A stretch of DNA of 64,000 bases from Tausonia pullulans (taxonomy: Eukaryota > Basidiomycota > Tremellomycetes > Cystofilobasidiales > Mrakiaceae). Of this stretch, positions 1 to 64,000 are shown in pieces (position 1 is the stretch's first letter; the number at the start of each line of letters is the position of its first letter). The notes under the pieces are model-generated. The model was not told the DNA's origin, did no database searches, and saw only the letters and a list, made by a program, of their open reading frames with translations. Position numbers and translations under genes: made by a program. The stretch spans positions 1,054,001 through 1,118,000 of the forward strand of contig OX637620.1 of NCBI GenBank assembly GCA_951802195.1. Reading direction: 5' to 3'.

Positions 1-910
1 CACCGCAAGCCTGACCCTTCCCTGCCTTCGACCGTTGCTCGGTCGCTTCTCAGCCTTCTTCTTGAGCCAACGCTCTCTCCCGAGGCCTACCCACGGGAGA
101 TCATCGGTCGTCTCATTCTCCGCTCGATGATCACCGACCGATCGCACGCCTCTTCCCACGGCGGGTTCGTCGCTACCTTACTCGCTAGGGGCGACTGGGA
201 CAATGTCATGGCCGCTCTCCGGACCAAGATTCCCGAGATCCCCGAGCCCGTTGTCGTTGCGATTCTCAAGCGGATCCTCGCGTTCCCAGAGAACGCCAAC
301 CGGGAGGGAGCCCCAACGGCTACCAGGGCTATCACCGAGGTCGTGAGGTACGGCGTCTACAGCGAGGACAGCGCGTGGAAGGACGCGCTCAAGAATCTTG
401 GAATTGAAGCGGTCATCAAGATTCTTGAGGTGATCGACGGATGGTTCGCCAAGTGGAACGAGGGCACGCAGGCCAAGCTCCCCGAGCCGGAAGAGGTGGG
501 TACCCGCACGCTCTCAATCTCTTCCCTTTCGTTCGAACGCGAAGCTGACCTTTTCCTACCTTCCGTAGACAATTCCCCTCTTGACCCTCATCTTCGACAC
601 CCACCTCCTCCCTCTTCTCACCCACCCCTCCGCCCCTCCCGTACTCGCCTCGCTGCACGCCCATCTCGCCCCCTACGTCCGGATGCAGCGCGAACTCGAG
701 TCGGCCAAGTCGGTCCTCGATGGCTGCCTTCGGATGGGTCGGGCGGCCGTTCGCGAGCAGGCCGCTGTCCAGGCAGCTGCTGCTTCTGCGGCCGCGGCCG
801 CGAACAGCGCCAACTCGAAGACGAAAAAGGCTGGCGGTGGGAAGCGCACCCCGGCGAGTACGAAGGCGGCCGATGCGAAGGTGTACAGGGTCGAGGAGTT
901 CGCTCTTTGA
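1..910 (+). CDS. NOL11/Utp8-like nucleolar protein, 3' part only
   Basis: The gene enters from the left edge. Coding exons are <1-495 and 569-910, joined at a phase-0 GT-AG intron, giving 278 visible C-terminal residues. The first exon reads as an alpha-helical repeat-like region. The second begins TIPLLTLIFDTHLLPLL, continues with a coiled segment (residues RELESAKSVLDGCLRMGR), then an Ala/Lys-rich linker, and ends YRVEEFAL. The order 'D-H-hydrophobic, helix, EL...L...R, Y-x-[IV]-E-x-[FL]' resembles the C-terminus of NOL11, the metazoan counterpart of the t-UTP/UtpA factor Utp8, which acts in pre-rRNA transcription and 18S processing in the nucleolus. This match is by eye from memory of the family, so the name is tentative; the exon structure is better supported. 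The downstream gene is convergent. Confidence 0.55.
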
Positions 911-1679
911 GGATACCAATGAGCCTTGTCTCTTTTTATTTCATGCGTCGGGGTAAACAGAGACTCGACTGCGAGGGAGTACAAAGGAACGTTGACATAA
1001 AGCAGCATGCACAATGTGGGACCTCCATCGTTGTAGTCAAAAGCTGCGGCTTCATCTCGCTGACCTCAAGAGAACGACGGGGCATTCTTTGTTGAATGCT
1101 GACCGACAACAAAAAGATGACATCAGCGTGTTAGAAGACGGCGGCAGAACTAAGGAAGAGGGATCTCATCATACCCCGAGTGCTTGGGCAAGACGAGCCA
1201 CATGAAGTATTGAGGTGGGCCGGAGGACAAGACCGTCATTTACTCAGGCTAGGGGTACGCGAACTTATCCGGCCACATCTTGAGCGACCTATAAGTTGAA
1301 TGAGGTCCGACGTGGCCAGGTTGCGTGTGACATTGTATGCCTAGTCGATAGGGCTTCACCAGGATGCACTGCTTCTTTCGAGGAAGAGCCGTCGAGAGAT
1401 GATGGGCTTTGAACGGACGAGGCCGGGAAACCACCGCTCGCCCAAGCGATTTCTGCAACGACAGGGGCTCGCTGGAAACGCGTAGGCGGTCGGCCCACAA
1501 GGTTTCAACGAGCCTTGTGTTCTTTTGCATCGATCAAAGGGAGACAAGGAGCAAGGCATGAGGAAAGTCCATAGGTAATAACAGAGCACCACGACGGTGC
1601 AGACTAACAGGAGTAAAGTGCAGAAGAGGATGGTAGAGAACAATGAGGCGATGAAAGAGGAGCTAGCTAGCGCGCACGA
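911..1679. other. Intergenic, convergent 3' ends
   Basis: About 770 bp between the ends of two convergent genes. It should hold both 3' UTRs. The short open frames here have no recognisable protein features. I see no RNA gene or repeat. Confidence 0.6.
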
Positions 1680-4600
1680 CTAAGACGAGAGAGCGTTGTT
1701 CGAGAGTTGGGAGAAGTAGAGGAAGAAGTCGACCTGACTAGCTCCGATGCCGTTGAGGTAGATGAAGTGGGATGAGACATAGGCCGACCAGAGGGCACGG
1801 AGGTACTGCTCCGGGAGTCGCTGAATGAGCGTCTCGAGGCCAACGTGGTCGACGAGCGTCTTGGGGATGGCCATGCGAAGGACAGCCTTGGTCGAGGCCT
1901 CGAGCTCGTAGAGGCCATGCGACTCCTCAAGCTCGACCTGGAGAGCGTTGAGCGTCGAAGAGAGCTCGTCCGAGAGAAGCGTGCGAGGGGAGGCACCCTT
2001 GCGGCGGATGTGCTCCTTCCAAATGCCCTCGAACTCGACTGCTCCATTCTCAGCGATCTTCTCTTGGATGTCCTTGACGTAGCTCTTGTCTGTGGAATGC
2101 GAGGGAGAGAGCATGAATGGCCAGTCAGCAGTCGAAGGAAGAAGAATTAGAGACAGAGACCACGCACAGAACTTGGAAGGCGTGCCTGACGGGTGAACCA
2201 TGAGCTCAAGGTACTCCTCGTCGGTGAGACCGAGACCGGCGAGGACCTCGAGCGAAGATGAGGTGACTCCACCCTTGTTGGCGGACGAATCCTTGAAGAC
2301 GATGACGCCCTTCTTCTCGAGGTGGAGACGGGCCTGCTGGGTGAAAAAGAGGTTGGCGCCCTCGACGACGGCTTTGAAATGGGGCTTGCCATCCGCGTCG
2401 AAAAGCTTGCCAACATTAGCGATGCTGATCGACTCGGGCTGAGTAGGAGGGGGACCAGTCTGCGTCAATCAAAGACCCCATTGAGCAGAGAAAGAGGACA
2501 AGGAGAGGTGACTAACGCGTCCACCGCAGGGGACAAAAATGTCCGACTTGAAACGAAGGTGGGCTTGATTGCGAAACTCGGTACCGTCGATGATCTTCTC
2601 TCCCGAAGGGAGAACGACGTCGACATCGTCGACAAGGACGACGTAGCCTTCGGCCGAGAGCTTGGACTTGTCGAAGTTCTCGATCGGGACACGCAACTTA
2701 GCGAGCCGGACAAGTTCCTCACGGTTGAGACCGGCGGGGTCGTGGATGACACCAGAGCCTGAAGAGAGGAGAGAAACGAGTCAGAAGAGAAGGCTCAAGA
2801 CAGAGCTTGAAAGAGTGAGTGGTGGCCACAACTCACCATCGATGATGGCGACCGTCTTGTCGCTCGAAAGGAGGATCTCGTTCGAGCCAAGGTCTCCGTC
2901 GGGGCCACCAGTCTGGAACTTGGTGACCTCGGATTCCTTCCAGCCGAGTTTCTCGTAAATGCCTGAGTGGGAGAGACTTGTCAGCGGGGGCTTTACAAAA
3001 GAAAAGGGCGAAGGGAAGCAAAAGAGACCCACCCTTGATGTACTGGCGGACGGAGAGCGAGGTCATGCCGTATGTGTCGTGCGGGATACCGCCGAGCTTG
3101 TTGGCCGACTTGCCCGTGGTAAACGACTTCCACCACGGCGCACCGCGACTCCGAGCGTGCTCGGCGGCCCAGTCCATCATGTCGGCCGTACCCTCGTCAG
3201 GACCGAAGAAGAGAATCTCCGTCTGGCCATAGAGGTCGACGATCGGCCCCTTGATACCCGGGGTCTGGCCAGGGAGGAGGAGGTCGGAGATGGCGTCGAC
3301 GTACGCCTCGAAGCACGCCCGCGGGTTGGCGCCGAGCGAGGGGAGGATGGTGCCTTTGGCGCCACCCTCGGGAATATCCTTGTTCTTGAGGGCCTGCGTG
3401 CTGGCGAGCGCATAGTTCTCGTCGAAGAGGTTGCGGGAGTTGATCGAGTACTGCTCCTTGCCGCGTGAGCGGACGATGCGGATACCACCACGGGCAACGT
3501 CACGGAAACGGACATCTGGAGAAAATGAGGATGAAAGGGAAGAGGGGGGTCAGCGTCGGCGGAGAGAAGGAGAGAGAGGGAAGCACCTACGGAAGCCGCG
3601 GAAGTCCGAGCCAACGACGAGGAAGAGACCGTAGGGCGTGCGTGGGTACTCGACCTTGGGGAGGAAATCTGCGTTAAACCGGAAAGAGAGTGCAATTTTG
3701 GTCGGCTGGTAGAAGTTGGTCTTGAGGACGTGCTTGTTGAAAATGAGGAAGGCCTCGAAGATCTGGAGGTCGTGTGGGTTGCCGGCCTCCTTGCGAATCT
3801 TGGCGTAGAGCTCCTCGTCCGTGAGGGGCTGGGCCGTCTTGAGCCGCTGATACGAGAGCGTCGGCATGAGCGAGACCGACTCGTCGGTCGCCGGGTAGTG
3901 CGTCATGGCGAAGTTGATATAAAGCTGGCGGATCTGGAGAACAACGCGCGGTCAGCCACTCATATACCAGGAGGGGGAGAGACAGGCTGGAACGTACGAG
4001 CTCGGGGTGAGCGAGGATGACGTCTCGGATCGACTCGCGCGTGAATGTCTCCTCACGGAAGCGGGTTTTGATCGAGTTGAGGCTGTGAGGGAGAGAGGGT
4101 GGGGTCAGCAGCTGCATCGTTGGAAGGCAGGTAGCCGGGCAAGAAGGACGTACACCTCAGCGTGTACGGCATTGTCCTCGTCGAGGACACCCTTAAGTGC
4201 AATGTACGAGGTACCGAGGCGGTTGCAGAAGTGCTGGGAAAAGATCCAGGCGGCGTAGGCGTAGGAAGCCTCTTGGACAGCGTGTCCGGTCTTCTGGCCA
4301 CCGAAAAAAGGGTTGTTGGGAAGGCAGTAGAGAAGAGAGGTCTCCTTAATGATCTGAGAGAGGGAGAAGCGCATAGTGGGTCAACGAATAGGAAGACGGA
4401 GAAGGTGAGGAGAGCTGGCGCACCTGGTGGATCGAGTTCTCAATCGGCGGCGACTTCAGGTCATCCGGGACATTCTTGAGGTAGATCGAGATAATAGAGA
4501 TGCCGTTGGAGAACTGCTCGACGTACTTGCGAGTCGAATAGAGGCCGTAGAAGTGGTAGAGGTCGGAGAGAGCCGAGAAGAAGTGGTTGGCGGAGCCGCC

Positions 4601-6246
4601 CATCTTGAAGCCAATGACGACGCGCATCTCGCGCGTACCCTCGACCTCGTAGACCTCGATAACGGGGGCCTTGCGGCGGTCAACCTCGTCAAGGACGCCC
4701 TGGTAGCTGTGAAAGAGAGAAGAACGAGATGGTAGTCAGTCGCAAGAGCACGCGGACAAGCAAACTAGCCAGCGAAGAAGACGCACATCTCCTTAGTGTT
4801 CTCCGAGGCCTTCTCGAGGAAGGCAGGGTCAGAGACATCGGCGATGGGGACGCGCTCGCCAGCGGGCCTGGGCTTGTACTCTGGAAGGTGGGAACGGCTG
4901 ATGAAATAGCAGCGGACCGACTGCTTGGTGCTGGCCGAGACGGATCCTTCCGAGCGGTAGGTCTCGAGGCGGAACGCCTTCTGCGGGGTGCAGTTGTCGA
5001 GATAGAGCTCGTCGATCCTGGGATGAGGGTAAGCGAGCTGTCAGTGCGACGTCTTCTCGCAGGGTGCTGACCAGCGCGGCGGGCGTACCGCTTTTCGACG
5101 GTAGCTCCAGGGCCCTCGAGGCTGGTCGTGCCGGCCTGGGAGGTGTGGATGAAGATGGCGCCTGAACGAGTGGGAGACGTACGTCAGTGCGACAGGCCGC
5201 GCGACCACCGGGACAAGAGAGAAGCGCGCCGGCCGACTGACCCTCCTTCTTGCCGTTCTCCTCAGGCTGAATCTTCTCGAGGTCGATCACAAGCTTGTCG
5301 GTCGAGTGCTTGGTGAACGCGAGGATCTTGGCACCGTAGCTGTGTGAGGTGGCGAAGGAGCGTGGGAAGGGGCGCTTCTAGTAAGCATGGCCCGCCGTAG
5401 ATAGCGTGCCAAACAGCCTGCCCGTTGACATCCTCGCAAGTGGGGATAGCGCCCAAAACTCACAGGGCCATGATGTGCTCAGCGATGAGCTCGGGAGCCT
5501 CTGAGGCGAAGTAGGTATCGTCGATGCCGAGGTGCCTGGAGGAGGGAGAAGGTGAGGAGAACGCATCAGCAACTGCAGCTGACCAGGCGCCACCGGCTTT
5601 CTCTGGTGTGGATGGGAGACGGAAGGGGAGGCTGGGTGGGCAGGCGAACGACTCACTGGTAGAACCAGTCCACCTCGCCCTTGACGAGGTCGACGGGGAT
5701 GAAGCCCTGCAGGCTGACGATCTTGGTGACCTGCTTCTGCTGCTCGCCCTTGCGGGGGAAGACGGCATCCTGGTAGCCGACCGAGTCGCGCCTAGAAGAG
5801 AACGAACGAGCAACACCGCCCCTACGTCAGCGAGAGTCTGAGGCAGCATGCGATCACCAGGGAGTCATGATCTCGCCGCGACCAATCTCACCTCAAGCGG
5901 TGAATGGAGGCCGACGAGCTTGCCCGGCTGGGAGGGGTGGTGGTGCCGTTGACACCGGTGATATGCGGAACGTGAAGGCGGGGAGGGGAGGAAGGGACCT
6001 GAGTGACGAAGGAGGGTCCAAGGTGTCATGGTCAGCCTCTCGGTCCTTGCCTGTCGCGCCAGTGTACGGCCTGCATCTGGAAAAGGGCTGCTACCCTCGA
6101 GACGGGGAGAGCTAGCTCATCTCGACTTCGGCTGGCTGGTGAGCGACGGCGACATCCTCCGGGTGGAGACACCATCGTCGACCAGCAACCACATGAGACA
6201 GCCACAAGCGACGGCCAAGTGCGATTAACAAAAGACTTACGGGCAT
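1680..6246 (-). CDS. GDH2: NAD-specific glutamate dehydrogenase (large fungal type)
   Basis: Oxidises glutamate to 2-oxoglutarate and ammonium with NAD+, the catabolic arm of glutamate metabolism. The model has 16 coding exons: 6241-6246, 5892-5998, 5657-5791, 5464-5535, 5242-5339, 5089-5161, 4787-5017, 4424-4706, 4154-4353, 3998-4082, 3591-3933, 3033-3515, 2837-2962, 2517-2758, 2168-2459, 1680-2089. All phases close, giving 1061 aa, the usual length of the fungal 115-kDa class. Family landmarks: GFHVRFRDVARGGIR, then NKDIPEGGAKG with the catalytic-type lysine, then GPDGDLGSNEIL and IIDGSGVIHDP of the NAD-binding part, and VEGANLFFTQQAR near the end. The first coding exon is only ATGCCC, followed by a 242-nt intron; I chose this start because the next exon is closed upstream by an in-frame stop. 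The 5' side holds a perfect 12-bp direct repeat. Very likely correct. Confidence 0.95.
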
Positions 6247-6570
6247 GGTGGACGAGGGGAAGAGGGAGAACGGGAGATCGACAAAGGGAGGGAGACGGGA
6301 ATTTTGTTTGGGGTGGGGTTGTGGTTAAGGATGAGACGGAGGAGCTTTCTTTGGGAAAGAAAGAATCCAAGAGTCAGCAAGAGAGAGGTGGTGATCTCGC
6401 GCCGCCGCTCGGAGCCTGACCGACGATGACCTGGCGTGCTCCCGGTCAGGAGGCTGCTTGCCGCTGGCCCCTGCTTCGTCCTCTGCTTTTCTCTGGGGCC
6501 CAGCAGTCGTTGGCGTCGGCTCCGTCCCTCGAATTTCACAGACAAGGGCGTCAGGCGGCCGGCGTCAAGG

Positions 6571-6603
6571 GTTATATCGAACTCTCGCCATGTTATATCG
6601 AAC
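6571..6603. promoter_or_regulatory. Perfect 12-bp direct repeat, 21-bp period
   Basis: GTTATATCGAAC occurs at 6571-6582 and again, identical, at 6592-6603. The start-to-start spacing is 21 bp, two turns of B-DNA, so both copies would face the same side of the helix. They lie about 325-357 bp upstream of the GDH2 start codon. That placement suggests a tandem protein-binding site controlling GDH2, but no factor can be named from sequence. Confidence 0.5.
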
Positions 6604-7309
6604 GGGTTCGTCGACAACCGCCAGCGCCCGACCGAGCAAAGCCTAAGCATATCATGGCGCATAAGGACTCAAGAAACAGCTAGGAAGGAAAAGGAGAGGA
6701 AAAGGGAAAAGAGAGAAGAGGAGGAGGAGGTGTTTCTACATTTGCCTCGCCGCAGAGCTCCGGCGGTCGTCCCTCGTGGCATCCAATCGCGCGCAAACAG
6801 AAGCGCCGCCCGCGCGGGTCCTGGCCCAGAAGGGCGAGGCCTCGCTCGCCCTGCTTCTTTTCTCTCTCAGCCAGCGAACCGCGCGGCAAGAGTACTCGTG
6901 TGTGTTTGCGCGGGCAAAGCGGCGAGCGCCGACTCCTGCCTGGGTGCGTGCTTTCCCTTTTTCATCTCTGCCGCCGATGACCCCCATCCCAGAGGGTCAT
7001 AACATCATCTGACGAGCCCCCTTCGTCACGCGCCGATCAGGCAGGGTCATGCCCTGCTTGCTCTTTCTCGTGATCAAATGGGCTATAGTCGTTCGAAAAA
7101 AATCAGTAAAAAAGGTAATCACAGCCGGAAGACGGTCGGGGGTATGTGGACGAGCTCTCCCCCTGCCTCTCCAACACCGGTCGTTTTTCAGACAGAAATG
7201 AGAAGAGAGAGCGAGTTCATCAAGCTTCCTCTTCGATCGGATATCCCTAGCCTTCCGCGGCGTCTGGCCCATCTTTCTTTGCGACGCATGCAACTCCCTC
7301 TTTGGCCAT

Positions 7310-7340
7310 CGCGCGCGCGTACGAACCGCGCGCGCGCACG
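7310..7340. repeat. Two alternating purine-pyrimidine CG tracts
   Basis: CGCGCGCGCGTACG at 7310-7323 and CGCGCGCGCGCACG at 7327-7340, separated by AAC. Such tracts are prone to Z-DNA. No gene overlaps them. A function is not indicated. Confidence 0.6.
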
Positions 7341-8172
7341 CTCGCTCGTTCGCAATGGCGCGGTGGGTGCTCATGCCGACCGGCAAACACGCGAGTTCTC
7401 GTAGTGCATGGTCTGGCAACTCGTTTTGGAGCGTGACCGAGCTTGCTAGTGAATGTTCGTTTGCACAAGACCCTCACTCGCAGAAAAGAACACAGGAGAC
7501 GGACGCGGCTCTCATACACGTGGTGCACGACGCACGAGTGACCTTGTTTGACTCGTATGCCACCCTCCCGACCGGACTCAACGACTTTCAGGAAAAAGCA
7601 AGCCAACCTCTGACGGCGACGAGGGTGGAGGCACCTGCGCGCGCTAATCAGGATCATCGCCACAATATTCTAGGCTATGCGCGCGCTGCGTCGCCTCCCT
7701 CTCCCCCAATCCCAGACGCTAACGTCTCCGCTGGGCGCTCTAGCTCGCCGTACATATCTGCCCTTCTTTGGCCTATCAGCTTCCATGCAAGCGCTGGCCA
7801 GATGAATGATCGGTGACCTGTTATCGTTATCTCCTTCCGCGGGTACATTCACCCGCCGACCGACAACCGCTTGCGCGATTAGCGTGGCGTGGCAACTTTT
7901 TTTTATCGGAACGCCTTCAGACGCTAGGCAGTGACCATTTTCAGAGAGGAGGCGGCCAGGAAATTGTCGATGGATTGATAGTCTAGATAGCAAACGCGCG
8001 CCTTTATCTGGGATGCAGCGTAGTGCCATCGGGGCGAACTTCGTAGCGCTGAATACTGCAGGCCTCGGACGGCTGTAGTACATACGTACCATGGCCCACG
8101 CCGCCACGAGCCAGGGCAGCGAAAACGGTGACGCACGCTCTACAACAGCAGATAAAAACAACAAAATATGAT

Positions 8173-8181
8173 AAAATAAAA
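8173..8181 (-). terminator. Pol III-type T runs after the permuted tRNA
   Basis: On the minus strand, T4 at 8181-8178 and T4 at 8176-8173 separated by one A, starting 13 nt after the last tRNA base. Runs of four or more T in the non-template strand are the usual Pol III termination signal in fungi. Confidence 0.6.
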
Positions 8182-8194
8182 TCACTCGGAATTG

Positions 8195-8271
8195 TATGAG
8201 CCCGACACGCTACCATTGCGCCAGCCCGCAGTTAGTTGCGGGCTCCGGTTTCGATCCGGAAACCTTCGGGT
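8195..8271 (-). tRNA. Circularly permuted initiator tRNA-Met (CAT)
   Basis: Read 5'->3' on the minus strand the gene runs 3' half, linker, 5' half. The 3' half is A38 (8271), anticodon-stem 3' strand CCCGA (8270-8266), variable loop AGGTT (8265-8261), T stem TCCGG (8260-8256), T loop ATCGAAA (8255-8249), CCGGA (8248-8244), acceptor 3' strand GCCCGCA (8243-8237) and discriminator A (8236). The linker CTAAC (8235-8231) follows. The 5' half is acceptor TGCGGGC (8230-8224), TG, D arm GCGC-AATGGTA-GCGT (8221-8207), G26, anticodon stem TCGGG (8205-8201), C32 T33, anticodon CAT (8198-8196) and A37 (8195). Pairing is 7/7 acceptor, 5/5 anticodon, 5/5 T stem, 4/4 D stem with one G-U. The break is exactly at 37/38, the standard tRNA-intron position. 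Initiator marks: three G-C pairs at 29-31/39-41, A54 and A60 in the T loop, and a weak 1-72 pair. No 5' half precedes the 3' half, and no T arm follows the 5' half. Confidence 0.9.
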
Positions 8272-9010
8272 GTCGTGAAAGACAAAGTAATCTCTTGAAA
8301 ATATTGTGTCAGAGATGGGTTATATGACCCCTGAAGAAATGTAGTACAGATATTTTTGACATGCAGATGTTCATATCCTGCCAGAGTCCACCCGTTTGTG
8401 TGGGTGCCGTGCCTGAATAGCAAAAGGAGGTTTAGTCGGCCGGACTCGCGGCGCAAAAGGGATGGCCCGGCTAGGGCTCTCGATCTCGAGGTGCAGGGGC
8501 AAACATAGTCCAGTCAAAGAAATGGGGGCGAGCTGGTGATGGAGATGCGTGTACGAGTAATGGTCTGGCAGCATACGGACGCGACAGACTGGCATTGCCG
8601 ATGTCTGGGCCGATTATGCAAAAGTGCAGAGGCCAAAAATCACTCTGCCGTTTGCGGGCAAACTCGCATACCCTGACGTCCCCATACGACGGTGTTCAAA
8701 TTGAAGCGCGTCTGTAGACCGCAGGCGAATATGCGCTTTATTAGCGTCGCAGCGTCGCTCGATGCTGGTCACCTCCCGCTGCCCCTGAGAGAGATAATCA
8801 TACGGCTGTCTGCTTCAGGTATAGCTCCACACGATTTTGTCGCCTGGGCCGTCGGCTCAAGGCTCAAGAATGTTCGAACACAAAGTGTTGTGCTGAGACC
8901 CCGCCGTGTCCTCTCTTTGCTTATTGCTCACTATCAGCAAGGACCAGAAAGCTGAATTGGCCTGTCTCTAACGCTACATGTGAAGAGTACAAATAATGCT
9001 GGATAAAACT
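8272..9010. other. Leader region of the permuted tRNA, and spacer
   Basis: Minus-strand upstream side of the tRNA. A TATA-like CATATA lies at 8326-8321, about 50 nt upstream of the 3' half, inside a GGGT...ACCC inverted repeat. The rest up to the next gene's stop shows no supported gene. Confidence 0.4.
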
Positions 9011-10179
9011 CTACGCGATCGCTGAACTGTTAGCCGCGGGCGACGCCTGGTTGAGTACGGCAGCCTCCTTGTCCTTCCTCTCCTGCTGAGCGGCAATGTA
9101 CTGCCAGGACATGACCTTCTCCTCCTAGATAAATGAGACAACAACATCGTCAGTGAACTCCCAGACAGGAATGAGGGGATGAGAGACAGAAGACGAACCT
9201 TCGCCTTCTCCCTAGGAGATGGCCGGTAAGTGGCAAGGAGACCGGCACCTCCCATGAGCGCGAGAGCAGCGACCTGGGCGATCATACGGGCATACTGCAA
9301 GGAGGAAAGAGAGTTCAGTGGAAACCTCATGATGTTAGACGAGGTGGACAACTCACAATGATCTTGTTCATTGGGCTCAGCGTCTTGGACTTCCAGACAT
9401 AGCCGAGGGTTCCTCCGACAGTTGCGAGCCAGGTGCCACCGATGATGCTCCACTGGTTGGCACTGGAGTGAGACGACGGATGCGTCAGTGTCGGCAGGTG
9501 ATATATCTGAGGTCGAGGTGGCTACTCACAAGGCCCACTCCTCGATCTTGGACGCCTTGGAGAGCGAGTTCCATCGCTCCCTCTCAAGCTGCTCCTTGAG
9601 GTCGAGCTGGTCCTTACCCGTCCCGCGCCACATGCTTTTCTCGTACGCGCGGCCAGCGGTCTCGGCAGCGATGATGTACGATGGGACAACCTAGAAAGCG
9701 GGCTATTAGGCCCAATCTGTGCAGACGATACAAAATTGAGAGTAGAGTGCTTACGACACCGACGACACTGGAAAAGGTGACGACTTGCACGTCAGCATTT
9801 CTGCGTGACCTCCCTCAGCGCACATTACAAAGGCAAAGAGCACTCACCCAAAAGCCTTGAGAGGGACGGGAAGCGTCCGGTACCAGTTCGAATGCTTGTA
9901 GAGCGTTCGGAAGAGAGGGACAGAGACGACGGAGCCGAAGGCGAGACCCTTAAGGCCACCGACGACTGAAGCCTGCTCGTGGGCGTCGGCCTCCTCCTTG
10001 GTCAGAATCTGATGGAGGGAGATAAAGCGAAGGAATCAGGACAGCGTCTATGGAAGAAAAGGAAAGCGGGGTGACGGCGAGAGTCGAGAAGGACGACGCC
10101 AAGACGGGGAGGCCCGGAAAAGCTCGTCGTCCTCGCCTTTCACGCACGACAGGCAGTTGCAGGCAGGCCCCACCTTCAT
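9011..10179 (-). CDS. RCF2: Respiratory supercomplex factor 2-like (HIG1 family) protein
   Basis: Mitochondrial inner-membrane protein of the Rcf2/HIG1 family, which in yeast associates with cytochrome c oxidase and bc1-oxidase supercomplexes. Coding exons are 10174-10179, 9848-10008, 9754-9766, 9530-9690, 9357-9462, 9199-9294, 9011-9124; phases close to 218 aa, close to yeast Rcf2. The N-terminus MKILTKEEADAHEQ matches the conserved Rcf2 start. A first hydrophobic pair follows (GLKGLAFGSVVSVPLF and a second stretch ending VVPSYIIAAE), then a charged linker. The C-terminal HIG1-like hairpin has two TM segments around NQWSIIGGTWLATVGGTLGY and MIAQVAALALMGGAGLLA. Exon 1 codes for only Met-Lys, and exon 3 is a 13-nt microexon. 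Start chosen because ATG AAG splices in phase onto ILTKEEAD. Confidence 0.88.
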
Positions 10180-11680
10180 GTTTGTTGAGTTTAGTGAGTG
10201 GGTGGGATAGGGTGAGGGTAAGACTGAGTGAGGTTAATGATGTGTGAGGCGAGTGATGTGGTTGGAGAGGTCCTCAACGGCGAAAAGGCTCGGTTTGAAG
10301 AAGCAGCAGGAAGATGGAAGGAGGTGACGGCTTTGGAGAGGTCCGACGGAAACGGGCGGACGCGGAGACGAAGCGGAGTGTCAACATCTGACCAAAGAGG
10401 GACTCGCTCTCGTAAGCTAGCCAAAGCACACGGAAAACAATTTCCGGAGCCGCCGCTGTCTTCTCCGCACCTGCTCTCTCCTGAGAGGGATCGGCGCTTT
10501 GAAGGCCCAGACTTGCCACGAGGGCGAGAGCCACAAAAAACATGCATGACTCCAAATCATCAGGACGGGGGGAGGGTAGCGACTCGCGCGCGAGGAGACC
10601 TGTTGCATGCTGCTCCCTCTACGCGTCAGTCAGCATCAATCCCCGGAACCCAATCTCCTCTACCGCGCCGCCTCAGCGCCGCCTCTCTCGTCACCGGTTG
10701 CGTGATTCGTTCGTGCGAGCTACTGCGAGGGGCGGCACTTGGCAAGGGGACCTTTTCCGAATGAACAATCGTCACGCGAGAGGCAGGCGGAGAGGAAGAG
10801 GTGCCGTCGGCTCTCCGTGTTCTTTCTCTCGTCTCTCTCCCTTAAACTCTCGCCAGTCCTCGACCTCCACTTCCTGATGAGGACGGCGGCTCTCGGTTAC
10901 CATCTGATGACTGACCTCGAGATCATCGTAAGAGCGAGCACGTCGGACGGAGCCCTCACTCTTGAGAGGCTGGCGAGACATCGTCTGGCTGAGAACTGCA
11001 GCGTGTTGGTTAAACTGAGTAAGGCCGCGTCATAAGCGCGCGTGCGTAACCGCCGCCCCTATAGTAAGTTCCTTTTACCAGGAGTGAGCCAGCAGACTGG
11101 ATCTCGCTCGCGCTCTGTGTATGTGCTCGCCTCGTTGTACATGTGGCCAGCGAACATGGGCAGCGACAACATTTGAATTTATTTCACGCGCGCAGGATGT
11201 TCGTTCATTTAGATCAGGCACTGTCGACGCCTATCGTTATATTTGAATCTTTGACGCCCAGACAATGGACAAAAATAATCTGGGACTGAACATATACAAG
11301 AAAGGGGTGATGAGATGATGAACCAGGAGGCGGCGGAGCCTGTGTCACCGCGTCGCGAGTTCCTTCCGAGTCGACGCGACTTCTCCGCCCTTCAGTGCCA
11401 TCTCGAGTCGCCCTTCAGACAACCTTTGCACTTGAATGAGAGAGAAACAACGGTAAGCACTCACATGGTCTCCTTGCTTCGACATCCATCTTCTCGAGCT
11501 CGCCGACTCTCACCGCCAGCGACCCTGCCGTCGCCCCCATTGCAGCCCGTCCCTGCTCAATCTGCAGCTGCCCGCCCTGTCCTCATCCTCTCGGCTCCTC
11601 GCTACCAGCCACACTTCCCCCCCCCTTAATAGCTCGCTCCAGGCTACATATCGCCACCGTACGGTCACCAGCAGTACGCT
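10180..11680. other. Divergent intergenic region
   Basis: 1.5 kb between divergently transcribed genes, expected to hold both promoters. I see no exon chain, RNA gene or mobile element. Confidence 0.6.
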
Positions 11681-14600
11681 ATGCTCTCAGCCCCTCCCTT
11701 GCTTCTCCTTCTTCTCCTCGGCCTCCTCTCCGCAGTGAGTTGTCCTCGTCTCGTTGTCGCTCACCTGTCCGTCCACGTGTCTGCATCAACTACTGACAGG
11801 GTAAGCTATGCCCCAGGCCGCCAGTTTAATCCTCCTCATTCAACTGCTTCTACCCTCGCTCCGCAAGCAGATACCCTCCGCCTGCTCCTCCCCCGGCCTC
11901 GCGGGCAGATCAGCATCGAGCTCGGCGGGAAGGTTTACTCTCGATCGCTTGGTCGGCATTACTCTCGGCGCCACCGAGATCCTCATTCTCCTGCTCGCGC
12001 TATGGCAGGACCTCCTCCTCTGGACCAGGGAGGGGCTCGTCCTCCAAGATGCTGTCGGCGAGGGGATACGGATGGGGCTCGTCACTATCCTGTAAATGGA
12101 CCACCTGAGTGGCACTGCCGTCAACATGAGCGAGCAACCACTGACTCGCACTCCTCTCAGTCGTCCTGTCACCTGGTCAAGCGTCATAATATTCCTGCTT
12201 CTGAGGCAAAGTAGAAGCAGGAGTTCGGAAGACCACTCGCACCGGCGTGCCTTGTACGTCGCTCATTCGGCCGGACCCCCAAACTGCGCTGTGTGACTGA
12301 CCGTTCTCTCATTTTCCCTCCCACTAGCACGCACATCTTTATTGTATTTGGCCTGTCCCTCGGGCCCCTCGTTGCACTCTTTGCCCTCATCTCGTCTGCG
12401 TCGCTCCAGGCTGTCTGGTGCATCTCTCTCGCGGCCGGGCTCGTCCTCATGCTCCTCGCCACCGGTGGCGCTGCTCGGCTCGCAATCTCACGTCTCGGAG
12501 CTTCGAAGATGCAAGTTGAAAGGGAGGAGCGAGGTGAGCGGATCGACTATGAGACGGCCTTTGATGAGACACAAAGAGACCCCTACGGTCCTCGGGGTCA
12601 AGGCTGGGGGGAAGGAGACTCATGGTGAGTCGGATCTACCTCTCTTTCCGAACTTCGACCATCTGATTTCTGGCACGCTTGCCTTCCCCACCTCCAGGCT
12701 CTCGTCGCCTTCCATCTCGGTCGCCACACTCCCTCCCTTCGACCTCACTCTCACGCCGACAACCCATCACATATCCAAACACCTTGCCGTTTTTCAACAA
12801 TCTCGACCGCAGACGCCTCTTCACCCCTCGCCCGGCAATTGCGCATCCATCACCTCCTGGCTCTCATCCCCCTCCCAGACGCCATCGACGATGCCGCCCT
12901 TCTCCTTCCCTTCGACCCCGGCGGATGTGTCACGCAACAGCCTTGGTCTCCACGGGCTGTCAAGGTCCCCGTCTCCCCTTCGTACTTCCGACGCCTCCTC
13001 AGTTCGCCATCCGACGCCCGTCGCTCCTACCCGGATCCGTCTCGACTCTACAACATCATCGGCCCCATCGACACCTCCACCAGATGTCCCCTTGCCTCCA
13101 ACGCCGTCGACATTTCTGCAAAGCGCGCCCCAATTTCGGCCACTGAGCGAGGCTCTCACCCTTGTAGACAGGTCTCAGTTGGCCATGTCAGCTCTCTTGG
13201 GGACGCCCGCTCCCGATCAAGTGACCCGTCTCGCTTCACATCGCTCTCTAGCAATTCGGGCCGAACAAATCAAGACCAGCGATATGCAGGGAGGTCGTCG
13301 ACACGCGTGGCTCACCGCTGCGGCCATCGCTCTTGCCTGGCTCATCTTTGGCCTCGCCGTGCCTTCAGGGATCGATGCCATCCTATGGCCGTCGACTCCT
13401 TCTTCCTCTCTCTCAACGATCTTCCTCCTCTTGTCTGTTACGCTCGGCTCGCCTGTCACCCTCGTAATTTACCTACTCTTCCGAATATTCCTCTTCTCGC
13501 CTTGTCGCCGCTCAGACGACGCTTGCTCTCATTGTGGGACCTATGACTCGCTGGCCAGGAACGGACCCGGCCGCGTCCAACCCGTTCTACCATCAACCCC
13601 GGGTTCATCGACGCCTTCGGATTACAACTACCGGGCCTCCCGCCTGCGCCCCCTCAGCCTGGTCGCGTCTCAGTCTTTTTGCCAGGAAACGAGGGCTGGC
13701 CGGTCACACAGCCCGAACGAGGAGGGTCCGTCGTGCTCTTTCCAACGTCTCGTTCGTGGAAGGTGATCTGACTGGCTGTTGTGCTTTCCCATCTCAGGCG
13801 GCATCGCGGATACCTGGGCGAAGGCGGGGCACATCCTTCCCGAAGATGCCTCTCGAATCGCCCGAGTTGTCTCCTTCCTCTCGCCGCATCCTCAGCTTCA
13901 AGTCCTTGCCTCCCGACCGACTCGCACCTCAAAGCCCACGACCGATATCCGAATGCCCACCCCGCCACCTCGTGCCGTCGCATCCGCAGTCTCCCCGCTC
14001 AACGACTGCCGCCATGCCCGCTCGCAGAGCACCGACTCTGTCTCCTCTATCATAAACGCGCGGATCGTCACAGCCCAGCGGGGGGCTCGCGCGAGCCGGC
14101 TCGGAGCTGTCGTCCAACTCACGCCTCCTAGCAGCGCCGAGCCGAACAAGGTGGACTTTAACCATCAGCGGCCGTTGTCTCCTAAGAGTGCACCCACGGA
14201 TGAGACGAGCTGGTCCATCGATTGGTTGAGCGCTGGCGTCCTCCCCGGGTAAGGAAAATACAGCAAAGAGCTGAGAAACCAGCGAGGTCATCTAACTGAC
14301 GATGGGCTGGTCTCCAGACTCGTGCCTTCCATCCGCATCGGCAAGGAGGTCAAGATCGAGCCCGAGATCCCGCCGCCGCCATCCATCGCCCACGCCCCTG
14401 TGGCCAGCATTCTCGAGTCAACACCACCGTCTTCCACCCCTTGCCGACGCAGGGTCTCCATCGTCTTCACCCCTCGCTCGAACCCTCGCGAGAGAGAAAG
14501 TCGCTTTGGGGTCGCGGCCCCGACGCCCTCCCGTGGCCGGTCCAGCTCCGTTGACTTCAACTTCTTTGGCTCGCCCTCGGTCCTCGCATCGACGCCTTAC

Positions 14601-15787
14601 CAGCGCGTTGTCAGCGCGTCTGTCCCAGACCGAGCTCACTCACCTCCTGCCCGGTCCAACCATAAGGGTGAGTGTGGATCAATTCTTTTTGCGAGGAGAA
14701 GGCGCATGGTCCCTGACTTAATCCACGGTTCCTCAGCCTACTTTTCCCTCCCTGTCATCGCGTACGACGCAGCATGGGGCAACAAGCTACGACGGGTACT
14801 CACAGACGATTTTGGCATCCTTCGTCCATCTCCTAGTGGCTACTCTGAAGCGATTGACGACCTTCGTCGTGGCTCATCAAAAGCAACCACTGACAGCCCG
14901 TCAGTTCCGCTCGAGACCGTCCGTGAGGTCTTCGAGGGATCCCTCGAATTCGGCGCCGGCGACTGCAGCCAGCTCAACTCTGCAGACCTGCGTGAGCTTG
15001 AGATTGTGGACGATCTGGAATGGGGGAGCGATCGGCCTATCAGCCTGATGTCATCGACCGGTCCTGGAGACATGACGGAGATGGACGGTAAGTCTCTGAT
15101 CTCTCCTTGGTACCACTACAAGCGGTACAGAGTCAATCCAGCCTCCTCCACTCAGAGTTTCTTCAAGAAATATTTGACTCGCTCGAGGCTCGCCAGCAAC
15201 GGCTCTCCACGGGTTCCCTCCTCTCGGTTGAGGAGCAGTACCTCGCCTACTCTCCCGCACGGCAGCAGCAGTCTCCCCGAATTGCCCTTGCTCCTTCGCT
15301 TTCCGATCTCTCGAGCATGCCTGTCCCGACCACGGTCTCGTCCCTTCACGTCAGCCAGCGCCTAGCGACGGCATCTCTCCCTTCCATCCCGAGTGAGATC
15401 GACGAGGATCGCGAGCTTCGGGAGGGGTTTATCTCCTCGCCAGCCTCCAGTACCTTCCTTCCCCGGGATCGTGTTGTCTCTCACACCTCGGCCCACACCA
15501 CCGCATCCTCCGACGCCACCACCGCGACGTCTGCATCCTCATCCCCCTCGACTGGCCCTCATAGCGGCAGCCGCAAGCTCTCCGGTCGAGCCGAGTACTT
15601 CAATAAAGTCAAGATTGCCAAGTCGAACGGAGAAAGACTCCTCACTCCTCCTGTCCCGGAGGCGGAGGAGAGACAAGGCAAGACCCAGCTCCGGCCGCTC
15701 TCGCTGCTTGCCAACGGCGATCTAAACTGGGCACCTCAGAGGAGGTTGCGAATCTTCAAGAGCAGCGACGCTCCTTCAGCCGACTAG
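11681..15787 (+). CDS. Large multi-pass membrane protein with long disordered tail
   Basis: I do not recognise a named family. Ten exons (11681-11734, 11817-12091, 12161-12253, 12328-12624, 12698-13463, 13516-13762, 13798-14248, 14318-14667, 14737-15087, 15156-15787) close in phase to 1171 aa. The start [16 protein letters not shown] looks like a signal peptide or first TM. Further hydrophobic segments lie near residues 19-33, 62-88, 110-125 and two between about 140 and 190. After a Ser/Pro-rich loop (about 250-430) come two more, AWLTAAAIALAWLIFGLAV near 443 and TIFLLLSVTLGSPVTLTTLA near 480. That makes about seven spans, a receptor-like count. The remaining 650 residues are Ser/Pro/Arg-rich and probably cytosolic, with many possible phosphorylation sites. 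The exon 2 acceptor was chosen at CCCCAG (11816) because the two nearer AGs do not keep the frame. Membrane location is fairly safe; receptor function is only a guess. Confidence 0.75.
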
Positions 15788-16145
15788 TGACGAACGGAGC
15801 GCGCCGGCTCCTTGAGGTCGACTAGCGGCTCTGCTTCTTATAGGACCCCCCGGAGAGCAGGTCAGTACACGCCACTCTCTTAAAATTCCTTTTTCTCGCG
15901 CTCTTGGTTGACCAATGCGCTAATGCTTGATCAGGATCATTAAGCCTCTCCGCGAGTCCAGTCTTCTGCAGGATCTCTCTCACTCTACACTCAGCTTTCC
16001 TCTTCTCGTGTTGTTGTCTCTTGCCCTGGTGGCGCTCTCGTTTGCTTCCTTCTGTAACGTTTGGGCCGGCGTGTTCGGATTCCATCCGCATCATTCCATT
16101 CCCAACGACCAACTGTCTACTGGCGAAGCAGAAGAGGATTGTCCG
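15788..16145. other. Short convergent intergenic spacer
   Basis: 358 bp between convergent gene ends. A hydrophobic open frame on the plus strand (around 15950-16080) has no usable start or exon context, so I treat it as chance. Confidence 0.5.
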
Positions 16146-17114
16146 TCAATCAGCCGGAATCCTCCCCTTCTCCAACATAGATCGATGGATAAACTCACCC
16201 GATCCAAGACTCGGCGACGACGTTGTCGATGAGCCGAGACTGTGCCTCAGTTTATACATCTTGAGTGGCGTACCCTCTTCTTTGCCCTTCCCCGTCGTCA
16301 TCGACGCACTGAGGGCCGGCTCGGCCTTGGGAGACCGCGTGCTCGAGGCGAGCGCCGACTTGAGGCTCTTCGTGGGCGTTGGCGAGTTGTGCGGGATGGA
16401 GGTTAAGGAGGATGACGGTTTGAGAGGAGAGGGCGTCTGGAACGAGGAGGCTGAGAGGGACGAGCTGGAGAGAGAGTAGCGAGGGCGAAGCTTGGTGCCT
16501 GGGGTCGAGGGGGAGGGACTGGAGGGGAGGAAGGATGGCGAGGAGAGCGAGGAGGGGACGCTCGCTCGGGTCTGACAGACAGACCGACGACGCGAAGAAG
16601 CAACAGACGTCGAGACGCGCGACTTGTCAAACACCGACCAGCGAACGAACGAGCGAGCGAGCGTGCGACGCGATGAGTGAGCGAACCGACGACTGCTCAC
16701 CTTGGGCGAGCCCCTGTGGAAGTCCATCCTCAAAGGTGTCCCCAGCCTACCAGTAGGTGGCATGGTCGACGGCGTAACCTTCGCTCCCTCCGGGTTGCGC
16801 TGAAGCTTCCTCCACGCCTGGACGATGTTGACGAGCAGAAGCACGACGACGGTCGTCTCGAGCGAATCCGTCACGGAGTGAGAAACTCCCAAATGGGCAG
16901 AGACGCGCCGCCAGACCTTGTAGAGCTCGAGCTGGCGGAAGATGACGAGGAGGACGAGCGCGAAGGAGGACACCTTAAGTCGGAGGAGCGCCGGTCCGCG
17001 GAGAGGCCGAGAGGCTGTTGGACGAGACGACATGGGCGACGCCGGATGGAAGGGCGAGAGCGGGGTGGCTTGCTGGCTGGAGCTTGAGATCCGTTGGGGC
17101 GTGGATGCCGACAT
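16146..17114 (-). CDS. Small two-TM protein, possibly Pom34-like nucleoporin
   Basis: Two exons, 16701-17114 and 16146-16571, phase 0, 279 aa. Layout: a Ser/Pro N-terminus (about 1-40), a first hydrophobic helix LKVSSFALVLLVIFRQL, a short amphipathic segment with KVWRRV, a second hydrophobic helix TTVVVLLLVNIVQAW, then a basic Ser/Pro-rich C-terminus with TPLRMDFHRGSPK and PLKMYKLRHSLG. Two closely spaced TM helices with disordered basic tails is the layout of the fungal pore-membrane nucleoporin Pom34, which anchors the nuclear pore with Ndc1 and Pom152. Pom34 is poorly conserved, so this is a suggestion; any small ER or nuclear-envelope membrane protein could look alike. The neighbouring gene on the same strand begins its 3' end 279 bp upstream. 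Confidence 0.6.
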   Translation of the reverse strand: MSASTPQRISSSSQQATPLSPFHPASPMSSRPTASRPLRGPALLRLKVSSFALVLLVIFRQLELYKVWRRVSAHLGVSHSVTDSLETTVVVLLLVNIVQAWRKLQRNPEGAKVTPSTMPPTGRLGTPLRMDFHRGSPKVSSRRFAHSSRRTLARSFVRWSVFDKSRVSTSVASSRRRSVCQTRASVPSSLSSPSFLPSSPSPSTPGTKLRPRYSLSSSSLSASSFQTPSPLKPSSSLTSIPHNSPTPTKSLKSALASSTRSPKAEPALSASMTTGKGKEEGTPLKMYKLRHSLGSSTTSSPSLGSGEFIHRSMLEKGRIPAD

Positions 17115-17392
17115 GGCGCGGGCGAGTCTTGGGTTGGTGGTCGTGATGGTTCAGGGATGCTGAATCGGGTGTATCACGCTTCACTTCACTTTCAGTCCGC
17201 TTAACGACGAAGGCCCGTCATGCATCATGGACTCTCAACGAGAGACGTGTTAATCATGAAAGAAATCCATGATAATGCAGGAGGTGATATAAAGCTCGAA
17301 AACGAGGAAGGGGGGCAGCGGGAAAAGAACGAAGAAAACGAACAATGAACAAACAAAGACACAGACAGCGACGCAGAGGCAAGGCATCATCA

Positions 17393-20300
17393 TCATCGCA
17401 GGCGCAGCACCTCCTCCAGCAACTCATCCAGCTCCCGGTCAAAGTTGTCGAGTCGCGACTGCATTTCGACGCCCTCGTCGACGCTGCTCGGGATGCGCTC
17501 GCCAAAGAGAAGCCGCTCTACATCGTCCTTCTTGTCTGCCGGCTCGGCGAGCTTTGGCAACGGTTCCCGTGCGCGAGCATTGATGACAGCTAGCATTTGC
17601 TTGACGCCAAAGTCGTCCCGCATCACGGGGATAGGCGTACGCGCAAGCGAGCGCGATGCCGTGCGGGCTGGGATTGACGTCGAGGTCGAGGGCCGAGGCG
17701 ACATGGTCGAGGTTTGCGGCGACTGGCCGGAGGACCGCGACGTTGACGAGATGGACGTGACCGAAGGCTTCTTGGTGTGGGAGTCGACAGACTCGCGTGG
17801 CTGATCAGCGGCAGCGGTGCTGGCCGGCGTGTCCGTCGAGAGATGAGACTGCTCGTCGATGGCGCGTGTCGACGACGGCAGCACCATCAGGGGCTGCACG
17901 CTGCCACTCCGGACCTTCTCGACGACTCTCGCGAGCTTCTGGTCGATCGGACCCTCGTTCGCATCAACCGATCCAGCAAGAGCGCCCTGAAGCACATCGC
18001 CCTGGCCAGGACTCGAGCTCCGGCCCAATTGAGCCTCGGCCGGCGGTAGGAGGCTCGCCGCTCCGTCATCATCCGCTACCAAGGGGGTCCACTCCTGCTC
18101 AATGAGCTCCGAGATGTCATACGTCGTTGCCCCATCCGGCTCAATGTAGCTGTATCTGACCTGCCGATCACCGTCGACGGAGTGCCGAGACGAGCGGACG
18201 GTGCCTCGGTCCGACATGACGAGATCGATACCCTCCGAGGCGTTGGCGTTGGCGGATAGGATCGCGAGCTGGTTGGCGCGGGAGGCTGCGCGCTGTGCGG
18301 CGATGACCTCTTGTCGCGAGGGTTGAGACAGAGTCTGGGTGGCGGCGGCCGTCGGGTCCTCTACTGCCGCCTTCTCGCTGCCAAGGCTTGGTGTGGAAAT
18401 CCGGCGTTTCGGAGTGAAACTCTCCCCGAGGTGCTGCGAAGACTGGTCGGAGACGATGGAGCTCGCCTTTGACCCGCGAATGTCGCTGTCCATCAGGACG
18501 GACGTACGCGGCCGACGCGTCGGCGACACGACTGAGAGGCTCGCGCCACGAGGGACTGCTCGACGGATAATAAAGACTGGGTCGGTCTCAAGAATGTCCT
18601 CCGGTCGTGCCGTCGGGGTCTCCCGCGAGCGCCGGCGTTCCCGAGAGTCAGCGGAGGGAGGAGAGCGAAGGTTTGGAGGCGTCGGGTATGCCTCGATGAG
18701 CTTGGCCGAAGGTTTGAGCGGGTACTCTGTGTGGGTGAGAGTTGACTTGAAAGAGTTAGCCTCCAAGCAGAGCGATTCGAAGCAGCGAAGACGACCCACG
18801 TTCGCCTCCTGCCCGCAGTACTGCAAGGCCATAGCGGACGCGGGTTCCACTCCGCCGGTTAGACATCTTGTCCTCAACGTCGTCTCCGCCGTCAACGACC
18901 GCGTCGGGAATGCTGAAGCGGTCGAGGGACTGCTCGATGGCCTCAGCAACCGTCGAGTTGGTCGCGAGCAGAAGGTACTTCCTACGCTCCGTCTGGCTGA
19001 TAGAATTAGAGGGCGATGCAGGAAGAATGGGCGAGTGTGGCTGGATAGAGTTGCGCTGCCGCAGACCGGACCGTGGGATAATCGCTTCGGTGAGGGGATC
19101 GAAGATGAGACCCTCCGGGAGGTCTTCCGGGTGGATGGCGATCTGGACGGTGAAGCGCTGAGTCGAGCTGGACCCGATGGCGGCTGAGGTGAGGACAGAG
19201 TTGGCGGACAGGCCGTTACCAGGTGAGAGAGAGGAAGAGGAGGAAGTTGAGGTAAGCAGAGCAGAGTTGCCCTTGTCTCGCCGATGGAGGTAGAGCTTGA
19301 CGATTGAGTCATCGGACCAGTCACCGAGACGGGCGATGGCCGGGTTGAGCGAGAGGTTCGATGAGACAGAGGAGATGGAGCCGACAGACGACCGCCGGAC
19401 GGTCTTGATGTCGTCCTTGGCGTTGAGTGAGTTGAAGACGACGAGCGGATGGTCGCTGAGCGCGAGAAGCTCCTCGCTACCCTCGACGCCCTTGACAGTG
19501 AGGCAGTAGTCGTCAATGATCTTGGCGCTGCCGAGCCGGAACCGCTGGATGGCCTGTTTGAGGAGCTCCTCCGTGGTCGAGGCGTCGTTGAGGAGGACAG
19601 TCTTGAACGTGGCGTCGGACTCGATCGCCGGCCCGGCAAAGATGCGAAGGACACTCAGCGTGGGCAATGACGTCCCCGAGGCATCCTGGCCGACCGAATC
19701 ACGGTTCGAGACCGAGTTAACGATACTTGCCGGCCGAGGTGTCGCGCTAGTGAAGGGTGCACGGGCAAATCGCTGAGTCGCTGACGACTGGGCAACCGCG
19801 GCGGCAGCCTGTGTGCCGTACGAAAGTGCCGGGGAGATGCGATCCGGGGAGGTAATTGTCGAGGCGAGGTACTGGTGGTAGAGCGCCTGCTGCTTCTGAT
19901 CGATCTGCTGAAGCCGGAGACCGTGGGAAGAAGTGGCCGAGGGCTGCTGGCCGCCGGGTGGAGGAGAAGAGATGGAGGTCCGTGCCGCGTCGCTCGTCGG
20001 CAGAGAGGTGGGAGACGTGAACTGGGCGCTGTTGTCCTGGACCGCCCCGCCAGCGGAACGGACGGACTCCTCCCCGGAGGAGCGCGTGCTATTGAACGAC
20101 TCACTGTCGACGCCGGGAGGGAAGGAAGAATTGCGGATGCCCTTGTCTTTCTTTTCTTTCTTACGAAAGAGGCTGGAGAAGACGCCCTTCTTCTTGCCAC
20201 TACTATCTGACTCGTCCGACTTGCGAGGCTTCTTCAGCTTCTCCGAGCCCGGGGATGTGACGTCCGAGTCTCGACTGTCGCGGCTCGTCCGCAGTGCATC

Positions 20301-22155
20301 CTCGAGCCCGTCGCCGTCAGAGGACGAGAAGCCCGACCCGGCGCTGACGGTCCTCTGTGAGCGAGAAGACATGGCGTCGCCCTGCGGAGGCGTCGACCGA
20401 GCGACGGGCGGCGTAGCGTAGATGCGACGCGTCTCACCGGTCTCGAAGGCAGGGTCGAGCATGTCGCGTGAGGGCGATGGGCGGGCGACATGCGTCTGAG
20501 ACTGTGGGGACATCGGTTCGATCTCGGCCGCATGCGTCGCCGAGGACTGGCTCTGAAAGGACGACATCGACGATGACTTAACAATGGGGCCCTGCCGCTC
20601 GGTGAGGCTTGGATTGGACCCCTGGGAGAAGTCCGAGAGATCGACGGGCGGGGCGAGGTGGATGGGTACCTCCGGTCCTCCTCCAGCGGCAAGCAAGGCC
20701 AGGTGCGAGGTGGCCTGAAGACCTTCGTTAGTGTCGATAGAGCGGTTTGTGAGCTCGTCGGGTTCCGTGGAGGAGCCGTAGCTGGCCGAGTTGGAAAGGC
20801 CCGACTGGGCGATGCGCGCCAATCGAGCAGCCTGCTCCTGCTCGCCAGCCTCATCGTCCCAAGACATGCCGTCGTCCGGTTCCATGTCAGCGAGGATAGA
20901 GTCGCGCTGCTCGGCGCCCTCGGGATTGTCCTCCTCGTCGCTCTCCTCGTGGTCTTCCTCGTCTGACTCGAAGCCGTCAGCGGGGCCATCCTCCATCTCG
21001 TCGTTGTACTCGTCATCGTCGTCTCCCTCTTCCCATTCCCAAGTGATTCCAGGGTGGTCGACGTAGGTCGGAGCGCCGAACTTCAGGCTACGGCCGTGGT
21101 TTTGACCCCCCTCATTGCCCTCGACCGGTGACGGCGAGCGCGAGCCCGGGTTCGTCTTGGGCTGGGCGAGGACGTTCCGAAGCTGGAGACGCGATTCCGC
21201 GATCCCTCTGGCTTTCTCCTCGTCTGTCGGAGCGGCGATCTGGCAGAGTGACGCCCGGCGGATGATCAGCCTGCCCTGTCGCGCGGAGCAAGCGACCACA
21301 ACAAGCGATGGTCTGACGCGCGCGGGCCATGAGCACCTCGCACTGTCGGCTTCACCAACGAGAGAACAAGCCCCAACCCGTTGGCAGGCTCACGTCCGGC
21401 CCCGCTTGCCAATGCGTGTCTCAGTAGACACCTCAAACCGGGATGGGCTTGCCTCAGAAGAGGGAGGGAGGGCTAAGTGTCCGACCCCCTCTTCTACGTC
21501 CGCTTGCTCATTCGCAAATACCGACTCCGTTCCCCTGCATGGGCTTCATTGCGTCGCGAAATAACCAGATAGGGTGCCGAGTGAGATAAGAGAGGGACTC
21601 ACGTCGACATTCCTCAGCTTGTTGAGCCGCGCCAGCCGTTCGAACGGCGTCTCGATGTTCTCCGCCGGGATGTAGCCGACCTCCTCCGTCTTTAGGACGT
21701 TGACAAGCCACCAGTACGAGTTGGAATCATCGAGGAGAACGAGCGAGTCGCCCTTGACGACCGAGGCCTGGCCTTCACTCGTAGAGACGTATGTGTGGCT
21801 GGAGGGGAGGCGAGGTGAGGCGGAACGAGACGAGGCGCGTTGAGCACGGGATGTCGGCGCGTCCATGACTGAGGATGGAGAGGTCCCACTCACAGCGCGT
21901 AGTTGAGGGAGAAGTCAATGTCAGAGTGAATGGAGGCGTCCATGGAGGACTCCTGTAACGTTGGCCAGAGTAGAGTCAGACGCTCAGGCTCATGTCGGAG
22001 GAGGCGCCAACGAGGAGGGGAAGGAGGCTGCTCGACAAGCAGGCAGGTAGGCAAGGCGGACGACGCACCGAGCCCATGTCGTCGTCGTACATGTCGTCCT
22101 CTCCTTCGACCCCGTCCTCGTAGCCGGTATCGATGTGGAGCTCCGGTCTCGACAT
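17393..22155 (-). CDS. Tea4/Bud14-like SH3 and Ras-association polarity scaffold
   Basis: Five exons: 22069-22155, 21894-21952, 21603-21798, 18800-21239, 17393-18726. They close to 1371 aa. An acidic N-terminus (DDMYDDDMGS) precedes an SH3 domain at about residues 49-114, ending with TEEVGYIPAENIETPFERL and LNKLRNVD, the signature of the Tea4/Bud14 family. These are cell-end scaffolds that bind PP1 and formins or microtubule-delivered landmarks. A KKGVFSSLFRKKEKKDKG basic block lies further on. A Ras-association-like fold (LRIFAGPAIESDATFKTVLL onward, about residues 640-730) and a second related block (FTVQIAIHPEDLPEGLIF to ATNSTVAEAIEQSLDRF, about 810-925) follow. The last part is disordered and ends in a short coiled coil (DNFDRELDELLEEVLRL). 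The 363-nt intron after the SH3 domain is long for this genome. Domain calls are by eye; polarity function follows from the family. Confidence 0.88.
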
Positions 22156-22526
22156 AGCAGGCGGAGCGGCAACCAGGGGTATTCAGATGCCAAGGGATGG
22201 GAAGGGGGGATGATGGCCGGTCGAGGCGACCCAAACACAACTCGCGCCTGCTCGCGTCGTCGTCGCCCGCTCTCTGTCTCTTGCTTCAAGGGGGCCCGGG
22301 CTGCGCGAGGGCAACGCATCATCGGGTCACCGGTGCTCTCTTTTGTAGAGAGGCAACCCTTATCTCGACACAGGCTAGAAAGAGGCGACGGGTGGCGAAA
22401 GGAAGCATTCTCAAGCTGCTCGTTTGAGGGCCCGGGGGGGGGGGAGGGGGGAACTGGGGAATTCCAACATGTGATGCGGTGCGCTCGTCCTTTGCGAGCT
22501 CATTGAGGCTGACGGTTATTGTGCCA
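22156..22526. other. Intergenic spacer with G-run
   Basis: 371 bp between two minus-strand genes. It contains a run of G residues at about 22432-22455. No gene seen. Confidence 0.6.
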
Positions 22527-23566
22527 TCAAAAGGTTTTGGATAGGATGTCGTAGTCAATATTCGCCTGCTCCTCCTCCTTGAGACATCGCGATGGCGATG
22601 TCGCGTCAATTTCAAAGCTGCAAGATGAACCGCAGAGGAATTAGCGCGGTGCTCATCACTTTCTTTTGGGCGACAAGCTCACCCATTCCGCTTGTAGAAC
22701 CGGATGGCCTGGGCGTTATCTGGAGCATTTGAAGAGGACACAGCTCAGGTTGCGGTACTGTCGCGGTTGCGTTGCGCTGACCTTTAAGAACGGTGAGCAT
22801 GACCTTCCGGATATCGATGCTCTTGCCGATCGATTCTAGGGCTGTGACGAGAGCACACCCAAGCCCAAGGCCCTGGCTCTCCTTTGAGACACTGAGTTCG
22901 TACCTGGCAGAGTGCACAACGAGGGTTAGTATGAAGAAGCGAAGCGGCGCGCATCCTTCTCTGATCTGCCAACGACCTTTCACTCCTCGCCCATCCTGAT
23001 GCTTACAAATAAAGCACGACCTCATCATTCCCCTTAATGTCCTCCTCGATATCGGCGCGCCACATGAGGTAGCCTTGGACTGTCTTTGATCGCTCGCTCG
23101 GCTTCGCAACGATGAACCGCGAGAGCGGGTGGAAAAGCTCCTTCTTCTTCTCGGCTGGATGCCAGCCGAAAGACGAGGGGACGTCTGCGGTCGAGCGAGT
23201 ACGACGAAGAAGAACACGGTCAGCGAGACGGGACTGATAGACGGCGTTTGGCTTCGACAACGAACAAAGCTCCTTCATGTTGGCCTCAAAGATTGCGAAG
23301 ATTATGGCCTTTTCCTGAGGTGTGAAGGGAGCAGCCCGGATGGAGAAGTAGGACCTTCATGAAGGCGGTCAGGTTTGAATCGGTCGCAGGATGGTGAAAG
23401 GGGGAGAGCGGCCATACGACGCGCTCGACGGTACCGGAAGGAGAGCAGCGAGGTCCTGCGTTGAGTACTGAGAGGAGTGTCAGCAGCATTGTTGACTTGA
23501 CCAGATGGAATAGAGGCATACATGGGTGGCACGCTGGACGAGCTCTTCACGGTCGAGGTCGGTCAT
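22527..23566 (-). CDS. NAT4: N-alpha-acetyltransferase 40 (histone H4/H2A-specific)
   Basis: GNAT-fold acetyltransferase of the NAA40/Nat4 type, which acetylates the N-terminal serine of histones H4 and H2A. Exons: 23522-23566, 23435-23467, 23007-23314, 22782-22903, 22683-22719, 22527-22617; 211 aa. Seen: AIIFAIFEANMKELC (substrate-side helix), GYLMWRADIEEDIKGNDEVV, then YELSVSKESQGLGLGCALV with the acetyl-CoA loop Q-G-L-G-L-G, KVMLTVLKDNAQAIRFYKRN, and the family's C-terminal GFEIDATSPSRC. The core is certain. The N-terminus is less so: I use a 33-nt second exon that keeps phase 0 throughout, but a longer exon to the GT at 23352 in another frame is possible if the first exon differs. Confidence 0.88.
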
Positions 23567-24094
23567 AGATGTGATAGTTGAAGATGAGGCAAGTCAAGCG
23601 CGACGCCGCAACGCGTCGACTTCGTGTTGCCTGGCGGACGCGCTTTGTCATTCTCCGATCTCGCTCTCCCGCTGCGAACGACCCTTTCTCCGGCCGACTG
23701 GGTCTCAAACGCGGCGCCGCAGTGACCGAGGCACAGACTGTACATTTCAGAAATACAGGGTCGTCTTGTGGCGACGAGGAGTGACTAGAGAAGAACTATC
23801 TATGGACAAAACGGCGCAGCAGATGGGGTGCTTCAAGCGATGGAACAAGAGAGGAGTAGGAAGGAGGAGAGAGGACTGATGCGAAAGATTACAGAGGAGT
23901 GGGAAGATCTGTTGGTAGAGAGGCACTGCCCATGAAGACAAGAGAACATCCGTGAGGACCGAGAGGTGGCGGAAGAGGGGGGGGGGGGAGGTAGAAATCT
24001 GAGAGCTTGCGCACTGACAAGAAAAAAGAAAGATAAGAGCGAGGGACAAAACAAGGATGACAAGCAAAAGCAGCAACGAGCGAGCGAGGTGAGA
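23567..24094. other. Intergenic spacer
   Basis: 528 bp between two minus-strand genes. Purine-rich, with a run of G at about 23978-23990. It should contain the NAA40 promoter and the 3' UTR of the next gene. Confidence 0.5.
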
Positions 24095-26598
24095 TCACAG
24101 GTTCACGCCGAGTCTCTCGAGCATCCGCAGATCGACATCTGAGAGGGGAGCGGTCGGCCGGGGGTTGTGGTGACTACTATGGGAAGGATTGCCGCTGCCG
24201 CTCGAGACATGTCCGACGGAAACATTCGAGGAAACGACACGCGGACTCGGGGTCGCGATCGAAGGGCTTGAGATGGTCGACATGGTCGACCTGGCGTTCG
24301 AAGCCATGGCCGGGAGCGAGGTGCTCGAGAATGAACGATGGACAAATGGGCGGGAGGAGGGTGAGAGAGATGACCGGTCGAGGACTGGTGGCGGCGGCAG
24401 GGTCGGAGAGAAGTGTGGCGGTCCGAAGGCGTGATCGCTCGGTATGCCATGGGAAAGGAAGGCCATTGAGCCGGAGATGGGTAACGGCGAGCGGCGCTCC
24501 ATGGGTGGCGGCCGCGCATACGGGTAATGGCAGTCCGAGGAGAAAGAGCGGTGGCCGTCTGAGGAGGACGAGCTTGTCGAGGCGAAACTGGAGGGTCTTG
24601 CCAAGTCGGTGTCTTCGCCATGGTCCATGGACCGGGGCCTTGAATGATGGCGGGCTCGAGCATGAGGCGAGGGTGGTGCTGCGTCGGAGTACCCCTGAAA
24701 GCTGGATTCTCTCGCTGCCGAAGATTCGTAGTTTACCCTTGAGGAAGAGCCGGAGCCCCTGTCAGATCTGCTGCTGCCGCTTCCTTCTCCAGGCGTGACT
24801 GGCCGCGTAGATCGCCGGGACACCGTGGTCGAGCGGGAACGACTGGCGCTTGTACTCGACACTGCCTGTCGCTGCCACATTCCAACGTCGAGCTTGGCCC
24901 ACCGGGGGGACAGCGATGGCCGTGTGTAGCGGTCAGGTGGGTTGAGGCCATCGTGGTAGGCGATGAGATCTGGTCAATTGAGATGAGAAGATGCATGGAT
25001 GAGCTCTCGCAATTGGATTGAGGACAGCGGAGGCGCCGGTGAATGGTAATTCACCGGCCTCTGGTCCACATGAGGCGATGCATGCGGTGCTTCTTCGCAC
25101 TCACGGTATTTCCTCGCCGAACCGTCAACAGTGATGCTAGACGCAAATGTTTGCTTCACAAGCCACCGGTCGCCCGAGCTCGGTCCGGCGCCAAACTCCG
25201 GTCTGGCGAGAGGTCGGTCGAGAGAGGAAAGAGAGAGGAGAGTGATAAGAGAGACAACAGGGTTTTGATTGTGAAATGTTGATCCAGAGGAGGGAGGTTA
25301 GCCATCGATTTGATGCCAAGGGGGACGACACAGAGTACACGAATGCGCTGCGCATCCGACAAAACTGGGGTGGTAAATGGGCGATCCTCGCTCCGACGCG
25401 CGTGTACTGGGGTGGCGTGCATACTGGGGTGGCGTGGCGTGCACGCGCGTGGCAAGCAAACAAAGTGAAACAATACGAGAGACGGCGACGAGACGTACCT
25501 GGACGCCAACTGGTCGTACGCAAGAAACTCGCCGGTGACTCGAGATGCGCTCCACTTAAGACCTGAGACGAGACACAACCAGGGATGAAAGGGGGAAGAG
25601 GGGCGCAAGAAGGACGAGGGTCGAGAACGAGGTTGAGGACGGTCAAACGGGGAAGGATGAGCGAGCGAAGGCAGGGGTCGTTGAGAAGAATGGGAAGGAG
25701 GGATGGATCAATCAGCCTCCGTTCAGCGCGGTTCTTCGTCTCGAGCTTGTTTCTCCTTCCTGTCTGCCTTCCCGTGGGGCGATTTGTCATTGGCATGAGA
25801 CGAGGCGGCCAAGCCAAAGAGGAAGGGAGGAAGGAAGGAGAGCTGGGCAAGCGTAGAAGAAGGGAAGAGGCTCACCGTCTGTCCATCGTTGCATCTGCGT
25901 CTCTCCTACGAATGGTCCGCGCGTCAGCTTTCCGCTCACTGTCCCCGGTGGCGTCTCCCGGAGTAGAAAGGACAGGAGTGGAAGTAGAGAGAGGGGTCCA
26001 AGGAGAGGGAGGACAAATGTGGGGAGAAGTGAGGGGTCCGCGCACCTTCCTCGAAGACGAAGATGACACCGTCCTTGATGTGGGCTTCTCGCTCCTCACG
26101 TGTGAGCCGTCTAAGTTGAGGAGGAAGGGGTGGCGATGATGACGAGTGCCGTGCGCTCTGTCAGACAGGAAAGAGAAAATGGACTCGGAGCCAAGAAGGC
26201 GGCGACAGGACAGTCTCTCGCTCAATCGACCGACTACACACCTGTACACGCGCGGCAAGATGCCCCGTCGCACAGCCTCGAGAAGCACAAAGCTGTCGGC
26301 CAACAGAGGGAGTGTATGAGAAGCATGTGGGGAATGGCGTTCGAGCGTGGGGAGCAGGGGGAGGAAGAATGAAAAGGATGAAGGAACGTCAGGCGTGTCG
26401 TCTCTCTTCGGCGGCAGCAAGCGGGCAGGGGAGGGAGGGCAAACAAGTTCGGTCGGGCGAGCGGGCCTGGCCAGATACGCGAACACAAGTTGAAAGCTGA
26501 TTCTCTCTCAAGGAAGGAGGGACTCACGCATCATTTGTGTCCCGGAGGAGCGTCTGAGTGCAAGTGGGTACTTGCGGGCCAAGAGGCTCGCGGACCAT
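24095..26598 (-). CDS. WOPR (Gti1/Pac2-family) transcription factor
   Basis: DNA-binding regulator of the WOPR family (Wor1, Ryp1, Sge1, Gti1, Pac2), which controls morphological switching, sporulation and virulence programmes in fungi. Seven exons: 26528-26598, 26242-26292, 26046-26110, 25876-25905, 25499-25562, 25105-25202, 24095-24969; 417 aa. WOPRa: TLLRDTNDAFVLLEAVRRG then ILPRVYRRLTREER and DGVIFVFEEG. Centre: QRWTDGLKWSASRVTGEFL, the most conserved block. WOPRb: GDRWLVKQTFASSI then ARKYHLIAYHDG. The last 280 residues are Ser/Pro/His-rich and disordered, as usual. The domain is broken into six small exons, yet every junction restores the consensus, which makes the model strong. Start ATG at 26598 gives a short 10-residue lead into the domain. 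A 2.6-kb gene-free region lies upstream, typical of heavily regulated master switches. Confidence 0.93.
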
Positions 26599-29224
26599 GA
26601 GGGGTGGTATAGCGAGGACCGCAGAGGGCCGCCAGGGGTGGATTGGGGGGAGGGGAGCGCGAAAGAGCGAGAGAGAGAGAGCGAAGAGATTGGATGTCCC
26701 AAGTCGTAGGTTGGTTGTCGATGAGGTGATGATGAGACTCGTCGTTTGGCACGGGTGCCCTGCTTCTGGCTGGGGTCACAGGGCTTTTTGTGTATGAAAG
26801 GGAAATGGTACTGAGGGAATGGGTTCGTCGAGGGTGGAAGGAAGCTGACGACTTGGATCGGAGAATACATCGTCACCCAAACGGACGTGAACTTCCCTTT
26901 CAGCTTGTCTGTCGCTTCACTTGACTTTGGACAGTCACCTTGCTGCTCTGGAATGCTGCTACTGTCGAATCGGCGGGACGGCCCGATAGAGGAAACAAAG
27001 AAAACACTAAGCGCGATCGCCCCTCGCCCTCCTTCTTCCCGGGGAGGGTCAGAGAGAGTTACAGAGCTGAGAGGCGACCCACATGGGCGGGCGGACGGAC
27101 ACAAGAGGGCGAGAGCGGGGGCGAGCAGTGGCGGCGCGCATCTGGAACCACGCGCAACTCAACTCTCCGCCGCTCTGTTCTGCGTCTCTTCCCTCGCTGC
27201 ATTTCGGGCGGCTAGGGAGATTTCGCCCCCCTTCCCCTCACTCAAACCCCGACCCCTGACCGCTCTTGCCCCTCACGGAGGCACATCGCCCAGTTGGGTG
27301 GCGGGAGCATCTGTGCATTTGCGAAGGAGACCGCCCGCGTTTGATCCTTTCTTGCTAGCAAGGCGGATCGACGATGAAAGCAAAACTCGCTTCCATGACG
27401 TGGCGAGGCTTATGCCCCAAGCGACAGGGGGTTAGGCGGCAGAAGAATGTTTAACGAGCCAACAAAAACAGTAAACAAAGATCAAGAGAAGTTGTGATGA
27501 TGACGTCAAACGAGCGCCGAAAGCAAAGATGGTGATTGTGTTTTAACACTGACGCTCATGCTGAACAAAAGACAGTGCTGACGCGCACTCGCCCGGCCGT
27601 CGGCTCAAGGACTTAGATGCAACCTTGAAGATTTGTAATGAAAGAGAAGGGCAAACCAACAGCGAGCGGCAGGCACGTGGGCGGAGTGCGGTGGGCATGG
27701 GGAAAATGATGAGCACTTCGCTCGCTTCCTTTCTCCTCCCTCTCTTCTCATCTCATTTTTGCATAAAGCGGGCGTCGGGCTAGAGGATTGGGAGGGAAGA
27801 CCCCCCGACTATGACTAACGCCGTCTCCTCCTCACCCAAACTCCGTCCCAGTCTCACGGACGCTATCCTCACTTTCGCCGGCGAGCCTGTCAGAGCCTCC
27901 GTCTTTTAGATCCTCTGGTGAAGTGGCTCGTTGACCAAGACATAAGTCTCTGCGTTTCTCCAATGCGCTCCCTACTCGTCCAGACATTCCTTTCCTGCTG
28001 GGCGGACACTGGAACTGTGTAGAGGACGAAAAACTCGACGGCATGAGCCACAAGACCAACAATCTTAGGGAGGATCAGACGTGACGAATCGCTCAGGCTT
28101 GATTGAATTGAACGAAACCCACTGTACTGCGAGCGAACTTCTCTCCCGCCTCGGAGGCTTTATTATTCTGTCCGCGCGATCCCTGTTTGTTTGCTTCTGA
28201 TTGCTTGCAAATCGCCGAATAGAGGGGATGAGAGCCTCTTTCTCGCACGCGCAGCGCCGACCCGCGGTCCCTCAGCCATGACATACCCGATGAATGGCCA
28301 TTCTTCACTCTCGTGTCTGATGAGAGAGAAAGGCGAGAGAGGGGAGCTTCATACTTGATCCCCGTCATCGCGGACGGATGCGCCATCAAGTAAACCAAGC
28401 CTGCTGTCTTGCCTCCTCCGCCCCTTCCCGTCGTCTTTTTCCCATTCTCATCCTTATTTTCTCTCTCGTCCAACCCACCCGACCGGCAGAAACTCGGTCA
28501 GACAATTATTGTTCCACTTTGCTCTTTCTGACACAGAACATTCATCGATGGCTTTCTCGATGAGCGCTCGGCAATCCCCCTTAGCATCGTCCCATGTCTC
28601 TGACTCATCGGGCCTCTCCGCCCGAAGAGACGGAAGAAAGCTTGCCCGCGCGCTCAAAGAAAAAGTAATCAACCGTGAAATCCCAGGCCATCCCATCGAA
28701 ACTCTTTCTGCAAGTCACCGCCGTGAAATGACTCTCCGCATTTTAGGGGAACCACGGGAAGCTACCACATGCTCCGAATACCGAGGCAGAGGCGCAATGA
28801 ATGCAAAATGCAAAATCATTTGGGACAAGCAAAACATGCAAACATGGGTGACCTGCGGGACTACGTAATCGCCCTTCCCGTCTCGTTCTCATCGGCCAAA
28901 ACTATGACAGGGGCTTTTGTAATAGAGAAGAAAGAAGGGCCTGACGCGTTGTCGATGTTTGCTTGGTGGAGAGAAAAACAAATTGAACCATGCGATATCT
29001 GCAATAACAAAGCAAACAAGCGCGCGGGGATGATTGAGTGAATGTGCAGCGACATGTGGTATGAGGCTAGGGATACAGCGAAGTGTATACGAGAGGATAA
29101 GGGAGAAGGGTATGCATGAGAAAATGCTGGCTGATGTTGTAAAGAAAAGAGAAAAGGATCTAGAACGGAAGTCAAACGACGTCGGGGACAACAGGCAGAA
29201 CCAGACATCCGCGCGCGCAACTAC
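26599..29224. other. 2.6-kb gene-free region upstream of the WOPR gene
   Basis: Largest undivided gap in the window apart from the tRNA region. It lies 5' of the WOPR gene and 3' of the transporter. No exon chain with consistent frames is visible on either strand. It contains a CRE-like palindrome (listed) and AT-richer stretches. Likely the WOPR promoter and long 5' UTR. Confidence 0.5.
27501..27508. promoter_or_regulatory. CRE-like palindrome TGACGTCA
   Basis: A perfect TGACGTCA, the site bound by ATF/CREB-type bZIP factors in fungi, lies about 0.9 kb upstream of the WOPR start codon. A single 8-bp match in a 2.6-kb region can occur by chance. Confidence 0.35.
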
Positions 29225-32122
29225 TCATGCCTCCTGCGTCTGCTGGCCCTCGCGCTCCTCCTGCATGACCTGGCTCTTGAGCTTGAGGTCGATGCAGGGC
29301 GCGAAGCTCGATCCGGCACGGATACGGGGCCCAAACTTGTAGAAGAGGACAGGAAGTGGTGCAAGAAGGACAGCTAGACAGCCGATGAGCGTGCAAGCCC
29401 CTGGTGGAGCAGAAAAAAAAAGGACGGCCAGTCAGTCATGATGCCCACAGCGGCTAGGAAGCGGAAGGTGGGACGAACACTTTACGCCCATGCCGGTGAA
29501 CCACTGGTTGACGAAGAGAGGAAACCCGGCCGCGATAGCGGAACGGACGACGGTATTAGCGGCAAGGGCTGAGAGGGTGTACGTGCGAGTCAGTCATCGA
29601 TAGATATGGCAAAGAGGATGAGAGCAGGGACACTCACCAGAAGCGGCCGACATGAGATATGTATCGACTGTCATTGACAAGGCAAAGTCAGCACCCCGCA
29701 CAGTACGTAACCACAGACGCAAGAGGGCAAGGACTAACCGATGTAGGACAAGAAGGAGATGAAGACCAGACTGAACGAGGCGGCAAAGATGGGCGAACTG
29801 AGTGCCGGAACCCACCAGGGGATCGACTGGGGGAAGTCTCCCGTCCAGCCGAGCATGAAGATGCCTAGAATGAGGCAGGGCCCGGCGATCATGCCACCGT
29901 ATAGCCGCTCCTCCGGAGGCGGGAAACCATGCCACTTGGCGGTGAGGGTGCCATAATGCCTCTGAAGGATGATGTTGATGACTGGTGAGGGAGCACAAGG
30001 TCAAACATGGTACCTGAAGAGGCAATAACTGGCGACGCACTAGCTCCCAAGGTCGTCCCTGCTCCGACGCCGATGAAGACAAGGCCAACTTCGCCGCCGT
30101 TGAAGCCGTATCCCTGGCCCCAGATGATGGGGAACGCCTCAAAGAGTGCGTACAGGATGCCGTAGATGACAGACATGTACTGAATAGCCAAGCGGACTGA
30201 GTACAGGTTCACGCAAACCGAGCCCGTCAACACTCACCAATGTGATAAGAAGAAGCATGGGCTCCTTGGCGAGCATGATCCAAGGCTTGGCGAGCGTGTT
30301 GTGGAGCATGGCCTTTGCTCCTCCAGCTCGACGCTCAATGGGCGCATAAAGCTCTTGGTTGCCAGTCTCCTTGCGCCGCTTGACGGCCTATAGGAGGATG
30401 GTTCAGCATCGCTTATATTCGGATTTATGCGCTCGACTATCGGCTGACCTTTTTGTGCAGTAGGAAAGGCCCGAGGGTCTCGGGAAGAAAGACGAGAGCA
30501 AGGAACCAGCAGCTTCCGGCGAAGATCATCATAATCCAGTCTGCAGGGGTGGTGGGACATCAGTTTGGGGGCTTGAGCCATAGATCCAACCCCCACTTAC
30601 AGATCCAGCGCCAGCCGAGGTGGCTGCCGACGATGAACCCTCCGATGATAGGTCCGATGACAGGCCCGATGAAGACGGAGGCCGCAAAGACGGACACTGA
30701 AAGAGCACATTTCAGCCAGTTTGGTGAGAACAAAAACAGAAGCGACGCACTGGCAGGTCCACGCATGACCGGGTTCGTCAGATCAGCAATGACCCCTCCG
30801 GAGTTGGTCTGCGGGGCATTATTCCGCCAATCAGCCGCGTTGATGGAAACAACCGCAAGATAAAGAGCGAGATGCGCACCAGAGGACTCGAGGCAAAGAA
30901 GCCGGCAAAGAAGCGAGTGATGAGGAGAGTGGCGGTATGACCGGCCGGGCAAAGAGCGCCTGCGTTCCGAACGGGGAGGTGGTCAATCTTTGCAGCCCAC
31001 CGATAAATATTTGAATGGTATGCACCTCCGAGCTGGAACATCGAGTACGAGAACAGGGTGATGATGAAGATGATTCGGCGGCCATAAACTGAGGGCAATC
31101 GAGTGAGCGGACTAATTGCCTTTGCTGCTCGTCAGAGATGTGCGCAACAACTAACTCTCGGAAAAAGGTGCCCAGAACAGGGGTCCAGCGCAGTAACCGA
31201 GAAGGAAGAAAGTCGTGAGCTGAGAAGAGAGAGCCGTGAATCGTCAGGTGGAGCCACAGATAGCATTGGAGCCGCCCCGTCCGCCCGACGGCACTTACGA
31301 GCAGGGCGACCTCTTCAGATATATCGAACTCGGCCGCGATGGCGCGCGTAGCGGAGGAAGGAGCGGACGAAGCGAATGTGCTGTTGAGAGGTGAAGAGAC
31401 ACGGGTTTTCACAACACAACTGAGTCAGATGGGATGGGAAACTCTGGGTGACGTCGACCCGGCGTGGGCGCGCCGATGGCGGCCTCATCCGGGCATTCAA
31501 TCGCCGCCCAAGAACGAGAATAGAGGAGGAAGGCCCTTACACGTTGACAGTCAACCTGGTGTCACGTGAGCACAAGTAGCAGAGATTAATAAAAATGACT
31601 AAGCACCGAATGTCGCACAGGAGTCGTCCACGAGGAACCAGCGCGCGCGGCACTCACAGTGCACAGAGTGCGATCAGCGCCCACTTGCGCTTCTTCGACC
31701 AGTTCTGAGGGTTCGTAGGGTCGTCCGGCCCATCCCAGGTAATCTCGTTTGGGTCCTTCTCCTTGTGCTCCTCCTTGGCCTTCTCGGCCGCGCGCTCGCC
31801 GCCGTCAGGCGAGTCGGGCCTCCACGCCTCGCGCTCCTCTGTTTCATCCCTTGGGACGAACGACGACGGGGCGCGAGCGAGATGCGAGGAGTCGACGACG
31901 ACAGCCTTGGGCTTGTTACTCTGGAGGTGGTCTACAGAGCAGTAAGTAGGAGTGGAAGGGTGGCAAAAGCGAGTTGATCAGTCAGCAGCGAGACAAACAG
32001 GGCCGATGCGCACGCAGGCAGAGAATTCAAGCGCGTGGAAGACGTTTCAACGCACCAGAGAGGGGGAACGACTCGAGGCCAGGCTCGAGAGGTTCATGTA
32101 GCGTTGGTGTAGGTGAGGTCAT
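29225..32122 (-). CDS. MFS transporter, DHA1 (drug:H+ antiporter) type
   Basis: Twelve-TM plasma-membrane exporter of the fungal DHA1 group, which includes polyamine and drug transporters. Sixteen exons (32056-32122, 31658-31931, 31541-31555, 31299-31380, 31156-31219, 31026-31088, 30880-30959, 30751-30808, 30601-30696, 30449-30540, 30238-30387, 30041-30179, 29739-29981, 29638-29667, 29479-29568, 29225-29400) close to 572 aa. Landmarks: WDGPDDPTNPQNWSKKRKW before TM1, NVTFASSAPS, PFSEIYGRRIIF (loop 2-3), ANSGG-like TNSGGVIADL, FIGPVIGPIIGGFI with WRWIYW (antiporter motif C), a central loop with KRRKETGNQELYAP, LYMSVIYGILYALFEAFPI, and the end GVKWGACTLIGC, PVLFYKFGPRIR. Exon 3 is a 15-nt microexon. 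The exon 15 donor GTTCGT (29478) was chosen because it restores the conserved Trp. Substrate unknown. Confidence 0.93.
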
Positions 32123-33187
32123 GGTGGACATGTCGTAAAAGAACAATACGTAAGACGAGGTGGCAGGTGGAAGTTGGAAAGTTCCCAGGTTTAGGATAGA
32201 GGAGGAAGAAGCTTTCGTGGGAGTCTTAGGATGACGAAGTCGCTCTCACATAATCCGAGCGCTCCCCACAGCCGCAGACTGAGGATAAATAGATGGAGGG
32301 CAAGAAGGACTGTCTGGAGGAGGAGGAGAAGGCGGGCGTCTCCGGCCAAAAGACGAGTCTGGGGGCGCGTTCGGCACGACTTTATTAGCTCATCAAGCTT
32401 CAAGCCGAGATTCGGCAGCTCCAGACCCCACGTTCATTTGCGCACCGCAGCAATTAAAGCCTCCTCCGTTTCATCTTCCTCGCCTGCTTGGGAGCAAGTC
32501 TCTGGTCCGATCTTGTTCGCCTTCCATCCGTGGCGAACGCCTTCGAGCGCGATGAACGAAGACGATCAGTCATGTGGCAGATCCTGGTCGGTCGGTTGTT
32601 GACAGTCGATATTTGATCCTTGCCAGACGTTGATGTGGTTGTCGAGGCCTGAGAACTCATTCCAACAACGAGAGGTTTTCACTCTGACGCGGGCTCCTTC
32701 CGACTGCATCTGAGCAATATTCGAAGTTTTACGCGTGCACCCAAATTCCTAAAAGGCGACGTCGACATCGACAAGGACGATAACGGAGGCGCGCGCTCAT
32801 GTGATGACGGGTCGATGATGGATACCCCAGACGACCTGACGACCTGACGGGACCCGGAAACTCGGCCCGTTCCCGCCAGGCTGCGCGCGCGCACTCACAA
32901 GCCAGGTCTCTCCCTCCTTCTATTGGCCTCCCACCATGCCTTATCGACAACAAAAGAAGGTCCAGCCGTCTCCAAGGAGGACGAGTCAGAATCAGAGAGG
33001 GCAGGTAGGACCGAGCGCGGCTGTAGTAGGCAGGACAGGACCGCGAGCGAGGGAGAGCAACGCTCCTGCTGCAAGCCGCCTTCGGTCTCCTGACGCCGAC
33101 TTGCTCGCCCTCATTCGCTCTCACCCGCCTCCTCCGGCCCATTCTCCGGTCCACTTGCCCGCATTGCTCCCTCAGCGCTCCTCAGCC
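32123..33187. other. Divergent promoter region
   Basis: About 1.07 kb between the divergent transporter and alanine aminotransferase genes. No additional gene seen. Confidence 0.55.
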
Positions 33188-35728
<2,541 letters not shown>

Positions 35729-35977
35729 AGTGCGAGACGGGATGGTCGGTGTATGATGACCGGGAGGGGGGAAGTGTTCGATAGTGTTCTCTGTGTGCTC
35801 TGTTTATATTGGTTCGGACTACAATATTGGTCTCTTCTCTTGATGAACATTTCTCTCTCTCGTAGGCAAATGCGAACGACAAGAGTGATCGTGATGGTCG
35901 TGATGGAGTGAGGTGAAATGTGGAGGATGGAGTCTGTCGACGGGATCGCTCGTGTCAATCTAAGATAGTCCAACGCC

Positions 35978-36993
35978 TCAAGAAGAAGCATACTGGCAGA
36001 CACAGGTATGACAAGGACCATTAGTTTTGCATGTCGAGTGCGCGCGACATTGAAGGAGACAAACCTTCTTGGCATAGTCCTTGGCTTTCTTCTCGTACGC
36101 CCCGCGATCTGTCCGGTACTCTTCGGCGATCTGATGAGACGGAGCGAAAGTGAGGAAAGTTCCCGTTGTGAGGGTCAGCCCATGACGCACGCCTTGGAAT
36201 AGACAGACATGAGAGACAGCGACGCGAGACGCACGCTAGTGACGAGGGGATCGTCCGGGTTGGGCTCCGAGAGAAGGTTCGTCAGGCTGAGAAGGACCGT
36301 CGCCATCTTGGTTGCCTGATAGTGTGCATCGAGAAGCATGACGTGAGCAAAGGACGACAGACAGGCACGTCGGCAAGGGAGACGAGCGAAGACGAACCGG
36401 CTTCCAAGCGTCCTGCTTCAAGAGACCAATGCAAATGTTGCCCTCATCATCGATGTTGGGGTGGTAAATCTTGGTCTTGAATTTGATCTGGAGTAGCAAA
36501 GGTCAGTCTCATCGCGTTGGGACGATAGGCAGCATGTAGACTAACAAGGGGAGCTGAAGGGGCCAAGTCTTGTCGTCAGCGAGGCAGCCACCAGACGAGC
36601 GAAATATAGGGCAGCTCACCCTTGAAAGGGTAGTCGGCCGGGAAAATAATGTCGACAGCATACTTGCCGCCCTTGTAAGGCGAGCCTGACTGCACGGCAG
36701 AGAACTGGCCGGTCAGCAGTGAAGCTTCCAGGTGGAAGGCGTTAGAGGCAGCACGACGCGAGCTGCACCCACCGGACCCTGGATAACGGCGGTCCACTTG
36801 AGCATATTGTTGTCCTCGGTTTCGATGGTGATGCCGGTGAGGCCGTCGGCCTTGCGAACATCGCCAAGTTCCTGGGGAGGCGGGAGAGAGCGAGGTCAAC
36901 GAGATGTAGGGGGCCAGTGAGACAGCTCGCTCGCCAAAGGAGAAGGTGAAGGAGGCAGACCTTTTGGATACGACGAAGAGAGACGGCGCTCAT
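35978..36993 (-). CDS. Ubiquitin-conjugating enzyme E2
   Basis: Single-domain E2 of 153 aa that carries ubiquitin as a thioester and hands it to E3-bound substrates. Eight exons: 36961-36993, 36773-36871, 36620-36689, 36546-36553, 36398-36487, 36235-36315, 36065-36130, 35978-35992. Seen: N-terminal helix SLRRIQKELGDVRK; LKWTAVIQGP; GGKYAVDIIFPADYPFK; the KIYHPN motif; catalytic Cys about residue 89 in GNICIGLLKQDAWKPA; LLSEPNPDDPL; C-terminal helix to KKYASS. It sits between the UBC4/5 and UBE2L3 groups by eye, and I do not assign a specific paralogue. Exon 4 is only 8 nt (CTCCCCTT), yet it restores the expected PFKAPLIKF. The gene is divergent from ALG2, with only 182 bp between start codons. 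Confidence 0.93.
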
Positions 36994-37175
36994 ATATGCT
37001 GGTCGAAGGGGAGATGGAGTGGAGGGGCGTCGGGCAGGCAAAGGTGATGGTGGTTGGTAGGAAACTGCTCTTGCTCTCATCTGCACGCGGAGACGTCGCG
37101 TCCTCACCTCTCTCCCTGCTTCCCTCTGACCACCACCTCCCATCTCGCTTGAGCACTCACCGACTCGTCTAAAGC
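36994..37175. promoter_or_regulatory. Compact bidirectional promoter (E2 / ALG2)
   Basis: Only 182 bp separate the divergent start codons of the E2 and ALG2 genes, so one short region must serve both. It is pyrimidine-rich on the plus strand near ALG2. I do not identify a factor site. Confidence 0.6.
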
Positions 37176-39066
37176 ATGTCCAAGACCAGCGCTAATGGGC
37201 TGCCCCCCATGCGCATCGCCTTTATTCACCCGGACCTCGGCATTGGTGAGTTGCTCGTCTGCGCTTGCTCTCATTGCCGCCTGCCTTCGGCCGTTCCCGA
37301 GCGATAGCTGACGGTCCTCCGCTCCTCCTTCTTGCTTTACAGGCGGTGCCGAGAGGCTCGTCGTTGATGCGGCCATCTCCCTCAAACGGCGAGGCCACAG
37401 TGTGACGGTCTTTACCTCGCGGCATGATCCGACGAGGTGCTTCGAAGAGACACGAGACGGTCCGTTGCACGTCATCAGCATCGTCGCGTCGAGTCGACAT
37501 GGTGGCTCCCTGACTGACTCTTCTTCTACTCGACACAGGTACTCTCAAGGTCCACGTCCTTGGGTCCTCTCTTCCGCGGTCCTTGTTCAACTCCCTTCAT
37601 GTCCTCTTCGCCATCGCCCGCCAGCTCCTACTCGCCTTCCTCCTCTTCTGCTCGCTCTCCCCGCTCGTCCCAGCCTCGCTCCGGCCTCTGCCGGACGTCG
37701 AGTCGTTCGACGTATACTTTGTCGACCAGCTCTCTGTCTGTGTCCCAATCCTTCGATGGTTCCTCGGTACCCGCGTCGTCTTCTACTGCCACTTCCCGGA
37801 CAAGCTCTTGTCCGGAGGCTGGGACGTTTCCCTTGAGGGTGTCGGCGATGGCCCAGCAGCTGTCCCCCGGAAGAAGCAGAGCGAGGGTCTCCGGGGATTC
37901 CTCAAGGACCTCTACCGTATTCCCGTAGACAAGCTTGAGGAGTGGACCACTGGTGAGAGCAGGCTGTGGCGCCATGGTGCGAGTGACCCTTCACTAACCT
38001 AACCTGACTCGTTCCTCGCTTGCAGGCCAGGCCGACGTCGTGCTCGCCAACTCGATCTTCACCTCTAAGGTCTACAAGGAGGCCTTCAAGTCGCTCACCA
38101 ACGTCCCCGAGGTCGTCTACCCGGGCATCGACCTCGCCGCTTACGCCCCACTCGACACTAAGAAGGAGACCTCGCTGGATGTCAAGCTCGTCAAGTCGTG
38201 GGTCCCGTTCTCAAGATTTTTACATAGACTCAGCTTACCATCTTGCCTCATGCAGTGACCAGCCGACAATTCTCTCGCTGAACCGTTTTGAGAGCAAGAA
38301 GAACATCGCCCTCGCCGTCGAGGCTTTCGCGCGGCTCACCAAAGACGGCCTCGTTGACGATGAGACGTTTGCCTCTCTCCGACTAGTCATTGCCGGTAAG
38401 CGACTTCTTCCTCTGGCATTCTATCTGTCTCTACACCCTCTGACTCGTCACCTCTCGGACCCAGGCGGCTATGACCCCCAAACGCCCGACAACATTGCAA
38501 CGCTCGCCAAGCTCAAGTCCCTCTGCTCGACGTACTCCCTCACCTACCACGTCCTCTCGGAGCTCTCCCTCAAACCCCCTCCGTCGACCCAAGTCCTTTT
38601 CATCCTCAACTTCACCACGGACCAGCGGACCTCGCTTCTCCTCGCCCCGTCAACCCTCGCCCTGCTCTACACACCGCAGAACGAACACTTCGGGATCGTA
38701 CCCGTGGAGGCAATGGCATGTGGGCTGCCGGTTCTCGCGGCCAACTCGGGCGGTCCGAGGGAGACTGTCCTCGATCTCGACGCATCAACCGGCGGAGGGA
38801 CAGGTCTCCTCCGCAAGCCTGTCGGCGCCGAATGGGCCAGCGCACTCGCTCGACTCGTTGGACTGAAGGAAGCTGAGCGGAAGGCCATCAGCGAGCGCGC
38901 GAAGGAGAGGGTGAAGGATCTGTTTGATCTTGAGGCGATGGGGGCCAGGTTGGACCAGGCGTGCCGGAAGGCAGAGTCGATGGGTGGGGTGGTGCCGCTG
39001 GGGATATGGGCGGTAGCTGCGATGGGGGTGGCGGGGGCTGCGCTGGTTTGGAAGAAGGTGTTTTAA
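37176..39066 (+). CDS. ALG2: Alpha-1,3/1,6-mannosyltransferase ALG2
   Basis: GT4 glycosyltransferase adding the second and third mannose to the dolichol-linked oligosaccharide on the cytosolic ER face. Exons: 37176-37245, 37343-37459, 37539-37952, 38026-38197, 38256-38395, 38465-39066; 504 aa. Landmarks: [21 protein letters not shown] at the start, a hydrophobic segment LLLAFLLFCSLSPLV, VVFYCHFPDKLL, ADVVLANSIFTSKVY, EVVYPGIDL, LSLNRFESKKNIALAVEAF. The donor-binding block is NEHFGIVPVEAMACGLPV followed by NSGGPRETV. A C-terminal TM helix (PLGIWAVAAMGVAGAALVW) ends in KKVF, compatible with ER retention. The exon 4 donor was set at GTGGGT (38198) to keep phase. Confidence 0.96.
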
Positions 39067-40389
39067 AGATGGGAAATGTTGATCGACTCTGTGCGCTTGG
39101 AGTAAGATGGCTCGACAATAACGACGCACAGAGAAGGCGGGAGAGCCCCTGGCAACCGATCTAGCAGCAGCGCTCGAAGATGAACGAACAACCCGTCGTT
39201 CAGATCCACTCGACGCCCACATACCTTTTGGATTGACCGGTTGGCGAGCCAAGCTCGTGACGACAGCTGTCACGCGTATCACAGCTTCGCTAGGAGGATG
39301 AAGGACGATTACTCGCGCGGTTCAACCTCCTCTTCTTAACCTCGATCATCTTTCTCAACCTCGACCTCCGCCTCGTCGACCTTACTGTCTCCCCGTTCTT
39401 TCTGACTCAGAGCTGCTACTCCCTTGACCAAAGGCTCTCTCCTCGTCAGAGGGCCGCCCGTGCTCATCTACAGGACGAGAGCCGAGCGCGAAGAGCGAAG
39501 AGAGGTTCGGGAACGTCCCTTTCGCTCTCCCACCTCTTCAGCGCTGTCTCTCAAGGTCTTTCTCTATCTTCTTCAGAGCCTGCTCGCCAGGCCTTCTCAT
39601 CCTCCGCGCTTCTTTCTATTCAAACGTCTCCTTGTCTCCTCCTCCAGCCAAGCTCTTCTCTCAGCCCAGCTCGACTTCTTCCTTCCCAACCTCGCCTCCC
39701 TCCTCTACAGCTTCCTCCTCTGCACATACGCACTCATTAATAGCTTGCTCATCACCTTTCGATGGTACGGGCGAGTCGCTTCGAGTTGCAACATTGCCTG
39801 GCTCCTCTCGCCGACCTCAAGTCTGCGTCGTTGCTCCGATCCGTCATGACCGAGGGACGAGGCTTCGTCGGCGGGCAGCCTACATACCATCTACGACTGT
39901 TTTATTTTTATTTATTGCTTCGCGAGATTATATGTGCCTTTCACTTTCTTTCTGTCCTGGTCGTTTCGTTCGTAATGTGTGTGTGTGCGGCGTCCCTCCC
40001 CTGGAGGAAGGGAAATACATGGCTGGACGCGACGGAGCGAGGAGCATCACTCACACGAAGGACCGACCGAGCGAGCGAGACCCGTTCGACGCCCGCTCTT
40101 CCTTCCTCCTCCCCCCTTTCCCCAACTCCTAGTGTCCGCGTGCTTCTCTCCGTCGGGCGACGTCCTGTCTGTCTGTCTGTCTGGCTTCTCACTTCCCACC
40201 CGCACGAGCCTTAGCGTGGGGACGGGCAAACGGACGGACATAGATGACCACGGCTAGCCGGGTCGTACACTCCGGAAGTTCACAGGAGAAGGGACGGTAG
40301 GTTTTGTTCTGAAGCGCATTGCATCGAGCCCTCCCGAAGAGGGAAAAGCACGAGGCTCCCAAATCCCAGATGAATCAAGCAAACAACGT
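39067..40389. other. Convergent intergenic region
   Basis: 1.3 kb between the ends of ALG2 and uS19. Pyrimidine-rich, with a short GTCT repeat near 40171. I see no tRNA, snRNA or exon chain; a GGTTCAA near 39320 has no accompanying A box or arms. Confidence 0.5.
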
Positions 40390-41434
40390 TTACTGGAGGA
40401 GGGTAACAGAAGAAGGGGGGAAGGGGGAGGCAAGTCAGCGAACCGTCCAAGACGCTTCCAGGCAGGCGGTTGGAACCTGTCGCATGAACCCACCTTGAGG
40501 GGGACGTAACGGGAAGCGTTGGAGGATCCAACACCGGGGCGACCGTGGCGGACGGGCTTGTACGACATGGAGAACTCGGCGAGGTAGTGGCCGGTCATCT
40601 CGGGCTTGATCTCAACGGTGTTGAAGACCTTTCCGTTGTAGATACCGACAACGGAACCGATCATCTCGGGGACGACGATCATGTTACGGAGGTGGGTCTT
40701 GACGGTGGCGGGCTTCTCGTTGATCTCGGCCTCCTTCTTGGCCTGGAAAACAACAGAATGCAGCAGATCAGGTCAGTTGAGGCGAAGAAAGCGTTGAAGG
40801 AGAGGCGCGTCTCGTCGCGCTCTTCTTCCTCCCCGCTCATTCGTCCGAATCGGCCAGCCCAGGACGCACCTTGCGGAGCTTCTTGATGAGACCCATCGGG
40901 CGGCGCTTGAGTCCGCGCTGGAAACGCCTGCGGGCACGGGCGTGGACAAGCTGCAGGAGAGAGAAAGGGAAAGAAGCCCACGGGTCAATCAAAAAGGTTC
41001 ACCCTTCCTGTCGTCGGCCTGCCCCCTGCTGGCTTCTGCCAGCCGAGAGCAACCTCAAAAAAGAAATAGCGACGCACCTCCATGAACTGTAGACACAGTC
41101 CGTTTAAAAAGAAAAGAAAAAAGAAACCGGCACATGAAGAACGAGAGTCAGCAGCCTTCTTGCTGACGTCTCTTCCCGCAAGCCTTTCCCTGCTCATCCC
41201 TCCAATTCAACCAATGGGCCTAACCTGCTCGTTGCTGAGGTCAAGGAGCTGGTCGAGGTCGACACCCCTGTAGGAGAACTTCCTGAAAGACCTCTTGGCC
41301 TTGATGGCGGCAGCGGTAGCAGCGTCGGTAACGTCGGCCTAAGAAGAGAACGCGCGACAAGGTCAGCGCTTGCCCGCGCGACTGCCGAGCGGTCGACAGA
41401 GGAAGAGGGGAGAGGGGGGGGAGGAGCGAACCAT
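40390..41434 (-). CDS. RPS15: 40S ribosomal protein uS19 (Rps15)
   Basis: Small-subunit head protein of 152 aa. Six coding exons: 41432-41434, 41225-41338, 41078-41086, 40870-40950, 40494-40742, 40390-40392. Reading: [54 protein letters not shown], then [35 protein letters not shown] and the end [11 protein letters not shown], all typical of eukaryotic uS19. The gene structure is remarkable: the first coding exon is ATG alone (donor GTTCGC directly after it), the last coding exon is TAA alone (acceptor CCTCCAG directly before it), and exon 3 is 9 nt. Ribosomal protein genes often have introns near the start codon; both codons isolated is unusual. Divergent from the P2 gene. Confidence 0.95.
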
Positions 41435-42220
41435 TTTGAGTCTATCAACGAGAGGAAAGCGAGCACGTCGAAGTCGGAGGGAAAACGAGAGAAGAAAGGA
41501 CCGGCGGCGCAGGGAAGGGAGGCGAGGCGGCGCGCGGCAGAATTTTGGGCGTAGCAGCGACGGGATCGAGGGGTGCGCGACGGCGGGGGCGGCGGCGGAA
41601 CACGGGGGGAATGACGAGAAGGAGCACGACAGGTCAGGAGGGATGGTCCATGGCGCGGTCTGCGCTGGGGCGAGGTGTGCTGGGGGGCAGCAACGGCCTG
41701 CCGAGGGAACGTACCTTGAGTAGGGAGGGAGCTGGTCGGAGGTCGTCTTCGCAGCGAAAGCCCGCGCCCGTCGACTCCTTGCGCGGCGCGGCGCCGTCGA
41801 GCGAGCCGGCGAAGCGCCAGCGGCAGGCGCCTGCGACGAGCTGTGCGCAGAGGCCGCCAGCCAGCGGGCGCCGGCCCGTGCGCAGCCCCTCTCTTCTCAC
41901 GCGCGGCGCGAAGAGGCGGGCGGGTGCAGGGCAGCAGAGCGGCATGCGGCGGCGCCAGCGACTCCAACGAAAATCCGCCCTCATACCTTCACCCGTAACG
42001 TCGTCAGTCGCCTTCTCCCGACCCCCCTCCTTCCGCTCCCTCTTCGTCGTCGTTGACCCTGTCTTTTCCCCGCCATGTAGTAGTCCGGCCTTGCCTCAAA
42101 TCCGACTCGGAAGATTAGTGTCATCCCCAGCCAAAGTTTGTTCCCTCGTTCGCGCGTCGTGAGGGGAACGAACGACAAGACTGACCCTTCCTCCCTCTTG
42201 GCTCTCTTTGCTTCTTCAGA
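41435..42220. promoter_or_regulatory. Shared divergent promoter of two ribosomal protein genes
   Basis: 786 bp between the start codons of uS19 (-) and P2 (+). It is expected to hold both core promoters, allowing co-regulation of two ribosomal subunits' proteins. GC-rich in the middle, with repeated GCGGCG/GCGCC blocks around 41520-41900. No specific RP box is identified. Confidence 0.6.
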
Positions 42221-42794
42221 ATGAAGCACATCGCCGCCTACCTTCTCCTCGTTAACGGTGGAAACGTGCGGCCCCTCTTTCTGCTCGCTTCGCGGCGTCG
42301 ATGCCCGCGTTCCTTGGCTGCATCATCGAGAGAGCCGGAGTCCTGACTGGCGCTCCTCTCCTCTCAGACCTCCCCCTCGGCCGAGGACGTCAAGGCCGTC
42401 CTCGCCTCCGTCGACATCACTGCCGACGAGGAGCGCCTCAACACCCTCATCTCCGAGCTCAAGGGCAAGGACCTCGCCGAGTGAGTCGCCGTGCCTCCCC
42501 TTGAGACTTTGACCGCTCCGCGCGTCCGCGTCGGTCGCTCCCAAGTTTTGAGAGCTGACCGTCCTTCCCTGTCTCCCCCTTCCTCTTCCCATCTCTTCTC
42601 CCTCGTCCGTCAGGCTCATCGCTGAGGGATCCGCCAAGCTCGCCTCCGTCCCCTCGGGAGGAGCCTCCTCTGCCGCCCCCGCTGCTGCTGGTGGAGCCGC
42701 CCCGGCCGCTGCCGCCGCCGAGGAGAAGAAGGAGGAGAAGGTTGAGGACAAGGAGGAGTCCGACGACGACATGGGCTTCGGACTCTTCGACTAA
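42221..42794 (+). CDS. RPP2: 60S acidic ribosomal protein P2
   Basis: Stalk protein of 112 aa that recruits translation factors to the large subunit. Exons 42221-42265, 42368-42480, 42614-42794. N-terminus [15 protein letters not shown] and [14 protein letters not shown] fit P2 rather than P1. A hinge of Ala/Gly ([15 protein letters not shown]) and a charged stretch precede the invariant end [12 protein letters not shown]. Divergently paired with uS19. Confidence 0.96.
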
Positions 42795-44254
42795 AGTGAG
42801 TCTTGGCCGTTCATGGCGTGGACCGTCTGCCTAAGCCGTCGCTGATCCTTCGCCTGTCGTCCTTCCCCAGCCTCTCGTCGAAACTCCTACCCGGCGTTGA
42901 TCGAAGTTCTGCACACTGGACTCGACGCATAATGCGTTGTCGATAGATGAGCTTCGTTTTGGCGTGGGTTTAGATTGCGCAAAAGTGAAATTCTGGGGCG
43001 GGCCAGGCAACAACGAGCAAGTGAATCCGAAAGACTTGCTTGCTTCTGGCCGTCCCCCGCCGCAGACCTTGTTAGACCGTCCTCAGCAAGGTGCATGTGA
43101 CATATCACTTTTCTCAGCCGAACTTGTATCATCCCAAGTCGGTTTGGTCAGACGGGAGGATGACCTGCGAGACCAGCCGTTGTTTTGAACCTTGGCTTCC
43201 TTCCTGTCTGTGGCTGTCAACGCGATTATCCGTTCGCTTCTGTCGTCAAGCTAGTCCTCTTTTCGCAAGCAAGCCCGCGAAGACCGATGCCTACCTACCA
43301 TGCCGCGTTCACTCTTTCTTTTCCAGCGCTGACGTCTTCTTGACAGGAGCAGGCGACAACAAAGCGTTTTTTTAAGACTCTTCGTTCCAGAAACTGCCCG
43401 ACTGTCCCTGTATGAAAGGCTCCTCTCGCTCTGTTTCACTACCGCACATCAGAATCCCCCTCTTCAGAGTCCATGCCCGCCCACGCGGTCATCAAAACGT
43501 GCTGAAATGATGGCCCGGGCCCAATGTGCGAGTCGATGATGGCGCAAGATGGTTCACCGCCGGCCGATTCCTTCTCGCATAGGTGAAAGATCGAGGGGTT
43601 ATTTCTATTCTCTCAATCAAGCAACGACTGCGAACTCTCTTGTCCTATCCCAACATATTGGCAATAGGTAGATATCTCTAGTTTCTGAGGCTGCACCAAT
43701 GCCGTCCCGAGTATTAATCTCCTACAGATGCGCCTGCCAACTGCGCAGCCACTGGGCGGCGCCGTCACACCTCGAGGCCCATGGTGGATGGATCGGTCAA
43801 CCTCCACTCCGAGGCTTTCGGCGTGAGATGACTCAGGATCCGCGAAGAGATGAGAAGGTCATCGAGTCTTTCTTCGGATTGGCTGCAACTGCATCAATAC
43901 GTGTAATGCAGAATCATGAGATCCGACTTCCTCACTGTTTGTCTCCCAGGTCTTTCAGTCTCAATATAAAACCTTCTTCTGTTACCCCAAGGCCTCGCTT
44001 CTGCCGTTAGACCAATGTTCGCAGACAAAGACCATGAACCAGCACTCACGTGCGACGGATATCTTCTTTCTGGATCGACGTTCTTGTGTCGGCGTGACAG
44101 GAGGCTTGAGAGTCGCGGCCTCGGCTTCAAGCACGGGCCCGCGGCGCGGCTCCCATCTCAGCTGGTCTAGATCTTCCCTCCATTCTGCCGCTCTTAACCA
44201 TCATCCTTGACTACTGTCTTCTCTCATCTCACCACCTCTTTACTCCTCCGCAAG
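42795..44254. other. Intergenic region downstream of P2
   Basis: About 1.46 kb. GTGAGT right after the P2 stop (42796) and CCCCAG at about 42866-42871 could mark a 3' UTR intron. No tRNA, snRNA or additional exon chain is seen. Confidence 0.4.
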
Positions 44255-47200
44255 ATGGACGACCTGAACGACCTCACCTGGTCGTCCACGCCCGCCTCCG
44301 CCCCACCTCCCCTTGTCGGCCGGCCCTCGTATCTCTCCGCCTCGTCCGCCTCAACAGGCAGTAGCCGCACCGGTTCCCCCGCGGACTTTTCCTCTTTCGA
44401 CAGGCTCTCCAACCAGCTCAACTCGAACCGCTCCTACTCGCCCTCCGTCGCCCCACCGCCGCCGTCGCGACCGGCGGCCGCGCCTGCTCGTCCCAAGGCG
44501 TCGGCTCCCGCCGGCGGATCGATCTCGTCCGACGCGTTTAGCAGCCTGCTCTCGTTTGGGTCCTCCTCCGCCTCCGCGGCCTCGGGGACGCTCTCGCTCG
44601 CAGACAAGCAGCGGGCGCTTGCTGAGGCCGAGAAGAAACGTAAGGAGGAGGAGGCGAAGCGGTTCCAGTCGAACGGAGCGTTCTGGGACCAGCTCGGGGG
44701 TGGGTCGTCGTCGGCCACCTCGGCGTCATCGTCGGCTGGTCTCCAAGGTTCCATCGACTTCCTTCGACCTTCTTCTGGAGGAGGAGGGGGAACTACAGGC
44801 TCGTCTGATCCACCACCGAGAATCTCCTCGCCCGCGCTCGTTCCTTCGCGTCCGGCCCCGTCCAATGGCGCGTCGTCGGCGCCAACAGCCAAGGCGGGAC
44901 CGGTCGCGTCGTCAGCTGCGAGCGACCCTTGGAGCGAGTTTGACGTGTTCGCCTCCTCCAAGCCAGCAGCGACCTTAGCTTCTCAAATGAAGAAGCCAAG
45001 CCCTTCACTCCATGCGGCGGAAGCATCGTCCTCGGGACACTTCGACTTTGACTCGCTCGATGCGTTCACGTCATCCTCCGCGCCGGCGCCGAAGGCGGCC
45101 GCAACCCCTCGCTCGTTCACGCCCCAGTCGCATGAATTTGGAGATCGGGAGGACCTGGACGATGATTGGGGGATGGGCGAGGACGCTGCTGGCCTTTTGG
45201 GTGGAGGAGATGGAGAAGGAGGCGATGGCGTCGCCGCTGTCAACGATGACGACGACGACTTTATGAGCGCATTCAATCGCCCACCGCCACCCAAGCAGGT
45301 CAGTGACGAGCTTTACCCTTTCCTGGAGCTTCATCCTTTCGCTCACCTGCGCTTCTCTCTCCCGGCAGACGGTCTCCCAACCCAAGCCTTCAGTATCCTC
45401 CTCCTCCCGTTCCAGCCCTCCTCTTCCAAACACCAAACGCTCCACCTCTCCCCCACCGCACATCATCGGCCAGCTCGTCGAGATGGGATTTGGACCTTCC
45501 GAAGCTCGCGCCGCCCTCGCTTCGACCGAGACTGGTGTAGACGTCCAGCAAGCGCTCGAGATGCTCATGAGCGCCGCGAACGCCGGTCCGGCCCCCATGG
45601 GGGCGGACGACGACTCCGCCCACGAGGACAATGGTCTCGAGCGAAGGATGCATGCCGCTGCGCTTGAGGAGGAACGAGCGGCCGAGGCAGCGGCGGCGGA
45701 ACGTCGTCGCCGGCGGCGACAGGGCCCGTCGCGGTCCGCTGTTGGTGGCCCGTCGACGCCTCGAGTCGAAGATGAGGATGGCTCGGCGGCGGGGCCAGGT
45801 GAGCTTGCGGCCAATGTCCAGGATTCAGCGGCGAGGCTGCTTGCTCAGGCGAACTTGCTCGGTGGGAACATGTTCAATAGAGCAAACGCGCTCTGGAGCC
45901 AGGGCAAGACCCAGGTCCAGAAGGCGATGGAGGAGCGGCAGCGGGCGGCTGGAGGAGGGGAGCAGCAGCCTGATGACGGACGGCCAAAGTGGATGCGGGA
46001 TGCGGAGCGATACCAACGCGAGGCGGCCTCGGGCGCGTTGGCGAAGGAGCCGCCTGCGTCATCTGGAGGCTTCAGGGATGGGAGCGACGACGAGCAGGAC
46101 GCTCCGCCTCCGAGCCGGCCACCGATGTCTTCGTCAACTTCGAGCCGGTCCCGACCGCCTACGGATCGCCAACAGGCGACGCCGTCTCAGCCGAGTGCGC
46201 CCATACCTGCGCCGCTGCTCTCAGCTAAGGCTAAGATTGCCTCACTTTTCGGTGGCGACGACGAACCGACAAGTTACGTCTCCCCCAATCGCCGGCGCCC
46301 GACCCCGTCCCAGGGCTTGCAACCTGCCACTGCCACTGCTTCCTCCTCTCGTCCACGCACTCCGCTCCAGAGAGCATCCACCTCAGCTGCCGCTCCCGCG
46401 CCTCCCCCCATCCGCAAGCGCGAGCTCCCCCCTGTCTCCCCGACAGCGCTCGCCTCCGTCGCCTCGGACCGCGAGGCCGGCAATGCCCTCTTCAAACTCG
46501 GCCGCTTCGGCGAGGCCGAGCAGCTCTACACCCGCGCCGTTGACGCCCTTCCTCCCACCCACCTCCGTGTCATCCCACTGCTCAACAACCGAGCGACCAC
46601 CCGCCTCAAGAATGGGGATTCCGCCGGGTGCGTCGAGGACTGCGCGCGCATCCTCGTCCTCATTGCGGGCGCCGACTCGGTCGAGGCGCTCAATTCGTAC
46701 GAGCCGGCGTCGGATCCGGCGGAGGCTCTCCCGGCGGATGCGAGGGACCTTGCGCCGCTCGCCGGGGCGCTGGGGAAGGCGCTCGCGAGGAGGGCGGCTG
46801 CGTGGGAGGCCGCGGAGCGGTGGACGAACGCGAGGGACGATTGGGATGCCGTCGGTCGGCTTGCGGGCAAGGGTTCGGTGGCGGTCACGGGCATTGCCCC
46901 TCCGGCGAGGACGGCGGCGCTTGACGGTCTTCGGCGGTGTCGCAAGATGGTCGACCTCATGAGCGGAGGCGGAGGCGAGAAGGCGGCGTCGTTGGCCCCT
47001 GGCGCCCTGGCTTCTTCGTCCGGACAGTCTTCGTCCCCTCGTCCCCCGCCTGCCGCCTCGAAGCCCAAGCCCAAGAAGCCCAAGCCCGCCGCTCCGATCG
47101 TCCAGTCCGGCGAGGCCCTCGCCGCCCTCCGGTCGACGACCTCCGCCCAAGAGGCCGACGACAACCTCCGCGCCGAGCTCAAGGACACCGTCGACGCCCG

Positions 47201-47601
47201 CCTCCTCGCCTGGAAGGGCGGCAAGGAGGCCAACCTTCGGGCGCTCCTCGCCTCGCTCGAGAACGTCCTCTGGCCGTCGCTCCGGTGGGAGAAGGTCGGC
47301 CTCCACGAGCTCGTCACGGACAAGCAGGTCAAGATCCGCTACACGCGCGCCATTGGCAAGGTCCACCCGGACAAGCTCGCCGGTGCATCCGTCGAGGAGC
47401 GCATGATCGCGAACGGCGTCTTTGGGGCGCTCAACGAAGGTGCGATGTAGCGTTGATTTCTGCCCCCCTTGGACCCCCCCTTTGCCCCTTGCCTCCCTTC
47501 CCCTCCGTTCTTTTCCTCCCTTCCCTCTCTGCTCGCTTTTGCTCTCTCGCTGACATCACGCTTGTTTCTCTGCATCCCCAGCCTGGAACGCGTCCCAATA
47601 G
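44255..47601 (+). CDS. SWA2: Auxilin-like J-domain protein (Swa2 type)
   Basis: Clathrin-uncoating cofactor: it brings Hsp70 to clathrin coats. Three exons, 44255-45298, 45369-47439, 47582-47601; 1044 aa. Order: long Ser/Pro/Ala N-terminus (clathrin-binding-type disordered region, about 1-370) with WSEFDVFAS and FDFDSLDAF repeats; a UBA domain at about 380-420 (IIGQLVEMGFGPSEARAAL); another disordered part; TPR repeats at about 710-880 (AGNALFKLGRFGEAEQLYTR); a C-terminal J domain from about 985 with the HPD in IGKVHPDKLAG. UBA-TPR-J is the exact order in yeast Swa2. The last intron splits ALNE|AWNASQ; reading through it would stop after GAM and lose the conserved Trp, so I spliced it. Confidence 0.94.
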
Positions 47602-47907
47602 GCGGAGGAGGAGGTCGAGGAGGAGATATGCATGGGGAATTCAATTCGAACTCGGATAAGAGAGTATACACTGCTAGAGTTGAGGAACGGACAGGCGTGC
47701 TGGCTGGCTAGATAACGGGGACAGGCGAAGGTTTTAGGACACCAAGAAGGCTTTGCAGAACGAAGAAAGGAGGATAGAAGGAACAAAGAAAAGAACAGGG
47801 TTTGGACCCAGGACGGACGGAACACGAAGAAAAAAAAAACCCCCCAAGGAGAGTGATGGAGAGAGAGAGAGAATAGCAGGTCAAGAATCGGTCGAGATGT
47901 CCTGTCT
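47602..47907. other. Convergent spacer
   Basis: 306 bp between convergent gene ends, with A-runs and C-runs. Nothing else seen. Confidence 0.6.
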
Positions 47908-50900
47908 TCATCCCTCGAGCGCCGTGGTGGCGACGCCATCAGGGACAAGGAAAATGTCCGCCACAATCGAGGTCCGCGGTTGTCCCGAGACACCGGTACC
48001 GGTACCCTCGACTTCAGTGCCACCGCCTCCGCTGCTGTCCTCCTCCGGACGGAGATGGAACAGGACCTTCTGGCCGCGGGCCGAAGGGGATGAGGTCGGG
48101 ATCATCGAGACGTTGACGAGGACCTGGCGAGGCTGAACGGGCTGGTAGGTGAGAGAGAGATACCATCGTCGAGATTTAGGATCTCTCTGGAGAAAAGGGG
48201 GAGGGGGAGAGCGACTAGACAAAGTACCTGCAACTCGGTGAGCAATGCTACCACCGCGGCCTCGCTGGCCTGTCCGGCCAAGCCGTCATGCGATTCGATC
48301 CGAAGGACACCGACCCTCTGTCGCGAGGCTGGCGTGGTAAGAACCGTAGTGGCGAACGTCGAGGTAAGCTTGGCCGAAAAGCAGAGTGTCTCTGGCAGGC
48401 AGAAGGGAACAAGGCGCGTCTGAAGACTGAAGCAGGCATCGAGTCATCACGTCAGTCACAGTCTCAAGGAAGCAGAGAGTGAACCAAGAGATGGACGCAC
48501 TCGAGAGTGAGCTCTGCCACAACCTTGCAGCGCTCAATCCGCACCTCCCGGCCCTCTCTGCCCAAGATCTCCGCTGGGACTGTTGTCACGACCGGGCCAT
48601 ACCAGGCGCCCAAGTCTTCCTCCTCCTCCTCGGGCGACGACAGCAGCCGTGCAGGAGAGGGGAGCCGAAGCTGCTGCTGGCCGGCGACGGCGGCCTCAGA
48701 GTACTGCTGAGTGCCACCGACGTCGCCTGTGACCGACTGAGGGGCGATCTCCTCGAGGCTGCCTGTTCTCGTGCTGGCGCGGTCCTCCGCGACCGAAGAT
48801 GGGACTTGAAGATTGGGATCTCGCGGCTCCATTCCGAGAGTACGGAGGTGCTCAGATGAAGTATACGCTTCCGGGCTCAGCAACACGGGATTCTCCAGGT
48901 CTGCCTCCTGGACAAGAAACGCGTCTGGGGCCGGCGGTGGAAGCGGCTCGTTCCTCTTCTCAGGAGGCATCGCGGTGGTGGACGAAGCCAGCTCCTCGTA
49001 CGCTCCTGAAACCTGCGCAGAGGGTCGTGCGACGGCGAGGTGGCTCTCGGAAGCTCTCGCCTTTCGAGCCTGCTGCTGCTGCTGGGGTACCAGCTTTGGC
49101 GGGAGAGGACGGCCGGCCCAGTCAACTGGGGCAGAGTGGCTCGGGCCAGGCGGTTGCTCTTGAGAGGGCTTGTCGGGATAATCGGTGGGGACGGACCAGC
49201 TTCTCGTTGGTGTGGGAGGAGGAGGAGGTGGTTCATTCGATATGGGAGGGGGACCACTGTAGTAGCCCACGTAGCCGTCTCCAGCACCACTGGGTTGCCA
49301 CCCTGGGTAGCCCGGACCGCCGGTGAATTGGAGCTGTGGCGTGTAGCCAGCGGATTGAGCATTCCTGCGAATGATGTAGGTTGAAGGACTCTCCGGGGGC
49401 TGAAACACGTAGTGGGAGCCCGAGGCTATGTGAGAAGGGTAGACGGTGGCAACTTCTGGAGAAAACTGGGCCGGCTGGTTGGGTGGCGGGGGTGGGAGGT
49501 GATAGGGCTGATATGCCTGGTTGTACGCCGGGCGAGGAGGAGGAAAAGGAAGTGGCGGGGCAGCAGGCCACGGGATGTTGAACCGAGCCGGATTAATGTA
49601 AGAAGGCGGCTGAAGAGGAGAAGCACGTCGGCGGATGACCTCCTGAACAGTGGCGTAGGCGGCTGAGGAGCGGAAAAGCAGCAGACGACAGAGGTCAGGC
49701 ATGAGCCACCCAATAATAACGAGACAGAAAGGCGCTTACCGGGATTGATGAGGGCTAGAAATGGGAGGGGAAGATTGGGCGTCAGCGAGCCAGGTTGTGA
49801 GCAGCAAGCAGTTTACCAGCGAGCAGACCTCGCTCACCAACTAAATGCACAAGCTTTGGGTCAGAGCCAAGCTGAACAGCGTCAAAAAAAAGATGCGGGT
49901 CGCCCTTGTCCGGAATATGGGGCAGTTTGATCTGTAAGTGACGGAGGTGGAGTGCTGATGGTGAGAAATCGTAGTGCTGCTGCTCCTTGAGTCAACTAGT
50001 CGACTCACGCCGAGGACCTTGTTCTTGCGCTCGGAAACGGATTGAAGGAGCTGATAGAGGACCCGCGGGGCGTCCATGTAGGTATCCATTTCTATGGGTG
50101 GAGCGCTGAGCGGGCGCTGCGCCGGGAAAAAACCGAGGCAGGGCATGGTCCGGTAGAGTTCTGTCGGTCGATCATGGAACTTGTAGCCGGCGAGCGAGAG
50201 GATCGGCGGAAAGACAGTCGCGGGGATGGCAGGAAGTCTGGAAGAGTCGACATATGATAAGAGCGCGCATGAAGAGATGGCGATGGGTAGTTTGGGACGC
50301 ACGAGTTGCTGGTGTTGCTCCCGCGGTCGGCGAGTACGAGCCGGCGAGCGTCAACTGGAACGGTGATGAGGCCTCCGCCGATGGCTGGGACCAGGAGCTT
50401 GCCAGTCCAGATAAGGGTGTCTGGCGGCGGGTGCAAGGAGCTGGCTCTCTCCATTGACTGAGGCGTCGGGTATTGAGGCTGAGCAGGCGGGAGAGGCCTC
50501 GATGCGGCCAAGGAGAAGGGGTATCGCTCAACTATGGGTGTCTCAGGCACGCCACGCGGGGCGTGCTGGATGGATGCAAGCTCGGAGGAGGAAGTAGACG
50601 CAGCTGTAGCGGTACGGGTATGAGAGTCTGGTGGGCGGTGGGGGGTGAGGGTTGATGGAGGGTTGATGAATGGGATGCGCTCGGAGATCTTGGAAGCGGG
50701 CTTGAGAGGCGAGCCGTAATAGACGCCTCTCAGAGCTGGGACGAGCTGGAGGAGAAGCGAGAGGATGGGCGGGCGACGGTTAAAGAGGCTGGTGAGGAAC
50801 CACGCAATATCAGATTACGGGAGTGACTGAAGAGTTGTCGCTCTTCAGAGCACGAACGTGGCGCGAGTGTCGTGATACCGCCTAGCCACGGTGGAGCCTG

Positions 50901-52208
50901 GAAAAAGAAGGGGCGTCAGAGACTTAAAATGTTGCCGAGAGGCGTTGTCATTGCACGCACTCGACAGCCCAGTCTTGAGGATGGCGGTGACCTGATTATC
51001 CTTCTCTTCCCATCGCTCAATGCCTCGAAGGTTTTCGCTGCACTTTTCACGCCCGACCGGACATGGAATAGGGTTGAGGGCTTGAGAAACATGGACCAAT
51101 GTCCGCTCGAGGACGCAGGTCTCGCAGACGAGATGACTGAGGGAAGAGGCCGACGATGCGTGAGCGTTGACTGAGTGCTAGATGCTCAAGAAGGAGAGGG
51201 AATTCACCGGCAGGGGTCGATGATACTGCATAAAGGGACTGTTCAGCACACTGCTGCATGAGCCAGAGGAGGAAATATCTCTCACTACGTTCCAACACTG
51301 TCGAGGCATGCGAGACGGTTGCTGCTGAGTCAGCGTAGGCGTCTTGACTCCGCAGCCGAGCTGCAAGACAACCTACAGCGCGTCTTGACAGCTGAGGAGG
51401 AGCGGAATCCGTCGGTTCAAGGCAGATCGGCGAGAGCGAAGAACAAGTAGACCCACCACTTGCACAGATGCTCCGGTTTGAGGCCTGCCTTCTCCCAAGA
51501 ATTCATTAACGGGTTCTCCCGCTCCTTCCCACCAGTATTCGTCACCGAGATGACCTCGTCCTCGATCGTATCAGACGTCTTGCGCTTCCTCTTCGACATT
51601 GAGGGAGATTCAGTGGCAAACTGAGCTGAGAGGCTAGCACCGGCGGTGGTGGCAGCGACGTCTGGAGTCCGAGCTGTCGGCTGCGGCAAGGCAAGAGAAG
51701 GGAGATCGGGTGGCGGCGGTGGAGGAATGGTTGGAGTTTTCTGGAGGGGCGAGAGAGGAGCAGAGCTAGGCGTCGTCTGCTGGGTCATCGAGGACCCTCG
51801 AGACAACCTGCGAGCACGAAGCTTAGGACGGAACGTAGCACCGCCAGCAGCCGCGAGTCCTTCTGACGCAACAAGAGCGGCAGCCAGCTCGCGGTCTTCG
51901 TTCTCGGTGGAAGGAAGCGCTGGCTCTGGATCGGCGCGCCTCGTTCGTCGGGAGCTTCTCCTTACGGGTGGCCGGCTAGAGCTAGAGGGGGAGGAAATCG
52001 ACGGAGCCGGGACAGCCCGGGAAGGAGCGGGGGAAGCCGAGCGGCTCTGGGTATAAGAGGAGGACGGGCTTGACCGGCGGCGACGCTGGCGAGGGGGAGG
52101 GGAAGAAGGGGCGACCTCGGCTTCGTCGACTTCTGTGAGAGGCGAGTCGGCGCTCACGTACGTGAGATCGACGGCAGGCTCTGCTGAAGGAGATACAGGA
52201 GAGGGCAT
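47908..52208 (-). CDS. RING-like zinc-finger protein, function unknown
   Basis: Twelve exons (51457-52208, 51286-51347, 51208-51238, 50961-51136, 50858-50897, 50303-50788, 50009-50237, 49838-49931, 49740-49754, 48501-49662, 48228-48426, 47908-48186) close to 1174 aa. Residues 1-240 are Ser/Pro/Arg-rich with a nuclear-type basic block SMSKRKRKTSD. Then comes a cysteine cluster: LCKWC, later LCSIIDPCRHLVCETC, later PCPVGREKC. The C-x-H-x2-C-x2-C core fits a RING finger; the last pair is spaced by six residues, not two, so it is atypical. After that come LFNRRPPILSLLLQLVPAL, a globular part, a Pro-rich region (about 620-1000) and a conserved-looking C-terminus (LDLQTRLVPFCLPETLCF). The second exon's acceptor (GCGGAG) is weak and the least certain junction. 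I know no family with this order; ubiquitin-ligase activity is an inference from the RING only. Confidence 0.65.
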
Positions 52209-52636
52209 GGTGTTGAACGTCAGATGAAGAAAAAGAGGAGAGGGATGGAGGGGAGAAGGGAAACAGGGAGGGAAGGCGACGTGGAGGCGGAGGCGGAGGC
52301 GGGCGATTGAACTTGAAGGAGGCAACTGAATGCAACCAGACTCACCAGCCGGAGGATGGCTTGTGTCCATACGAGAGCGAGCCGTCGAGAATCCAAAAGA
52401 CGTTGTCGCCGTTAGAGGAGAGGAGAAGGGAAGAGGAAGAGAGAGAGGGGGCGGGCAGAGGGAGAAAGGACGACTGAATCGCCGCCCAACCCGGGTACGC
52501 GGACCCGAAGGAAGAGAAGCCCCTGAATCGTCGGATTCAAAGCTTAAGCAGCATCATCTTCACCCTTTCTTGAATTTTTCTATTCTTCTCCTTTCCCTCC
52601 TGCAAGTGCTGCTCGTGCGTTTCTTGTCAGTGACGC
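52209..52636. other. Intergenic spacer
   Basis: 428 bp between two minus-strand genes; promoter of the RING-like gene and 3' UTR of VPS54. No other feature. Confidence 0.6.
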
Positions 52637-55600
52637 TCATCCAGATTGGCTCACAGGCTCCCCCTCATCCTTCGTCTCGCCCTTCTCTTCCTCCTTGCCC
52701 TCCGTTTGCTCGTCCTCGGGACCAGCGGGTTCCTCCTTCGCCTCCGTGTTCGCCGGCGTTTCGACCTCCTGGGGCTCAAGGACAGCTGCTGTGGTCGGCG
52801 GCATCACATCACCAACGACTGCTGTCTCTTCGTCGTCCTTAGGCGGCAGCTCTGGCAGCGGAGGCGATCCCGCGCCCTCCTCTCTCGGAGGCGGTGACGC
52901 CGACTGCGATGGCGGCAACGGTGGCAGCGCTCCAAGAGGGTCCGGCGAAGAAGCAGGAAGAGGGGGATTTGCGACCTCGGCGACCCCGTTGCCAGAGGCC
53001 GATGCTGTAGGGTCCGACAGCTCCTTCGCTGGAGAAGAGAGGGGAGAGAGCGTCGCTGAGACGGGGAGGGGGATCTTCTCAGGCATCTCAGACAGGACGG
53101 CACCTTGGGGTGGCTGGTCATGGTCGATCGAGGCAGAAGTGGTAGGAGGGGCGGACGCATTGGAAGGAGCGAGCATGTCGCTCTCGCCGGTAGTGGTGAC
53201 TTCAATGGGCTGATCCTCGGGCTTTATGACATCGGATCCGCCTGGAGAGGAGGGAAGCGAGTGGCGGAATCAGCAGGCCTCAAGGTGATAAAATGAGATA
53301 TTATGCGGGCAGCTCACTCGATGACACCCTCCTTAGCAAACCCGACATGCTCCTCATCGATCTCGTTTTGGCCTTCGGCACCGTCTTGTCCGACACGAGT
53401 GTCACCAGCCCACTCGGGAACGGCGAGACATTCGGGAGTGCCCCCAGCCGGTCCGAGAGAAACGTTACGTCCTGAAGAAGCCGCTGTTTTGCATCTTCAG
53501 ATTTGAGTTCGAGCAAGGTGAAGTGAGAGGAGAGGGCATGGGTGACGGCGGCGAAGACTTGGGAGGTGATGGACTAAGGGGAAAGAAGCAGGTGAGAGTC
53601 AGCATTGAAGCCAAGAGGACGAAGCGAGATCCCCACTCACATCGACAACTGCGTCCGGGAGATACTTGGAAAGGATCTTGTGCAGCTGAGTCGTCTCCTT
53701 GGCGAGGAATTCGATGTACTCATTCGGCTTGCCTGCCGCCCGAGTCGGCGTCGCCTCCCAATCAATCTCCCTTAAGCCTTTCATATGGATTGCGAGCCGA
53801 TCGGCCATAATGGCAACAAGCTTGGCGTGGATCTCGTTCTGGTGTTCATGATAGTCCTAAAAATGACAGGAGAAGGAGAACGTCAACAGCTGAGAGGGTT
53901 GAAAAATGAGGGACGGGACTGACCCGCTTAAGCCGGTCAAACTCGACGAGCATGACGGCCTGCTTGGAGCTCAGGTGCCGTCGAAGCGTCTCCCGGACAT
54001 AAGGGATGAGCGCCATGACGGCTGAGAGCGATTGCGAGGCGAGCGCAAGGTGCTTGGCGGTGATGTTCTTGAGGCCCGCGGAGCGCATCGCACCTGCTCC
54101 CAAGACAACTTGACAGGTGCGCGAGTTGAAGGACTGATGAAGGATAGAGCGTCATGGTCTGAGGACAAAGCTTAGAGTAGAAACACTCAAATTACCTTGA
54201 GGTATTCAATGATCTTGGCCATGGCATCGGTCGTGAGGAGTTCGACATTAACGACGATCTTGAGGTAGTCGACGAGCAATTCGAGGCTTCCCAATGTCGC
54301 CCCGACTACAAAGAACGAGTTGTTCTCAACCCGGAGGAGCTTTCCCTTTTCAATAACATCCTCCTGAGACGAGGACATTGCAGCTGTGAAGGGGGCAATG
54401 AGCTCGGCCGGGTCCGACATGGTTGCGGCGACCATGAGATCGACGGCATGCTGTTGGGCCGCGTTGGGGTCTTCGGGCGACCAGAGCTCGGTCTCGACAA
54501 GTCGAGCCGAGGCGGAGACCCGCTGGGAGTGGTAGGTAGAGAGGAAAGTCTTGGCCTGAGAGAGGGGGAGAGAAGGCAGGGTTTCATTGCATGAGAGAAA
54601 GAAACCCAGAAAGAGTTGAAGGGAAACCCAGCCTCACTTGAACGACCATAGTCCCTCGGAGACCGACGATCATCTTACGGCAGAGAACCTCGCACGAGAT
54701 GACGAATGTCCACGCTTCCGAAAAGACGGCGAGGAAGTCCGTAAGCGCAAGTGAGGCGTGCCGCTCGGTGCGAAGCCCGATGATCTTGGAGGCCCGTGCA
54801 TGGGCGAGCTCGGTCGTCGTCGAGAGGACCTCGGCAAGCTCGGCGGCCAGAGAGAGGAGGGGCGAGGAAGGGGTGGAGGATGCGATAGTGGTGGAGCCCT
54901 CGATAGGCCTGAGGGATGTGGGTGTCGCGAAATCAGTCGAGCACATGAGGAAAGAGGAAGAGGGAAGAAAAGGCCTACGTGATAGCGGCCTCGTTAACGA
55001 TGCTCTCGAGCGCTTTAGACAGTGTTCCCACAGCCCTAGCGGTCCCGAGTAGACCCCTTAGCATGGACTTCTCGATGACGAGGAACTCAGTGTGCTCCAT
55101 CTCCTTGAGCGTCTTGACCAACGGCGAGGCCGTCGTCCGTCCAGCCACAGAGCTGCTTCCCGGCCCAGATGGCGGGAGCCTCGGGAAGTCGTCGCCGACA
55201 TCTTCTCCCTCCTTCAGAGGAAGACATCGTTTGACCGTCTCTCGCACTTCGGCGAGCCCAACCTCGCGGAGAACGCCTACAAGTCGGTTGCTCCCGTGGA
55301 CGCGAACGAGCCCGAGGACAAGAGGGACAAGACGGTCACGCAGGTCATTGCGAGAATCCTCTCCATCAGGATTGGCAGAATTGCCGTCGTCGGAATTGGA
55401 AAGGAGGCTGGTGAGTTCACTCGAAAGCAGCTGCTGAAGCTGCGCCTCGAGCTGGGTGGCAATTGCGAAACCAAGGGCAGTGAGCGTCTGGGGTAGGTGG
55501 GCGAGTGCGGCAAGCGAGGTGAGGTCAACGGGCGGCGGAAGCGAAGGTTGACTCTTCTGGGCCTTGGACCTTGGGTCACTGGGACCCAAAGAGGACGATG

Positions 55601-57302
55601 AGGAGGAGTTGCGATTGAGGGGAGGCTGGTGGTGAGGGATCGCCAGGCTGCCGCTCCGGCTTCGCGACGTCGAAGCTGCGGAAGCCGCGCCCGCTTCGTC
55701 CGTCTCTGGGAGTTCGGCGACGTCGGTAAGGGAGCTCGTGGCAAAACGGGGTGACGCCCTCGGTGAAGGCATCGGCGACCTCCTGGACCCGGCGTGTCCG
55801 TTAGCGGCAAGTTTGGTCTCGACAGCTGCTGGGGTGACCTCCTTCTCTTTGCCCTTGCCCTTCCGCTTGACCCAGCCGTCGACCTCTTCCCAGAGGCCGA
55901 CCGCGCCAAAGCCGTCACCCTCCGCGATAAGCGCGCGGATCGTGCCCACAGCCTCCTCGACACCTCGAATGTCGCGAACGGCGCCCTCGACTCGCTTGAG
56001 CGATCGAAGCTCTCGCAGGAGTCGGCCGACCTCAATCCCTCGCTTGGCCTGGCCTTCATCGAGGGCTGAAAGCTCTCCGCGGAGAGAAGCGATCCGGGCA
56101 AGACAAGAGGATGACTCGCGCTCGAGCTCCTGGAGATTGGTGAGCGCCGCAAAGAAGGAGGACGACCGGCGCGAAATCTCGTGCACGAGGTGTTGCTCGA
56201 CGACGTCCAGATGTGAGGCGAGCCGCTCTTGGAGATGGGCGCTGCTGAGAAAGGCGTGCTCCCCACCTCCATTGACTGATGGCTGCGTCTTGTTTGAACG
56301 AGGCATCGGCGGCGGGACAGCCGTCACTGGCGTCAGGGGCTGAGCAGCAGCGACAGTACCTGTTCCTCCATCCGAAGCGGTCGGATCGACGAGCGGGTTG
56401 AGCGTCGGCAAGGGCGACGATGGCACGGAACCGGCGTCGGCGCCAGCCTGGAGGGCGGACTTGGCTGTAGAAGACGGCGGCGCTGGTGGTCCTCCTGCAA
56501 CTTGCGTAACGAGCTCAAATGTATGGGGGTTCCCAAGATCAAAGTCGCGCTCGAAGAAGATCTCTGGGACTTGGTCGAGGCTCGGGAGATCTCTCGGGTC
56601 CTCAACGACGAGCGGGAGCCTCATGCCGCCGTCCATGTCGTCGTCGTCGGCCCCGCTGCCGGAACGGACACGTGTGAAGCGCTCCCACTCGGGCGTGATG
56701 GCCTTGACGTAGTTGTCGAGCTCGCGACGGTTGACTTTGGGGAAGACCTCTGAAGGCGGGGCTGGCGGCAGCGGGATCCTCGACGCCCGGAGCGGGGCTG
56801 GCTTCTTGGTCGGATGACTGAGGACCGTGCTGATCGCTGGCAACCATGAGGCGACCGACGGGCGTCAGCAGGCAAGGTAGGCGAGACGCGGGGAGGAGGA
56901 CCGCGCACGCGCGGCACGCACTGTGCTCGTATCTTGACGAGCAGAAGAAGGGAGAGAGGGCAGCGACCGACGTGAGAGAGGAGCGACTGACTATGGAAGC
57001 TGGTGCGTTCGGACGGGTCATTCCACGGTCGGGTCAGCGAGACGAGGTTGAGGCGTGAGAGATCGAGAGGCGGCGCGCCCGCCGTTGAGGTTGTCGAGGG
57101 GACTGTCGGTTGGCGAGCAAAGTCAGCCCATGGACTTGACAAAGACACAAGCCAAGCCTGACCGACCTCGCTGGAGGCGAGCCCTTAGGTCCGAGGACGG
57201 CCCAAAGTCGCCCTCGAGCTGAGTGAGGGCGTCCTCTGCATCTTCCTGGGAGAGGACGCTCTCGGACGGGCCGGGCGAGTCTGTCCTTGATGGCGTGTCC
57301 AT
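52637..57302 (-). CDS. VPS54: Vps54, GARP complex subunit
   Basis: Tethering subunit for endosome-to-Golgi retrograde vesicles, working with Vps51-53 at the trans-Golgi. Nine exons: 57167-57302, 56992-57102, 54979-56836, 54638-54908, 54196-54555, 53924-54133, 53641-53856, 53318-53573, 52637-53241; 1340 aa. N-terminal part: LDNYVKAITPEWERF and VPEIFFERDFDLGNPHTFEL, the Vps54 signature. A coiled coil follows (HLDVVEQHLVHEISRRSSSF to LRSLKRVEG). The C-terminal Vps54 domain runs from SFNSRTCQVVLGAGAMRSAG through DYHEHQNEIHAKLVAIMADR to KETTQLHKILSKYLPDAVVD. The last 190 residues are an acidic Pro/Ser/Thr tail not usual for the core fold. The start lies 312 bp from the divergent THOC3 gene. Confidence 0.93.
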
Positions 57303-57614
57303 CAAGGGTGGCGGTTGGTGGATGCTAGAGAAAAGGAGGCAGGAAGGGAGGGAGAGAGGATATTGCCCTCTGTTTTATGGAGGTCGTCGGTGCGTCGTTG
57401 TCGTCGTTGGGATCAGGCCAAGGAGATTGACACCAGGCGGGGTCGAGTCCGTCGTCGCGCTTACCCGAGCAAGAGAAGAAGACCAGGGACGCCAATCCGA
57501 CCTCGACCATCATCGTCTTTCAGTCGGCCCGCCCCTTTCCTGGGGTTTCTCTCGCTCAACCCGATCAGACCACCCCATTTCGCCTCTAGCTCACTCGGTC
57601 TCCCCGCATTCACC
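57303..57614. promoter_or_regulatory. Short bidirectional promoter (VPS54 / THOC3)
   Basis: 312 bp between divergent start codons, so a shared promoter region. No specific factor site recognised. Confidence 0.5.
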
Positions 57615-59567
57615 ATGGCGGCCTCGACAGAAGCCCCGGCGTTTGCACCCACCTCGCTTCCTCTTTCGAACGCGTACGCGTCGCGCGACTTGCCTGTTTG
57701 TCCCTCGCCGACTTCACCGGGTTCATCGCCCTCACAGCTCACATTTCCCATCTCACCTCTCGATCCACGCCTCTTCTCAATTGATGGCCCCCGTCTGCAG
57801 ACTCCCAACCCTTCCTCCTGGCCCAAGCCACGTCTCGTGACTGGCGGGCACCGCGACCCGGTGCAGTGCGTAGCGTGGAACTCGGAGGGCAAGAAGCTTG
57901 TCTCGAGCAGCTCAGGTGCACAAGGCGTCCGAGTCTGGGATGTTGGCTCGAATGGCGCATCGGTGAGTGACGCAGGGCGGGCGATTCTAGGCGGGCTGCC
58001 TGGTGTCAACGCGTCTTGGGCCGGCGCCCGTTGCAACTGGCGACGGGGGCTGGCCTTTCCTGAGGGCTTCCTCTGTCTTCTCGCGAAGCCATAAGAGGAA
58101 GAGGCTGGCTGCCGGGCGTGTCATTGCACTAGGCATCCCTCCAAGTCAAGAGGCAGGACAGGGCTGACAGGCTGAACGTCGACGCGTTGTCTTCCACCTC
58201 GCAGTTCTCCGCTTCGCATTCGCTGGCTCTGGGGGCGGCGCACAAGCAGGGGTGCCCAATCTCGAAGGTCGAATGGAACCCAGTCTATGTTTCGGAGCTC
58301 GTCACAGCCGGGTCCAAGGCGGATGCGGTGGTGTGCTTTTGGGATGTTCGCGGTGAGTTCCCGCACAACCTATCTTCCGACCCTTTAGCGTCGCTGTCGA
58401 CAGCTGTCCCTTACCCGGTCCGTCATACCATTTCCAGCATCTGCCAAAGAACCCACATCCTCTCTCCCGCTCTCCTCACCTGCGTTTCAACTCGCCCACC
58501 ATCCAGAAGGCCGGACGCTCGCCCTTTCAGACCTTCGTGAGCGGATCCACCTCTTCGATTATCGAATGCTCACTGCCGAGCCCGTGGCGTCCATGGAGGT
58601 CGACGGTGAGCCAGTTGTGTCTCCAACTAAGGAGAGCAAGCCCGAATGGGTCTCGAGCGAGCGATGGAAGTTCCCGAATGCAACGGATAAGCCGCCGGTG
58701 GTGAGTCCACTTCCTTCACGTGATGAGGGCGTCCTTGATCATTCCCACTTCCTTCCGCAGGTCTATGACATCGGGTTTAGCGCCTCGGGCAAGCACATTC
58801 TCTGGTGCACCAACTCAGGCAAGATCCACGTCCGCCCAGTCGCGAGCCTTGAGGTCGTAGACGGCAAGGCGCCTGAGCCGGGACAACCTGTCCTTGGGGA
58901 GGTCGAATGGCGGGCACAGACGGCTGCGTGCGAGGCGATTGCTGTCGAGGGGGAGGGCAAGTGGGTCCACTACTCTCTTGGCGAGCTTTGGGAAAGAAGG
59001 GCGCTGATGACCGCCTCAGGTACATCGCGAGCGGAGGAGCCGACGGAATCGTGAACATTTGGAGCACGACCGACTGGATCCCCGAAGCAAGCTTTGAAGA
59101 CATGACGTGCGTCTCTCTTTCCCTCTTTCTTCCTTCCAGTCTCGCCCTCATGTTGTTCACGGTCAAGCAGCGGCGAAATCAAGCACCTCGAGTTCTCCCG
59201 CGACGGGGAGCTGTTGGCTGCGGGAGGAGACGAAAGCGCGATCTACATCGTGCGTTCCTCGTTCGCTTGATATAACAGGAAGAATAAGAGGGAGAAACTG
59301 ACTCGTCGAGGGCTTCCTCTTTCTGCAGTTCTCAACCGCTGCCCACTCGCTCGTCCACAAGATCTCGACGGGAGCGGGAGCCGCGGTGTCAGCGCTCGCG
59401 TGGAGTCCAAAACACGATGTATGTATCTCCATTCCCCTTGTCATCTTGTTCGTAAAGTAAGATATAGGAATCCGACACCCCTCTGCCACATCCTTCAGGT
59501 GCTCGCGTACGCCACAGGTGCTCAGACGTCGTCGGGGGCCTTTTCGGTGTTGTCGGCATATGCATGA
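57615..59567 (+). CDS. THO3: THO complex subunit 3 (Tex1) WD40 protein
   Basis: Beta-propeller subunit of TREX/THO, coupling transcription with mRNA export. Eight exons: 57615-57962, 58205-58352, 58507-58700, 58761-58960, 59020-59106, 59171-59249, 59329-59418, 59499-59567; 404 aa. After an 80-residue Ser/Pro lead, WD repeats read GGHRDPVQCVAWNSEGKKLV..VRVWDV, ISKVEWNPVYVSELVTAGS..VCFWDVR, TLALSDLRERIHLFDYRM, VYDIGFSASGKHILWCTNSG, YIASGGADGIVNIWSTTDW, IKHLEFSRDGELLAAGGDE, VSALAWSPKHDVLAYATG. The missing-Trp blade before the last ones and the overall order match THOC3/Tex1. The exon 6 acceptor is a tandem AAGCAG, which would give variants differing by one Ser. Confidence 0.88.
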
Positions 59568-60253
59568 TGCCGGGCGTGTATCTCTAGATCTAGCGGCCTT
59601 CTGAAAGTGAGAGAGCAGCATTTCAAGAAGTTGCAATCTGATCGGTCCAAAAGAGAGGGCGGAAGAGGCCTGTCTGGCTGTGAGAGGTAGACACCCCCGG
59701 CGAAGTCCGACGCGCCTGCTTTTCCAGCCCCTCTCTTGCGCCTTCCCCTCTCTTCCCCTCCAACTTCCTCACTGTTGGCGACCCTCTTGCCTCCCCCCCT
59801 ATCCTCGCTCCGATCGATTCCCTCCCCCCTGAGGGGGTCGCCCCTTCTTCAAGGCGGGGCTTAACAGCCGGCGGAATCCCTCTCCCCCTCCCCCTCTCCC
59901 TCTCCCCAACTGTCTCCCTCTGGCCCTGATTTCCTCTGCCTCCTTTCGCCCTGCATCCTCGAGTCGTCATCCTAGTCCAGAGCTCTTGAATTGACGCCTA
60001 CCTCATCCCAATTCGCTCACCCACCTTTGGCCTCGCTTCTTCTCTCCTACATCTCATTGTCCCCTCGACCAGCAACATTCCCCTGATCTCTCCCTCTACG
60101 CTCATAATCCGGATCCTTTTCGATCCATCCAGCTCGACTGTACCCGTCCCCCACCCACCCTGCTTGAGCGTTTAGACCGGCAACCGGTTCCAACCTCCCT
60201 CCTCCTCACTCTTTCCTTCTCACCACCTTCCACCTCATCCAACTCGCGGCAAG
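59568..60253. other. Intergenic region, CT-rich promoter
   Basis: 686 bp between two plus-strand genes, strongly pyrimidine-rich toward the kinase start (59700-60230), as is common in fungal core promoters. Confidence 0.55.
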
Positions 60254-63200
60254 ATGGAGTGGGACTCGATTCCTTGTGCGTAGACGCTCGCTCCAGAGTA
60301 GCCAGGAAGGGAGAGAGAGGGCAACGCCTACGGTCCTACTGACTCTCCTGCTCGTACCACTCGATCGTCTACCCTCTTCGGTACCCTCACTGACGGCCGC
60401 CCTCGCAAATTGACTCACAGACGAGAAGATTGTCTTCACGGGGGAGAAGCTCGGCCAGGGCTCCTTCGGCGTCGTCGTGAAAGGTGTGTCCGTTGTGCAG
60501 GCACTCATTTGCCCCTCTCCCTCACTCACGCTCGCTTACTCGCTGACGTCTTTGTCCACATATTGCTCAGGCACCTACCTTGGCGTCCCCGTCGCCGTGA
60601 AGGAGGTTCTACCAAGCTCAGATTACGAGGTGCGACCCATGCTATCGTCTTCGGGAGGAGCAAGCGGTCGAGGCGTCGAAGGCCAGAGCGGCGCACCTGT
60701 CTCTAGCATCTCCTGTCCCCTGGACACTTGCTGACGTAGTCGCGAGTGGTCTTCGCAGGTGTCCAAGTACTTTGAGCGCGAGTGGAGGATTATGAAGTGC
60801 ATCCTGAGTGAATTGATTCTCCATTATGGCTTGAGGCTGACCGTTTATATTGCTTGGCATATCCAGAGAGGTGAGAGGAAAGCGCGCCGATGGATGACAG
60901 CTGAAGAAGACAACTGTCTTTCCTTTGATCTAAGCTGACCTGATTGCTCTTACGCTAGGCTCGCCACCCAAATGTCGTCCTTGTGAGTTGCCCGGTTCCA
61001 TTCTACGTCGCCACCCAGCTGATCAACGGCGATGTGAAATCTCAAGTACCTTGGACTATCGCGCGGTCCTGCCCCAGACCACAAGATCTAGTGAGTCTGC
61101 CTTTACATGGGCGTTTCTCAGATGTTGACACCTCATAAAGCATCATCTCCGAGTTTATCGACAACGGTAAGCAAGCACCACCGGCAGCGATGTCCGGGAC
61201 GAGAGGTTGAGATTCTTTTTCCTCTTCCTAGGTAACCTCCGGAGCTACATCTGTACGTTTGCCCACACAAGTTCAAACCGACCTGTTTGAGCTAATCTTG
61301 GTCTTTCAACGCGAAGGGGACACCCGGACTCACCCGGACTTCCCCTGGCGACTCCGCCTCAGCTTCGCAACCGACATCGCCCGCGCCCTGGCGTATCTTC
61401 ATGCGCGGAAGTGCATCCATCGCGATCTCAAGGGCGAGAACTTGCTTGTTTGTATCCGCCCCATCCTCTCCCTCGGCCCTGCCCCCTTTTCTCCATTCGC
61501 CCTCTCGCTTTCAAGAAGAACGAGGCGCTGATGTTTGCCCGCCCACCAGCTCACCGCGAACGAGCGCGTCAAGATGACTGACTTTGGCTTCGCGCGGATC
61601 GCCGCGAGAAACGAGGACGAGATGCGTCGGATGAGCTACTGCGGAACAGGTGAGCAATCACGCATCAGTCGTACGACGGCACCAAAACTGATTAATTTCC
61701 CATTTGCAGATGGATATATGGTGCACCCGCGCCTGGCGACCTTGGTTTGATTTTTTCTGACCATTGTTGCTATCTCTTCACAGTCGCCCGAGATTCTCAC
61801 CGGTGCTGAGTTTGATCTTCCGACAGATGTATTCTCTCTCGGTATCATCGTCAGTCTAAGTCTTTAATCCTAGAAACACGGCGCCGTCCCTCTGACGCCC
61901 GCCATCCTGCCTCAGTTTTGCGAGATCCTGTCTCGGAGACTCGTTGACAGCTCGACCTTCGTGGTATGTCCCCTACTCTCTAATCTCAAGAGTTCGCAGA
62001 TCTTTAATTCCTCAAACAGCGTTCGGTTCCCTCTTTCGGCATTGATCCGACTGAGGTCGAGCGGCTGGCTTCCCCAGGCTGCCCTCCTGGCTTCATCTCC
62101 CTCACCTTGGACTGCTGCCTCGTTGACGTACGTCCATTTCAGGCCACACGATCCCCTGAGTCTGCACAACCTTGGGTTAAATCCTCACTTATCCCACCCA
62201 GCCTGCCTTTCGGCCCAACATGGAGGAGGTTCTTCACCGTCTTCGCGCTCTTGAGCTCGAGGTCCTCGCCCGCAACGACATGTCCGAGCACGTCGGCTCC
62301 CTCAAACGTGTTGGCGGCGGTGGGTCCACCCCGAGCACTCGTCCCGGTCTAGCGAAGCGGATTCCTTCTTTCGGCCAGGGCATCGCCAAGGACATCGGAA
62401 GCAGCCACCGCGGCGCGGGCGAGACGGACGGCGAGGGGGACGACTCGGATCATGACGAACTTGAGGAGATCCTCTCGAGTCTTGGGACGATCCGCCTCAA
62501 TCATCACCACAAGGGCGGTCGTCATGCTGCGGACAGCAAGCTGAGCGTCGATGGGACGGACGGAGGTAGCACATGGCGGACCGCGAAGTTTGCAGATGGG
62601 CCTGGGAGCGGCACTTCCGGAGGAGGCAGGAGCGATCTGCTCAGCCTCTATGCGGATGCGAGCGAGATGAGGGGTGGGTTTGTGGTAGTCCGGGTCTCTT
62701 TTGATGAGATTCAAGGCTAACATAAGGTTTTCGTCCCTCAAGGACACACCCACCTACTCTCCGAAGCGACGACCTACACATCCTCTACAGCTGCGCCGTC
62801 CAACCTCACGACGTACTCAACAAATGTCGTCCGCTCGCGACCCAACTCAACCATCGTCCTTCCAGAGCACCACGAGCACGAACTGGAGGAGACGGCCAGA
62901 GGCTCTACCATTACCGTCAAGAACCGATCCGCAGCTTCAATCCAGGTCACTTCAACCGCCGAGACGGCCGCCGACGACCCTGCGGTGCTCGGGGACATCA
63001 ATGGGCTTCCGGATATCCCCTTGGGTTTCTTGAGCAACGGGGAGTCCACTACCGTCGACCCGTCGACAGCTAAGAACGCTGCTGGGACGCCTGCCCCTGT
63101 CACCGTGACGAAGCCCAAGGTTCCGACGCGGCCGATCCCAGTGATTCCGGCGTCGGCATTCACGCATCGCTTCACATTCGTCAAGCCGGCGCCAGCGTCC

Positions 63201-63533
63201 AACCGGCTCCTCGGCGGATCCGCAGCGGGCATGATCGGGCTCGGCTGGTTCTCGCTGGCTGGGAGCAGCTCGAGCTCGGGTCTTACGTCCAAGACGACGT
63301 GTGCGGTGTGTCGAAGCGTAAGTGGTGGACCTCCCCGATCTCTGACAATCGCGATGTAGCTGACCCATCACATTCGATCTCAGCGGGTCAAAAGCAGTTC
63401 ACCCTTCTTGAGCTGCGACGACTGCAAGCAGATCGTCCACATCAAGTGCTCGGCCCTGGCCCCGAGGAACTGTGGAGGGACCGGCGCCACGCCTCCGCCG
63501 ACGCCCACGACCGGCAAGACCTCCAAACGGTAG
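60254..63533 (+). CDS. TKL-like protein kinase with C-terminal zinc-binding module
   Basis: Eighteen exons: 60254-60275, 60421-60483, 60571-60629, 60759-60796, 60867-60870, 60959-60982, 61047-61090, 61141-61166, 61232-61252, 61317-61447, 61550-61649, 61710-61720, 61784-61849, 61916-61963, 62020-62127, 62202-62673, 62743-63317, 63384-63533. They close to 653 aa. Kinase landmarks are all intact: GEKLGQGSFGVVVKG, VAVKEV, the alpha-C helix EREWRIMKEARHPN, gatekeeper region IISEFIDNGNL, CIHRDLKGENLL, MTDFGFARI, a DGYMSPE activation end, DVFSLGIIFCEILSRR, and RPNMEEVLHRL. By eye this is the LIM-kinase-like/TKL group. Residues 430-590 are disordered; the end carries CAVC ... LSCDDCKQIVHIKCSALAPRNC, a C1/PHD-like zinc cluster. 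Exon 5 is a 4-nt microexon (AGAG) and exon 12 is 11 nt; both are needed to keep the kinase consensus. Confidence 0.9.
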
Positions 63534-63678
63534 AGATCAATCTCCCCCTGTCTTTTCTATATCGTACAGCTCTTTCCTACTCTATAATTGTTTGCCTTTC
63601 CCCAGCCAACCAGCTTTATCGTATGCGAACTTTCCCCCATACATTACATGCGTGCAATTGCATGCATTTCATCAGAGC

Positions 63679-64000
63679 TCAGCGGTACCCGCCTCGGTAT
63701 CTACTTCCCGACCCAGACGTCTCTCGCCGATCAGGGCTGTCGAGCCAGGCCCTCCCACCGCCGCCGCTGCCCTGTCTCCGGTCCTCCTCCTCCCGCCGAC
63801 GTTCCTTTTCCTTCCGACTATCGTCGCGACGGTCATACCGGCCTTGGCTATCCTTCTTCCCGCCACCGCCTCCTCCGCCCCCACTTCCACGAGGGAAGTC
63901 CGAGGACCGGTCGTAAGACCCGCGCCCACCACCGCCCGATGTCGAAGACGACGATGGCGAATCGGCACCTATCCGCGAAAGCAGAGAAGGTCGCAGGGCC
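63679..64000 (-). CDS. RGG/RD-rich protein, last exon only
   Basis: The final coding exon is 63679-63968 (acceptor GGATAG at 63974-63969); the remaining 32 bp to the edge are intron, and the 5' part lies outside the window. The 95 visible residues are SPSSSSTSGGGGRGSYDR, a poly-Gly run, then RYDRRDDSRKEKERRREEED, another Gly run, and the end SGSRYRGGYR. Gly-Arg and Arg-Asp/Glu mixtures of this kind occur in RNA-binding and splicing proteins, but the family cannot be told from the tail. Only 145 bp from the convergent kinase stop. Confidence 0.65.
   Translation of the reverse strand, partial: ALRPSLLSRIGADSPSSSSTSGGGGRGSYDRSSDFPRGSGGGGGGGGKKDSQGRYDRRDDSRKEKERRREEEDRRQGSGGGGRAWLDSPDRRETSGSGSRYRGGYR

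Follow-up and report, generated by a model that had tools for sequence, protein, structure and literature searches.

The permuted gene in the window

The DNA analysed here (the window) is a 64 kb stretch of contig C1 (1054001-1118000) in a genome of 23.86 Mb and 21 contigs. Sequence, covariance model and geometric scan agree on a circularly permuted tRNA gene on its minus strand (8195-8271), probably for initiator tRNA-Met(CAT) and with its junction at 37/38 (type II). The 3' half (8236-8271), comprising tRNA positions 38-73 without an encoded CCA, comes first and is followed by a linker CTAAC (8231-8235) that joins the mature 3' and 5' ends; both are delimited by sequence and geometric scan. 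The 5' half (8195-8230) comprises positions 1-37, with the anticodon CAT at 8198-8196 and A37 at 8195; its 29-nt core recurs identically at 14 places in the genome. All pairs of the four stems are possible (21/21), i.e., acceptor 7/7, anticodon 5/5, T 5/5 and D 4/4, the last with one G-U. Rejoined, the halves can form a complete cloverleaf with the anticodon CAT and features of the initiator type, in which T8, A15:T48, G18 G19 and T33 are recognizable among the conserved tRNA residues. A sequence-only reading of this DNA had described the permuted order, and its coordinates (8271-8236 / CTAAC / 8230-8195) prove exact to the base. The stem pairing that it claimed is recovered by the covariance model and the geometric scan, and its placement of the break exactly at 37/38 agrees with the sequence and the scan.

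The permutation inverts the order of the internal promoter boxes. The B box within the T arm (GGATCGAAACC, 8247-8257), which includes A54 and A60 and is recognized from the sequence and the alignment of copies, precedes the A box found by the geometric scan (TGGCGCAATGG, 8213-8223). The leader carries a G at position -3 (8274), a possible anticodon-intron partner of C32 (8200). Further upstream on the same strand lie a TATA-like element, CATATAACC (8318-8326), a putative Pol III promoter 55 nt before position 38, and the motif GGATATGAAC (8369-8378), which resembles an inverse B box and lies 107 nt before position 38. T runs at 8178-8181, 8173-8176, 8163-8166 and 8154-8158 (together 8154-8181, minus strand), 14 to 37 nt downstream of position 37, are putative Pol III terminators.

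The gene was recovered by a covariance model that was trained on eight conventional tRNAs of the same genome (Trp, Arg, Gly, Asn and four Ala). These were found by ARAGORN, include neither Met nor Thr, thus avoiding circularity, and were permuted in silico at 37/38. At E <= 10 the model has a single match in the 64 kb window, 8271-8195, with 52.4 bits, zero non-standard pairs and an E-value of 6.7e-13, which is a rough figure from a short calibration. Likewise, a geometric scan of both strands for 21 pairs, all Watson-Crick or G-U, with a linker of 1-40 and a D loop of 7-10, returned this one place, and none in both strands of 10 mononucleotide shuffles. ARAGORN (bacterial setting) listed no tRNA in the whole window and Rfam listed nothing at gathering score, as is expected because the gene is permuted. 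The Rfam family YrlA (RF02553) matches the gene with 22.8 bits; membership was rejected, as this is far below the gathering cut-off of 69.

Two permuted families in the genome

A DNA search of the 23.86 Mb genome with the mature-order query returned 14 iMet places, and in all of them the part 37-71 precedes the part 1-36 (or up to 40). The query in gene order yields the same 14 places as continuous matches, and a pattern across the 5' half with its identical core likewise matches at 14 places. The permuted model scores these copies at 50.3 to 56.9 bits. Their linkers are 5 to 8 nt long, and variants such as CATAAC, CTTAAC, CTAAAC, CTAAAAC and CTAAACAA suggest that CTAAC, which we take to be a common branch-site word of fungal spliceosomal introns, is not strictly kept.

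A conventional counterpart was sought by means of the joined anticodon loop GGGCTCATAACCC, which has 0 exact matches in the genome. None of its 19 one-mismatch places (9 for a reversed control pattern) is a conventional tRNA-Met upon inspection; one of them is the end of a permuted copy itself, and nine belong to a dispersed repeat. This repeat contains TGGCTCATAACCC and was found at nine places (L081-L086, L089, L094, L095), in which ARAGORN finds no tRNA. The assembled genome therefore seems to be devoid of a conventional iMet gene, for which the evidence is strong but not absolute because genome searches score only the best candidates.

The second family is tRNA-Thr(CGT), for which a mature-order DNA search returned 10 places, all of them permuted at 37/38. 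The copies are located on C4 (493034-493108, 629993-630067, 640810-640884), C9 (1028105-1028179, 1189767-1189841, 1204187-1204261, 1222828-1222902), C11 (310662-310736) and C15 (255761-255835, 389188-389262), and their linkers consist of 3 nt only (TGC, TGG, AAA or CCT). The route to this family was a genome search with the YrlA model, which gave 11 places below threshold, with at most 31 bits listed. Nine of these are permuted tRNA-Thr genes, to which the permuted-tRNA model assigns 54.3 to 55.0 bits; the tenth copy (L114, 51.2 bits) was missed by the YrlA model, and no iMet copy (0/14) is among the places that it listed. YrlA matches below cut-off are common, as 13 of the 14 control genomes have them.

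The scan with the permuted model covered the window, 82 of the 114 loci of this genome and L115, the remaining 32 loci being further fetches of iMet places. Within this scope only iMet and Thr genes exceed 50 bits, and the next score below both families is 34.1, at a tRNA-Trp half. The genome may hold further permuted tRNA families. The Rfam tRNA search of the genome listed the best 63 of 897 candidates. One conventional tRNA-Thr(cgt) was called by ARAGORN in L087 (280-665); this call includes a 294-nt intron, overlaps protein-like sequence and is probably false.

Identity, conservation and expression of the permuted copies

We regard the permuted CAT gene of the window as, with a probability of nearly nine in ten, a working nuclear gene that encodes the cytosolic initiator tRNA-Met in a basidiomycete. 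It is one of 14 copies, which are probably the sole form of the iMet gene in this genome. This reading draws directly on the gene order, the intact stems, the paired changes, the copy number, the failure to detect any conventional copy, the invariance of G(-3) and the genes with Sen and ligase domains. From these features we infer its transcription, each processing step and its function.

The initiator identity is suggested by the T loop ATCGAAA of the window gene (A54, A60). All 14 copies combine the anticodon CAT with A54, A60 and three consecutive G:C pairs at 29-31:39-41, and these are marks of eukaryotic initiators. All 14 copies also have U1:A72 and U20. The initiator of S. pombe likewise has U1:A72. 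The A1:U72 pair and A20 of yeast iMet (PMC10602860) are found in none of the copies, and this departure makes the initiator the best reading of the gene, probably correct, rather than a proven membership. The same differences are what an elongator tRNA-Met or a tRNA-like regulatory RNA might display. Such an alternative could also draw on the weak match to YrlA, an RNA that is tRNA-like in permuted order, and the loci fetched include no elongator Met gene with which the permuted copies could be compared. We nevertheless consider this alternative unlikely: the T loop residues and the G:C pairs below the anticodon loop argue for an initiator, and the YrlA score is far below the cut-off and of a kind that occurs in most control genomes.

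The 24 permuted genes (12 distinct sequences) were aligned by fitting to the covariance model. All 252 pair cells are formed; with the partners displaced by 1-3 columns the share is 27.5-40.1%. The covariation score is 0.681, and 0.065-0.113 after the same displacement. None of 500 shuffles reaches either the 252/252 pairing or this covariation. Two of five measures are not clearly above the shuffles. Pairs changed on both sides number 13 of 21 (shuffle mean 11.3, with 20/500 shuffles as high), and further pair types show no excess (16 against a shuffle mean of 17.1; 480/500). Most pair changes separate iMet from Thr and do not reveal repeated events. Within each family, one compensated pair change is present: the iMet pair 52:62 (8257/8247 in the window) is A-T in 13 copies and has become G-C only in that of the window, and the Thr pair 49:65 is A-T in five copies and G-C in five.

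The flanks outside positions 38-37 diverge, leaving 11 mutually unlike contexts among the 14 iMet copies and 7 among the 10 Thr copies. Only three pairs of iMet flanks are more than 60% alike (L031/L032, L036/L037 and L041/L042). The earlier interpretation of the locus as a permuted tRNA gene is upheld by these 14 related copies, permuted without exception and dispersed over 11 unlike contexts, by the compensatory substitution in the T stem of the window copy and by the existence of a second permuted family. Some copies lie in duplicated segments, with identical (L036/L037, L101/L102) or near-identical flanks (L041/L042, L099/L100). Several gene pairs are inverted and 9 to 19 kb apart (C14:217931/229661, C6:375298/384037, C4:629973/640795, C9:1204172/1222822), with flanks alike or identical, and resemble palindromic segmental duplications.

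Duplication also underlies another explanation, according to which the permuted copies are non-expressed relics of tandem tRNA duplications, with the 3' half of one copy left beside the 5' half of another. Tandem duplication would be the simplest way to such an order, and several copies do reside in the duplicated segments mentioned above. However, the stems are intact in 24/24 copies and each family displays a paired stem change, and, setting aside the L087 call, no conventional iMet or Thr(CGT) gene was detected that could do the work. Likewise, G(-3) and the upstream motif of iMet and the terminators of both families are kept in flanks that have otherwise diverged. We consider the relic explanation very improbable.

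Transcription signals were compared across the copies of both families. The motif YGAAC, which on the opposite strand reads GTTCR... and corresponds to the core of the B box, occurs between -122 and -86 in 14/14 iMet copies. Among the flank-independent contexts it is present in 11/11, against at most 6 in 20,000 shuffles, the interval having been chosen after inspection. A longer form, RR...YGAAC, lies at a similar distance in 13/14 iMet copies and precedes 2 of 38 conventional tRNAs. TATA[AT] is found at -51 to -60 in 9/14 iMet copies, with related AT-rich strings recognized by eye in the rest, and in 7/38 conventional upstream regions. We infer from these elements that the iMet copies would use an external Pol III promoter.

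The upstream regions of the Thr copies follow another pattern. YGAAC is present within -122 to -86 in none of the 10 copies; RR...YGAAC precedes three of the nine copies scanned, at -91 or -92 and just outside the interval of the iMet pattern, and within the last 160 nt one of the nine has a TATA-like element, at -80. The upstream scan of these nine copies thus provided no firm promoter candidate. A-box-like strings occur upstream of the nine scanned copies, some inside hairpins; a leftover upstream A box that would restore the order of the boxes was considered and rejected, as the best scores (6 to 8) fall within the range of shuffled sequence. Downstream, a run of at least four T starts within 30 nt after position 37 in 24/24 copies, at 14-30 nt in iMet and at 1-9 nt in Thr, and the linkers contain no T run.

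Two U6 snRNA genes on the same contig as the window (L096, C1:1926557-1926656, minus; L097, C1:1974943-1975042, plus) have the B-box-like GGTTCGAAC and TATATA upstream, in L097 at -115 and -31, respectively. The pair of elements before the window iMet gene resembles the U6 pair, with a spacing of 54 bases versus 84, which is suggestive, but only suggestive, of a U6-type promoter. A further U6-like sequence (L098, C5:145573-145677) near an intron-bearing tRNA-Lys scores 39.6 bits against a cut-off of 44 and is perhaps a pseudogene.

For maturation of the iMet transcript we propose the following route. RNA polymerase III would produce one linear transcript of leader, 3' half, short linker, 5' half and trailer. 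This precursor could fold into a cloverleaf in which the linker forms an acceptor loop and the two free ends face each other at 37/38, within the anticodon loop. Cleavage by the tRNA splicing endonuclease (Sen) would occur between leader and position 38 and between position 37 and trailer, aided by the pair C32:G(-3), after which a Trl1-type ligase would join 37 to 38 into a circle. RNase P and tRNase Z would then excise the linker, followed by addition of CCA. The same processing route may apply to tRNA-Thr(CGT).

The eukaryotic splicing endonuclease relies on base pairing between the nucleotide at the sixth position ahead of the 5' cut, here C32, and a purine at the third position ahead of the 3' cut (PMC8479045; PMC10539383). 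In the permuted genes the potential partner of C32, G(-3), is present in 14/14 iMet copies although positions -4 to -15 vary, and A38 is present in 24/24 copies (iMet 14/14). In Thr, position -3 is G in 6/10 copies, A in three and T in one, such that the standard pair is absent in four copies, and the trailers before the T run comprise 0 to 8 nt. For both reasons, the Thr cut is harder to explain.

Minimum-energy folds were calculated for four of the 24 precursors, the iMet copies L029 (z -2.62), L030 (-2.23) and L041 (-0.56) and the Thr copy L107 (-0.82). The acceptor, D and anticodon stems form in all three iMet folds and the leader pairs with the trailer, but the T arm is shifted to a different register and the pair C32:G(-3) is missing. 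The fold of L107 lacks the T and anticodon arms as well as the pairing of leader and trailer. None of the four folded precursors shows the expected structure in full.

Domains of the enzymes that the route would employ are encoded in the genome. Two loci match the endonuclease domain; an in-frame TGA in one of them marks either an intron or a break, and the other match is just over the cut-off. A Trl1-type ligase gene is located on C6 (341837-342704). One permuted iMet copy (C6:345176-345252) lies approximately 2.5 kb from this ligase gene, a proximity that may be due to chance.

A functional split tRNA, with two separate transcripts joined in trans and no circular intermediate, is known as a type from archaea (PMC4033280, for the part of it cited) and would fit halves that end exactly at 37/38, a usual joining place, but we regard it as very improbable, since linkers of 3 to 8 nt have no room for a terminator and a promoter and the halves are adjacent in 24/24 copies.

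Host, known permuted genes and significance

The fungal origin of the window, assumed by the sequence-only reading, is supported by its proteins. The best named matches of a SWA2/auxilin-like protein (45303-47450) are those of Mrakia frigida (46%) and Phaffia rhodozyma (45%); a protein from one further assembly is 99% identical. In a tree of 21 proteins (the window protein and 20 of its 49 matches) it branches beside Mrakia and Phaffia with support of 87/86, which is short of the starred level, within basidiomycetes. The organism-named matches of a VPS54-like window protein are Agaricomycotina. As judged from these proteins, the host belongs to the basidiomycetes near Cystofilobasidiales. Contamination by algal DNA is unlikely because the permuted gene and the fungal genes share one 2.18 Mb contig. 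A planctomycete MAG matches a 20-nt iMet probe, but the place shows no tRNA and no permuted fold and was rejected as chance; exact matches to either probe in viral contigs numbered 0.

Permuted tRNA genes as such are known. The cited sections of PMC3978253 list 34 of them from C. merolae, four prasinophytes, one nucleomorph and Thermofilum pendens, and a second nucleomorph with such genes is described in PMC4494063. The list of hosts given in the sequence-only reading agrees with these reviews and gains one addition, the green alga Auxenochlorella, whose nuclear permuted tRNA genes were found after tRNAscan-SE had left an incomplete set (the relevant passages of PMC12633428). Among the matches listed in the open-licence literature, none concerns fungal permuted tRNA genes.

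Permuted genes for the same tRNAs are among those tabulated in PMC3978253, i.e., iMet in Micromonas (37/38), C. merolae (50/51) and T. pendens (59/60), and Thr(CGT) in C. merolae. The iMet(CAT) genes of Micromonas pusilla and Micromonas sp. RCC299 (Maruyama et al. 2010) are among the closest in kind: the same tRNA, the same type II junction at 37/38, intronless and with the linker at the acceptor end as here. By contrast, their linkers are 47 and 12 nt long versus 5-8 nt in the fungus, and one gene is tabulated per Micromonas species versus 14 copies (PMC3978253). Likewise, the type II Thr(CGT) gene of Cyanidioschyzon merolae (Soma et al. 2007) matches the fungal Thr family in isoacceptor and junction, but its linker is 31 nt as opposed to 3 nt and the fungus has 10 copies (PMC3978253). 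According to the same source, most permuted genes of C. merolae have a TATA-like element within 50 bp, which is rare before the fungal Thr copies (1/9). The genes of Auxenochlorella are nuclear as in the present genome, yet their host is a green alga and not a fungus (PMC12633428).

The similarities to the remaining systems are more partial. The permuted iMet and Tyr genes of Thermofilum pendens again include iMet and have very short linkers (7 and 1), but differ by the 59/60 junction, an extra intron, an encoded CCA and the archaeal host (PMC3978253). The permuted genes in the nucleomorphs of Bigelowiella natans and Amorphochlora are for tRNA-Ser instead of Met or Thr and belong to a relict green-algal nucleus (PMC3978253, PMC4494063); in B. 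natans they share the 37/38 junction and 5-nt linkers with the fungal window gene (PMC3978253).

The type of gene is already known, and the surprise is in its host, its copy number and its completeness, as every iMet copy found is permuted. It is possible, at slightly less than even odds, that the permuted genes originated independently in fungi, that the entire supply of iMet and Thr(CGT) came under the splicing endonuclease and ligase, and that iMet moved to an external Pol III promoter made up of the inverse B-box-like motif and TATA. The reason for moving to such a promoter would then be the inverted order of the internal A and B boxes. In yeast, the RNA ligase also splices the stress-response mRNA HAC1. 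If the proposal is true, translation initiation in this fungus would depend on the corresponding ligase.

So far, permuted tRNA genes have been regarded as a curiosity found in algae and a single archaeon. With two multi-copy families in a basidiomycete, of which one encodes a probably essential tRNA, opisthokonts would join the groups that have this arrangement. Many fungi are easily grown and manipulated, which renders testable how Pol III reads inverted boxes, what the splicing endonuclease needs in an open-ended 'intron', how RNase P and tRNase Z handle a 3-nt linker and how permuted genes originate. The two families would also show that permuted genes escape an ordinary tRNA finder, and would suggest a recheck of 'missing' tRNAs in fungal genomes. 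The YrlA model (RF02553) can serve as a detector, albeit a leaky one, for permuted tRNAs whose linkers are short.
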